From positions 1 to 46,105 of the forward strand of contig DUQX01000118.1 of the NCBI GenBank assembly GCA_012837615.1: a stretch of DNA of 46,105 nt, written 5' to 3'. Origin of the DNA: Bacillota bacterium (GTDB lineage Bacteria; Bacillota; Dethiobacteria; DTU022; UBA8154). Shown one piece after another: positions 1 to 46,105 of the stretch. The notes below the pieces were generated by a model, which saw only the letters and a program-made list of their open reading frames with translations, searched no databases and had not been told where the DNA came from. Every line of letters begins with the position of its first letter. Position 1 is the first letter of the stretch. The translations under genes and the position numbers were made by a program.

Positions 1-1
1 C

Positions 2-1225
2 GCCACCTTCTGGAAAGAGCCGGGGGTAAACCCGGCGGAAATCGCCACAGAAGTGTTCCTTTTGCCGGCAGCGCTCCATATTGAGCGTGATGGCAGTATC
101 GCAAACAGCGGGCGCTGGATTCAGTGGAGAAACAAAGCTTATGATCCTCCCGGAGATTGCAAATCCGATCTTTGGATTGTCGATAAGCTTTATAAAGCGG
201 TCCGCAAAGCCTATGAAGCCGATCCAGGACCTTTTGCCGATCCGATCCTGGATTTGAACTGGGATTACGGCGATGAAATAGACGTGGCAAAAGTATGCAA
301 GGAATTAAACGGCTACTACACCGACACCGGCGAATATGTTGAAAACTTTACCAAGCTGGCCGATGATGGTTCAACCGCCTGCGGAAACTGGATTTATAGC
401 GGTTATTACAATAACGAAAGCGATCCACCCTGTAAGCGCCGCATTAAAGAAACTGAAGGTATCGGGAATAACCTGGAATGGTCATTTGCCTGGCCGGTAA
501 ACAGGCGAATCATCTACAACCGCTGCTCTGCAGATCCTGCGGGTAACCCATGGAATCCCGATAAGCCATTACTTTGGTATGAAGGCGGAGAATGGAAACG
601 TAATGACGTTCCCGATTTTGGTGCTGATGGCCCCCCTGAGGATACGGCACAAAAGCCATTTATCATGCTTCCCGAACTGCAGGCCCGGCTTTTTTCCTCT
701 GCAATGGCTGAAGGTCCTTTCCCCGAGCACTACGAGCCCTGGGAAAGCCCGGTTGAAAATGCTTTATCAAGCATACAGTTTAACCCAGCTTCGACAGTAT
801 GGTATCCCGATGCACGCGGTGATAAAGAACAGTATCCTTATGTTGCTACTACGTACCGCATTTCTGAGCATTATCAGACTGCTGTAATGACCCGCAATAT
901 GCCCTGGTTAAACGAACTGGTTCCCGGCTTGTTTGTAGAGATTAGCCCTTCGCTGGCAGCTGCTATAGGGGTAAATAACGGAGATATGGTAATCGTTGAA
1001 AGCAAAAGGGGTTCATTTGAAGCCCCCGTTTGTGTAACCGAAAGGATACAACCGTTAATGGTAAATGGAAAAGAGCAGGAGATCGTCGGTATGTTCTGGC
1101 ACTGGGGTTATGCCTGTATGTCCAAAGGGCCCATAGCCAACGATATCACCCCTTCTATTGGCGATGCCAATACCACCATACCGGAATATAAAGCATTTCT
1201 GTGCAATATAAGGAGGGCGGGATAA
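2..1225 (+). CDS. fdhA: formate dehydrogenase catalytic (molybdopterin) subunit, C-terminal part
   Basis: This is the 3' portion of a gene that begins before the window; the frame is open from base 2. The product is the C-terminal half of a DMSO-reductase-superfamily oxidoreductase of the FdnG/FdhA type, which oxidises formate to CO2 (or runs in reverse). Visible hallmarks are the segment FLLPAA followed by SGRWIQWR, typical of formate dehydrogenase alpha chains, and a C-terminal molybdopterin-dinucleotide-binding domain containing NNGDMVIVES and, near the end, FWHWGYA, GDANT and IPEYKAFLC. The metal-binding Cys/Sec position and any Tat signal lie upstream and cannot be judged. The stop codon overlaps the ATG of the ferredoxin subunit by one base (TAATG), so the two are translationally coupled. 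Assignment to formate rather than another substrate is from family resemblance. Confidence 0.88.
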   Translation, partial: ATFWKEPGVNPAEIATEVFLLPAALHIERDGSIANSGRWIQWRNKAYDPPGDCKSDLWIVDKLYKAVRKAYEADPGPFADPILDLNWDYGDEIDVAKVCKELNGYYTDTGEYVENFTKLADDGSTACGNWIYSGYYNNESDPPCKRRIKETEGIGNNLEWSFAWPVNRRIIYNRCSADPAGNPWNPDKPLLWYEGGEWKRNDVPDFGADGPPEDTAQKPFIMLPELQARLFSSAMAEGPFPEHYEPWESPVENALSSIQFNPASTVWYPDARGDKEQYPYVATTYRISEHYQTAVMTRNMPWLNELVPGLFVEISPSLAAAIGVNNGDMVIVESKRGSFEAPVCVTERIQPLMVNGKEQEIVGMFWHWGYACMSKGPIANDITPSIGDANTTIPEYKAFLCNIRRAG

Positions 1226-2010
1226 TGGCAAAAGCAAAATTAATTGATGTAACGCGCTGTACTGCCTGCCGCAGCTGCCAGACTGCATGTAAAAACTGGA
1301 ACAAGCTTCCGGCAGTAGAGACTCAGTTTATTGGAAGTTATGAAAACCCACCGGAATTCCAGCCGACTACGTGGACACGGGTTTCTTTTAATGAGCACGG
1401 CAGCAACGGCAGTGTGAAATGGTATTTTGCCAAAAAGCAGTGTATGCACTGCGTAGATGCAGTTTGCGAAAGTATTTGCCCTGCAGAGGCTATTTCGCAT
1501 ACAGCTTATGGGAGCGTGTATATTGATGATGAAAAATGTATCGGTTGCGGAGCCTGTGTTGGAGCTTGCCCGTTTAATGTTCCGCGTGTAGACCCGGCTA
1601 ACAATAAGTCCAAGAAGTGCACAATGTGCTTTGAGCGCCTAACAAACGACATGCCGCCCGCTTGCGTTAACGCCTGCCCTGTTGAAGCCATAAATTTTGG
1701 GGAAAGAGAAGAAATGATCGCGCTGGGTGAAGAAAAGGTAGCCGCCCTTAAGGAACGGGGTTATGCCAACGCACAGCTTTACGGCGTGGAGGAACTCGGC
1801 GGACTGGGAGTAATGTACGTCCTGGCTGATTCCCCGGCTGCTTACAACTTCCCCGAGAATCCAACCATATCTTCTTCTGTCTACCTCTGGAAGATCGCGT
1901 TAGGACCGGTAAAAACACTGGCGACAATTGGCTTGGCCGCAGGTGCGTTGTCCAGTTGGTTCAAACTCCGTAAAGAAGAAGTTATTAAAGAAAAGGCAGC
2001 GGAAGACTAA
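1225..2010 (+). CDS. fdhB: formate dehydrogenase iron-sulfur (ferredoxin-like) subunit, FdnH/FdhB type
   Basis: The product (261 aa) is an electron-transfer subunit with four 4Fe-4S ferredoxin-type clusters. Cysteine motifs are visible at CTACRSC near the N-terminus, CMHCVDAVC, CIGCGACVGAC and KCTMCFERL followed by CVNAC. It should pass electrons from the molybdopterin subunit encoded immediately upstream. The C-terminus (about residues 215-245, around ALGPVKTLATIGLAAG) is a hydrophobic helix like the single anchor of E. coli FdnH, suggesting membrane attachment. The ATG at 1225 is chosen because AGGAGG lies 8 bases upstream and the protein then begins at the usual MAKAK; a longer frame from 1201 is not needed. 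No cytochrome b (gamma) subunit follows; a terminator comes next. Confidence 0.9.
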   Translation: MAKAKLIDVTRCTACRSCQTACKNWNKLPAVETQFIGSYENPPEFQPTTWTRVSFNEHGSNGSVKWYFAKKQCMHCVDAVCESICPAEAISHTAYGSVYIDDEKCIGCGACVGACPFNVPRVDPANNKSKKCTMCFERLTNDMPPACVNACPVEAINFGEREEMIALGEEKVAALKERGYANAQLYGVEELGGLGVMYVLADSPAAYNFPENPTISSSVYLWKIALGPVKTLATIGLAAGALSSWFKLRKEEVIKEKAAED

Positions 2011-2041
2011 TACTTTTCTTTTATCCGTATACTAGATCCAA

Positions 2042-2070
2042 ACGGGGGGGGAAACCCCCTCGTTTTTTTT
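2042..2070 (+). terminator. rho-independent terminator of the fdh operon
   Basis: A G-rich arm (CGGGGGGG) pairs with CCCCCTCG across a short GAAA-containing loop, followed at once by a run of eight T residues. It lies about 30 bases after the fdhB stop. Confidence 0.85.
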
Positions 2071-2119
2071 ATTAACGTAATAGATAGGGGGTTTTCCCGG
2101 GTACACAAGCCATTGTCTG

Positions 2120-2148
2120 TTGCTGGCTTAAAGGTTTTAATGTATAAT
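2120..2148 (+). promoter_or_regulatory. sigma-A type promoter of the response regulator
   Basis: TTGCTG at 2120-2125 and a perfect TATAAT at 2143-2148 are separated by 17 bases, about 35 bases before the chosen start of the response-regulator gene. Confidence 0.6.
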
Positions 2149-2181
2149 GTTTCATAGCAGATGGTGAGAAGAGGCATAAAA

Positions 2182-2838
2182 ATGGATAAGATTACTATTT
2201 TAATCGTGGACGATCATGCTATTTTAAGAACGGGATTAAGATTGTTGCTTGAAGCCCAAAAAGATATGAAAGTAGTTGGAGAAACCGGAAGCGGAAAAGA
2301 AGCGCTGCAGATCGCTGAAGATCTTAAGCCACGTGTTATCTTGCTTGATTTATCTCTCGATGATCTTAATGGGCTGGATATTCTTCTTGAACTAAAAAAT
2401 ATCGATCAGCAGATCAAAGTACTGGTTTTAACTATGCACGATGATGAGGGTTATCTTCATAAGGTACTGGAGAGGGGCGGAGATGGTTATATATTGAAAA
2501 GAGCAGCGGATATTGAATTGCTGACCGCAATTAGAGCTGTAAACCGTGATGAAGTATTTATAGACCCCTCTCTTACAAAAGTCATTTTAAAAAAAATTTA
2601 TAACACTCATCGCAAAGAACCGATCGAGGAGGAAGAAAAAGAGATTTTAAGCAACAGAGAAAAGGAGGTTCTTAAACTTGTAGCGTTGGGTTATACCAAC
2701 AAGCAAATCGCTAACGAACTGCTTGTAAGCATTAAAACTGTTGAAAGCCATAAAGCGCGTATTAGGGAAAAACTCAATATGAGTTACCGTTCTGATCTTG
2801 TTAAATACGCTATTGAAAAAGGAATGTTAAACAAATAG
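2182..2838 (+). CDS. NarL/LuxR-family response regulator
   Basis: The 218-aa product has an N-terminal receiver domain (about 1-120) with acidic residues Asp10-Asp11 and the expected phospho-acceptor Asp56 in VILLDLSL, and a C-terminal LuxR-type helix-turn-helix (about 150-215; LSNREKEVLKLVALGY, IANELLVSIKTVESH). It is a DNA-binding regulator controlled by a HisKA_3-type sensor kinase. The ATG at 2182 is preferred over that at 2161 because AGAAGAGG precedes it at proper spacing and receiver domains of this family start this way. No kinase gene adjoins it; the only HisKA_3 kinase here is at 21205-23184. The gene has its own promoter and a following terminator, so it is monocistronic. Its targets cannot be told from sequence. 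Confidence 0.9.
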   Translation: MDKITILIVDDHAILRTGLRLLLEAQKDMKVVGETGSGKEALQIAEDLKPRVILLDLSLDDLNGLDILLELKNIDQQIKVLVLTMHDDEGYLHKVLERGGDGYILKRAADIELLTAIRAVNRDEVFIDPSLTKVILKKIYNTHRKEPIEEEEKEILSNREKEVLKLVALGYTNKQIANELLVSIKTVESHKARIREKLNMSYRSDLVKYAIEKGMLNK

Positions 2839-2840
2839 GA

Positions 2841-2875
2841 AACTAAAATTCTATTATGAAATAAGAATTTTAGTT
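2841..2875 (+). terminator. terminator after the response regulator
   Basis: A perfect 12-base inverted repeat (AACTAAAATTCT / AGAATTTTAGTT) with an 11-base loop is followed by a T-rich stretch. It begins 3 bases after the stop codon. Confidence 0.7.
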
Positions 2876-2954
2876 GTTCTTTCTAGAATAACTTTTTTAT
2901 ATTACGCTTTAATAAGCCTGTAACTGTAAAAGACCTACAAAACAAAAATTAAGC

Positions 2955-2986
2955 AGTTTGTTAGTTTTTTAGTTTGTTAGTTTGTT
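2955..2986. repeat. 16-base tandem duplication at the 3' end of the TPR gene
   Basis: Two adjacent near-identical units, AGTTTGTTAGTTTTTT (2955-2970) and AGTTTGTTAGTTTGTT (2971-2986), span the stop codon of the TPR gene, so its last few residues lie in slippage-prone DNA. Confidence 0.6.
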
Positions 2987-3923
2987 CAATTATCCTGTTG
3001 AAACAGTCGGAAGCATTTTTTTTATCGCCGAGGAGATCATAAAGAACGCCCAGCTCAAAGATTATTTTTGATTCTCTGGGGTTAATCGAAAGTGCTTCTT
3101 TGAAGTTTATTAAACCTTTTTCAAAATCTCCCAGCAAGGTATACGCCCTCCCAAGGCAATAACAGACCTCCCAATCATTAGGCACGGCTTCTTTTACTTT
3201 TTCAAAAGCTTCAATGGCTTCCTGGTATCTTTTTAAATTAAAATAAACAGCACCTACATTAAAATAACCGTTATAAAACGACGGATCTTCTTCAACGGAT
3301 AAAATAAATTCGGTTAGGGCTTCTTCATATTTCTTCTGCTCAATATAAATATTTCCCATCGCATTGTGCACAAAAGCATTTAGATGTGGGTCGCGGCTCA
3401 AGGCCTTAACTAATCTTAACTTACTTAATGCTTTGTTCTGTAAGCCTTTTTTCTGCCCATAAGAAAGACCAAGGCAGAAATGCCCAAAGATAAAGTTCGG
3501 TTCTATTTTTACAACCTTTTCAAATTCATTTATAGCTTCTTCCAGCATCGCCAGATCCCAAAAACCTAATCCCTTCCGAAACGACTCTATGCCCTGTTCG
3601 CTCTCCAGCTTCATAAAAGAATATTTCTCGTCAGCTGTATCCTTAAAAATAATAGTATTAGGTTTTTTTATTTTTTGAAGTTCAATATCCTGTAAAAAAT
3701 CTTCGGGAAGATCGTCAGGAAGGGTAAAATTATATTTATTTTGAAGCTCATTTACCTTCTCTTCAAAGTATAACCAGTATTTAACACACTGATCCATAAC
3801 ATTCCGTAATTTTAGCAAACTATTTATTAGCCTTTCTTTCTCACGTTCGCCAGGGTTGTTTTTTAAGCTTTCTTCTATTTCTTGCATTGATGAAAATATT
3901 AAATCGAAGTTCTGGTAAAACAT
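2961..3923 (-). CDS. tetratricopeptide-repeat (TPR) protein
   Basis: The 320-aa product is a soluble helical protein without a signal peptide or membrane segment. The N-terminal ~110 residues form a charged, partly coiled-coil region. From about residue 120 there are about five TPR units, recognisable by repeats such as FGHFCLGLSYGQ, AFVHNAMGNIYIEQKKYEEAL, GYFNVGAVYFNLKRYQEAI and VCYCLGRAYTLLGDFEKGL. TPR arrays bind other proteins; no enzymatic domain is present. The ATG at 3923 is preferred over 3947 because a strong AGGAGGT lies 7 bases before it. The gene is convergent with the response regulator and stands alone, so its partner is unknown. Confidence 0.8.
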   Translation of the reverse strand: MFYQNFDLIFSSMQEIEESLKNNPGEREKERLINSLLKLRNVMDQCVKYWLYFEEKVNELQNKYNFTLPDDLPEDFLQDIELQKIKKPNTIIFKDTADEKYSFMKLESEQGIESFRKGLGFWDLAMLEEAINEFEKVVKIEPNFIFGHFCLGLSYGQKKGLQNKALSKLRLVKALSRDPHLNAFVHNAMGNIYIEQKKYEEALTEFILSVEEDPSFYNGYFNVGAVYFNLKRYQEAIEAFEKVKEAVPNDWEVCYCLGRAYTLLGDFEKGLINFKEALSINPRESKIIFELGVLYDLLGDKKNASDCFNRIIEQTNKLKN

Positions 3924-4022
3924 CACTGGACCTCCTGTCACCCTCATTTGTTAACGCTCTTTTTTGTTATACTCTTTGTTTAATAATTTATACATTGATA
4001 TGCTGAGGTAAATTTTTCAGCA

Positions 4023-4048
4023 TTTTGGATTGCTGTTTTGGATTGCTA
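4023..4048. repeat. short tandem repeat upstream of the tRNA promoter
   Basis: Two adjacent 13-base units containing TTTTGGATTGCT lie between the TPR gene and the tRNA operon promoter. Significance unknown. Confidence 0.4.
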
Positions 4049-4079
4049 TGAGTAAAATCTAAAATCTTGGTGCTAAGTG

Positions 4080-4108
4080 TTGACGAGTAAATAAAAATAG
4101 GTTATACT
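4080..4108 (+). promoter_or_regulatory. promoter of the tRNA operon
   Basis: TTGACG (4080-4085) and TATACT (4103-4108) with an exact 17-base spacer lie 30 bases before the first tRNA, a strong stable-RNA type promoter. Confidence 0.75.
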
Positions 4109-4137
4109 ATAAAATGCACTGCCTGAGAATAGTGCAT

Positions 4138-4212
4138 GCCGACGTAGCTCAAAGGCAGAGCAGCTGATTTGTAATCAGCAGGTTGCGGGTTCAAGTCCCA
4201 CCGTCGGCTCCA
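4138..4212 (+). tRNA. tRNA-Thr (anticodon TGT)
   Basis: The acceptor arm GCCGACG pairs with CGTCGGC, the anticodon loop TTTGTAA gives TGT at 4170-4172, the T arm has GGTTCAAGTCC and CCA is encoded. First gene of a four-tRNA operon. Confidence 0.95.
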
Positions 4213-4222
4213 ACAGATAGAT

Positions 4223-4309
4223 GGAGAGGTACCCAAGTCCGGCCAAAGGGGGCAGACTGTAAATCTGCTGGCATCGCCTTCACTGGTTCAAATCCAGTCC
4301 TCTCCACCA
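4223..4309 (+). tRNA. tRNA-Tyr (anticodon GTA)
   Basis: Acceptor GGAGAGG pairs with CCTCTCC, the anticodon stem GCAGA/TCTGC encloses a loop with GTA, and a long variable arm (class II) is present, as expected for bacterial tRNA-Tyr. CCA is encoded. Confidence 0.95.
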
Positions 4310-4354
4310 TTATATTTTTAAGGGAGATCTTTTGCTCCCCTAGTACCAAAATTT

Positions 4355-4430
4355 GGGCCATTAGCTCAGGCGGCAGAGCACCTGACTTTTAATCAGGGTG
4401 TCCCAGGTTCGAGTCCTGGATGGCTCACCA
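4355..4430 (+). tRNA. tRNA-Lys (anticodon TTT)
   Basis: Acceptor GGGCCAT pairs with ATGGCTC (one G-T pair), the anticodon stem CCTGA/TCAGG encloses CTTTTAA with anticodon TTT, and CCA is encoded. Confidence 0.95.
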
Positions 4431-4434
4431 AAAA

Positions 4435-4520
4435 GCGAGAGTGGCGGAACGGCAGACGCGCCAGGTTCAGGACCTGGTGCCCGCAAGGGTGTGGGGGTTC
4501 AAATCCCCCCTCTCGCACCA
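4435..4520 (+). tRNA. tRNA-Leu (anticodon CAG)
   Basis: Acceptor GCGAGAG pairs with CTCTCGC, the anticodon loop TTCAGGA gives CAG, and a long variable arm (TGCCCGCAAGGGTG) marks a class II tRNA. CCA is encoded. It starts only 4 bases after tRNA-Lys. Confidence 0.95.
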
Positions 4521-4529
4521 CTAATTATA

Positions 4530-4560
4530 AAAGCTGCGGGTATTTTCCCGGAGCTTTTTG
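4530..4560 (+). terminator. terminator of the tRNA operon
   Basis: AAAGCTGCGGG pairs with CCCGGAGCTTT around a TATTTT loop and continues into a T-rich tail. Confidence 0.75.
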
Positions 4561-4590
4561 CTTTTCTTTTTACTTTTGAAGTTTATTGGT

Positions 4591-4619
4591 TTGGTAAAGG
4601 TAATTATTACTATTAATAT
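4591..4619 (+). promoter_or_regulatory. possible promoter of the starch-binding-module gene
   Basis: TTGGTA (4591-4596), a 17-base spacer and TAATAT (4614-4619) precede the gene by about 70 bases. Only moderately close to consensus. Confidence 0.35.
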
Positions 4620-4687
4620 TCTCACTGTCTTGCCTAATAATATAAACAAGAACAAAATAAATCTATTAAGAAAGAGGTGAGACTATA

Positions 4688-4975
4688 ATGCATCATGACA
4701 GAGTAGAAATTTATCCAGAAGTGCCCAGAAGGGGACAGGAGGTAAATATAAAATATAGGGGTATTTTATACCAAAATGGGGCGGACTCTCTCTGGCTGCA
4801 TTATGGCTTTGATGACTGGAAAAACATAAACAGTATTCAAATGCAAAGGGAAGGGGACCATTTTGCCTGCAAGATTAAAGCTGATGGAAGAAAGGGTATA
4901 AATTTCTGTTTTAAAGACAGCGCCGATCACTGGGATAATAACTGGGGCTTGAATTGGAACTGTAACATTAAATAA
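4688..4975 (+). CDS. stand-alone carbohydrate (starch)-binding module protein, CBM25/53-like
   Basis: The 95-aa product consists of one beta-sandwich module resembling starch-binding CBM25/CBM53. It starts with VEIYPEVPRRGQEVNIKYRG, has the aromatic/Gly pattern LWLHYGFDDW in the middle and ends with the characteristic DSADHWDNNWGLNW. There is no signal peptide, catalytic domain or membrane segment, so it should be cytoplasmic and may tether something to glycogen or starch; that role is inference. An AGAAAGAGGTGAG ribosome binding site precedes the ATG. The gene is monocistronic, with a hairpin terminator directly after it. Confidence 0.75.
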   Translation: MHHDRVEIYPEVPRRGQEVNIKYRGILYQNGADSLWLHYGFDDWKNINSIQMQREGDHFACKIKADGRKGINFCFKDSADHWDNNWGLNWNCNIK

Positions 4976-5003
4976 CTATAGAGAAACATGTATATAATCT
5001 ATT

Positions 5004-5030
5004 TAAAAGGCCTTTTAGGCCTTTTTGCTT
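5004..5030 (+). terminator. terminator after the CBM gene
   Basis: AAAAGGCC and GGCCTTTTT form a short stem with a small loop, followed by a T-rich tail. Confidence 0.75.
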
Positions 5031-5133
5031 TTTAGAATAAATGCAGGAATTGGCATAAAGTTTCACGAAATAATAAAACGAAAGTCACTGTTAATATCAT
5101 GGCAGCACTACCCGAGGGAAGGATTGATATATA

Positions 5134-6384
5134 TTGACTTTAATCAGAGACAGGAAGCTCGCCCCGGCAGGCCTGGAAAAGATTAACTGGGTTAAAGAAC
5201 ATATGCCTGTTTTAAGAGAGCTGGAAACCATATTCAGGGATAATCAGCCCTTTAAGGATTTAAATATTGCCGTCTGCCTGCACCTGGAGGCAAAAACCGC
5301 TTATATGGCTTTGGTATTGAAAGAAGCCGGAGGCCGCGTAGCTGTAACCGGAAGCAATCCTTTGTCTACTCAGGACGATGTAGCCGCCGCGCTGGTAGAG
5401 GAGGGGCTGGAAGTCCATGCCTGGCATGGCGCCACACCTGAAGAGTACAACGAACACCTTTATCGCACGGCAAGCACCCTGCCACAGCTTGTTATTGACG
5501 ATGGCGGCGACCTTGTGTCACTGCTGCATAAAAAATTTAGTAACCATATACCTCATGTAATCGGGGGTGCAGAAGAGACGACTACCGGTTTAATCAGATT
5601 AAGAGCTATGGAAAAATCTAAAGCACTGGGTTTTCCCATGATCGCCGTCAATGATGCTCAGTGTAAATTTCTTTTTGATAACCGCTATGGAACCGGACAA
5701 TCCGTATGGGACGGCATAATGCGTTCAACAAATTTGATTATCGCCGGGAAAAAAGTTGTTGTTGCAGGATATGGATGGTGCGGCAAAGGAGTGGCCATGA
5801 GAGCCAAAGGACTCGGCGCAAAAGTAATCGTCTGCGAGGTTGATCCGGTTAAAGCTCTGGAGGCTCATATGGATGGGTTTGAAATTATGCCCCTTTTAGA
5901 AGCCGCTGCAGTTGGTAAGATATTTGTAACTGTGACGGGCTGCAGTAAAGTATTGACAACAGAGCATTTTAAGATCATGAAGGACCAAGCAATTTTGGCA
6001 AATGCCGGTCATTTTGATGTTGAAATCGATAAGAAATCCCTCGTCTCCCTGGCAGGCCCTCCCAGAAGGGTTAAAAAAGGTGTAGATGCTTATACTTTTA
6101 AAGATGGAAGGCGCATTTATCTTCTTGGGGAGGGAAGGCTCGTCAACCTGGTTGCCGCTGATGGGCATCCTGCGGAAATCATGGATATGTCTTTTGGCCT
6201 TCAGGTCCTGGCGCTAAAATATCTTCTTGACAACAAAAGTAATCTAGAGAACAGGGTTTTAAATTTACCACCCGAAGTAGACAGGAAGGTTGCTTTATTA
6301 AAATTAAAAGGCCTGGGCTTAAAGATCGATCAGCTTACACCCAGGCAAAAGGAATACCTGGAAAGCTGGGAACTCGATATTTAA
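5134..6384 (+). CDS. ahcY: adenosylhomocysteinase (S-adenosylhomocysteine hydrolase)
   Basis: The 416-aa product hydrolyses S-adenosylhomocysteine to adenosine and homocysteine with bound NAD+. Active-site features are Asp123 in DDGGD, Glu147-Glu148 in GGAEETTTG, Lys178 and Asp182-Asn183 in NDAQCKFLFDN, and an NAD-binding Rossmann loop GYGWCGKG at 212-219. It is the short form without the eukaryotic insertion and ends at ESWELDI, lacking the usual DHYRY-type tail, like thermophile and archaeal enzymes. The start is TTG at 5134, with GAGGGAAGG about 11 bases upstream. It is the first gene of an operon that also holds MTA phosphorylase, MTR-1-P isomerase, aldolase and deaminase, so it belongs to SAM by-product recycling. 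Because a SAH deaminase is co-encoded, S-inosylhomocysteine is an alternative substrate. Confidence 0.93.
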   Translation: MTLIRDRKLAPAGLEKINWVKEHMPVLRELETIFRDNQPFKDLNIAVCLHLEAKTAYMALVLKEAGGRVAVTGSNPLSTQDDVAAALVEEGLEVHAWHGATPEEYNEHLYRTASTLPQLVIDDGGDLVSLLHKKFSNHIPHVIGGAEETTTGLIRLRAMEKSKALGFPMIAVNDAQCKFLFDNRYGTGQSVWDGIMRSTNLIIAGKKVVVAGYGWCGKGVAMRAKGLGAKVIVCEVDPVKALEAHMDGFEIMPLLEAAAVGKIFVTVTGCSKVLTTEHFKIMKDQAILANAGHFDVEIDKKSLVSLAGPPRRVKKGVDAYTFKDGRRIYLLGEGRLVNLVAADGHPAEIMDMSFGLQVLALKYLLDNKSNLENRVLNLPPEVDRKVALLKLKGLGLKIDQLTPRQKEYLESWELDI

Positions 6385-6422
6385 CAAAACGAAGGGAGGA
6401 TACTTTATTATTAAGGTAAACG

Positions 6423-7217
6423 ATGAAGATTGAATTAGCAATAATTGGCGGAACAGGTTTTTATCATCCTGAAATTATTGAAAATACAAAGGAATTACTA
6501 ATAAATACACCTTATGGGGACACACGCCTGCTGGCAGGAACCTACAAGGAAGCTTCTGTTGCCTTTTTATCCCGTCACGGTGAGAAGCACGGAGTGCCTC
6601 CCCACCGAATAAATTATCGCGCTAATATCTCTGCTTTAAAAGATCTTGGCGTCAAAAGAGTGCTGGCCACTACAGCTGTCGGTTCGCTTAAAAAAAATCT
6701 TTCCCCCGGAACATTGGTGATAACCGATCAATTTATAGATTTTACAAAAGGGCGTGATGGTACTTTTTACGAGGGCAATAGTTCTGGCGGTGTCGTCCAT
6801 ACAGACTTTACCGAACCGTACTGCCCCCAGCTGCGAAAAAATTTAATAAAAGCCATTTCTGCCAGGGGAATAGATTTCGCAAACACGGGTACTTATCTTT
6901 GCACCGAAGGTCCTCGCTATGAAACTCCGGCAGAAATAAAAGCTTTTGCTCTCTGGGGTGCAGATGTAGTGGGGATGACCGGCATTCCGGAAGCTACTCT
7001 CGCCAGGGAAGCCGGTTTGTGCTATGCTAACCTCTCTTTAGTAACCAACTATGCCGCAGGGATATCGCCGCATGCTCTAACTCATCGCGAAGTAGTTGAA
7101 ATGATGCAGAAAAAGATAAACTTACTAAGGGAAATTATTCTGGAGGTGCTCGTAGCGCTGCCAAAAGATAGGGAATGCAATTGCTGGAATAAAGAGGATT
7201 ATACTTTGGGCCAATAG
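6423..7217 (+). CDS. mtnP: S-methyl-5'-thioadenosine/methylthioinosine phosphorylase
   Basis: The 264-aa product belongs to the trimeric nucleoside phosphorylase family and splits a methylthio-nucleoside with phosphate into methylthioribose-1-phosphate and a purine base. GGTGFY at 9-14 and FLSRHGEKHGVPPHRINYRAN at 48-68 form the phosphate/ribose site; TEGPRYETPAE and GMTGIPEA follow. At the purine site the protein reads TNYAAG (Asn209, Ala211) where human MTA phosphorylase has TDYD (Asp220, Asp222). The Asn/Ala pair resembles methylthioinosine phosphorylase of Pseudomonas aeruginosa, so the true substrate is probably the deaminated nucleoside made by the deaminase at 8998. The ATG at 6423 is the first possible start after an in-frame TAA. 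Confidence 0.9.
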   Translation: MKIELAIIGGTGFYHPEIIENTKELLINTPYGDTRLLAGTYKEASVAFLSRHGEKHGVPPHRINYRANISALKDLGVKRVLATTAVGSLKKNLSPGTLVITDQFIDFTKGRDGTFYEGNSSGGVVHTDFTEPYCPQLRKNLIKAISARGIDFANTGTYLCTEGPRYETPAEIKAFALWGADVVGMTGIPEATLAREAGLCYANLSLVTNYAAGISPHALTHREVVEMMQKKINLLREIILEVLVALPKDRECNCWNKEDYTLGQ

Positions 7218-7231
7218 ATGGGGGTTAAGCC

Positions 7232-8314
7232 GTGGATGAGATTAAACATATCCTCTGGGACGGCAAATCCTTAAAGCTGCTTGACCAGAGGCTTCTACCT
7301 AAAAAAGAACAGTATAGAGAATGCAAGAATTTTGAGGATGTATGTAGAGCAATAAAAAATATGACCGTAAGAGGCGCTCCTGCCATAGGTGTAGTGGCGG
7401 CTTTTGCTCTTGTTATGGCTGCCAGGCATATTTTAGAAAAATACAGTAGCAGCAAAGCTGCTTTTTCAGAAAATCAGTTTCAGCATCAGCTGGCAACAGC
7501 AGCAAATCTCCTGAGAAACACACGTCCTACCGCTGTTAATCTGACCTGGGCAATTGAGCGGATTTTAAAAAAGAGCCGGGCTTGTAACAAAAAAACCCCG
7601 GAGTTTATTATAAAAGTCCTGGAGAGCGAAGCCGAATCCATTTTCAAAGAAGATATTCAAATTAATAAAAAAATTGGGGAATGGGGTTCAGAACTTATTG
7701 GGGACGGATTCACCATATTAACCCATTGTAATGCAGGTGCTCTGGCTACAGCGGGCTACGGAACTGCGCTGGGAGTTATTAGAAGCGCCCATTACCAGGG
7801 AAAAAAAATAAAAGTATTCGCAGACGAGACGAGGCCCTTCCTTCAGGGCTCTCGCCTGACAGCCTGGGAACTGCAAAAAGAGGGAATACCCGTCTGTGTT
7901 ATTGTTGACAGCGCAGCGGGATATTTTATAAACAAAGGGGATATTGATTGCATAATAGTTGGTGCCGATAGGGTTGCTATGAACGGAGATGTCGCCAATA
8001 AAATAGGCACTTATTCTCTGGCAGTTCTTGCCAATGAAAACAGTATTCCCTTTTATGTTGCGGTTCCTCTTTCAACGGTTGACATACAGACCCGCACAGG
8101 AAAAGAAATTACCATTGAGGAAAGAGCTCCGCAGGAGATAACTCATTTGGAAGGAATTCCCCTTGCACCGGACGGACTGAGCGTAAGGAACCCCTCCTTT
8201 GATATAACTCCAGCACGTTTAATCACCGCTTTAATAACTGAGCACGGTATCATCTATCGCCCTGAAGAAAAAAAAATAAAGGAGCTTTTATCCAAAAGGG
8301 GGAACACTTTTTGA
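7232..8314 (+). CDS. mtnA: S-methyl-5-thioribose-1-phosphate isomerase
   Basis: The 360-aa product is an eIF2B-alpha-family aldose-ketose isomerase that turns methylthioribose-1-phosphate (or 5-deoxyribose-1-phosphate) into the ribulose-1-phosphate form. Visible features are RGAPAIGV at 47-54, the catalytic Cys166 in LTHCNAGALATAG and Asp246 in VGADRVAMNGDVANKIGT, matching the Cys/Asp pair of the Bacillus enzyme. The GTG at 7232 is preceded by GGGGGT and lies 14 bases after mtnP; its stop overlaps the aldolase start by 4 bases (TTGA), so translation is coupled. None of the later O2-dependent methionine salvage genes (mtnC, mtnD or an mtnW/mtnX pair) is present. Confidence 0.93.
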   Translation: MDEIKHILWDGKSLKLLDQRLLPKKEQYRECKNFEDVCRAIKNMTVRGAPAIGVVAAFALVMAARHILEKYSSSKAAFSENQFQHQLATAANLLRNTRPTAVNLTWAIERILKKSRACNKKTPEFIIKVLESEAESIFKEDIQINKKIGEWGSELIGDGFTILTHCNAGALATAGYGTALGVIRSAHYQGKKIKVFADETRPFLQGSRLTAWELQKEGIPVCVIVDSAAGYFINKGDIDCIIVGADRVAMNGDVANKIGTYSLAVLANENSIPFYVAVPLSTVDIQTRTGKEITIEERAPQEITHLEGIPLAPDGLSVRNPSFDITPARLITALITEHGIIYRPEEKKIKELLSKRGNTF

Positions 8315-8979
8315 ACATAGTGGAAAAAGCCAAAGAAGAAGTTGTAAGCATTGCCCGTATAATCTACCGGGAAGGGCTAGTTTTTGAAACATGGGGAAAT
8401 ATCAGCGCCAGGCCGACAGAAAATGAGGTTGTGATTACACCCAGCGGTATCCCCTATGAAAAGCTAACATTTGTAGATATTGTTACAGTAAACCTGGCAG
8501 GCCAAGCTGTAAAAGGTAAATGGAAACCATCAACGGAGCTGCCGCTACACCTGGCCATATACGAACAAAGAAAGGATGTCAGGGCAATTGTTCATACACA
8601 CAGCAGCTGTGCCCTTGCTTTCGCCGCGAGCAGGCAAGATGTTCCCGTAGTTCTTGAGGAGCAGGCACAGATCGTCGGCGGACCTGTAAAAGTAGCTGAT
8701 TATGCCCTTCCCGGAAGCACTGAACTTGCCGAAAACGCTTTAAAAATCCTCGGCAACGAAGAAAACGCTGTTCTCCTGGCAAACCACGGCCTGGTGGGGA
8801 TCGGTAAAGATCTTACAACAGCACTACAAATATGCAGGATAATTGAAAGAAGTGCCCGCATCATCCTCTGGTCGAAACTTTTGGGCTCACCATATATCTT
8901 AAGCCCCGAGGATGTTACTGCATTAAGGAATAATTTTTTGTTTGCCTATGGACAGAATAATCCCGCAGCAAATTCTTAA
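8311..8979 (+). CDS. class II aldolase, probable 5-(methylthio)ribulose-1-phosphate / 5-deoxyribulose-1-phosphate aldolase
   Basis: The 222-aa product is a zinc-dependent class II (FucA/AraD) aldolase. Markers are GNISAR at 29-34, TPSGIPYE at 43-50, an active-site Glu76 in PSTELPLH and zinc ligands His95, His97 (VHTHSS) and His159 (LANHG). The same fold also includes MtnB dehydratase, but its downstream partners are missing. In this context the DHAP-shunt reaction fits best: cleavage of 5-methylthioribulose-1-phosphate to dihydroxyacetone phosphate and methylthioacetaldehyde (or acetaldehyde from the 5-deoxy sugar). It starts with TTG overlapping the mtnA stop. Substrate preference among 5-deoxypentulose phosphates cannot be read from sequence; L-fuculose-phosphate aldolase is the main alternative. 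Confidence 0.82.
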   Translation: MNIVEKAKEEVVSIARIIYREGLVFETWGNISARPTENEVVITPSGIPYEKLTFVDIVTVNLAGQAVKGKWKPSTELPLHLAIYEQRKDVRAIVHTHSSCALAFAASRQDVPVVLEEQAQIVGGPVKVADYALPGSTELAENALKILGNEENAVLLANHGLVGIGKDLTTALQICRIIERSARIILWSKLLGSPYILSPEDVTALRNNFLFAYGQNNPAANS

Positions 8980-8997
8980 ATATGGGGGTGAATTGGA

Positions 8998-10299
8998 TTG
9001 CCAAAAAAGAAATTACTTCAAGCCGATTATATTCTGGCCTGGAATAACGGGCCGGAAATTATTTCTCAAGGAGAAATCGTGATCGAAGATAGCAATATTA
9101 CTTATCTGGGGCCGCGTCTGGAACGCGAGGAAGGGGATTTTGAAGAAATTATAAAAGGAAGAGACAACCTGATAATGCCCGGCTTTATCAACGCACATAC
9201 GCATGCCGCCATGACTCTTTTCAGAGGTTATGCCGATGATATGTCGCTGATGGATTGGCTAAATAATAAAATTTGGCCTGCAGAAGCAAAGCTAAAAAAG
9301 GAAGATATCTACTGGGGTACGTTGCTGGCTATAGCGGAAATGCTCAGGGGGGGAACGACTTGCTTCGCGGATATGTACTTCCACATGGACGAAGTAGCCA
9401 GAGCATGCCAGGAGAGCGGAATTCGTGCATCGCTTGCACAGGGGCTCGTTGGCCTGGACAAAATTAAGGGGATGGCGGGGCTAAAAGAAGGCGTCAGCCT
9501 GATCCGGAACTGGCATAATAAAGGCGACGGCAGAATTACCATAATGTTGGGCCCACACGCACCATATACCTGCCCTCCCGATTTTTTGCAAGAAGTATTA
9601 GAAAAGGCTACCGCCCTTGATGTCCCGATACATATACATCTGGCAGAAACCCGGGATGAGGTGAACGAATGCCTGGAAAAGTACGGAAAAACACCGGTTG
9701 AACTCATGAAAGAGATCGGCCTGCTGGATCACCGGGTCCTGGCTGCCCATTGTGTGCACCTTACCGCAAAAGAAATAGAGATCCTGGCTGAAAAGAAAAC
9801 TGCCATTGCACATAATCCGGGCAGCAACCTGAAATTGGGATCAGGGACGGCTCCTGTTGCCAAACTGCTGGAAAAAGAAGCCGTGGTTGGCCTTGGTACG
9901 GATAGCGCTGCCAGTAATAATAACCTGGATATGCTTGAAGAAATGAGGCTGGCCGCACTCCTGCCCAAAGGTTTCCTGGAAAACCCGACTATTGTACCGG
10001 CGGAGGCAGCCTTTAAAATGGCTACTATGAATGGTGCCGGTGCGCTTTTCCTGAGTAATGAAATAGGTACCTTAAAGATAGGTGCAAAGGCTGATCTAAT
10101 CATGTTGAACCTTAACCAACCCCATTTTTATCCACGTCATAATCTCCTTGCCCACTTGGTTTACAGCGCCAGGTCCTCGGATATCAACCTGGTAATGGTT
10201 AATGGAAAAATATTATTGTCAAACGGACAGTTATTAACAATAGATGAGGAAAGGGTTTTTTTTGAGACACAGTTGAGAGCAACTAAGCTTGTAAGCTAA
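8998..10299 (+). CDS. mtaD: 5'-methylthioadenosine / S-adenosylhomocysteine deaminase
   Basis: The 433-aa product is an amidohydrolase-superfamily (beta/alpha)8 metalloenzyme that deaminates MTA, SAH and often 5'-deoxyadenosine to the inosyl compounds. Metal and catalytic residues are the HxH pair His67/His69 in NAHTHA, His214 and Glu217 in IHIHLAE, His251 in AAHCVH and Asp302 in GLGTDSAASNN. Near the C-terminus GTLKIGAKADLIMLNL closes the composite beta-sandwich domain. Length is normal for the family. The start is TTG at 8998, with GGGGGTG 7 bases upstream. As the last gene of the ahcY operon it explains the 6-oxopurine-type site of the phosphorylase: MTA is deaminated first and phosphorolysed second. 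Confidence 0.92.
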   Translation: MPKKKLLQADYILAWNNGPEIISQGEIVIEDSNITYLGPRLEREEGDFEEIIKGRDNLIMPGFINAHTHAAMTLFRGYADDMSLMDWLNNKIWPAEAKLKKEDIYWGTLLAIAEMLRGGTTCFADMYFHMDEVARACQESGIRASLAQGLVGLDKIKGMAGLKEGVSLIRNWHNKGDGRITIMLGPHAPYTCPPDFLQEVLEKATALDVPIHIHLAETRDEVNECLEKYGKTPVELMKEIGLLDHRVLAAHCVHLTAKEIEILAEKKTAIAHNPGSNLKLGSGTAPVAKLLEKEAVVGLGTDSAASNNNLDMLEEMRLAALLPKGFLENPTIVPAEAAFKMATMNGAGALFLSNEIGTLKIGAKADLIMLNLNQPHFYPRHNLLAHLVYSARSSDINLVMVNGKILLSNGQLLTIDEERVFFETQLRATKLVS

Positions 10300-10441
10300 A
10301 TCAGCCAAGGTGCAGTGCCTTATAAAATGTGCTTTTTTCAGCTATCATTCACAACTGCTGGATATCCTTTCTGGATATTCTTTAATAAAGGAAAATCTGA
10401 TATGCTTGTTATTATATTGCTATTATTAGCGGAGGGCTGGA

Positions 10442-11218
10442 ATGATTGTTCTGTTAACTAATGACGACGGTATTTATGCTGAAGGGATACAAACTCTTGG
10501 GGAGGCATTGCTGCAGGACGAAGACGTTGATTTATATTTTGCAGCTCCTGATCGAGAACGCAGCGCCACCGGACATGCAATTACAATGCACCGTCCCTTA
10601 AGAGCGGAAGAAATAAAATTTTACCATAACTCTGCTTTAAAGGGGTGGTCGATTAACGGCACTCCTTCGGATTGCGTAAAACTGGCAGTAGAATATCTGC
10701 TTCCTCAAAAACCCGATCTGGTTATCTCCGGAATAAACCGCGGCTCAAACCTCGGCACCGATATTTTATATTCAGGAACTGTATCAGCTGCTATAGAAGC
10801 CGCTATTTTAGGTATTCCGGGAATGGCGGTATCCCTTACAGAACATAAAAATCCCGACTACCGTTTCGCGGCAAACTTTATCCTACGTTTAATTAAAACT
10901 TTACATGAATGCAATATGCAGGAAAACACGCTCCTTAATATAAACGTTCCCGGAAATTCCCGTAAAGATATTGCCGGAGTAAGTATTACGCGCCTGGGTA
11001 TGCGTCAATATCAAAATGCTTTTCAGGAAAGGATCGATCCCCGGGGGAAAAAATACTACTGGCTTGCTGGAGAAGCGGTTGACAACCTAGACAGTGAAGC
11101 GGAGGATACCGATGTTTGGGCCATAGATAATTCCTACATCTCCATTACGCCTGTACATTTCGATTTAACCGATTATAATTTATTAAGGGAGATGAAAAAA
11201 ATTAAGTGGAAGATATAA
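10442..11218 (+). CDS. surE: 5'/3'-nucleotidase SurE
   Basis: The 258-aa product is the metal-dependent nucleoside monophosphate phosphatase SurE. The N-terminal LTNDDG holds the metal-binding Asp8-Asp9; Ser41 in PDRERSATG and Asn99 in SGINRG complete the site; NGTPSDCVKLA and GTDILYSGTVSAAIEA are further signature segments. It should dephosphorylate purine and pyrimidine 5'-/3'-nucleotides in the cytoplasm. GGAGGGCTGG precedes the ATG. A small hairpin (ATATCC/GGATAT, 10362-10378) in the 142-base gap after mtaD may weakly end the preceding operon, so co-transcription with it is uncertain. Confidence 0.95.
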   Translation: MIVLLTNDDGIYAEGIQTLGEALLQDEDVDLYFAAPDRERSATGHAITMHRPLRAEEIKFYHNSALKGWSINGTPSDCVKLAVEYLLPQKPDLVISGINRGSNLGTDILYSGTVSAAIEAAILGIPGMAVSLTEHKNPDYRFAANFILRLIKTLHECNMQENTLLNINVPGNSRKDIAGVSITRLGMRQYQNAFQERIDPRGKKYYWLAGEAVDNLDSEAEDTDVWAIDNSYISITPVHFDLTDYNLLREMKKIKWKI

Positions 11219-11256
11219 GGATAAGAATACTGCCATACTAACTGGAGGTATTTATA

Positions 11257-12186
11257 ATGGCTTTAGATCCTCAAGCACAAACGTTTCTAGATTATTTAAA
11301 ATCGTTGAACACCCCCCCCATGAACACCCTATCTCCTGAAAAAAACCGTAAGGGGGCAAGTTATCTGCTTAAAAAAACTTCTATTCCATCACAGCCGGTA
11401 GCCAGTGTTGAAGACCGCTTAATTTCCGTGGAAAACGGAAAAATCAAGCTGCGCATTTATATACCGGAAAGGAAAGAGCCTCTCCCAATGCTGGTTTTTT
11501 TTCACGGCGGGGGATGGGTAGTAGGTGACCTCGATTCAACCGATGCCCCGCTGCGGGCTATCGCTAATGATGCTCATAGAATTGTCGTTTCAGTAGAATA
11601 CCGCCTGGCACCCGAGCATAAATTCCCCACCGCTGTAAATGATTGCTACCATGCAACAAAATGGACTGCAGAAAATGCATCCGTATTAGGAGGGGATCCC
11701 CAGCGCATTGCCGTAGGCGGGGAAAGTGCCGGAGGAAACCTTGCAGCGGTTATCTGTTTAATTTCCCGTGATAAAGGCTTCCCTTTAATAGAAAAACAGG
11801 TATTACTTTATCCGGCAACCGATTTTTCCACTGCTTATCCCTCACGAACTAAATATAACGGTTATTTCCTTACAAAAGAAGACCTGCATTACTTTGAAAA
11901 TCAATACCTTCGGACAGAAAAAGACAGGGAAAATGTTTACGCATCCCCAAATCTCGCCCGAGACCTGAGCGGCCTGCCTTCGGCTTTAGTGATCACCGCC
12001 GAGTATGATCCTTTACATGATGAGGGAAAAGCTTATGCCGAAAGGTTAAAAAAAGCTGGGATCGAGGTAACCTATCAGTGCTATAAAGGGATGATTCATG
12101 GTTTTTTTTGCTTTGGAGGCATAATAGATCAAGGAATAGTATTGCTTAAACAAATAGCAAATTACTTAAAAAAAGAAGGCACATAA
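11257..12186 (+). CDS. alpha/beta-hydrolase esterase, hormone-sensitive-lipase (HSL, family IV) type
   Basis: The 309-aa product is a soluble carboxylesterase of the HSL family. The oxyanion-hole motif HGGGW is at 83-87, the nucleophile Ser157 lies in GESAGG, and the acid Asp251 (EYDPLHDEG) and His281 (MIHGF) complete the triad; SVEYRLAPEHKFP is a further family hallmark. There is no signal peptide, so it acts in the cytoplasm on short-chain esters; the natural substrate is unknown. GGAGGT lies before the ATG, and the gene follows surE by 38 bases, so the two are probably co-transcribed. Confidence 0.9.
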   Translation: MALDPQAQTFLDYLKSLNTPPMNTLSPEKNRKGASYLLKKTSIPSQPVASVEDRLISVENGKIKLRIYIPERKEPLPMLVFFHGGGWVVGDLDSTDAPLRAIANDAHRIVVSVEYRLAPEHKFPTAVNDCYHATKWTAENASVLGGDPQRIAVGGESAGGNLAAVICLISRDKGFPLIEKQVLLYPATDFSTAYPSRTKYNGYFLTKEDLHYFENQYLRTEKDRENVYASPNLARDLSGLPSALVITAEYDPLHDEGKAYAERLKKAGIEVTYQCYKGMIHGFFCFGGIIDQGIVLLKQIANYLKKEGT

Positions 12187-12264
12187 ACTTTTTATCAATA
12201 AAGTAATACTTCCCTCCTGTAAACCATAATATTTATTTAAGGTTTCAGGGGGAGGTATACTAAT

Positions 12265-12954
12265 ATGTTGGTAATAAAAAGGAAAATTACTGTAAAATGG
12301 GAGATCATTTTTTTCCCGATACTTTTTTTACTTCTTTTATTTCTTGCCTATTACAATATGATTTATCTCAATAATATCCGCCCGGGAAAAATGCTGGAAA
12401 AAACAATGCAAAACATGGAGCTGAATTTTAATCATCTCAATGTTGATATTAAAGAAAGGGGGAATTGTTATTCAATAGCTTTTAAGGGAAATATCCTGGA
12501 AAACGAAGTAGTTTATGGAGAAATCCTCGATTATTCATTAAAAATAATGAAGGAAAGAAACTCAAGAAAGCTGTTGATAAAAGATTTGAAAGACCATTTA
12601 TGGAAAAAGGCCTCAGAAATCGGTCTGGAAGCCTTAGAGAATCTTCTTATCTCTCCATTTGAATTACTTAATTCATGGACAACTCTTTATAAAAACGCCA
12701 AATTTTTAAATTATCAATCAGAAAAAGAAAAGGTTATTCTTTTAAATATATCGCCTGAAGCTCTTCAAAAAACAGGTTTTCCCCTTGACTGCCCTGCAGA
12801 AGAGCCATGGATGAAATGTTTGGTATTTATAGATGAAGAAAATTTATTTATTAACCGGATAATACTATCCTTGTTTGACAAAAGCAGTGATGAGAATATT
12901 TTTAATAGGGTATTTTCTTTTGCTCCCCCTGGCGGCAACGGTTCTTCGCTATGA
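12265..12954 (+). CDS. membrane-anchored protein of unknown function
   Basis: I do not recognise this 229-aa product. Residues 1-12 are basic, 13-32 form one strong hydrophobic helix (IIFFPILFLLLLFLAYY), and the rest is hydrophilic with alternating beta-like stretches (SIAFKGNILENEVVYGEI, MKCLVFIDEENLFINRIIL), suggesting a type II anchored extracytoplasmic domain. The C-terminal pattern is loosely reminiscent of LolA/LppX-like beta folds, but this is weak. GGGGGAGGT precedes the ATG. It sits between the esterase and the ADP-ribosylglycohydrolase in the same orientation. Confidence 0.6.
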   Translation: MLVIKRKITVKWEIIFFPILFLLLLFLAYYNMIYLNNIRPGKMLEKTMQNMELNFNHLNVDIKERGNCYSIAFKGNILENEVVYGEILDYSLKIMKERNSRKLLIKDLKDHLWKKASEIGLEALENLLISPFELLNSWTTLYKNAKFLNYQSEKEKVILLNISPEALQKTGFPLDCPAEEPWMKCLVFIDEENLFINRIILSLFDKSSDENIFNRVFSFAPPGGNGSSL

Positions 12955-13038
12955 TACTTGCAATTACAGCCGCCGGCACGGATATCGGGCAATCTTTATA
13001 ACTTTTTCGGAAGTATTTGGAAAGGAAAGGATTTAAAA

Positions 13039-13815
13039 ATGCTGGGTGCAATTGCAGGAGATATCATAGGTTCTGTTTACGAGTGGAATAATACCAAAAG
13101 AATGGATTTTGAGCTATTCAGCGAGGGATCAACTTTTACCGATGATACAGTGTTAACAGTGGCTGTTGCGGATTGCCTTTTGAATAGGAAAAACTATGCC
13201 GAAACCTTTAAAGAATACGGCAGAAATTACCCCGATGCCGGTTATGGAAGCAGGTTTTATAAGTGGATTTTTTCCGATAACCAACAGCCGTACAACAGCT
13301 TTGGAAACGGCTCAGCCATGCGCGTCAGCCCGGTGGGCTTTGCCTTTAATAACCTGGAAGAAACTCTTGCGGAAGCCAAACGCTCCGCGGAAGTTACTCA
13401 CAACCATCCGGAAGGCATTAAAGGAGCTCAAGCAGTAGCTTGTGCAATATTTTTGGCCCGCAAAGGTGAAGACAAAGAGGTTATCAAAAGCTTTATAACG
13501 GAAAACTTTGGATATGACCTGAATCATACATTGAAAGAGATTCGCCCTCATTACCGTTTTGACGCAACCTGCCAGGGTTCGGTGCCCCAGGCTATGATTG
13601 CTTTTTGGGAGTCCGTTGGTTTTGAAGACGCAATCAGAAAAGCGGTTTCTATTGGAGGAGACAGCGATACCATTGCCTGTATTACCGGGAGCATTGCACA
13701 AGCATATTATAATGATATTCCCCCCTATATCCTGGATACTGTGAAAAAAAAGCTAACACCTGATTTATTCTCAATTGTATCCCATTTTAATAAAAAATAT
13801 GGTATTACTGTATAA
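13039..13815 (+). CDS. ADP-ribosylglycohydrolase family (DraG-like) protein
   Basis: The 258-aa product is an all-helical, metal-dependent hydrolase that removes ADP-ribose from proteins or small molecules. Signature residues are GDIIGSVYE at 7-15, FTDDT at 33-37 (metal-binding Asp pair), GNGSAMR in the middle and GGDSDTIACITG near the C-terminus (second metal site). The ATG at 13039 is chosen because the family begins with this MLGAIAGD segment and GGAAAGG precedes it; the open frame from 12958 is untranslated leader. A nitrogenase-specific role is not indicated, since no ADP-ribosyltransferase or nif structural gene is present. The substrate is unknown. Confidence 0.88.
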   Translation: MLGAIAGDIIGSVYEWNNTKRMDFELFSEGSTFTDDTVLTVAVADCLLNRKNYAETFKEYGRNYPDAGYGSRFYKWIFSDNQQPYNSFGNGSAMRVSPVGFAFNNLEETLAEAKRSAEVTHNHPEGIKGAQAVACAIFLARKGEDKEVIKSFITENFGYDLNHTLKEIRPHYRFDATCQGSVPQAMIAFWESVGFEDAIRKAVSIGGDSDTIACITGSIAQAYYNDIPPYILDTVKKKLTPDLFSIVSHFNKKYGITV

Positions 13816-13840
13816 ACAAGAATGTGAGGAGAAGATTATT

Positions 13841-14431
13841 TTGAGGAACAACAGGCTACAGCAACAAATTGAATTTATTATTGAGATAGATAAATTAAAG
13901 CAGGTTTACAGGCAGAGCATATTAATGGATGGGACAAGAAGAGAAAATGATGCCGAACATTCCTGGCATCTGGCTCTGATGAGTATCTTGCTCGAAGAAT
14001 ATTCGCAGGAGAAAATCGATCTCTTGCGGGTTGTTAAAATGGTATTGATTCATGATCTAGTCGAAATAGATGCCGGCGACACGTATTGTTATGAGGGAAC
14101 CCCATACAAAGAGAAACTGGAACGGGAAAAAAAGGCAGCGGATCGTTTGTTCAGCATTTTGCCACCGGATCAGATGGAAGAATTGCAGGCGCTATGGGAG
14201 GAATTTGAAAAGCGTGCAACGCCCGAGGCGCGATTTGCCGCTGCCCTTGACAGACTGCAGCCTCTTTTGCATAACTATAAAACAAAAGGTGAATCATGGA
14301 AAAAACATGGAGTAACAAGTGATAAGGTAATTGAACGGAATAAAAGTATTATTGAAGCATCAAAAACATTATGGGACTATGCCGAGACAATTATCAAAGA
14401 TTCAATTAAAAAGGGTTACTTGCCTGCTTGA
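13841..14431 (+). CDS. HD-domain hydrolase, YfbR/HDDC2-like (probable 5'-deoxynucleotidase)
   Basis: The 196-aa product has the metal-binding HD fold: AEHSWHLALM supplies the first His, and LIHDLVEIDAGD holds the HD pair and following Asp residues. Homologues such as E. coli YfbR hydrolyse deoxynucleoside 5'-monophosphates; this substrate is inferred. The start is TTG at 13841 with GTGAGGAGAAG just before it, rather than the in-frame ATG at 13775 inside the preceding gene. It lies 25 bases after the ADP-ribosylglycohydrolase and probably shares its transcript. Confidence 0.82.
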   Translation: MRNNRLQQQIEFIIEIDKLKQVYRQSILMDGTRRENDAEHSWHLALMSILLEEYSQEKIDLLRVVKMVLIHDLVEIDAGDTYCYEGTPYKEKLEREKKAADRLFSILPPDQMEELQALWEEFEKRATPEARFAAALDRLQPLLHNYKTKGESWKKHGVTSDKVIERNKSIIEASKTLWDYAETIIKDSIKKGYLPA

Positions 14432-14502
14432 AGGCAGCATTTTTTAAAATGGAGATAAGAGTTTTCAGCTTTTCGCTGGATATGAAATGGAGGCAGATTC
14501 AA

Positions 14503-15537
14503 ATGATTAATTTTAACAAAAAGACTGTCGCTTCTACCATCATGGACCCCCGAAAAGGGTTTGACAGAAATAGCATTAATACTGAAATTCGCATTGATCC
14601 TTTAACTGGAGAAAGCGGCAGGTTGGCTCACTTTGGCATGATTAAAATACAAAAAGATGATTTCTCTTCCTGGAATACCCCGGATACCCGAAAAAACTGT
14701 CCTTTTTGCCCCGCAAATATTGAAACCCTTACACCTAGGTTCCCTCCGGAGATACTGCCGGAAGGTTTTTTACAAAAAGGTGAAGCAAGGGTCATACCGA
14801 ATATCTCCCCTTATGATCAATACAGCTCACTAACGATAATAAGCCGCGAACATTTAGTACCATTATTAAATTTTAACAAGAAAATGCTAATAGATGCTTT
14901 TAATGCAGGGATAGAATTTTTTAAACTCGTTTCCCAAAAAGAACCCCAGCTACCTTATTTCATTCTGACGTGGAATTACATGCCCCCTTCCGGAGGAGGT
15001 CTGATACATCCTCACCATCAGTTAATTATTACGGCATTTCCCGGCAACCTTTACCGGAAAACGTATGAAAACAGCAAGTTATTTTATGAGCGTTCCGGCA
15101 ACAATTATTGGGCTGAACTTTGTAAGGTTGAAGAAAGCAGGAAGGAAAGATATATTGGTCAAATAGGAAGGGGACACTGGATTGTACCTTTTGTTTCTCT
15201 GGGAGTTCTGGGTGAGTATAATGTTGTCTTCCCGGAGGTGCATACAATATTTGATCTGAGCGAGGCTGATATAGAAGATCTTGTCGCAGGCCTTTTACGG
15301 CTGTTTAAATATTTTGACAGCAAAGGTATCTATAGCTTTAATATGGGTTTATTTTTTGCACCGGTAGGTCAAGCAGAAAATTATTTTTCCCTGCATGCAC
15401 GTATTATACCACGCACATATCTTAATCCTTTCCTTAAGCCGTCAGATGTTAACTCCCTGCAGATGATTTTACAGGAACCTTTTTCAGTAGAGATTCCGGA
15501 ACAACTCTGTAAGGAACTGGCAGTTTTTTGGAAATAA
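14503..15537 (+). CDS. galactose-1-phosphate uridylyltransferase-like nucleotidyltransferase (HIT superfamily)
   Basis: The 344-aa product has the GalT fold: a zinc knuckle with Cys66 and Cys69 in NCPFC, and the active-site HPHHQ at 169-173 with His171 as the expected nucleotidylated residue (classical GalT has HPHGQ). The N-terminal INTEIRIDPLTGE resembles the segment in GalT and ADP-glucose phosphorylase-like enzymes. It should transfer a nucleotidyl group between a sugar phosphate and a nucleotide sugar or NTP. No galK, galE or other Leloir gene is nearby, so galactose use is doubtful; a bacterial ADP-glucose or Ap4A phosphorylase-like activity is possible. The ATG at 14503 has GGAGG 9 bases upstream; an upstream TTG at 14428 is less likely. 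Confidence 0.75.
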   Translation: MINFNKKTVASTIMDPRKGFDRNSINTEIRIDPLTGESGRLAHFGMIKIQKDDFSSWNTPDTRKNCPFCPANIETLTPRFPPEILPEGFLQKGEARVIPNISPYDQYSSLTIISREHLVPLLNFNKKMLIDAFNAGIEFFKLVSQKEPQLPYFILTWNYMPPSGGGLIHPHHQLIITAFPGNLYRKTYENSKLFYERSGNNYWAELCKVEESRKERYIGQIGRGHWIVPFVSLGVLGEYNVVFPEVHTIFDLSEADIEDLVAGLLRLFKYFDSKGIYSFNMGLFFAPVGQAENYFSLHARIIPRTYLNPFLKPSDVNSLQMILQEPFSVEIPEQLCKELAVFWK

Positions 15538-15590
15538 TATAATGTTACACGCAGGAGTTCTCATTATTTACAGAAAAAGCGAAAAAATGA

Positions 15591-15620
15591 TTGACACAGG
15601 TTCTTTAATTAGTTTATAAT
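15591..15620 (+). promoter_or_regulatory. sigma-A promoter of the Fe-S assembly operon
   Basis: Perfect TTGACA (15591-15596) and perfect TATAAT (15615-15620) with an 18-base spacer. Transcription should begin near 15627, exactly where the structured leader starts. Confidence 0.85.
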
Positions 15621-15626
15621 TGATTC

Positions 15627-15731
15627 GGACATAAGCTCATAATGGCCGGGTAAAGCAAGAAAGGGGGGGGAAATGAGCTGTAATCTTATGTCTGATACCA
15701 TATTTCCTGCCCATTTGGAGGAGGAGTCTAA
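15627..15731 (+). promoter_or_regulatory. structured 5' leader of the Fe-S assembly operon, candidate regulatory RNA
   Basis: The predicted transcript opens with GACATAAG-CTCAT (15628-15640), which pairs with ATGAG (15673-15677) and CTTATGTC (15685-15692): 13 Watson-Crick pairs in two helices separated by a 7-base bulge, enclosing a purine-rich apical region with eight consecutive G. A second possibility is pairing of GGAAAT at the end of the G run (15669-15674) with ATTTCC at 15702-15707, which would break the inner helix. The ribosome binding site GGAGGAGG (about 15718-15725) follows. It matches no riboswitch class I can recall. Confidence 0.5.
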
Positions 15732-16121
15732 ATGTATAATGAAAATATAATAGATCATTTTCTAAATCCAAGAAATGCCGGTAGAATTTCTGACCCTGAT
15801 GGAGTGGGGACACAGGGTGATCCTTCATGCGGAGATTATCTGCGAATATTTATCAAAGTTAAAAATAACTTAATATCCGATATCAAGTTTGAAATTTTTG
15901 GCTGCCCTGCAGCAATTGCAACCAGCAGTGCTCTTACCGAACTGGCTAAGGGGAAAACTATTGACGAAGCGCTAAAAATCACTGATGCTGATATAATTAC
16001 CTTTCTCGGTGGACTCCCCGATCCCAAAATCCATTGTTCCAACCTGGGTGCAGGAGCCCTTCGGCTAGCGATTTTGGATTATCAGAACCGGCTCGCATCC
16101 GAAGACAATGATTCTCACTAA
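15732..16121 (+). CDS. IscU/NifU-like iron-sulfur cluster scaffold protein
   Basis: The 129-aa product is an IscU/NifU N-terminal domain on which Fe-S clusters are assembled. The three cluster ligands are Cys33 in GDPSCGD, Cys58 in GCPAAIA and Cys102 in HCSNLGAGAL, and Asp35 beside the first Cys is the residue that makes clusters labile. Length is typical for IscU. No cysteine desulfurase is adjacent; the downstream partners are an Mrp/NBP35-type ATPase and a NifX-like protein, a set seen in anaerobic Firmicutes. GGAGGAGG precedes the ATG. Confidence 0.9.
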   Translation: MYNENIIDHFLNPRNAGRISDPDGVGTQGDPSCGDYLRIFIKVKNNLISDIKFEIFGCPAAIATSSALTELAKGKTIDEALKITDADIITFLGGLPDPKIHCSNLGAGALRLAILDYQNRLASEDNDSH

Positions 16122-16170
16122 TAAATTTATACGTCTAAATTATCGATAATGAAAGGAGTACTTATCAGCC

Positions 16171-16944
16171 ATGGCTTCAGATACATCTACACAACAAAAA
16201 GGAAAAATAGAAAAAATATCCCGTTCCGACGTTAAACATGTCATCGCGATAGGCAGCGGAAAGGGAGGCGTCGGTAAATCTTCAATAACCGCCCTACTTG
16301 CTGCAGGGGCCAGAAAAGAAGGCTTTAATACAGGCATTCTCGATGCCGATATAACCGGCCCAAGCATTCCAAAGATGTTCGGGTTGAAAACCGGCCAGGA
16401 GAACAGGGGAGTATCGCCCTTTGAAAGTACATTGGGAATCAAAATAATGTCTCTTAATTTATTGCTTCAGAACGAGGACGATCCTGTAATCTGGAGAGGA
16501 CCCTTAATCGGTGGTGCAATAAAACAATTCTGGACGGATGTAGAATGGGGAAAACTAGATTATCTTTTTATCGACCTTCCACCCGGCACAGCAGATGCCC
16601 CGCTGACGGTTATGCAGATCGTGCCCCTTAATGGAATAGTAATAGTCACTTCGCCTCAGGATCTCGCCTTAATGGTAGTAAAAAAAGCTCTGAAAATGGC
16701 TGAAGCGATGGATGTACCGGTAATGGGCATTGTAGAAAATATGAGCCATTTAATCTGCCCACACTGCCTGGCAAAAGTGGAAATATTTGGACCCAGTAAA
16801 GGCGAAGAAATCTCAAAGTCCACCGGAGTACCGCTTTTAGATGTTTTGCCGCTGGATAAAAAACTGGCAGAGCATTGTGATAACGGCAGTATTGAACAAT
16901 ATGAAAGCGGGTTATTTAAAAAACTGCTTACGATAATGGAATAA
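16171..16944 (+). CDS. Mrp/NBP35/ApbC-family Fe-S carrier P-loop ATPase
   Basis: The 257-aa product is a MinD-like P-loop ATPase that carries and transfers Fe-S clusters. The deviant Walker A GSGKGGVGKS is at 28-37, the switch Asp in LDADITGPS at 58-66, FIDLPPGTAD forms the Walker B/switch II segment, and CPHC (Cys196, Cys199) is the cluster-binding pair bridging a dimer. It lies 49 bases after the scaffold gene and before the NifX-like gene. AAAGGAG lies about 14 bases upstream of the ATG, rather far, but no better start is seen. Confidence 0.92.
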   Translation: MASDTSTQQKGKIEKISRSDVKHVIAIGSGKGGVGKSSITALLAAGARKEGFNTGILDADITGPSIPKMFGLKTGQENRGVSPFESTLGIKIMSLNLLLQNEDDPVIWRGPLIGGAIKQFWTDVEWGKLDYLFIDLPPGTADAPLTVMQIVPLNGIVIVTSPQDLALMVVKKALKMAEAMDVPVMGIVENMSHLICPHCLAKVEIFGPSKGEEISKSTGVPLLDVLPLDKKLAEHCDNGSIEQYESGLFKKLLTIME

Positions 16945-16961
16945 GGAGGTTGTACAGAATA

Positions 16962-17756
16962 ATGAAAATTGTAATCAGCTCAAAAGGAAAAGAGATTAAC
17001 TCTCTCCTTGATTCGCGTTTTGGCCGGTGTTCTTTCTTTGCAATTTACAATGATAAAAAGAGTGAATGGGAATTTTTACCTAATCCAGGCGCTCTGGAGG
17101 GAAGCGGAGCAGGGATAAAAGCCGCGCAATTTTTAATTGAACAAAATCCCGATATTCTACTAACAGGCGATTTGGGGCCAAAAGCTGCTCAAATCCTTAA
17201 TGCTTCCGGGATTAAAATCTATTCTCTTCCTGAAGTAACCCTGGAAGAAGCTTTGAAACAGTACAAACAGGGCCAACATCGGCCAATTACCGAGGCTACC
17301 GTTGAATCTCATTCAGGAATGGGGTTTTCTGGTAATGCCAGCGATCAAGACGGGGTATTTCCCGCCAACGAAAATACCGCATCTTTAAAGGGAAAAGTGG
17401 CAATAGCCAGCGACGGTTCAGTAGTTGCCCAGCATTTCGGCCGTTGTCCGGCTTATACGCTGGTTGAAATAGACAACGGTAAGCCAGTAAATAAAAATGT
17501 TATACCCAACCCGGGGCACCAGCCCGGATTCTTACCTCGTTTTTTGAGTGAAAAAGGGGTTAGCTGTGTGATTGCCGGCGGTATGGGCCCCCGCGCACAA
17601 AATCTTTTTAAGGAACGGGGAATTAATGTCATTGTTGGCGTTACAGGCCCAATTGATGAAGTGATTGAAAGCTATTTATCAGGGAATCTTATTGGTGGTG
17701 AGAGCCTCTGTGGGCATGATGGCAATGATCATAGCCATGGCTGTGAAAACCATTGA
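16962..17756 (+). CDS. double-domain NifX/NifB-type Fe-Mo cofactor-binding protein
   Basis: The 264-aa product contains two copies of the dinitrogenase iron-molybdenum cofactor-binding (NifX/NafY/NifB C-terminal) fold. The first has SRFGRCSFF at 18-26 and the second QHFGRCPAY around residue 160, each followed by a conserved GGMGP or TGDLGP segment. The last ~15 residues are His-rich (GHDGNDHSHGCENH) and could bind metal. Single-domain homologues occur beside Mrp ATPases in many anaerobes without nitrogenase, so a general metal/Fe-S carrier role is likely. The ATG at 16962 is chosen because AAGGAGGT lies 11 bases upstream and matches the family start. Confidence 0.85.
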   Translation: MKIVISSKGKEINSLLDSRFGRCSFFAIYNDKKSEWEFLPNPGALEGSGAGIKAAQFLIEQNPDILLTGDLGPKAAQILNASGIKIYSLPEVTLEEALKQYKQGQHRPITEATVESHSGMGFSGNASDQDGVFPANENTASLKGKVAIASDGSVVAQHFGRCPAYTLVEIDNGKPVNKNVIPNPGHQPGFLPRFLSEKGVSCVIAGGMGPRAQNLFKERGINVIVGVTGPIDEVIESYLSGNLIGGESLCGHDGNDHSHGCENH

Positions 17757-17880
17757 AGTAGCTTAGTGTATAAAGGAACCGAACCGTAGATAATGAATTC
17801 CGGAAAAATTATATAATATTCCAAGCAGGTTTACTTCTTTCATTATCCTTCGGTATATAATTAGTAACAGCTTAAAGTAG

Positions 17881-17898
17881 CACTGGTTAATACCAGTG
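17881..17898. repeat. perfect hairpin after the Fe-S trio, possible weak terminator
   Basis: CACTGGT and ACCAGTG form a perfect 7-base stem around TAAT. The tail after it is only moderately T-rich, so termination is possible but not certain. Confidence 0.4.
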
Positions 17899-18015
17899 CC
17901 ACTTATTCTTTTATTAGAATTATTAATGTGTGTTTATGTTATGGTATTTCATACAGATTAAACACATAATTTTTAAAGCAATCTCATACTGAAAAAATTT
18001 TGGAGAGGGAATTAT

Positions 18016-18690
18016 ATGTGTGGCCGTTTTTCGCTTTATAGATTAGAAGGAATAATAGAAAGATTTCGCGTTAAAAAAACAACTTTTCAGATTATCCCCA
18101 GTTACAATATTGCTCCTTCACATGAGATATTCGCTATAGATAGTAACAATCAGCTGATTAAGCTCAAATGGGGACTTATACCCTTTTGGACAAAGGAAAG
18201 GACCTTAAAAAAAACTATTATTAACGCTAGGGCCGAAAGTGTTGATAAAAAACCAGCCTTTAAAAATAGCTTTAAATATAAGCGCTGTTTGATCCCTGCT
18301 GACGGCTTTTATGAGTGGAAGGCAGAAGGTAAACGGAAAGTCCCATACCGCATCTCCTTAAAAAATAACGAATTATTTGGTTTTGCGGGGCTGTGGGATT
18401 CTTGGAAAGCTCCTTCGGGTAAAGTAATCAATACCTGCGCTATAATTACTACCGCCGCTAATAGCTTGGTTAAACCCATTCATAATCGTATGCCCGTAAT
18501 TCTCCCCAGGGAAGCTGAAAATATCTGGTTAAACCCTTCTTTAACTGATAGCCAGGTACTAAACAATTTACTAATACCCTATCCTGCGGAATTAATGAAA
18601 GCATACAAAATTTCTGATCTTGTAAACTCACCGAGCAATAACACACCAAAGATAGTGGAAGCAATTGCGGAAAGCTATTTTTCATGTTAG
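18016..18690 (+). CDS. SRAP-domain (YedK/HMCES-type) abasic-site DNA-protein crosslink protein
   Basis: The 224-aa product is a SRAP protein, which shields abasic sites in single-stranded DNA by a thiazolidine crosslink through Cys2. The catalytic set is visible: Cys2 (the initiator Met is removed), Asn70 in NARAES, Glu100 in GFYEWK and His156 in IHNRMP. Length is that of bacterial YedK. GGAGAGGGAATTAT precedes the ATG. It stands alone between the Fe-S trio and the symporter; no SOS box was seen next to it. Confidence 0.95.
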   Translation: MCGRFSLYRLEGIIERFRVKKTTFQIIPSYNIAPSHEIFAIDSNNQLIKLKWGLIPFWTKERTLKKTIINARAESVDKKPAFKNSFKYKRCLIPADGFYEWKAEGKRKVPYRISLKNNELFGFAGLWDSWKAPSGKVINTCAIITTAANSLVKPIHNRMPVILPREAENIWLNPSLTDSQVLNNLLIPYPAELMKAYKISDLVNSPSNNTPKIVEAIAESYFSC

Positions 18691-18930
18691 AAATGCACTC
18701 ATTATTGGCCTATTGGCTTTGGATTGTTCAGGTTAACGCTATAAACTGGAATTTATTTATGTGAATTATTAGCGTTAGGCAATAAGCTATTATTTCCCGG
18801 GCAAACGCAAAAATCGACTAAAATCTATTCCTATTCTTTAACAGCCGCCATTTATAAATAATCCGGCATGTTAAATTATTTATTTGCATACATTAAAGTA
18901 AAATTTGATTATTATCTTTCTTGCCTTTAA

Positions 18931-18961
18931 TTGATATTTGTGTTATCATGTTTAATATAAT
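18931..18961 (+). promoter_or_regulatory. possible promoter for the symporter leader
   Basis: TTGATA (18931-18936) and TATAAT (18956-18961), spacer 19 bases, slightly long. Confidence 0.4.
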
Positions 18962-19019
18962 TTCACGTTTATTCAGTAATTTGTGAATATTTAGACAAAA
19001 CCATTGCTTTGTTCTATTG

Positions 19020-19074
19020 ACATTCTCTGGAGATATTAAGCAAAACATCATCCAACTCATGAGAATGTTTTTTT
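19020..19074 (+). terminator. attenuator-like hairpin in the symporter leader
   Basis: ACATTCTC (19020-19027) pairs with GAGAATGT (19061-19068) around a 33-base loop, and the right arm runs into a stretch of T residues (19067-19074). It lies inside the probable leader, about 150 bases before the first start codon, so it may act as a transcription attenuator; it may alternatively end an unseen transcript. Confidence 0.45.
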
Positions 19075-19227
19075 AAAGGAGGTGAAAAACAAGGACAACA
19101 ATAAAAAAGTTCTTCTGATCCATTTGGATTCTTTTATAGGGGGTGATAAAACTATTTATTTTTAATGGAAAATTTCAAACTACGGCATGCTTGCCTATAC
19201 TTGCCTATAAGAGAGGTGTAAAATAAT

Positions 19228-19326
19228 ATGTCCAGCGGATGGCTTGCCTGGTGGTGCGTAGGAATAGCCAGTATCATCCTTACTGTGGTTGGGACCATCA
19301 TAACGATTGTGGGGTGGAAAGAATGA
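19228..19326 (+). CDS. 32-residue single-helix membrane microprotein coupled to the symporter
   Basis: This short frame encodes 32 residues: MSSGWLAWWCVG, then a hydrophobic helix (IASIILTVVGTIITIVGW), ending KE. GAGAGGTG lies 9 bases before its ATG, and its TGA overlaps the symporter ATG as ATGA, the classic arrangement for translational coupling. The pattern (Trp-rich start, one membrane helix, two charged residues at the end) suggests a small accessory subunit of the transporter. Known small partners of sodium:solute symporters (DUF4212, DUF997/YhdT) are about 80 residues with two helices, so this is a shorter type I do not recognise. Confidence 0.75.
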   Translation: MSSGWLAWWCVGIASIILTVVGTIITIVGWKE

Positions 19327-20891
19327 CATTACCTGAGTTGACGCCTGCTTATACAATTGCTGCAATTGCAGGCCTGGCGGTGATGCTAATAGTCTGTTTT
19401 ATTTTGGGATTGGTTGCACGTAAACGAGCCGCTTCTTACGATTCTTATATGGTTGGACAACGTGAAATAGGGCCGTTTATAACCGGTTGCGCCATTTCGG
19501 CAACCTATCTCAGCGGCTGGGCAACCATGGGTATGATGGGTATCACATATGCTGTAGGTTGGTCTGGAATGTGGTTTGCGGGCGTTTTCACAATTTTTGG
19601 CATCGTACCTACAATTTTTCTTGCCGCCCGCAAGTTAAGTGAATTTAGTGCGCGAAACAATACTCGCACCCTTGGAGATATCGCCCGCATTCGTTATGAC
19701 AGCAAGCTAGCTTCAACCTTTGTAGCTGCAGCCATGGCCCTTTTGATGTTTGCTTATGCAGTCGGGCAGCTCAAGGCTGCCGGCACTCTCTGGTATGCCG
19801 TTACGGGCCTTTCACCGGTATGGTGCCTCTTATTTGCTGTTGTCGTCGTGCTCATATACCTGATTATTGGAGGTTATACTGCCACGCAATGGGCGATGGG
19901 TTTTCAGGGAATTCTCCTGGGAATTGCCTGCTTTGTTCTGGGTGTTTTAGCTCTTAGTTATGTCGGTGGCGGAGCAGGTATGGAAGCAAAATTAGCTGCA
20001 GAAGATCCCAACCTTTTAATGATTGTGCGCCCCGATTTACCTCGAGTAGGTTCTAACCAGCTTTTCTCTGATCTGATAGGTGTTACTTCGTGCTTTGTTC
20101 TTTTCTTTAGCATGAGCACCGGGATGCCGCACAACGTTGCCCGTTTCCTGGGAATGCGGCCAATGAAGAAAAAAATGGACTTTGTCTGGTTAATTCTACC
20201 TGTGTTTGCTATCGCCGGTTTTCCCATCATGCTTAATGCTACCACCGGTTTATGCGCACGCGCAACATTTGGTCCCGCCCTCTTCGACATTTTACCCTGG
20301 AAGGGCGATCTTGCAGCTCCTTACATGGCAATGCAGGCTGGCGGCGTACCCTTGGCAACTCTCTATGTCACAGGTGTTTTTGCAGCGACACTTTCTACTT
20401 TTTCCGGGATGATCATGATTATTGCAGGCAATATCGCCAATGATATTATCGGGAACTGGGCACCAAAAGTGCCGGCGCAAACCCTCTTGTTCCTGAACCG
20501 GATATTATTAATACCGGTTGCCCTTGTACCTTTCTTCTGGACGCTCTACAACCCTCCACCGCTTCTGGCATTGCTTACCGGTCAGGCAGCTGCGGGATTT
20601 GGAGGAATGTTTTTGCCAACGATAACTCTAGGTCTCTGGTGGAGAAGAGCAACTAAAGAGGGGGCTATTGCTTGTGTTTCCTATGGCTTATTGGCAACTA
20701 TAATTTTTTCTTATCTGGTAGGCAAAAATTTACTAGGTATGGGTTGGGCGATTTGGCTGATCGTGCTCGGCTCGATTATTTGCTATGTGGTCGGCAGCCT
20801 TCTTTCTAAACCGCTGCCCGAGAAAAAATTGAATGAAATACTAGGTCCCGCAGCGTCAGCTCATAAAAACGGCCCGGTTTCAGTTAGTTAA
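19323..20891 (+). CDS. sodium:solute symporter (SSS family) permease
   Basis: The 522-aa product is a polytopic membrane protein with about 13 predicted helices of the SSS (PutP/PanF/ActP) family, importing a solute with Na+. Family features are KRAASYDSYMVGQREIG after helix 1, ISATYLSGWATMGMMG, the GGYTATQWAMGFQG segment and a fully helical remainder. The ATG at 19323 overlaps the stop of the 32-residue microprotein; a longer frame from 19239 lies out of frame over the microprotein and is not the start. The substrate is unknown; monocarboxylates are plausible. A hairpin terminator follows, so the pair forms its own operon. Confidence 0.88.
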   Translation: MTLPELTPAYTIAAIAGLAVMLIVCFILGLVARKRAASYDSYMVGQREIGPFITGCAISATYLSGWATMGMMGITYAVGWSGMWFAGVFTIFGIVPTIFLAARKLSEFSARNNTRTLGDIARIRYDSKLASTFVAAAMALLMFAYAVGQLKAAGTLWYAVTGLSPVWCLLFAVVVVLIYLIIGGYTATQWAMGFQGILLGIACFVLGVLALSYVGGGAGMEAKLAAEDPNLLMIVRPDLPRVGSNQLFSDLIGVTSCFVLFFSMSTGMPHNVARFLGMRPMKKKMDFVWLILPVFAIAGFPIMLNATTGLCARATFGPALFDILPWKGDLAAPYMAMQAGGVPLATLYVTGVFAATLSTFSGMIMIIAGNIANDIIGNWAPKVPAQTLLFLNRILLIPVALVPFFWTLYNPPPLLALLTGQAAAGFGGMFLPTITLGLWWRRATKEGAIACVSYGLLATIIFSYLVGKNLLGMGWAIWLIVLGSIICYVVGSLLSKPLPEKKLNEILGPAASAHKNGPVSVS

Positions 20892-20916
20892 TATATAAAG
20901 GATTATGCAAAATAAT

Positions 20917-20986
20917 AAAAAAGCGGTTTCACTCTTCAACAGTTTATCGGTTTTCTGTTAGAATATGTGAACCGCTTTTTTATATA
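20917..20986 (+). terminator. terminator of the symporter operon
   Basis: AAAAAGCGGTTTCAC pairs with GTGAACCGCTTTTT (one bulged base); the loop holds an inner AACAG/CTGTT stem. The A/T-flanked stem may work from both strands. Confidence 0.8.
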
Positions 20987-21204
20987 AAAAACTAATATTG
21001 TTTTATGCGGCTATAGTTAGTATAATATAGGGTAATACCAGCAATATACTTTGTTACTCCCATCATATCACAAGCTTTACTCATGGTTAATCCCTATTAA
21101 GCCAAAAAAGGAATTTACTCAATATGTATAGAATTGTTTATTATAAGTAGTTTACCCTAATAGTTTTAAATTGCTTCTGAGTAATAATTCGCATGGAGGT
21201 TGAA
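20987..21204 (+). other. intergenic region before the sensor kinase
   Basis: AT-rich, no gene seen. TTGTTTATTATAAG around 21136 may hold a weak promoter for the kinase; nothing close to full consensus. Confidence 0.3.
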
Positions 21205-23184
21205 ATGCTGAAAAATATAAATATCTGGAAAAAAATCTTCATCGGCTTTGTAATTATCGCAGCAGCGCTTCTTCTTATAACCGGCCGGGTTACTATAAAA
21301 CAATCTTATAATAATGTTAAACAACAGGCGGAATTGACTTTAAACAATAATTTAAACTCAGCCAACAGGCAGCTAAACCGCAGGCTTGACAATATATTGT
21401 TCATTTTAAATTTTTTATCAAAAAGCCACGATATTTTCAAGGATAGGATAATAAATCATGATTTAGATTCACTGCATGAGTTTATTATTAAATTTAAAAA
21501 AAAATACGGATTAAGCTTTGTTGTGATTACAGATCCTTCCGGGAAAATAATATCCAGTGCCAACAATACTCATTCTTACGGAGAAAAGTTAAGTGAAGAT
21601 AAATCTCTTTTATTATTTCTGAATGGAAAACAGCTAAAGGGGATTACAGTATTAAACGAAAATTTTTTAATCAGGGAAAACCTTAGCGAACAAGCATATG
21701 TTAAAATAATGCCTACTTCTGAAGCCAGATCTTATGAAATAACTGAAGAAAGAAGAGGCATAGCCTTAACAGCTTCTGTTCCGGTATACAACGACAATAA
21801 CGAACTTATCGCATTTCTGTTGGGAGGGGAACTTCTAAACCGACATACTGCTTTTGTTGATGAGGTTACGGAAGCGCTTCAGGTTTCTACAACTATTTTT
21901 CTAGATGATCTGCGTATAGCAACTTCTAGCCGTTTGGATAACGGGGATCGAGCAATTGGAACAAGGGTTTCGGAAAAAATTGCCAATATAGTACTGGATC
22001 GTGGAGAACGTTACCTAGGAAGGGAATTTATATTGGATCAATGGTATTTAACCGCCTATGATCCGATCTTTAATATCAATAACGATGTGATAGGGATTTT
22101 ATATGTTGGAATACCGGAAGAACCTTTTATCCAGATGAGAAACGACGCCATGAATAGCTTTATCTCGGCAGCAGTCCACAGCATTATGATAGCCACTTTA
22201 TTAGCATTTTTCATCATCAGGTCCATTACAAATCCCCTCCATAATCTTATAGATACCATGCAAAAAGTGGAACACGGCGATTTATCCCATAGGTATTCCC
22301 CAAAAGGGAAAAACAGGAGGGAGGAGAAAGAAGAAAATCCTTTTAGTGAAAACAGTCCTGCAAAACCCAATAACACCAAGTTATTGCCGGCATTTAAAAG
22401 CCGGGATCAGAGAGGAGATGAAATACAGCAGCTGGGGAGTTTTTTCAACAAGATGATGGACAGTTTACAGGCGAACTGGCAAAAAAATCAGGAATTAAAA
22501 GCCCAATTAGAAGAAAAAGAGAGGATGCGCCTTTATCTGCTGCAGAAAATTATCACCACCCAGGAAGAAGAGAGAAAAAGGATCTCCCGCGAGCTTCATG
22601 ATGAAACAGGCCAGTCACTAACAGCTCTGATACTTGGATTGAGGCGGATCCAGGAAGCAGATGATATTAACGAAGTTAGGAAGCTTGCAGGCGATTTCAG
22701 GGAAATTGTTCATAAAACGCTGGAGGAAATTCAGTGGCTTTCCTTTGAATTAAGACCGAGCGCTCTTGATGATCTGGGTTTATATGCAGCCATAAATCGC
22801 TATATAAAAGAACTCTCACGTTATTCAGACTTTAATATAGAATATGAACAGCAAAAGTGCAAAGATATTAGAATGAATTCTGCAGTGGAGACTACAGTCT
22901 ATAGAATAGTACAAGAAGCGCTTACCAATGTAATAAGACATGCTGAGGCTCAAAATGTAAGAGTATCCCTGAAATGTGATCACAATAATATTGAAGCAAT
23001 CATAGAAGATGACGGCAAAGGATTTGATTATACTATATTACAAAAAGATCAACATGCTCTTGGACTTTTTGGGATGACTGAAAGGGCCTCGTTGGTAGGC
23101 GGAAAGCTTGTTATAGATACTGCACCTGGAAAAGGAACCCGGATAACATTAAGTATCCCTGAGGTTACGAAATTCAATAACTGA
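21205..23184 (+). CDS. membrane sensor histidine kinase, cache-HAMP-HisKA_3-HATPase (NarX/DegS class)
   Basis: The 659-aa product has an N-terminal membrane helix (about 10-30), an extracellular region of ~280 residues resembling a cache sensor (FVVITDPSGKIISSANN, then TSSRLDNGDRAIGTRVS and GILYVGIPEEPFIQMR), a second membrane helix (HSIMIATLLAFFIIRS), HAMP, a charged linker, a HisKA_3 dimerisation domain with phospho-acceptor His465 in RISRELHDETGQ, and a HATPase domain (VQEALTNVIRHAEA, IEDDGKGFD, LGLFGMTERA). It should sense an extracellular small molecule and phosphorylate a NarL-type regulator. None is adjacent; the orphan one at 2182-2838 is a candidate. The ATG at 21205 is preferred because GGAGG lies 5 bases before it. 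Confidence 0.92.
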   Translation: MLKNINIWKKIFIGFVIIAAALLLITGRVTIKQSYNNVKQQAELTLNNNLNSANRQLNRRLDNILFILNFLSKSHDIFKDRIINHDLDSLHEFIIKFKKKYGLSFVVITDPSGKIISSANNTHSYGEKLSEDKSLLLFLNGKQLKGITVLNENFLIRENLSEQAYVKIMPTSEARSYEITEERRGIALTASVPVYNDNNELIAFLLGGELLNRHTAFVDEVTEALQVSTTIFLDDLRIATSSRLDNGDRAIGTRVSEKIANIVLDRGERYLGREFILDQWYLTAYDPIFNINNDVIGILYVGIPEEPFIQMRNDAMNSFISAAVHSIMIATLLAFFIIRSITNPLHNLIDTMQKVEHGDLSHRYSPKGKNRREEKEENPFSENSPAKPNNTKLLPAFKSRDQRGDEIQQLGSFFNKMMDSLQANWQKNQELKAQLEEKERMRLYLLQKIITTQEEERKRISRELHDETGQSLTALILGLRRIQEADDINEVRKLAGDFREIVHKTLEEIQWLSFELRPSALDDLGLYAAINRYIKELSRYSDFNIEYEQQKCKDIRMNSAVETTVYRIVQEALTNVIRHAEAQNVRVSLKCDHNNIEAIIEDDGKGFDYTILQKDQHALGLFGMTERASLVGGKLVIDTAPGKGTRITLSIPEVTKFNN

Positions 23185-23279
23185 TGAGAAAACCTGTATA
23201 GTCAAGAGAGCTTTTAGTTCGAGAGGCTTACTTCAGATTTATTTATCTTATATAAATTAGGGAAATATTGATTACCCAA

Positions 23280-23302
23280 GATGGGGATAGGGTATCCCCA
23301 TC
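23280..23302 (+). repeat. perfect 10-base hairpin in the leader of the flavoenzyme gene
   Basis: GATGGGGATA, loop GGG, TATCCCCATC. No T-tail follows. The left arm (AGATGGGGATA, 23279-23289) is also complementary to 11 bases inside the early coding region of the next gene (23405-23415). Confidence 0.7.
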
Positions 23303-23389
23303 AAGTGAAAAAATGTAGGAAATTAATTGTATAAAACTCCATCTTTGTGAGATATTTAAAGATAGACAATATATCAGTGGAGGTAAAAG

Positions 23390-25339
23390 ATGTCTATTCA
23401 GAGGTATCCCCATCTATTTTCCCGTGCCAAAATCGGCCCCATAGAACTCCCAAACCGGGTAGTTATGGCCCCTATGGGAACAGGGCTGGTTAACAATGAC
23501 GGTCACTACTCCTGGCAGCAGATCGAATACTATGCAAGCAGGGCGCGCGGCGGTGTTGGATTAATACTTGTCGAAGCGGCCATGGTAGAAATGTCTATTG
23601 ACCCTTCGCCTTTTCAGATCAAAGTTGCCCTTATCGATGCACCCGATAAGATTGCGCGTTTAAATGACCTTGCACAGATTATCCGCTATTCCGGAGCTGT
23701 TCCCGGCATACAGCTTTCCCTGGGCCAGGGAAGGCAAGCCGATGTAGCCGAGGCGAGCAATCCACCGGTTTCAGCATCAGCGGTTCCTGCTTTTGCTAAC
23801 CCTGATGTGACTTGCAGGGAGATTACTACTGAAGAAATACAAAGATTAATAGCTGCTATGGCCGAAGCAGCGGAAAGAACGGCAAACGCCGGCTTTGATC
23901 TAATTGAGGTTCACGGACATGCCGGCTACTTAATCGATCAATTCCTTTCATCAAACATTAACAAGCGAACTGATACCTATGGAGGAGATCTGGAGGGCCG
24001 TTTCCGCCTTGCTCGGGAACTATTAAGCGCTATTCGGGAACGAGTAGGCAATCATATCGCTATAACCTTCAGGTTAAGTGTTGATCACAAGGGCGCCGGC
24101 CGCAGCCTTGATGAAGGAATTGTCTTGAGTAAAATGCTTGAAGAAGCAGGTTATGATGCCATCCATGTCGACGCAGGCACCTACGATACAATGCCCTGGA
24201 TTTTCCCGCCAACCTATATGGGTACATCTTGCATGAGTGATCTGGCTTCAGCGGTTAAAAAAGAGGTAAAAATACCGGTCATCGCCGTAGGCAGTATCTT
24301 AAAACCGGAGTTTGCCGAAGAAATTTTAAAAACCGGCAAAGCTGATTTTATTGCCCTTGGACGCCCTCTACTTGCTGATCCTAACTGGGCAAATAAAGCC
24401 AAAGTCGGCAAGCCGGAAGAGATTCGCTCTTGTATTCTTTGTAACGAATTCTGCATAGGCAGGTTATTTCAATATAAAACTGTCTCCTGTGTTGTCAACG
24501 CTACCTGCGGGCGGGAACACTATTTCCATCTATCAAAGACCGAAAATCCCAGGCGGATAACTGTTATCGGCGGTGGCCCTGCTGGAATGGAGGCAGCCCG
24601 AGTTGCAGCTGCCCGTGGACACAAAGTAACCCTTTTAGAAAAAGAAAAGGTCCTTGGGGGGCAGCTGGTTCCTGCCACTAAGCCTGTTTTTAAACAAGGG
24701 TTAGCTTATTATTTGGAGTACTTGCGCCATCAAATGGAAGTAATGAATGTGGATGTAAGACTAAACGTGGAAGCAAACACAGCTACCGTTAAATACACCA
24801 GGCCGGAAGTAGTAATCCTTGCCACCGGAGCAGTACCGTATATTCCAAACATACCGGGGCTGGACGATAGCAGAGTGCGCACCGCTAACCAGGTTCTTAT
24901 TGAAGGTCTGCCTGAAACCGGCAAGGTTGTCATTGTTGGTGGCGGCCTGGTGGGTTGTGAAACAGCGTTGCATCTATCCAGTCAAGGCAATAAGGTTATT
25001 GTGCTAGAAGCGCTTGATGATGTTGCCCAGGATATGAATGCGATCTCCCGCATTACATTGCTGGAGGAATTAGAAAAAGCCGGCGTAGAGTTGAGTACCG
25101 GATTCGAATTTCAGGCAATTGAATCGGGACGAATACTTTGCCGCGGCCGTCAGGGAGAAGAAAAACAACTGCGAGCCGATTTCATTGTTCTCGCTTTGGG
25201 CTCAACTTCGCAAAGGCACCTGATTAAGGAATTGAGTAAAAACTTCCCCTTGGTCATGGAAGCAGGCGACTGCATTAGACCACGCAAAGTGGGTGATGCC
25301 GTACACGAAGGCTTCGCCGCCGGCTGGCGCATTAATTGA
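23390..25339 (+). CDS. enoate reductase / 2,4-dienoyl-CoA reductase-like NADH:flavin oxidoreductase
   Basis: The 649-aa product has the three-part architecture of the FadH/enoate-reductase family. An Old-Yellow-Enzyme FMN barrel (1-~345; PNRVVMAPMG, HGHAGYLIDQFLS) is followed by a 4Fe-4S motif Cys348, Cys351, Cys355, Cys367 (CILCNEFC) and an FAD/NAD(P)H domain with VIGGGPAGMEAARVA near 392 and VVIVGGGLVGCETA near 515. Such enzymes reduce C=C bonds of enoates or enoyl-CoA esters, or act on steroids and trimethylamine. The next gene encodes a CoA ligase, so an organic acid route is plausible. GGAGG precedes the ATG. The substrate is unknown. Confidence 0.9.
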   Translation: MSIQRYPHLFSRAKIGPIELPNRVVMAPMGTGLVNNDGHYSWQQIEYYASRARGGVGLILVEAAMVEMSIDPSPFQIKVALIDAPDKIARLNDLAQIIRYSGAVPGIQLSLGQGRQADVAEASNPPVSASAVPAFANPDVTCREITTEEIQRLIAAMAEAAERTANAGFDLIEVHGHAGYLIDQFLSSNINKRTDTYGGDLEGRFRLARELLSAIRERVGNHIAITFRLSVDHKGAGRSLDEGIVLSKMLEEAGYDAIHVDAGTYDTMPWIFPPTYMGTSCMSDLASAVKKEVKIPVIAVGSILKPEFAEEILKTGKADFIALGRPLLADPNWANKAKVGKPEEIRSCILCNEFCIGRLFQYKTVSCVVNATCGREHYFHLSKTENPRRITVIGGGPAGMEAARVAAARGHKVTLLEKEKVLGGQLVPATKPVFKQGLAYYLEYLRHQMEVMNVDVRLNVEANTATVKYTRPEVVILATGAVPYIPNIPGLDDSRVRTANQVLIEGLPETGKVVIVGGGLVGCETALHLSSQGNKVIVLEALDDVAQDMNAISRITLLEELEKAGVELSTGFEFQAIESGRILCRGRQGEEKQLRADFIVLALGSTSQRHLIKELSKNFPLVMEAGDCIRPRKVGDAVHEGFAAGWRIN

Positions 25340-25676
25340 TATCCGTTTCCATACTTGAGTTTTTGCAGCAGAATCAGCAGTAAAACATTGCTTTTTAATT
25401 TTAAGCCCAGATTATTTTCTGGCTTTTTTTTTGAAATTTGCCGATATATGCTTTATAAACATCTAATATAGCCAATAGCTTTCTTAGGTTAATAATCATA
25501 AAAATACATTCCCCGAAACGAAATATTTCAAAAAGAAGAGTCGAAAGTTTATACATAAAGTATAAAATATATATCTTACTTTTATCTCCAGCGGATGTAT
25601 CAATTTACAGTTAATTAAGTTAATATAAAAATAACAACGACTTTAGAAATATTTAAAAAAAGGAGAGGTTAATATA
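25340..25676 (+). other. 337-base intergenic region between flavoenzyme and CoA ligase
   Basis: It contains the terminator at 25402-25432 and then AT-rich sequence; TATAAAATA around 25561-25570 may be part of a promoter for the CoA ligase. No small gene was found. Confidence 0.4.
25402..25432 (+). terminator. terminator after the flavoenzyme gene
   Basis: AAGCCCAGA pairs with TCTGGCTT around an AT-rich loop, followed by a run of T. Confidence 0.75.
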
Positions 25677-27011
25677 ATGTACTGGAATAAAGAATTTGAA
25701 ACGATGCCCTGGCAGGAAATTCAAAACTATTGGCTTAGTAAGCTTCCTTCCTATTTGGAATACTTAAAAAACAAATCTCCCTTTTATGAAAAGCGCTTGT
25801 CTTCTATTGCAAGTAAAGATATTAAAACAATGGATGATTTAAAGAAAATTCCTTTTTTAACAAAAAACGAACTTCGCGATGCTCAAGCGGACAGCGACAG
25901 AAAGAATCCCTTAGGTAAAATTCAGGTTGTAGATACAGAAGATATTGTGCAGGTGATTTCATCTTCTGGAACTTCAGGCCGTCCGGTCTACTATGGAGCT
26001 ACCCAAAAAGACGTTGAAGTATGGCGAGATGCTATAGCTAATGTATATTATACTGCAGGGGTACGGAAGGATGATATCGTAGCCCATACTACAGGTATTC
26101 CTTTATTCGCTGGCGGAGCAGCTTATTTTGAAGCAATTAGAAATATCGGGGCAATGACTGTTTGGCCGGGCAACCTATCGACTTCCAGGATGCTGGAAAC
26201 AATCAGAAACCTCCACTGTAATGTAATTCAGGCAACCGTATCATTTAATCTTTACCTAGCGGAGCGTTGCCAGGATGCATTGGGGGTTGACCCCCGGGAA
26301 TTAGGTATAACCAATATTATAGGGGGCGGTGAACCCGGCTTAGGGGAAGAAGCGATTCGCCAAAAACTAAAAGATGCCTGGAATGCGAAAACAGTCCGGG
26401 AAATTATGGGCCTTGCAGATGTGATGCCGGGTATGTGGGGCGAATGTGAAGCCGAAACAGGCATGCACTTTAATGTCCAGAAATATGTAATGGTTGAGTT
26501 GATTGATTCGGAGTCGGAAGAACATTTGCCTTGGGAAACAGGCGTTGTCGGCGAGCTTATTTATACGAATTTTAGCAGGGAAGCTACACCAATTTTAAGA
26601 TATCGATCTGCGGACCTTGTCCGTGTGGAGGGTATATCCTGTTCATGCGGCAGAACGTCTCCGAAGATTCGTTGCATCGGCAGGGCGGATGACCTCCTGA
26701 TATTTAAAGCTATGAACGTATATCCTTCCGCAATTCGCGATGTGGTGCTCAAGCATTTTGAGAAGTACCTGACAGGCCAATTGCAGGTAGTGAAAGATCA
26801 TCCCGAACAGGTTCGCTTTGATAATGCAATACCTGTAGATATTGAGATCTTGCCGGAACATGAGCAAGCCAATTTAAAACAACAAATTGAAAAAGTTGTA
26901 AGGGATACTTTAAATATTCGCATAGATGCAAATCTTGTTCCCCCGAACACCATCCAAAGGACGCAGTATAAATCACCACTGATCCGAGTTCGGGAAAACA
27001 ACAATAAGTAA
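25677..27011 (+). CDS. PaaK-family (phenylacetate-CoA ligase-like) adenylate-forming enzyme
   Basis: The 444-aa product activates a carboxylic acid as acyl-AMP and usually transfers it to CoA. It begins with the PaaK-typical segment YWNKEFETMPWQEI and PFYEKRL, has the ATP-binding loop SSSGTSGRP near residue 100, GGGEPG and the adenylate motif near 220, LRYRSAD and a Cys-rich segment CSCGRTSPKIRCIGR, and ends with a C-terminal lid (RADDLLIFKAMNVYP). Phenylacetate itself is not proven; aromatic or branched acids are possible. AGGAGAGG precedes the ATG. Confidence 0.88.
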   Translation: MYWNKEFETMPWQEIQNYWLSKLPSYLEYLKNKSPFYEKRLSSIASKDIKTMDDLKKIPFLTKNELRDAQADSDRKNPLGKIQVVDTEDIVQVISSSGTSGRPVYYGATQKDVEVWRDAIANVYYTAGVRKDDIVAHTTGIPLFAGGAAYFEAIRNIGAMTVWPGNLSTSRMLETIRNLHCNVIQATVSFNLYLAERCQDALGVDPRELGITNIIGGGEPGLGEEAIRQKLKDAWNAKTVREIMGLADVMPGMWGECEAETGMHFNVQKYVMVELIDSESEEHLPWETGVVGELIYTNFSREATPILRYRSADLVRVEGISCSCGRTSPKIRCIGRADDLLIFKAMNVYPSAIRDVVLKHFEKYLTGQLQVVKDHPEQVRFDNAIPVDIEILPEHEQANLKQQIEKVVRDTLNIRIDANLVPPNTIQRTQYKSPLIRVRENNNK

Positions 27012-27143
27012 AAATAAAGAATAAGGCTACAAAGCCGGTATAAGCCCTAAGATTATTGCTACGCCATTTAATATCTAGCGGTAACCAAAGAGAACAAGGG
27101 CAATATTGAATAATTAAACCCTCTCGCGTAGGATATTCGTAAT

Positions 27144-27187
27144 AAAAAACCCTTCAAGAGCGTTTCTTGCTCTAAGGGTTTTTTTAT
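27144..27187 (+). terminator. terminator between the converging CoA ligase and polymerase genes
   Basis: AACCCTT-C-AGAGC pairs with GCTCT-AAGGGTT; A residues precede and T residues follow, so it can serve both converging genes. Confidence 0.85.
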
Positions 27188-27270
27188 ATACAAAGCAATT
27201 TTTACCTTCCTTTTTTATCAAACAAAGATAAAACAAGCACACTTAGCGCTTGTTTATGCAATCTAAAACT

Positions 27271-28506
27271 TTAAGCCTCATGCCCTCCAATTTTATTGGC
27301 TCGATCAAAAAGCAATCCGCCTTGAGAAAGTGAAGCTAATCTAAATATGCTTGTTATCCCGTAACGTTTCCGGACTGAATCCACCGCCTTGCTCAAGGCT
27401 ATTTTTTCTTCTTTTTTATCAAACAGGGAAAGCTGAATTTCCTGCAAATCAGTTAAACCTGAAAGACTAATTCCCAAAGCTCTTACTGGTTTGCGATCCC
27501 AATAAGCATAAAACAGCTTTAGCACGTACGGATAAACGTCCATTGTTACAGCTGTAGGCTCCGACATTTTGACCTGTCTGGAAAAACCCGTTGGAAAATC
27601 AAAATCAGCACCCCGGCAGTATACATTAACAACCCGGCCAACCTTGCTAAGGCTTCTAGCGCGCCGGCATACTTCCTCGGTAATCTCCAAAAGCACAACT
27701 TCAATTTCCTTTTTAGATCTGTAATCCCTGGGTAAAGTTATAGAATGCCCTACGCCTTTACGAATATCTTTCATGCTTATTGAAGGCTCAATTACAGAAT
27801 AATCAATTCCGTGAGCATTGAGCCAGAGAATCTCTCCATTAATACCCCACCTGCGTTTTAAATCCTCTTTTTTTAGCGTAGCCAGATGCCCTATTTTTCT
27901 AATCCCGATATTTAAAAAATTGCGCTCCATTCTCGATCCTACGCCGAATAAATCTCTAATAGGAAGAGGCCAGGTATGTTTAGCATAATTATCATGTGTT
28001 AGTTTAAAAAAACCGTCTTTGTTTTTTTTAGCAAATCTATCACAGGCCATTTTAGCTTGCAAAGGATTTTCTCCGATACCGACTCTACATCTGATATTAA
28101 CTTTCTCCCATACTTTCTTAATTATAAGTTTGGCCATATCTTCAGGAGTCCCAAACAACTTTTCACATCCGGTCATATCCAGGAACTGCTCATCGATAGA
28201 GTAGGGGGCTACCCGATCACTGAAACCATTAAATACTTCCGTAATTTTCAAAGACACATCTATATAATCCCTCATGTGTGGCCTGACAAAAATTATCCCG
28301 GGACATAATTTTGTACATTCCCATGCAGCCATACCTGTTTTTATACCATAAGCTTTCGCTTCTTTGGTGGCGGCAAGGACAATTCCATGTCGCAGCTTCG
28401 GATCACCACATACAGCAACAGGCTTGCTACGCAAAGAAGGATTTTTAGCAACTTCCACGCTGGCATAGAAAGATTCCATATCTGCAAGCAAAATAATTTT
28501 TCTCAT
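27271..28506 (-). CDS. Y-family DNA polymerase, UvrX/YqjW (PolY2)-like
   Basis: The 411-aa product is a translesion polymerase. The palm motif ADMESFYASVE is near the N-terminus and the second catalytic motif reads YSIDEQFLDMTG, with Gln in place of the Ala of DinB, as in the UvrX/YqjW branch. Little-finger sequences follow, and a canonical beta-clamp-binding motif QLSLF lies about 50 residues from the C-terminus. The ATG at 28506 is chosen because a promoter and LexA box lie just upstream of it and inside the longer open frame. Expression should rise after DNA damage. No partner gene (YqjX-like) is adjacent. Confidence 0.9.
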   Translation of the reverse strand: MRKIILLADMESFYASVEVAKNPSLRSKPVAVCGDPKLRHGIVLAATKEAKAYGIKTGMAAWECTKLCPGIIFVRPHMRDYIDVSLKITEVFNGFSDRVAPYSIDEQFLDMTGCEKLFGTPEDMAKLIIKKVWEKVNIRCRVGIGENPLQAKMACDRFAKKNKDGFFKLTHDNYAKHTWPLPIRDLFGVGSRMERNFLNIGIRKIGHLATLKKEDLKRRWGINGEILWLNAHGIDYSVIEPSISMKDIRKGVGHSITLPRDYRSKKEIEVVLLEITEEVCRRARSLSKVGRVVNVYCRGADFDFPTGFSRQVKMSEPTAVTMDVYPYVLKLFYAYWDRKPVRALGISLSGLTDLQEIQLSLFDKKEEKIALSKAVDSVRKRYGITSIFRLASLSQGGLLFDRANKIGGHEA

Positions 28507-28520
28507 TAGCCTTACACCTA

Positions 28521-28534
28521 CGAACTTATGTTCT
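28521..28534 (-). promoter_or_regulatory. LexA (SOS) operator
   Basis: CGAACTTATGTTCT contains a perfect GAAC-N4-GTTC core, the Firmicutes SOS box, directly downstream of the -10 element of the polymerase gene, where LexA would block initiation. Confidence 0.8.
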
Positions 28535-28537
28535 ATA

Positions 28538-28566
28538 ATTATAGCTCTTTTAGGAGTATAAGGCAA
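28538..28566 (-). promoter_or_regulatory. promoter of the UvrX-like polymerase gene
   Basis: On the - strand TTGCCT (28561-28566) and a perfect TATAAT (28538-28543) have a 17-base spacer. Confidence 0.7.
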
Positions 28567-28748
28567 TAATAAGTGTGGTGGAAAATTGTTAGCGTTAAAC
28601 ACACCCACATAGCTTAATTCTATTAAATATGCGAAAAAATTAATGCCTAATTTTAAAAGATTTTCCTGCCCTTACGTCTCACCGATAAGCCTGAAAGTTT
28701 TTTAAATGCTTTAATTCTGTTTCTAAAACATTTTTTTAAAATATCCTA

Positions 28749-28777
28749 TTGACAATAATTTTTTTACAGTGTAGTAT
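28749..28777 (+). promoter_or_regulatory. promoter of the GntR-led catabolic cluster
   Basis: Perfect TTGACA (28749-28754), a 17-base spacer and TAGTAT (28772-28777) about 95 bases before the regulator gene. Confidence 0.55.
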
Positions 28778-28803
28778 ATTTAGTACATAGTATACGGTCG
28801 ACA

Positions 28804-28823
28804 GCATACCGTCGCCGGTATGC
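28804..28823. promoter_or_regulatory. candidate operator of the GntR/FCD regulator
   Basis: GCATACCG, spacer TCGC, CGGTATGC: a perfect 8-base inverted repeat just downstream of the promoter. A related GTATACGGTCGAC lies immediately to its left, giving a repeated ATAC(C/G)GTCG theme. The GGTAT/ATACC half-sites resemble GntR-FadR family operators. Confidence 0.55.
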
Positions 28824-28871
28824 CGGTTTATTTTGCTAAACGGGAATAGAATTTAAAATACCTGAAAGGGG

Positions 28872-29570
28872 TTGATTAACTTTAATAAGGGCGACTATAA
28901 AATAGAGCGTGATTTAATTGTTGATCAAATATTTGAAGTGCTAAAAAAACAAATTTTGGCCGGGAAATTGAAACCAAATGAAAGGTTAATTGAAAAACAA
29001 ATTGCAAATTCTTTTAATGTCAGCAGATCCCCGGTACGTGAGGCACTAGCAAAATTGGAACATGAAGGGTTGGTATACAGAAAAAAGCAATACCGGCGGG
29101 TAGAAGTTATTACAGAAAAAAAGATTGTTGAGCAATACCAGTTATGGCAAATGATTGAAGGTTATGGTGCGCAACTTGCCTGTCAAAATGTTGAAGATAA
29201 GGACATACAGAAACTGGAAAACATTTGCCAAAAAATGGAGTCAAATGTTGAGGATTTAGCAATGTATAGGAATTTAAATTTATCATTTCATGAACAACTA
29301 GTCCAGAGCTGCCCCAATAAAAAAATTATAGAAATGCATACACAAGTTATCACCCACAACCGCTGGGTTATGAATTTTACCCTAATGGATGAAATGGATC
29401 CCAAACTATCTATCAGCGACCACAGGAACATTTTGGAGGCGTATAAGGAAAAACAACTTGTAGCCTTGGAAAATTATATCCGTTCCCATATAGAAAATGC
29501 CTTAAAGCGGGTAAAAAACAATTTCAACCGGTACTCAGAATACGAGGGTTCATCTGAAGATATCTTATAA
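28872..29570 (+). CDS. GntR-family transcriptional regulator with FCD ligand-binding domain
   Basis: The 232-aa product has an N-terminal winged helix (about 15-80; GKLKPNERLIEKQIANSFNV, then SRSPVREALAKLEHEGLV) and an all-helical FCD domain (about 90-220) that binds small carboxylates. It precedes the molybdenum hydroxylase genes by 21 bases and should control the cluster, probably through the inverted repeat at 28804-28823. The start is uncertain: the TTG at 28872 lies almost on the AAAGGGG that would serve it, and no ATG is available nearby; an ATT start a few bases later is possible. Confidence 0.88.
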   Translation: MINFNKGDYKIERDLIVDQIFEVLKKQILAGKLKPNERLIEKQIANSFNVSRSPVREALAKLEHEGLVYRKKQYRRVEVITEKKIVEQYQLWQMIEGYGAQLACQNVEDKDIQKLENICQKMESNVEDLAMYRNLNLSFHEQLVQSCPNKKIIEMHTQVITHNRWVMNFTLMDEMDPKLSISDHRNILEAYKEKQLVALENYIRSHIENALKRVKNNFNRYSEYEGSSEDIL

Positions 29571-29591
29571 AAATAAGGGAGTGTAAACAAC

Positions 29592-31811
29592 ATGTATGCT
29601 TCTAGTACAAAGACCAGAATGGTTAATGCTTTAGAAAAGGTTACCGGACAAGCAAGATTTACAGAAGATCTGGAAATACCCGGTTTGCTCTATGGAGTTG
29701 CTGTTTATAGCAATATTTCAAAAGGCTTTGTCCGCAAGGTTGATCTGGAAGCTGCACAAAAGGTTCCTGGTGTCAAAAAGATTCTTTTACCGGAAAATAT
29801 ACCTGGAAGAAACCTGCTGGGTAGTCATGAATTAAGCCATCCGATAATAAGCAGCAAAATCAATTATTTTGGTGATGCAGTTGCTCTTATTGCTGCCGAG
29901 TCAGAGGAAATTGCGAGAAAAGCTGCCTGCCTGGTAAAAGTTGACTATGAGGAAAAAGAAGGCATATATACCATAGACGAAGCCATGGAAAACGGCGATT
30001 TGCTATTTAACCATTTGCAGCATTTCCACGGCGACATTGAAGCCGGCTTTGAAAAATCTGATGTAATAATAGATGGAACCTATTTTACCCCTTTTATAGA
30101 CCACATATATTTAGAACGGGAATCTGCCTTAGCCCTTCCGGAACCAAATGGCCGCCTTACAATTTATGGTGGATGCCAGGAACCCTATCACATGCCTACG
30201 GTTGTTTCTGAGGTTTTGAACTGCCCCAGGGAGCAAATCCGATTTATTGGAATGTCCATGGGAGGGGCATTTGGGGGTAAATCAGAGGATTCTTTTATGG
30301 TAGCTTGCCGGGCCGCGCTCCTGGCTGTTCATTGTATGAGGCCTGTTTTGTTCGTGGTTTCCCGGGAAGAATCCATGCGAAGTTCTACAAAACGCCATGA
30401 GGCAAAACTGTATTATAAGATAGGTGCCAGCAAACAAGGGGAATTAACAGCTCTGGAAGCCCGTGTGTACCTAAACAAGGGAGCTTATTTAGGATCTGGA
30501 GGAAAATTGCCCCCGGCATTAAACCGAGTATATTGGCATTATACAGGGCCGTATCGCATACCCAACACTGTTCTTAACGCTTACCTGCTGCGCACAAACA
30601 ACCCTTGCAGCGGCCAGATGCGTTCCCCAGGTGTTCCCCAGATCTGTTTTGCTGTGGAATCCATAATGGATCAATTGGCAGAAGCCCTGAACATGGATCC
30701 TCTAGAATTTCGCCTAAAAAATGTTCTTGAAGCTGGAGAAGTTACAGCTAACGGGATATATCTTAAAGACAGTGTAGGAATTAGGGAAGCCATACAGAAA
30801 GGATCACGCTTGTTTGACTGGGATAGTCGTCGATCACGGGGATCACAGGGTGATACTCAAACTCTTAAAGGGGTAGGAATGGCTTCTTCTTGGCATGGCA
30901 TAAGCTACGGCAATGAAAAAGATACCGCCGAGGCACGTATTTTTTTGCTGCACAACGGCAAATTTTTGATCAGAACAGGGCTTGTTGAACTTGGGCAGGG
31001 TTTGCAAACTGTTTTAGCCCGGGTGGCATCTGAAGAGTTGGGTGTGCCAATGGAGCAGATTACCATTACCAGCCCTGATACGGATATAGACCCCGATAGC
31101 AAAAATACAACATCTTCGCGCGCTACAGTAGTGGGCAGTTTGGCAATCAGGCTTGCAGCCCAAGAAGCTATCAAAAATCTTATCAGCCATGCAGCGAGGC
31201 TAAAGGGTGGGGCGGCAAGTGATTTTTTCTGGAAAGGTGGCATTGTTCACAGCAAGAACAGCGCCTGGAGTATAAATTTAGCCGACCTTGCAGCGCAAAC
31301 TGGAAGTGAAAGGCCACTTTTGGTTGGCAATGGCAAGTGGCAAGATAAAGCAGGGAAAAAAGGATATACAACTTACGGTTATGCGGCTCATTTCGTGGAG
31401 CTGGAGGTAGACAGGAAAACAGGTTATATAAAACTTCTGCGGTTGGTTGTTGCCCAGGATGTGGGCAAGGTGTTAAACTACCAAACTTTGAAAGGCCAGG
31501 CTATAGGCAGCGCTATGATGTCAGCAGGCTATGGATTGCTTGAAAACATTATCCTGGAAAAAGGTAAGATTTTAAACCCCAACCTTCGCGACTATCGCAT
31601 CCCATTGTTTACAGAATGTCCTTCTATAAAATGTGTTTTCATTGAAGATCCTTGTTCAGAATATGTATTTGGAGCCAAGGGCGCAGGGGAACCTTCTGCA
31701 GTGCCTACAGCCTCTGCCATTGCAAATGCATACTATAACGCCACTGGTTTAAGGATATATAGACTGCCTATTACCCAAGAAAACATAACGGGTGGTAAAA
31801 AACAGGCATAA
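29592..31811 (+). CDS. molybdenum hydroxylase (xanthine dehydrogenase family) large, molybdopterin-binding subunit
   Basis: The 739-aa product is the catalytic subunit of a three-subunit XDH/CO-dehydrogenase-family hydroxylase that inserts water-derived oxygen into an (often N-heterocyclic) carbon. MSMGGAFGGKSED, GQMRSPGVPQ, LVELGQGLQTVLARVA and the C-terminal FGAKGAGEPSAVPTASA (with the expected catalytic Glu) are the cofactor and active-site segments. There is no CO-dehydrogenase-type active-site Cys loop, and the RSPG segment differs from the RGFG of true xanthine dehydrogenase, so the substrate is probably not xanthine. The 2Fe-2S and FAD subunits follow. Confidence 0.9.
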   Translation: MYASSTKTRMVNALEKVTGQARFTEDLEIPGLLYGVAVYSNISKGFVRKVDLEAAQKVPGVKKILLPENIPGRNLLGSHELSHPIISSKINYFGDAVALIAAESEEIARKAACLVKVDYEEKEGIYTIDEAMENGDLLFNHLQHFHGDIEAGFEKSDVIIDGTYFTPFIDHIYLERESALALPEPNGRLTIYGGCQEPYHMPTVVSEVLNCPREQIRFIGMSMGGAFGGKSEDSFMVACRAALLAVHCMRPVLFVVSREESMRSSTKRHEAKLYYKIGASKQGELTALEARVYLNKGAYLGSGGKLPPALNRVYWHYTGPYRIPNTVLNAYLLRTNNPCSGQMRSPGVPQICFAVESIMDQLAEALNMDPLEFRLKNVLEAGEVTANGIYLKDSVGIREAIQKGSRLFDWDSRRSRGSQGDTQTLKGVGMASSWHGISYGNEKDTAEARIFLLHNGKFLIRTGLVELGQGLQTVLARVASEELGVPMEQITITSPDTDIDPDSKNTTSSRATVVGSLAIRLAAQEAIKNLISHAARLKGGAASDFFWKGGIVHSKNSAWSINLADLAAQTGSERPLLVGNGKWQDKAGKKGYTTYGYAAHFVELEVDRKTGYIKLLRLVVAQDVGKVLNYQTLKGQAIGSAMMSAGYGLLENIILEKGKILNPNLRDYRIPLFTECPSIKCVFIEDPCSEYVFGAKGAGEPSAVPTASAIANAYYNATGLRIYRLPITQENITGGKKQA

Positions 31812-31856
31812 AACCAGGGTTTGCCATAAATTTTATGGGATAAGACGGGAGGTGCT

Positions 31857-32360
31857 TTGCGGGACATGAAACATTTAATTAATTTCAAAGTTAACGGCAT
31901 TAGTCATTCAATGGAAGTTACATCTAACACTACTTTGCTTGCATTGTTAAGAGATAGTCTAAAGCTGAAAGGTACCAAAAAAGCCTGTGGAACCGGTGAC
32001 TGCGGGGCTTGTACAGTTTTGGTAGATGGCAAGGCGGTTAATTCTTGTATCTATCTGGCCCTTAATATTGACGGCAAGGAAGTTTTAACAGTTGAAGGCC
32101 TGTCTAAAAATGGAAAATTGGATTTTCTTCAAGAAGCTTTTATAGACGAAGGGGCAGTCCAGTGTGGGTATTGTACACCAGGTATGCTAATGTCGGCCAA
32201 AGCTTTGTTGGATGAACATCCTAACCCTACAGAAGAACAAATCAGGATAGGTTTAGCCGGCAATGTGTGTCGTTGTACCGGTTATGAACAGATCATCCAG
32301 GCTATTAAAACAGCGGCCAAGAAACGTAGCGAATATGAATTCCAGGATAAGGAGAGCTAG
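31857..32360 (+). CDS. molybdenum hydroxylase 2Fe-2S subunit
   Basis: The 167-aa product (164 if the ATG at 31866 is used) carries two 2Fe-2S clusters. The plant-ferredoxin-type N-terminal domain has Cys residues in ACGTGDCGACTV and NSC, and the C-terminal helical domain has CGYCTPGM and CRCTGYEQI. It relays electrons between the molybdenum centre and the FAD subunit. GGGAGG lies 4 bases before the TTG at 31857 and 13 before the ATG at 31866, so the start is ambiguous. The order here is large, 2Fe-2S, FAD. Confidence 0.93.
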   Translation: MRDMKHLINFKVNGISHSMEVTSNTTLLALLRDSLKLKGTKKACGTGDCGACTVLVDGKAVNSCIYLALNIDGKEVLTVEGLSKNGKLDFLQEAFIDEGAVQCGYCTPGMLMSAKALLDEHPNPTEEQIRIGLAGNVCRCTGYEQIIQAIKTAAKKRSEYEFQDKES

Positions 32361-32362
32361 GT

Positions 32363-33241
32363 ATGGCTATATTAAATACTTTCCACTTTCACAAACCGGT
32401 TTCTCTTAAGGAAGCAGTAGAATTGCATGAAAACTACGGACCCCAGGCGAGTTATATAGCGGGGGGAACAGATGTAATAGTGGGGTTAAAAAAGAACAAG
32501 CTGGAACCGGGACACTTGATTTCCTTGCTAAATATTCCAGGATTAAATCATATCAGTTCGGATGGGAAGGAACTGCACATTGGTGCATTAACAACACACC
32601 GGCAGTTGGAGATGAATGAAGAAATAGGGCAGAAGTTTTCCGTACTTCACGATGCCGTTAAACAGATTGGTTCCGTTCAAATTCGTAATGTAGCGACCTT
32701 GGGGGGGAATCTGTGTAGCGCCCTGCCTTCCGCCGATTCTGCTTCTCCTTTGCTGGTTTTAAATGCAAAAATTAAAACTGCAGGGGTTAAGAACAGGATT
32801 TTGGCCATAAATGATTTTTTTGTCGGGCCGGGCCAAAGTGCATTGGAACCATCGGAAATTGTAACAGAAATCATTATTCCCTACCCCCACCAGCGTTCCG
32901 GTGCAGCATATGTCAAGTTGGGTAGGCGTGGGGCAATGGAGATTCCCCTTATTGGCGCAGCAGTATATTTTGAAGTTGACGAACTTGGTTTTTGCACCAA
33001 GGCCCGGGTGGCTTTAACGACTGCAGCGCCTACCCCTATACGCGTCCCCAATGCTGAAGCTGCCCTGGAGGGTAAAAAGTTGAATCAAGATGTTTTTCGT
33101 TCTTGCGCTGAAAGGGCCCTTTTGGATGCTTCGCCCCGTACAAGCTGGCGAACCACGGCAGAACATCGCCGGGCCGTAATTCCTGTACTAGTTGAAAGGG
33201 CATGTGCTATAAGCCTGGCACGCATAGAACAATCGTCTTAA
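32363..33241 (+). CDS. molybdenum hydroxylase FAD-binding subunit
   Basis: The 292-aa product is a CoxM/XdhB-type flavoprotein of the vanillyl-alcohol-oxidase FAD fold. YIAGGTDVIVGLKKN near residues 35-50 and VATLGGNLCSALPSADSASPLL near 110-130 are the FAD-binding segments; a C-terminal CO-dehydrogenase flavoprotein domain follows. It passes electrons to an external acceptor such as NAD or ferredoxin. It starts 2 bases after the stop of the 2Fe-2S gene. Confidence 0.93.
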   Translation: MAILNTFHFHKPVSLKEAVELHENYGPQASYIAGGTDVIVGLKKNKLEPGHLISLLNIPGLNHISSDGKELHIGALTTHRQLEMNEEIGQKFSVLHDAVKQIGSVQIRNVATLGGNLCSALPSADSASPLLVLNAKIKTAGVKNRILAINDFFVGPGQSALEPSEIVTEIIIPYPHQRSGAAYVKLGRRGAMEIPLIGAAVYFEVDELGFCTKARVALTTAAPTPIRVPNAEAALEGKKLNQDVFRSCAERALLDASPRTSWRTTAEHRRAVIPVLVERACAISLARIEQSS

Positions 33242-33309
33242 ACTTTCGAGTGTCTTGATGCAAGGTTACGGCAATTGCAAACATACTGGGTGAAGGGGGA
33301 GTATTGCAG

Positions 33310-34293
33310 ATGAACAACCTGTCTATGACTTTTGCTTGCGTGGACAATGTCAGAATAGGCCAAATAATAAGAAAACTGGTGAGCCCCCAAAATATTGACT
33401 TGAACATTCTATTATTTGAAAACTACTCCGATCTATTTCAAGAAGTCTTTTCCAAAAAAAAGTATGATCTTGCGGAAATATCTTTGTCCGGTTATATCAA
33501 AGCAAAATCGGAGGGCAATCAAACTTTCCTTGCTATACCTGTTTTTCCATCAAGAATGTTTAGACATTCATTTATCTTTGTTAATAAAAATTCCAATATC
33601 AAGGAACCACACCAGTTAAAAAATAAAGTGGTTGGGGTCCCCGATTACACCTCCACCGCCAGCCTTTGGATCAAAGGTTTACTTAGTGACCAATACGGGG
33701 TAAAACCCGAGGAGATTAGGTGGTTGCAGGGTCCCCTTGATGATATTAATGAAAGGCAGAAAGTGGGCATTGTTTATAAAGATGTATCTATTGAAGAAAC
33801 CGGTGAAGGTAATACATTAAACCAAATGCTGTTGGAAGAAAAGATACAGGCTATTGTATCCCATAAAATACCTTCTTGCTTTAGAAGTAACCCCGGGACA
33901 ATCCAAAGGTTATTTACAAATTATAAAGATTTAGAAGTTGATTACTATAGAAAAACCAAGATATTTCCCATCATGCATACCGTAGTTATCAAAAATGAAA
34001 TTTATCAAAGGCATCCTTGGGTTGCTTTAAGCTTGCAAAAAGCTTTCAGTCAGGCTTTGGCGCATTCTTTGGAGGAATTGAATAAAACAGATGTTTTAAA
34101 TACTAACATAATATGGGAAAAAACTGCTCTAGAAGAACAAAACTCAATTTTCGGGGCCAACCCCTGGTCTTATGGGATTAAAAACAATTACCACGTTCTG
34201 GATACGGCGGCAAGATATTCATATGAACAAGGTTTATCCAAATGCAGAATGACGGTGAAAGAGCTGTTTTGCCCAACTACATTAGAAACCTAG
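33310..34293 (+). CDS. 4,5-dihydroxyphthalate decarboxylase-like protein (periplasmic-binding-protein fold)
   Basis: The 327-aa product matches the 4,5-dihydroxyphthalate decarboxylase (Pht5) group. I recognise FEN/EVFSKKKYDLAEISLSGYI, IPVFPSRMFRHSFIFVNKNS, then VGVPDYTSTASLWIKGLLSD and a C-terminal NPWSYGIKNN with YSYEQGL. The fold is shared with transport binding proteins, but there is no signal peptide or lipobox, so it is cytoplasmic. In this cluster it could decarboxylate a hydroxylated aromatic or heterocyclic acid; that is inference. ATG 33310 is preferred over TTG 33304 because GGGGGAG then has ordinary spacing. Confidence 0.75.
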   Translation: MNNLSMTFACVDNVRIGQIIRKLVSPQNIDLNILLFENYSDLFQEVFSKKKYDLAEISLSGYIKAKSEGNQTFLAIPVFPSRMFRHSFIFVNKNSNIKEPHQLKNKVVGVPDYTSTASLWIKGLLSDQYGVKPEEIRWLQGPLDDINERQKVGIVYKDVSIEETGEGNTLNQMLLEEKIQAIVSHKIPSCFRSNPGTIQRLFTNYKDLEVDYYRKTKIFPIMHTVVIKNEIYQRHPWVALSLQKAFSQALAHSLEELNKTDVLNTNIIWEKTALEEQNSIFGANPWSYGIKNNYHVLDTAARYSYEQGLSKCRMTVKELFCPTTLET

Positions 34294-34308
34294 AATAATT
34301 AAAAGGGA

Positions 34309-34347
34309 GGGTGTTTTAACATGGGTGGGGGGTGTTCTAACATGGGT
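34309..34347 (+). repeat. tandem duplication of the asparaginase start region
   Basis: GGGTGTTTTAACATGGGT (34309-34326) is repeated with one change as GGGTGTTCTAACATGGGT (34330-34347). The 21-base offset keeps frame, giving two possible starts seven codons apart. Confidence 0.75.
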
Positions 34348-35328
34348 AAAGTAGTGATTTTGGCTACAGGAGGGACGATCGCCTGTAAAAAGGATCCGGT
34401 AACTAATGAAGTAAAACCTTCGTTAACCGGCGAGGATCTGATTGATACTGTTCCCGGAATTGATCAAATTGCCAACTTTGAGGTTGAAAACTTTTCACAA
34501 TTGCAAGGCGCGGCACTTTCTTTAAACCATTTATTAGCCCTGGCTCAAAGGATAAAAAACATATTGGACCGGCCTGATGTTTCCGGGGTAGTAATAACAC
34601 AGGGAACTGATTCTATTGAGGAAACATCTTACTTTTTCGATATTGTAGTTGACAGCGAAAAGCCCGTTATCGTTACAGGATCAATGAAAACACCTTTTTC
34701 CTTGGGTTTCGATGGGCCTGCAAACCTTGCGGATGCGCTTGTTTTGGCTAGTTCGGAGGAAGTACGGGGCATGGGAACTCTAGTTGTAATGAACGGAATT
34801 GTTTACAGCGCCAGATCCGCCGTTAAATCCAACACAATAATTCCTAACGCCTTTACCTCCGTTAATCAGGGAGCCGTAGGACAAGTTGCGGAACATAAAG
34901 TGTACTTATTTGGTGGTATAAAAAAACAGATCAAAATTCCTTTACTACAAAATAATATTGAAAGCATAGATGTTAACGTGGCCTTGATAAAAGCAGTGTT
35001 GGATCCAGGAAATATTCTTCTAAATTGTCTAGTTCAGTCAGGAATAGATGGCATCGTAGTTGAGGCTATGGGTGCTGGCCATGTTCCCCCTTGTATGCTC
35101 GAACCTTTAGGGATTGCGATCGAAAAAAATATCCCCGTAGTAATAACCTCCAGATGTGGCACAGGCCCCTTATTAAAAAACACCTATTCTTTTGAAGGCA
35201 GTGAACAATCGTTAAAAAAATTAGGTGTAATATTTTCAAATTTAACAGGCTTGAAGGCAAGGATCAAACTTATTGCAGCCCTTAGCCTGGGTGAGGAGGG
35301 GATAGCAAAATATTTTAATTCTGAATGA
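34321..35328 (+). CDS. asparaginase/glutaminase-family amidohydrolase
   Basis: The 335-aa product (328 from the second ATG at 34342) is an L-asparaginase-fold amidohydrolase. The first catalytic Thr lies in LATGGTIA, and the second Thr-Asp pair in VITQGTDSIEET; VTGSMKTPFSLGFDGPANLADA and CGTGPL are further family segments. No signal peptide is present, so it acts in the cytoplasm. Its position between a decarboxylase-like gene and RidA suggests it hydrolyses an amide intermediate of the pathway rather than asparagine; that is inference. The lysine of the third motif is not obvious by eye. Confidence 0.85.
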   Translation: MGGGCSNMGKVVILATGGTIACKKDPVTNEVKPSLTGEDLIDTVPGIDQIANFEVENFSQLQGAALSLNHLLALAQRIKNILDRPDVSGVVITQGTDSIEETSYFFDIVVDSEKPVIVTGSMKTPFSLGFDGPANLADALVLASSEEVRGMGTLVVMNGIVYSARSAVKSNTIIPNAFTSVNQGAVGQVAEHKVYLFGGIKKQIKIPLLQNNIESIDVNVALIKAVLDPGNILLNCLVQSGIDGIVVEAMGAGHVPPCMLEPLGIAIEKNIPVVITSRCGTGPLLKNTYSFEGSEQSLKKLGVIFSNLTGLKARIKLIAALSLGEEGIAKYFNSE

Positions 35329-35504
35329 CAGGTTTACAGTAATTACGACGTTGGATAGGTAGTTGGCATTTTCTTCTTTGCGTGCATTCAGTGTGAACAA
35401 CCGAAACAGTATTCAAGTTAATGCCAAGCCAGGAGGGTTTTGTTCATTGCTTATTACAACTGGATTTAATAAATTATTATAAAAACCAGAGGTGAAAACA
35501 AACA

Positions 35505-35903
35505 ATGGCAAATAAAGCATTGGGCACCAAAGAACAGCTGGAATATTTAAAGAAAAATGGTATACCCCTTAGTCCGGCCATAAGATATGGAAACCTAATC
35601 TTTGTTTCGGGACAACCTCCCGTAGATTTAAAAAGCGGGGTATTAATTAGCGGAGATATTGAAAAGCAGACGGAACAAGTTATGGAAAATTTAAAAATAA
35701 CGCTTGAGTCGTCTGGTTCTTCCCTGAATAAAGTATTAAAAACAACGATATATGCAACAAATGCCGGTTTTTATGATCAAATTAATAAGGTATATGCAAG
35801 ATATTTTAACGATAGCAAGCCTGCAAGAACTTTTGTGACAGTAGGTTCGTTTAATACCGGTTTTGATATAGAAATTGACTGCATAGCTTTTGTTGAAGAT
35901 TAA
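35505..35903 (+). CDS. RidA (YjgF/YER057c/UK114) family protein
   Basis: The 132-aa product is a trimeric chorismate-mutase-like protein of the RidA family, which hydrolyses reactive enamines/imines to ketones and ammonia. LIFVSGQPPVDLKSG at about 30-45, the Arg in KPARTFVTVG (the catalytic position of RidA) and the IEIDCIAF end are visible. Within this cluster it would remove an imine formed from a nitrogen-containing substrate. AGAGGTGA precedes the ATG, 10 bases away. Confidence 0.9.
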   Translation: MANKALGTKEQLEYLKKNGIPLSPAIRYGNLIFVSGQPPVDLKSGVLISGDIEKQTEQVMENLKITLESSGSSLNKVLKTTIYATNAGFYDQINKVYARYFNDSKPARTFVTVGSFNTGFDIEIDCIAFVED

Positions 35904-35957
35904 GAAGGACAAACATTATAATTTTATATTCTAGAAAGGACTAAAGGAGGAAGAACC

Positions 35958-36983
35958 GTGAAAAAGCTGTTATGTTTAAGGTCGTTACTGGTTTTGTTGC
36001 TTGTGTTGGGTCTTATTGTTGGGGGTTGCGGTTCTACGGAAAATGCAACAGGAAGCGACGAAGAAAATAACGGGGAAGAAAAGATAACACTTACATTGTC
36101 ATCTTCTTGGCCGGAACATGCTCTACTCGTAGTGGGCATGCCTATATATAAAGAGTTGGTTGAGGAGTTAAGTGAGGGTAAAATTGAACTTAAATATGTC
36201 GGGGGCCCTGAGGCCATTCCAGACTTTGAACACGCCGAAGCCGTAAGGGATGGTACAGTCGATATGAGTTTTACTACGGGTGGTTATTATTTTGATTCAT
36301 GTCCCGAGGCCACTTTCGTAACGGGATATTCGAATATGTCCTATCCAGAAATGAGGGAAACGGGTGCCCATGATTGGCTAAATGAAGTTCATATCAAAAA
36401 AATGAATTCGGTTGTTCTGGGCAATGCGGTCCAGGGTCTAAAATTTGCCGTTTATACCAGGAAACCGGTCTACAAGGTAGAGGACTTCAAGGGGCTGCGT
36501 ATTCGTGCTACAGCTGTCTACCTTCCTATGATGACCGCTTTGGGAGCTGAAGCTGTTGCGTTGCCCGCAGGTGATATTTATTCCTCGTTGGAAAGAGGCG
36601 TTGTTGATGGTTTTTGCTGGAATTCATCCGGTATGACAGATTACAGTCTTCATGAGCAGATCAGTTATGCCATTTACCCCCATTTTATGACCGTAAACAA
36701 CTTTATAATTATAAACCATGATAAATGGAGCTCTTTGCCCGGGTGGGCACAGGATGTTCTAACAGAGGCAGCTATTAAATTAGAAGAGTTGACACCCCCC
36801 ATATTCGAAGAATTTGTTGAAAAAGAGGAAGAAATAATGAAAGCAGCCGGGGTAGAATTCATTGAGCTTGAAGAGCCCGAAAAATTTCTAAAACTAATTG
36901 ATGAAGCAAATGTCGAATATGTAAGGAAAAATTATCCTAATCCGGAAGAAACTCTTAAATACTTATGGAAGCCATTGGAATAA
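35958..36983 (+). CDS. TRAP transporter substrate-binding lipoprotein (DctP family)
   Basis: The 341-aa product is the extracytoplasmic solute receptor of a TRAP transporter. Its N-terminus has basic residues, a hydrophobic stretch and a lipobox (IVGGC, Cys ~25), so it is a lipoprotein, followed by an acidic linker. DctP fold segments are seen in AVRDGTVDMSFTTGGYY and AVYTRKPVYKVEDFKGLRIR (the conserved Arg that binds the ligand carboxylate). It points to an organic acid substrate. The GTG start at 35958 has AAAGGAGG 7 bases upstream. A stem-loop after the gene separates it from the permease genes. Confidence 0.92.
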   Translation: MKKLLCLRSLLVLLLVLGLIVGGCGSTENATGSDEENNGEEKITLTLSSSWPEHALLVVGMPIYKELVEELSEGKIELKYVGGPEAIPDFEHAEAVRDGTVDMSFTTGGYYFDSCPEATFVTGYSNMSYPEMRETGAHDWLNEVHIKKMNSVVLGNAVQGLKFAVYTRKPVYKVEDFKGLRIRATAVYLPMMTALGAEAVALPAGDIYSSLERGVVDGFCWNSSGMTDYSLHEQISYAIYPHFMTVNNFIIINHDKWSSLPGWAQDVLTEAAIKLEELTPPIFEEFVEKEEEIMKAAGVEFIELEEPEKFLKLIDEANVEYVRKNYPNPEETLKYLWKPLE

Positions 36984-37034
36984 AACATCCGACATTGCTA
37001 CAAGAAGTTACCAGGGATTTGTTTTTAGGATCTA

Positions 37035-37060
37035 GTGGGGGAGGGTGGCTACTCCCCCAC
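37035..37060 (+). other. intercistronic hairpin between TRAP receptor and permease
   Basis: GTGGGGGAG and CTCCCCCAC form a perfect 9-base, very GC-rich stem with an 8-base loop and no T-tail. It probably stabilises the receptor mRNA or dampens readthrough, giving more receptor than permease. Confidence 0.65.
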
Positions 37061-37123
37061 TCCTATAGACAAGTATTCTATATATAGCTATCAGGCACTT
37101 TCTATGAGAGGTGATAACGGCTA

Positions 37124-38437
37124 ATGGACTCCGGATTGATTATCGCAATTTTTATTGGCGGGCTAATAATATTATTAGCATTGCGGGTTCCAGTTTTTAT
37201 ATCGCTTATGCTGGTTTCCCTGGCTGTAAGCATTAAGCTGTTTGGTACGGAACCAGGATCCTTGTTGATCGTCAGGACAGTTTTTTCATCGGTACGTGTA
37301 TATTATCTTGTAACTATTCCACTTTTTGCTTTAATGGGTGATTTACTTTTTGAATCTGGAATTGCTATGGGCATGATTAAGTCTATATCTGCGCTTATGG
37401 GCGGGGGCTTTCGAGGGAGATTATGTGTTATTGCCATAGTGGCCGGAACCTTGTTTGGGGTTCTGAGCGGTTCCTCATTAGCAGCGACAGCCATGATCGG
37501 CTCGTTGATGATCCCGGATATGGTAAAAAGTGGTTACAGCAAATCGATTTCCGTTGGATCGGTTATGGGTGCAGGGGGCATGTCCATGGTTATTCCGCCT
37601 AGCGGGGTTGCTATTATAGTAGGAACGTTTGGGCAAATGTCGATAGGAAAGTTATTAATCGGTGGAATTGTTCCGGGGATAATATTAGCTTTTTTTAATA
37701 TTTTGGTTATAGTGCTTTGGGCCGTTTTTATTCCTTCTGCTGCTCCTAAATATGAGGTTCAAACAATAGAATTGAAAGAACGTTTGCGTATTTTCGCGGT
37801 TAATATATTACCGATTCTATCTTTGATGATTTTGTTACTGTTAGCAATATTTTATGGCGTTGCAACCCCCAACGAGGCTGCCGGTCTAGGTGTTATTGGA
37901 GCGCTGGCTATGGTAATTTTGTACCGTAAATTTAGTTGGGGCGTACTAAAAAGGTCTTTGGATAGATCGGTACGCTTAACCGGTATGATCTTTATGGTCA
38001 TGGCTTCTGCTTCAGCTTACACTCAGCTTTTAACGTTAACTGGCGCTACCAAAGAATTTGTTAATTCAGTAATGGCTTTGCCCCTTTCACCAGTTGGTAC
38101 TATGCTCATGATGATTGGAATACTGGTGCTTTTGGGCTGTTTTTTTGAACCAATTTCACTTATTATGCTCGTGTTGCCCCTTTATTTGCCGGTTGCTATC
38201 TCTCTTGGCTACAATCCAATTTGGTTTGGGCTATTGTTTTTAATTAATACCGATTTGGCTGATTTGACGCCACCTTTTGGGCTGTATTTGTTTACAATGA
38301 AAGGGCTTCTTCCCAAATCCTTTACAATGATCGATATTTATAAAGGAGCTATACCTTTTGCCATGGCGGATTTGGCGACAATACTGTGTATGCTGGCGTT
38401 TCCATCTTTGTTTACTTGGCTGCCCAGTTTAATGTAG
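37124..38437 (+). CDS. TRAP transporter large permease subunit (DctM)
   Basis: The 437-aa product is the large TRAP membrane subunit, with about 12 hydrophobic helices. Recognisable segments are GGFRGRLCVIAIVAGTLFGVLSGSS, AAGGMSMVIPPSG-like GAGGMSMVIPPSGVAII, ATPNEAAGLGVIGAL and NTDLADLTPPFGLYLF, which recur in the DctM family. It carries the solute across the membrane driven by Na+ or H+. GAGAGGTG precedes the ATG. Confidence 0.93.
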   Translation: MDSGLIIAIFIGGLIILLALRVPVFISLMLVSLAVSIKLFGTEPGSLLIVRTVFSSVRVYYLVTIPLFALMGDLLFESGIAMGMIKSISALMGGGFRGRLCVIAIVAGTLFGVLSGSSLAATAMIGSLMIPDMVKSGYSKSISVGSVMGAGGMSMVIPPSGVAIIVGTFGQMSIGKLLIGGIVPGIILAFFNILVIVLWAVFIPSAAPKYEVQTIELKERLRIFAVNILPILSLMILLLLAIFYGVATPNEAAGLGVIGALAMVILYRKFSWGVLKRSLDRSVRLTGMIFMVMASASAYTQLLTLTGATKEFVNSVMALPLSPVGTMLMMIGILVLLGCFFEPISLIMLVLPLYLPVAISLGYNPIWFGLLFLINTDLADLTPPFGLYLFTMKGLLPKSFTMIDIYKGAIPFAMADLATILCMLAFPSLFTWLPSLM

Positions 38438-38477
38438 ACAGGATAAATTCGGAACTTTATTGATTTAAAGAAATGGG

Positions 38478-39011
38478 GTGATTGCAATTATTAAAGAAAA
38501 AGCTATGGCTGTACTTAGTTCGTTCGAAAAATATTTTAATAAGTTGCTTAATATAACTTTATATTTATGTGGAACAATTTTGCTGTTTACTACCCTGTTT
38601 ACAACTTTGGATATTATCGCTAGAAGTACAGGAATGGGCAGTGTTTCTTGGACGGTTGAAGTCAGTGAAATCTTAATGTTATGGATAACATTTTTTTCAG
38701 CAGCATGGCTTTATTTTACTGATGGCCACATAAATTTTGAAATTGTTTATGAGCGATTGCCTATAAAAATTATGAAAATAGTAGACAAAATTGCCGATAC
38801 TGTCTCTTTATTTACGGTGGCAATTTTTAGTTATTTTAGTTATATAAGGGTCATCGATATGATCAGACGGAACGTTGTATATCGAAGCATGCTAAGTATT
38901 CCAGGTTGGTTAATTTATGGACCCGTATTATTGGGTTGCATTTTGCTGCTTATTGCTTGTGCACTAAGGTTATTTATTCCTAGAAGTGAGGATGCATCCA
39001 CTTCAAAATAG
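38478..39011 (+). CDS. TRAP transporter small permease subunit (DctQ)
   Basis: The 177-aa product has four hydrophobic helices and the DctQ signature WTVEVSEILMLWITFFSAAWLY in the second, then DGHINFEIVYERLP. It pairs with DctM. The gene follows DctM, giving order P-M-Q rather than the usual P-Q-M. The start is uncertain: GTG 38478 lies within the GGGGTG that would serve it, and ATG 38502 is an alternative. The likely terminator lies about 240 bases downstream (39255-39279). Confidence 0.88.
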   Translation: MIAIIKEKAMAVLSSFEKYFNKLLNITLYLCGTILLFTTLFTTLDIIARSTGMGSVSWTVEVSEILMLWITFFSAAWLYFTDGHINFEIVYERLPIKIMKIVDKIADTVSLFTVAIFSYFSYIRVIDMIRRNVVYRSMLSIPGWLIYGPVLLGCILLLIACALRLFIPRSEDASTSK

Positions 39012-39139
39012 CTAGTTACATTCGTAAAAAATTACTTATGGAAAAGAATGTTCGCTCTAAAAAAATTACTGGTTGGGCAGGACACGCAACTAGAGAAATG
39101 GTTGATGAAAGGTATTCACATCTCAGGTTGGATATGTAA
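38990..39139 (+). pseudogene. C-terminal remnant of a tyrosine recombinase (integrase)
   Basis: An open stretch overlapping the end of dctQ in another frame ends ...KKITGWAGHATREMVDERY, then SHLRLDM and stop. It matches the last box of phage-type integrases: GH, ten residues, then the nucleophile Tyr followed by SH. Upstream the frame is blocked by a stop at 38987, and the Arg boxes are missing, so only the tail remains. It lies 230 bases from the 3' end of tRNA-Trp, the usual place for an integrase next to its attachment site. It suggests a decayed integrated element. Confidence 0.6.
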
Positions 39140-39147
39140 AAAGAAAT

Positions 39148-39185
39148 AACCCAGATTATAGAACAAGATCTATTATCCGGGTTAA
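39148..39185. repeat. imperfect hairpin after the integrase remnant
   Basis: AACCC-AGAT-TATAG faces CTATTATC-CGGGTT with small mismatches. No T-tail. Confidence 0.35.
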
Positions 39186-39212
39186 ATTGCTAGAAAAATA
39201 TTTATGTAAACC

Positions 39213-39249
39213 ATCATTCTTTAAGAGAAGGTACCTCTTACAGAATGAT
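39213..39249. repeat. long inverted repeat before the terminator
   Basis: ATCATTCT-t-TAAGAG pairs with CTCTTA-c-AGAATGAT around AAGGTAC: 14 of 15 positions paired. Confidence 0.7.
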
Positions 39250-39254
39250 ACTTC

Positions 39255-39279
39255 TCGGAGCGAAAGCTCCGATTTTCTT
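39255..39279 (+). terminator. GNRA-loop terminator downstream of the TRAP genes
   Basis: TCGGAGC, tetraloop GAAA, GCTCCGA, then TTTTCTT. It fits the end of the catabolic operon transcript. Confidence 0.75.
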
Positions 39280-39370
39280 GTCAAGCATTTTGATCCTCTT
39301 AGTAACAAAATGGTAATACATTTTTCCCTATTTTTACCAGCTTACAAGGTAGCTGTTTATGGTCATTTAG

Positions 39371-39446
39371 TGGCAGGGGAGACAGGACTTGAACCCGCAG
39401 CCTGCGGTTTTGGAGACCGCTGCTCTGCCAGTTGAGCTACTCCCCT
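39371..39446 (-). tRNA. tRNA-Trp (anticodon CCA)
   Basis: On the - strand the gene begins AGGGGAGTAGCTC, has anticodon stem GCGGT/ACCGC around CTCCAAA (anticodon CCA), T arm GGTTCAAGTCC and ends CTCCCCTGCCA with encoded CCA. It lies alone and opposite to its neighbours, 3' end toward the integrase remnant. Confidence 0.95.
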
Positions 39447-39457
39447 GCGCGAGTATA

Positions 39458-39486
39458 ATTTTAACTTAAAGGCTTCATTTTGTCAA
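39458..39486 (-). promoter_or_regulatory. promoter of tRNA-Trp
   Basis: On the - strand a perfect TTGACA (39481-39486), a 17-base spacer and TAAAAT (39458-39463). Confidence 0.65.
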
Positions 39487-39563
39487 GGCTTGCAATACAA
39501 TAGCCTTTATAATAAAATAGTTATGCAACTGCAGCAGGTGCTAATTATGGGGAGGAAAGTGAA

Positions 39564-40367
39564 ATGCTCGGGTTTATTGGTTGTGGTACTATGGGAAGTG
39601 CCATTTTAGAGGGAGTATTATCCAATAAGCTTCTTAGACCGGAAGAAGCGTTAATATATGATCTAGATCAGGAAAGAACAAAAGCGCTGGCTAATAAATT
39701 AAAAATAAGCGTAGCAACTGATCTGGAATCACTTTTTAGAAGTGCTGATACTGTTTTTCTTTGTGTCAAACCGCAGGATATGAAAAGTCTGCTGCTCACT
39801 ATCAAAGATTACCTCACCTCAAAACATCTATTAGTATCTATAGCTGCAGGATTGACTATCGATTTCTTCGAAAAACACCTGGGCAAGCTCACCCTCCTTA
39901 AGATAATAAGAATAATGCCCAACACGCCTTGCCTGGTTGGTGAAGGCATGATTGTTATATGTAAAAACAAAAATGTTACCGGAGAAGAAGAGAAAAAAAT
40001 AATAACGCTGATGAAATCCCTGGGAAAGGTTGTTGTACTAGAGGAAAAATTGTTCAGTGCCGCAACTGGATTGAGCGGAAGCGGACCTGCCTATATTTTT
40101 TTGATCATTGAAGCACTTGCCGACGGCGGTGTCGAAATGGGCCTCAGCAGGGAAATTGCTTTAACGCTTTCAGCGCAGACTGTGCTGGGCGCCGCAAAAA
40201 TGTTTTTGCAGACCGGAGAACATCCTGCTGCCTTGAAAAATAAAGTTACATCACCGGGAGGGACTACAAGTGCAGGACTACTGGCTCTGGAAAAAGGGGC
40301 GGTTAGAGCTGCCTTGATAAATGCAGTAATAGAATCTGCCCAAAAAGCTGATATGCTGGGGAATTAG
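39564..40367 (+). CDS. proC: pyrroline-5-carboxylate reductase
   Basis: The 267-aa product reduces 1-pyrroline-5-carboxylate to proline with NAD(P)H. The N-terminal dinucleotide loop is GFIGCGTMGSAI; VKPQDMK and the C-terminal dimerisation signature SGSGPAYIFLIIEALADGGVEMGL and VTSPGGTTSAGL are present. Length is standard. GGGGAGGAAAG precedes the ATG. It is followed 22 bases later by proB. Confidence 0.95.
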   Translation: MLGFIGCGTMGSAILEGVLSNKLLRPEEALIYDLDQERTKALANKLKISVATDLESLFRSADTVFLCVKPQDMKSLLLTIKDYLTSKHLLVSIAAGLTIDFFEKHLGKLTLLKIIRIMPNTPCLVGEGMIVICKNKNVTGEEEKKIITLMKSLGKVVVLEEKLFSAATGLSGSGPAYIFLIIEALADGGVEMGLSREIALTLSAQTVLGAAKMFLQTGEHPAALKNKVTSPGGTTSAGLLALEKGAVRAALINAVIESAQKADMLGN

Positions 40368-40389
40368 TATTTAAACTGGAAGGGGATAT

Positions 40390-41517
40390 TTGTTGAAACG
40401 ACCTCTTAATTTGGATTCTATTCAAAAAATAGTTATCAAAGTCGGTACCCGGTTATTAACTTATGAAACAGGAAAACTAAACCTGAATATTATTGAAAAA
40501 TTGGCAAGGGAAATTGCCGATTTAAAGAATCAGGGAAAAGATGTTGTGCTGGTTTCATCTGGGGCGGTAGGAGGGGGGATCGGACGTCTCGGTCTAAAAA
40601 GAAAACCCGTTTCAATCCAAGAAAAACAAGCCGTTGCAGCTATTGGCCAGGGTTATTTAATCCATTTTTACGAAAAAATTTTTTCAGAGTATGGGCATAT
40701 TGTAGCGCAGATTTTAATGACCAGGGAAGACCTGAATGATCGTAAACGTTATATTAACTCGAGAAATACTTTTTTACATCTTTTAAAATTTGGAGCTATC
40801 CCGATCGTTAATGAAAACGATACTATCTCTACTGAGGAAATCGAGTTTGGCGACAATGACAAGTTATCCGCCCTTGTCGCTACCCTTATAGATGCAGACT
40901 TGTTAATTATTTTAACGGATATAGATGCTCTTTTTACCGCTAATCCACGCCTTGTTCCTACTGCTTCTCGTATTTCCTTTGTTGATGTTATTGATAAAAA
41001 AATAAAAATGTTTGCTGGAAATACTGAGGATGAAATGGCAAAAGGAGGTATGATCACTAAGGTGGAGGCAGCAGAAATAGTTATGGCATCCGGCATTGAC
41101 ATGGTTATTGCTAACGGGCGCCATAAAAATATAATTAGAAGAATACTTAGCGGGGAAGATATTGGAACCTATTTTTGCTCCCAACAAAACCACCTGCGTA
41201 GCAGAAAACGGTGGATAGCCTTTGCACAGAAAGTTAAAGGAACCATCTATATCGATCAAGGTGCCGAACAAGCCTTAAAAAGGGAAGGGAAAAGCCTCTT
41301 ACCAATAGGAATAACAAAAATCGAAGGTTTATTCTCCAAGGGGGAAACAGTGAGCATCCATGGTTCCAGCGGGAAAGAAATTGCCCGCGGGTTAGTCAAT
41401 TATGATGCAGAAGATTTACAGCAAATTATTGGCATTAATTCCGCTGAAATTAATAAGATTCTAGGTTATTCAGGTGATGAGGAAGTAATCCACCGAGATA
41501 ACTTAGTTCTTTGTTAA
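40390..41517 (+). CDS. proB: glutamate 5-kinase with C-terminal PUA domain
   Basis: The 375-aa product phosphorylates glutamate in the first step of proline synthesis. The amino-acid-kinase domain (about 1-260) shows IVIKVGTRLLT, VLVSSGAVGGGIGRLGL, PIVNENDTIS, FGDNDKLSALVA and GGMITKVEAAEI; a PUA domain (about 278-360) follows. The start is either of two adjacent TTG codons (40390, 40393) after AAGGGG. proA, which completes the pathway, is not in the window. Confidence 0.95.
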   Translation: MLKRPLNLDSIQKIVIKVGTRLLTYETGKLNLNIIEKLAREIADLKNQGKDVVLVSSGAVGGGIGRLGLKRKPVSIQEKQAVAAIGQGYLIHFYEKIFSEYGHIVAQILMTREDLNDRKRYINSRNTFLHLLKFGAIPIVNENDTISTEEIEFGDNDKLSALVATLIDADLLIILTDIDALFTANPRLVPTASRISFVDVIDKKIKMFAGNTEDEMAKGGMITKVEAAEIVMASGIDMVIANGRHKNIIRRILSGEDIGTYFCSQQNHLRSRKRWIAFAQKVKGTIYIDQGAEQALKREGKSLLPIGITKIEGLFSKGETVSIHGSSGKEIARGLVNYDAEDLQQIIGINSAEINKILGYSGDEEVIHRDNLVLC

Positions 41518-41578
41518 AAACATTTTATTAAAAATAAGTATCTAACATTTAACAAAGGAGGCAAACCTATAGGTTATT

Positions 41579-42778
41579 ATGGACAGGCTTAAAAAATCAT
41601 TAGAAAAAAATGAAATTATTATAGTCGATACGACATTAAGAGATGGAGAGCAGACAGCAGGGGTTGTCTTTTCTAACCAGGAGAAAATAAGGATAGCCAA
41701 AATGCTGGATGAAATTGGGGTACAACAGATAGAAGTTGGCGTCCCTGTAATGGGCGGCAATGAAAAGGCTGTCATTAAAAAAATTGCGGCCCAGGGGCTT
41801 GGCCTTAGCCTGATGGCATGGAACAGGGCCAATATTAACGATATTATTCAATCCCTCGATTGTGGAGTAGATGCGGTAGCTATATCCATATCCACCTCGG
41901 ATATTCACATTAAGCATAAATTAAGAAGCACCAGAGAGCAAGTACTGAAAAATATGGTCAAAGCTACTGAATTTGCCAAAAAACATGGGGTTTATATATC
42001 TGTAAATGCCGAGGATTCTTCCAGAACAGATTTTGAATTTCTGGTTAAATTTGCCCTGGCGGCCAAAGAAGCCGGAGCAGACAGGCTGCGTTATTGCGAT
42101 ACAGTAGGAATATTAGAACCCTTTAAGACCTATGAGATTATCTCTAAGTTAATTGAAAGAACCGGCATGGACATTGAAATGCATACACACAACGATTTCG
42201 GCATGGCCACAGCCACCTCCCTGGCAGGCGTCCGTGCAGGAGCGCGCTTTGTAGGCGTAACTGTAAACGGCCTGGGTGAAAGAGCCGGAAATGCAGCTCT
42301 TGAAGAAGTTACCATGGCTTTAAAATATATACTCAATAAAGATCATAATATTAAAACACAAATGTTCAGGGAACTTTCCGAGTATGTGGCACGAGCTTCC
42401 GGAAGAATTTTGCCTCCAGGGAAGGCTATTGTAGGAGACAACATGTTTCGCCATGAATCTGGAATACACGCCGATGGCGTAATCAAATACCCTGGAACAT
42501 ATGAGGTTTTCAATCCTGAGGACGTAGGGCTGGAAAGACAAATTGTTATTGGAAAACACTCCGGTTCCAAGGCAATTATGCTTAAATTTAAAGAGTACGG
42601 TATCAGCCTTAATGAAGATGAGGCTACCGAGCTGCTGCCAATGGTTCGCCGGGCAACTGTTGAGATGAAAAGGCCGCTCTTTGATAAAGAACTCGTTTAT
42701 ATTTACGAGGATTATATGCACAAAAAATATGAAAAGGGTATAGAGTTTTCTTCAATGAGTACCGAGGAGCCAATATAA
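41579..42778 (+). CDS. nifV: homocitrate synthase (NifV/AksA family)
   Basis: The 399-aa product condenses acetyl-CoA with 2-oxoglutarate to homocitrate. It has the DRE-TIM signature VDTTLRDGEQTAGVVF, metal-binding MHTHNDFGMATATSLAGVRAGA, VNGLGERAGNAALEEV and a C-terminal GKHSGSKA segment. The wording SISTSDIHIKHKLR and MAWNRA is typical of bacterial NifV rather than isopropylmalate synthase (no leucine regulatory domain). No nif structural genes are in view, so whether it serves nitrogenase is open; Re-citrate synthase is a less likely alternative. An in-frame TAG at 41570 limits the start to the ATG at 41579. Confidence 0.85.
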   Translation: MDRLKKSLEKNEIIIVDTTLRDGEQTAGVVFSNQEKIRIAKMLDEIGVQQIEVGVPVMGGNEKAVIKKIAAQGLGLSLMAWNRANINDIIQSLDCGVDAVAISISTSDIHIKHKLRSTREQVLKNMVKATEFAKKHGVYISVNAEDSSRTDFEFLVKFALAAKEAGADRLRYCDTVGILEPFKTYEIISKLIERTGMDIEMHTHNDFGMATATSLAGVRAGARFVGVTVNGLGERAGNAALEEVTMALKYILNKDHNIKTQMFRELSEYVARASGRILPPGKAIVGDNMFRHESGIHADGVIKYPGTYEVFNPEDVGLERQIVIGKHSGSKAIMLKFKEYGISLNEDEATELLPMVRRATVEMKRPLFDKELVYIYEDYMHKKYEKGIEFSSMSTEEPI

Positions 42779-42822
42779 GTTCGTATTTAACAACCAACTC
42801 TGGGCAAACTTATTATAAGCAG

Positions 42823-44517
42823 ATGCTTGTAAAAAAGGGGCAATGGTGCGAATTGGAGAAAAACGGACACCTCCTGAGGTTTCAGAAAATTATCAATACG
42901 CTCGTTAAACACGGTTTTGGCCAGTTAATTCACGATTTGGGCATTAAGGAGATTACCCGTTTCCTGCCACGGTCGCGCCATAAAGAACAAGCGGAAATCA
43001 AGGAAACATCTAAAGCGGTAAGGGCCAGAATGGTTTTAGAAGAGCTGGGCCCTACATTTATTAAATTTGGGCAACTTTTAAGTACACGTGTTGACATTTT
43101 GCCTCCCGACTATATAAAAGAGCTGCGCCGTCTACAAGATCAGGTTCCTCCTTTATTTTTTTCCCAAATTAAAGAAGTAATTGAAGGTGAGTTAAAACAT
43201 CCTATCGGACTTCTTTTTGAAGAATTTGATGAGATTCCTTTGGCTGCCGCCTCTATAGGGCAGGCCCACAGGGCAGTGCTGCCCGGGGGAGAAAAAGTCG
43301 TTGTAAAGGTACAAAGGCCAAATATCCGTAAGATAATAGAGGTGGATCTGGCTATCTTAAGTGAGATAGCATTTTTAATAGATAAATATACAACAATTGG
43401 CAAGCTGTATAATTTTAAAAGCATTGTAGAGGAATTTAGAAATACAATATCTAACGAATTAAATTTTCAACTAGAAGGACGTAATGCGGAAAGGTTTAAA
43501 AAAAATTTTGCTCAGGATAGCAACATTCTTATCCCGGATATCTATTGGAATTATTCTACAAATAAAATTCTTACCCTTCAATATATCGAAGGGATTAAGT
43601 TGAACGATGAGGAAAGTCTGCAAAAGGAAAATATCTCTCGACGTAAAATTGTAGAACTTTTAACTAGGGCCTACTTTAAGCAAATATTATCAGATGGTTT
43701 TTTTCACGGTGATCCACACCCGGGAAATTTGGGAATAACCAAGGATCATAAATTATTTTTCCTTGATTTTGGTATTGCAGGATATTTAAATGAAGAACAA
43801 CGGGAAATGCTCAGCAAGTTATTGCTGGGATTGCTTACCAGAAATCCGGAAAAAATATTGGACGCGATTACTAGTTTTAGCATAATACCCACAGAAGCAG
43901 ACCATAAACAGCTGATTTGGGAATTGGAACGGCTTCAGGAAAAGTATTATGACGTTCCTTTTAATAAAATACATTTAGGGCAGGCCCTATATGATTTAAT
44001 AGATATATCCTTTAAGCAAAAGATTAAACTCCCAAGCGATTTAACCCTTCTGGCCAAAACATTGTTTACTTTGGAAGGCCTCGTCTCTTGGTTAGAACCG
44101 AATTACAGCATGGCAGAACTGGTTAAACCAGTAAGTAAGGAGCTTTTAAAAAACCGCTTTTCGAAGAGCAATAAATTCACTTCAACTTTTTATGGTTGCA
44201 TTAACCGTTATTTTAAATTGCTGGAGATTTTGCCTGAGCGTCTTATTTCAGTTTTAGAAAAAGGAGCTGAAGGAGATTTAACGCTGAGATTAGAACTCCT
44301 TGAAATGGAACGGTTAATAATTCGTCTTAACAGCATGGTAAACAGAATTTCTTTCAGCATCGTCCTGGCCAGTATAATAGTTGGCCTGTGCTTAATCGTA
44401 CAACTGACAGAAGTAATACTGTTCAGCCGTTTTCTACTTGCTGAAGTAGGCCTGCTGTTAGCGGCTTTTATGGGCTTCTGGTGGCTATGGGCTATCTTGC
44501 GTTCAGGGAAGCTTTAA
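42823..44517 (+). CDS. ubiB: ABC1/UbiB/AarF family atypical kinase
   Basis: The 564-aa product is an atypical protein-kinase-like ATPase of the UbiB/COQ8 family with two C-terminal hydrophobic helices (about 510-560). Family motifs are the KxGQ-like FIKFGQLLSTR, the Ala-rich AAASIGQAHRA, VKVQRPNIRKIIEVDLAIL, HGDPHPGNLGI and LFFLDFGIAGYL. In aerobes it supports ubiquinone synthesis; here it may handle other isoprenoid lipids such as menaquinone, but this is inference. No clear ribosome binding site precedes ATG 42823; TTG 42853 behind AAAAAGGGG is an alternative start. Confidence 0.9.
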   Translation: MLVKKGQWCELEKNGHLLRFQKIINTLVKHGFGQLIHDLGIKEITRFLPRSRHKEQAEIKETSKAVRARMVLEELGPTFIKFGQLLSTRVDILPPDYIKELRRLQDQVPPLFFSQIKEVIEGELKHPIGLLFEEFDEIPLAAASIGQAHRAVLPGGEKVVVKVQRPNIRKIIEVDLAILSEIAFLIDKYTTIGKLYNFKSIVEEFRNTISNELNFQLEGRNAERFKKNFAQDSNILIPDIYWNYSTNKILTLQYIEGIKLNDEESLQKENISRRKIVELLTRAYFKQILSDGFFHGDPHPGNLGITKDHKLFFLDFGIAGYLNEEQREMLSKLLLGLLTRNPEKILDAITSFSIIPTEADHKQLIWELERLQEKYYDVPFNKIHLGQALYDLIDISFKQKIKLPSDLTLLAKTLFTLEGLVSWLEPNYSMAELVKPVSKELLKNRFSKSNKFTSTFYGCINRYFKLLEILPERLISVLEKGAEGDLTLRLELLEMERLIIRLNSMVNRISFSIVLASIIVGLCLIVQLTEVILFSRFLLAEVGLLLAAFMGFWWLWAILRSGKL

Positions 44518-44533
44518 AAAAGGAGGGGATGGG

Positions 44534-44989
44534 TTGTCACCCTGGATTTTTTTTATGGTCATCACCTGGTTATTAATATTGCTTTTTTTGCGCTCTGAAA
44601 TAAAAAGGTTGTGGAGTGTAGCAATTTGGGCTTTTTGGGTAGGGTATCTGCTAAATAACGCTTTTGTGCAAAATAACTTTTATCTGTTCAAAGAATCATA
44701 TTATTTTCTAGGAGGTATTCCTATCGGTTATCTAATTGGCTTAGCCGGAACAGGTTTAATAATGATTCATTTCTTACCCGAAGAAAAAATATGGCAACTT
44801 CCCTATTTATTGCTTTTTGGTTTTATTTTTACGGGACTTGAGTATTTTGCGCAAGAACAAGGATTTCTTTCTTACCAAAACTGGTCTCTATATTATAGCT
44901 TTCTTTTTAAAGTCCTCTCTTTCATTTGCATAACATGGTTGAGCGGATTAACGGTTACGCGTCGGACCAAAAGTTATTACTTTAGATGA
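44534..44989 (+). CDS. small polytopic membrane protein, CBO0543-like
   Basis: The 151-aa product has about five hydrophobic helices and conserved-looking acidic and aromatic positions between them (YYFLGGIPIG, GFIFTGLEYFAQEQGF, YQNWSLYYSFLF). The pattern resembles the CBO0543 family of small membrane proteins found mainly in spore-forming Firmicutes, function unknown. TTG start 44534 follows AGGAGGGG by 5 bases, and the stop overlaps the next open frame. It is 16 bases after the ABC1 kinase gene. Confidence 0.65.
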   Translation: MSPWIFFMVITWLLILLFLRSEIKRLWSVAIWAFWVGYLLNNAFVQNNFYLFKESYYFLGGIPIGYLIGLAGTGLIMIHFLPEEKIWQLPYLLLFGFIFTGLEYFAQEQGFLSYQNWSLYYSFLFKVLSFICITWLSGLTVTRRTKSYYFR

Positions 44990-45012
44990 AAAGGATAACG
45001 GAGATTATCTTT

Positions 45013-45237
45013 ATGAATACAGATTGGGAACTATTAACAATTATTACTGATCCAATTGTCGCTTCACTTATTAAAGGAAGACTGGAGGAGGAAAATATCC
45101 CCGTTATAGTAGATCAGGAGGCTGCAGGTAAAGTATACAGCTTTAATATCGGTCCTCTGGCTGAGATAAAAATATTCGTCCCTCGTTCAAAAATAAAGGA
45201 AGCTCGCAAGTTATTAAGTTGTGACAAAAAATCATAG
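45013..45237 (+). CDS. DUF2007 family small protein
   Basis: The 74-aa product matches DUF2007 (putative signal-transducing protein): WELLTIITDPIVASLIKGRLEEENIPV, then a small loop and AEIKIFVPRSKIKEARKLL at the end. The fold is ferredoxin-like; the role is unknown. ATG 45013 has CGGAGA upstream and matches the family N-terminus; an earlier ATG at 44986 overlaps the preceding stop. A terminator hairpin overlaps its stop codon. Confidence 0.8.
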   Translation: MNTDWELLTIITDPIVASLIKGRLEEENIPVIVDQEAAGKVYSFNIGPLAEIKIFVPRSKIKEARKLLSCDKKS

Positions 45238-45258
45238 CCGATTGGCATGATTTTTTTT
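45227..45258 (+). terminator. terminator after the DUF2007 gene
   Basis: AAATCAT-a-GCC, loop GATT, GGC-ATGATTT, then more T. It overlaps the end of the gene. Confidence 0.75.
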
Positions 45259-45370
45259 CCTTATTGACAAAAAATATACAGCTAACTGTTGAAGGAAATC
45301 ACACAATGATCAAGAACTTATATAGAACAATCTTTTTTATAGAAACTATATGTAGGAGGGAGTTAATTTT

Positions 45371-45619
45371 ATGGCATTATCACGTTGCCCCAAGTGTGAC
45401 AATGAAACCTTTGAAATGGTCGAAGTTGAACCAGGGAATTGGCGCTTCAAGATAATGTTTGCACAATGCACTGCTTGTGGTGCGGTTGTAGGCACGATGG
45501 ATTATTTTAATTTAAGCACTTTAATACTTGAACTAAAAGATAAGCTGGACAATATTGAACTTAAATTAGAAGATATCGAATATGAAATAGGTGCATTGAG
45601 GAAAAAGCCAATAGCATAG
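45371..45619 (+). CDS. zinc-ribbon plus coiled-coil small protein
   Basis: The 82-aa product has a zinc ribbon with CPKC near residue 6 and CTAC near residue 33, then a predicted coiled coil (about 50-75; LELKDKLDNIELKLEDIEYEI). Similar proteins are hypothetical in Clostridia and Bacilli. TAGGAGGGAG precedes the ATG by about 8 bases. It is flanked by terminators on both sides, so it is monocistronic; TTGACA at 45264 may belong to its promoter, but no good -10 was seen. Confidence 0.7.
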   Translation: MALSRCPKCDNETFEMVEVEPGNWRFKIMFAQCTACGAVVGTMDYFNLSTLILELKDKLDNIELKLEDIEYEIGALRKKPIA

Positions 45620-45668
45620 GAATCATCTTCGTTTTAATTACATAAATCTACCATAATATATTTTATTT

Positions 45669-45695
45669 TGCCGTTTTTAAAACGGCATTTTTTTT
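45669..45695 (+). terminator. terminator after the zinc-ribbon gene
   Basis: GCCGTTTT pairs with AAAACGGC in a tight hairpin and is followed by A and eight or more T. Confidence 0.85.
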
Positions 45696-45822
45696 GCCGG
45701 CGCAGGTGATCGCACCCGCATTACAAGCATTAATAATTTGTAAGATTTGTATTCTCGGTTCACATAAAGTATAATTTAATTATCTAAGTTAAGCTGATAG
45801 AATCAAAAGGAGATTAATACTC

Positions 45823-46105
45823 GTGAATGGGCAAGTACTAGGACCAAAAAGATACTATATATTGACTTATGGTTGTCAGATGAATGTCTACGATTCCGAA
45901 GTACTCTCCGGGTATCTTGAATCCATGGGGTATATTCCGGCCAACAGTGAAGAAGAGGCTGATGTATTCATTATCAACACCTGTGCTGTGAGGCAAAAGG
46001 CAGAGGAAAAAGTACTGAGCAAGCTCGGAAAATTACGTTCTTTTAAAAAAAGAAACCCCGAAATGCTACTGGTTCTATGGGGATGCATGATGCAACAAAA
46101 GGGAA
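45823..46105 (+). CDS. miaB: tRNA-2-methylthio-N6-dimethylallyladenosine synthase MiaB, N-terminal part
   Basis: The first 94 codons of a radical-SAM methylthiotransferase run off the window end. The N-terminal MTTase domain is clear: YILTYGCQMNVYDSE supplies the first Cys, INTCAVRQKAEEK the second, and LWGCMMQQKG the third ligand of the auxiliary 4Fe-4S cluster. QMN and CAVRQKAE favour MiaB over MtaB or RimO. The GTG start follows AAAAGGAGA. It modifies A37 of tRNAs reading U-starting codons, such as the tRNA-Tyr and tRNA-Trp in this window, and produces 5'-deoxyadenosine, a substrate for the ahcY-mtaD operon. Confidence 0.92.
   Translation, partial: MNGQVLGPKRYYILTYGCQMNVYDSEVLSGYLESMGYIPANSEEEADVFIINTCAVRQKAEEKVLSKLGKLRSFKKRNPEMLLVLWGCMMQQKG

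Follow-up and report, generated by a model that had tools for sequence, protein, structure and literature searches.

A 32-residue, single-helix microprotein conserved immediately upstream of a sodium:solute symporter gene, and its probable role as an accessory subunit

In a 46,105-nucleotide stretch of DNA from a Bacillota bacterium (contig DUQX01000118.1, hereafter the window), a frame encoding 32 residues precedes and overlaps the gene of a sodium:solute symporter (SSS/SSF family). Sequence comparison confirmed that this micro-ORF is a genuine gene under purifying selection as a protein. Its product is probably an inner-membrane, one-helix accessory subunit of this symporter clade, co-translated with the permease and stabilising or tuning it. 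This reading draws on the presence of the frame upstream of all ten other orthologs, a pN/pS ratio of 0.23, the persistence of the pair across neighbourhoods and the single confidently predicted helix. Small membrane proteins preceding unrelated SSS genes in the order, the loci of the NCBIfam family NF045580 and the precedent of AcrZ point the same way.

The features of the locus are collected in Table 1. The micro-ORF ATG lies 9 nt from its Shine-Dalgarno-like site, and tryptophans occupy positions 5, 8, 9 and 30 of the translation; a purine-rich site 5′ of the start is common to all micro-ORF homologs. An earlier note on this DNA, made from the letters alone, had described a 32-residue frame with a ribosome binding site, a Trp-rich hydrophobic helix and an ATGA overlap, all of which were borne out by the sequence, the translation and AlphaFold2. 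As a control, we considered the 37 long ORFs of the window: just one, the symporter's, has at the corresponding place a hydrophobic micro-ORF equipped with a Shine-Dalgarno. The leader (19075-19227) carries a strong ribosome-site-like stretch, AAAGGAGGTGAAAAAC, near 19078 that no convincing frame follows; at 19190-19209, CTTGCCTATA is repeated in tandem. No Rfam match to an RNA element was obtained in this leader, and its folding was weak (z -1.7 compared to shuffles).

Table 1. Coordinates of the micro-ORF, the symporter gene and their signals in the window
Feature	Position	Strand	Details
Shine-Dalgarno-like site of the micro-ORF, AGAGAGGTG	19210..19218	+	read from the sequence
Micro-ORF, 32 aa	19228..19326	+	translation MSSGWLAWWCVGIASIILTVVGTIITIVGWKE, then TGA
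Shine-Dalgarno of the symporter, GGGGTGG, in the last micro-ORF codons	19311..19317	+	5 nt before the symporter ATG
ATGA start/stop overlap	19323..19326	+	symporter ATG 19323-19325, micro-ORF TGA 19324-19326
Sodium:solute symporter (SSS/SSF family), 522 aa	19323..20891	+	Pfam SSF, E 4.9e-38
Terminator-like hairpin with U tail	20915..20990	+	MFE -25.1 kcal/mol, z -6.8 vs shuffles

A symporter scan of GTDB species genomes provided six orthologs (73-90% identity), and a search of 60 relatives provided four more (52-54% identity); the close matches G000, G001, G007 and G013 among these relatives were the window itself or contigs of the first set and were not counted anew. A homologous frame of 32-41 aa lies directly 5′ of the symporter in 10 out of 10 of the other orthologs (52-90% symporter identity). 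Conservation upstream of orthologous symporters, on which the earlier note had staked its claim, was observed for every ortholog found. The consensus is MSSGW.AWW.V.IAS...TV.GT.ITI.RWKE for the closer homologs and DPWLAWWGVIIASIL.T..GT.YQLRRWND for the more distant ones, with ten invariant positions in the alignment of all 11 micro-ORF sequences.

The distribution of the frame follows that of the symporter. Over 98 genomes of the class, the micro-ORF profile gave eight strong matches, which are the eight genomes with an orthologous symporter; loci L005-L007 hold exactly one copy each. In an even sample of 398 phylum genomes the profile matched three, all already known, and the strong matches of a symporter search (E about 1e-172 or better) fell in those three; the other three symporter matches, 29-31% identical, are without this frame, two of them having other small hydrophobic frames. 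A second phylum sample (299 genomes) returned the Desulfovirgula genome and two matches that are apparently repeats of known genomes. No micro-ORF was seen away from this symporter clade in the class and phylum samples searched.

Neighbouring genes are common to the window and L002 and different in L003-L007. Since the neighbours vary while the pair persists, microprotein and symporter form a conserved unit travelling together. The lineages named for L005-L007 (Desulfovirgula, Armatimonadetes and Moorellales MAGs) suggest that the pair has moved from one lineage to another, with the caveat that these are metagenome bins. At L007:3001-4011 the ortholog match ends at residue 339 and the later ORFs resemble neither the symporter nor any window gene; this symporter may be truncated, or the metagenome contig chimeric. 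A viral origin of the micro-ORF was also considered and rejected: no relatives were found in viral contigs and a PHROGs search with the protein gave no match.

The comparison of synonymous and non-synonymous changes that the earlier note had proposed was run, and it places codons 5-27 under purifying selection: pN/pS, computed from four disjoint pairs, is 0.23 (Fisher p 1.7e-8) with the C-terminal Shine-Dalgarno codons omitted from the test. Over codons 2-27, pN was below pS in 55 of 55 pairs, and the two shifted reading frames gave no purifying-selection pattern. The 3′ end of the micro-ORF has a second task. The homologs carry GAGGTGG, AGGTGG, AGGAGGTGG or AAGGTGG at the place of the symporter Shine-Dalgarno. 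Where a homolog has Arg before its last Trp, this residue is encoded by AGG (9 of 9), a codon that makes up 16 of 158 Arg codons (~10%) in the symporters; these nine homologs are not independent and a p-value is not to be read literally. As the C-terminal RW overlaps the symporter ribosome site, its conservation is unusable as an argument for peptide function or family kinship. The start/stop overlap is ATGA in L002 and L004-L007 and TAATG in L003; in L012-L015 the micro-ORF TAA lies within 1 nt of the symporter ATG.

AlphaFold2, run with seven sequences from the window and the loci, predicted one helix (residues 4-31, mean pLDDT 88.6). The N-terminus of the window microprotein is uncharged and its charges lie at the C-terminal end, so that the positive-inside rule predicts an N-out, C-in topology. 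The most conserved residues (W5, W8, V11, S15, T19, G22, T23) lean to one helix face; their clustering is borderline and no more than suggestive (p 0.059). The favoured course of events would be as follows. Micro-ORF and symporter would be made together by translational coupling, and the helix would insert with its Trp-rich N-terminus outside and its basic C-terminus inside. The Trp/Ser/Thr/Gly face formed by these residues could then pack against the permease, and the packed helix would stabilise it or tune transport, a role like that of AcrZ at AcrB and of KdpF at the Kdp pump.

Several other explanations were weighed against an accessory subunit. The micro-ORF might be mainly a translational-coupling leader, whose translation opens or feeds the symporter ribosome site while the peptide itself does little. 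The ATGA and TAATG overlaps and the Shine-Dalgarno in the last codons, with its constant AGG, speak for such a leader; amino acids 5-27, however, are conserved away from the Shine-Dalgarno while synonymous sites change, and a pure leader would have no need for a Trp-rich helix kept over symporters only 52% identical. We consider this explanation unlikely. We give as little credit to a membrane insertion or folding factor, which would help the symporter to insert or assemble without being a lasting part of the complex: a single helix whose gene comes just ahead of the symporter on a shared message would suit this task, whereas those one-helix partners of transporters for which structures are solved, AcrZ among them, remain bound. 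The earlier note had proposed an accessory subunit or folding factor for the permease. A subunit is the best reading, with a putative interaction, and these data leave the two options of that note inseparable.

The remaining explanations deny any link of the peptide with the permease or any peptide at all. Some type I toxins are short hydrophobic peptides, and a toxin-like or otherwise unrelated peptide could merely be located in the symporter operon; this is highly improbable for a frame that was never found without this symporter clade in the class and phylum samples, is kept across neighbourhoods and matches no phage family. Frames of 32 aa are common by chance, but a chance frame from which no protein is made can hardly be entertained, given conservation in 11 genomes, the excess of pS in every pair and the lack of signal in the shifted frames.

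The permease itself belongs to Pfam SSF (PF00474; 131.5 bits, above the gathering score of 22.8) and scores 124.7 bits with NCBIfam TIGR00813, below the cut-off of 184. It matches the NCBIfam equivalogs (PutP, PanF etc.) far under their cut-offs, and its substrate is therefore without a name by homology. A sequence search for a solved structure gave none at 1e-3, and AlphaFold2, given five symporter sequences, returned an unusable model (pLDDT 34). Micro-ORF and symporter look like a two-gene unit closed by the terminator-like hairpin. Past this hairpin, directly 3′ of the symporter, a Cache-domain sensor histidine kinase is encoded at 21193-23184, with a counterpart also downstream in L002 (71% identity); it may sense the solute transported by the symporter. 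Further on, the region 25677-38437 contains genes for an acyl-CoA ligase-like protein, a GntR/FCD regulator, a molybdopterin hydroxylase subunit and a TRAP-like transporter, a set that suggests catabolism of organic or aromatic acids, the TRAP label being putative. Downstream in L005 and L006 lie genes resembling window 35958-36983 and 37124-38437; read as putative TRAP parts, they would hint at an organic acid substrate for the symporter, too weakly for us to commit to it.

We then turn to whether such a protein was already catalogued. The window microprotein had no match in NCBIfam and at most a sub-threshold match in Pfam, and a profile search against PDB sequences gave none; DUF997, DUF4212, DUF3311 and DUF485 had no Pfam match in it or in its 10 relatives. 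NCBIfam, however, holds NF045580, ‘symporter small accessory protein’ (symport_access), with a model of 33 positions for proteins of ~35 aa. Its function is NCBI's naming, a tested role not having been found in the literature searched. This family scores above cut-off in 34 of 398 phylum genomes and, among 14 control genomes, in Methanosarcina acetivorans alone. Of its loci, 30 were examined: in 29 a distant SSS gene follows closely, and in the remaining one (L067) the contig ends. Genome G008 carries both kinds of micro-ORF, each before its own symporter.

Membership of NF045580 was tried and rejected: the window protein had no match, the best two of 11 relatives reached 16.2 and 16.6 bits against a cut-off of 35, and no match was found in the window's genome. 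Alignment of the two families by hhalign gave a probability of 52% (E 1.4e-4), a score that 1 of 200 shuffles of all columns attained, as did 27 of 200 shuffles of the core with the termini kept. Since shuffles of the latter, composition-preserving control attain the hhalign score, profile comparison leaves homology to NF045580 as no more than a possibility. Judged on sequence, the microprotein is most likely a new family within an already catalogued kind. The description ‘uncatalogued’ in the earlier note thus stands for the sequence (no NCBIfam, PHROGs or PDB-profile match) and falls for the kind, and its statement that known small partners are longer is contradicted by NF045580, with its 33 positions, one helix and place before SSS symporters.

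Within the order, membrane proteins of 30-103 aa also stand in front of other SSS genes; one of them is a genuine DUF997, and others bear a weak likeness to DUF4212 or DUF3311. L016 and L088, an order-level and a phylum-level relative between them, share another conserved kind of micro-ORF (about 34-41 aa; VPLSSWLFI..PA...YI.AIYWYF; no NCBIfam family), which precedes an SSS gene with 29-31% identity to that of the window. Further single-helix micro-ORFs lie directly 5′ of other SSS genes in L023 (30 aa), L026 (36 aa) and L090 (44 aa), also with no matching NCBIfam family. We tentatively propose that SSS symporters could generally be two-part machines, with branch-specific one- or two-helix subunits drawn from several unrelated families; the 32-residue protein would then serve one branch as its obligatory subunit, and its synthesis would keep pace with that of the permease through the shared ribosome-site codons.

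Work on SSS symporters often treats the permease as self-sufficient, and if activity or substrate choice depends on the upstream partners, permease-only assays would mislead. The microprotein is a clear test case: it takes fewer than 100 bases, is strongly conserved, matches no family model searched and can be separated from the symporter by one start-codon change. It is solid and testable, yet expected given NF045580, whose model leaves some SSS-linked microproteins of its size uncovered.

With NF045580 the microprotein shares a single hydrophobic helix, its own Shine-Dalgarno, a position directly upstream of a same-strand SSS gene and a C-terminal Trp. The consensus of NF045580, MLGxxDxxIxxAYLLxIxSxxLCVVYGxxNWN, differs from that of the microprotein, MSSGWLAWWxVAIASIxLTVxGTxITIxRWKE: the near-invariant Cys-Val-Tyr-Gly of its CVVYG...WN motif is absent here, with Thr at the place of the Cys and no Tyr-Gly. 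The NF045580 symporters match the window symporter with E 1e-7 to 1e-19, and the gap to the symporter is usually about 10-50 nt, in contrast to the overlap in the window pair. The longer SSS partners DUF997 (YhdT type), DUF4212/TIGR03647 and DUF3311, and DUF485 (YjcH), which we take to be another, compare as follows: the first three are also membrane proteins encoded directly before an SSS gene, and the longer partners have ~60-100 aa compared to the 32 aa and one helix of the microprotein, with no sequence match between them. AcrZ and KdpF are likewise small proteins of one helix that bind a transporter (AcrB and Kdp, respectively), although they partner different transporter families, AcrZ has 49 aa and no homology with the microprotein is claimed. 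AcrZ is a one-helix modulator bound to AcrB in an N-out/C-in orientation (PMC7267776).
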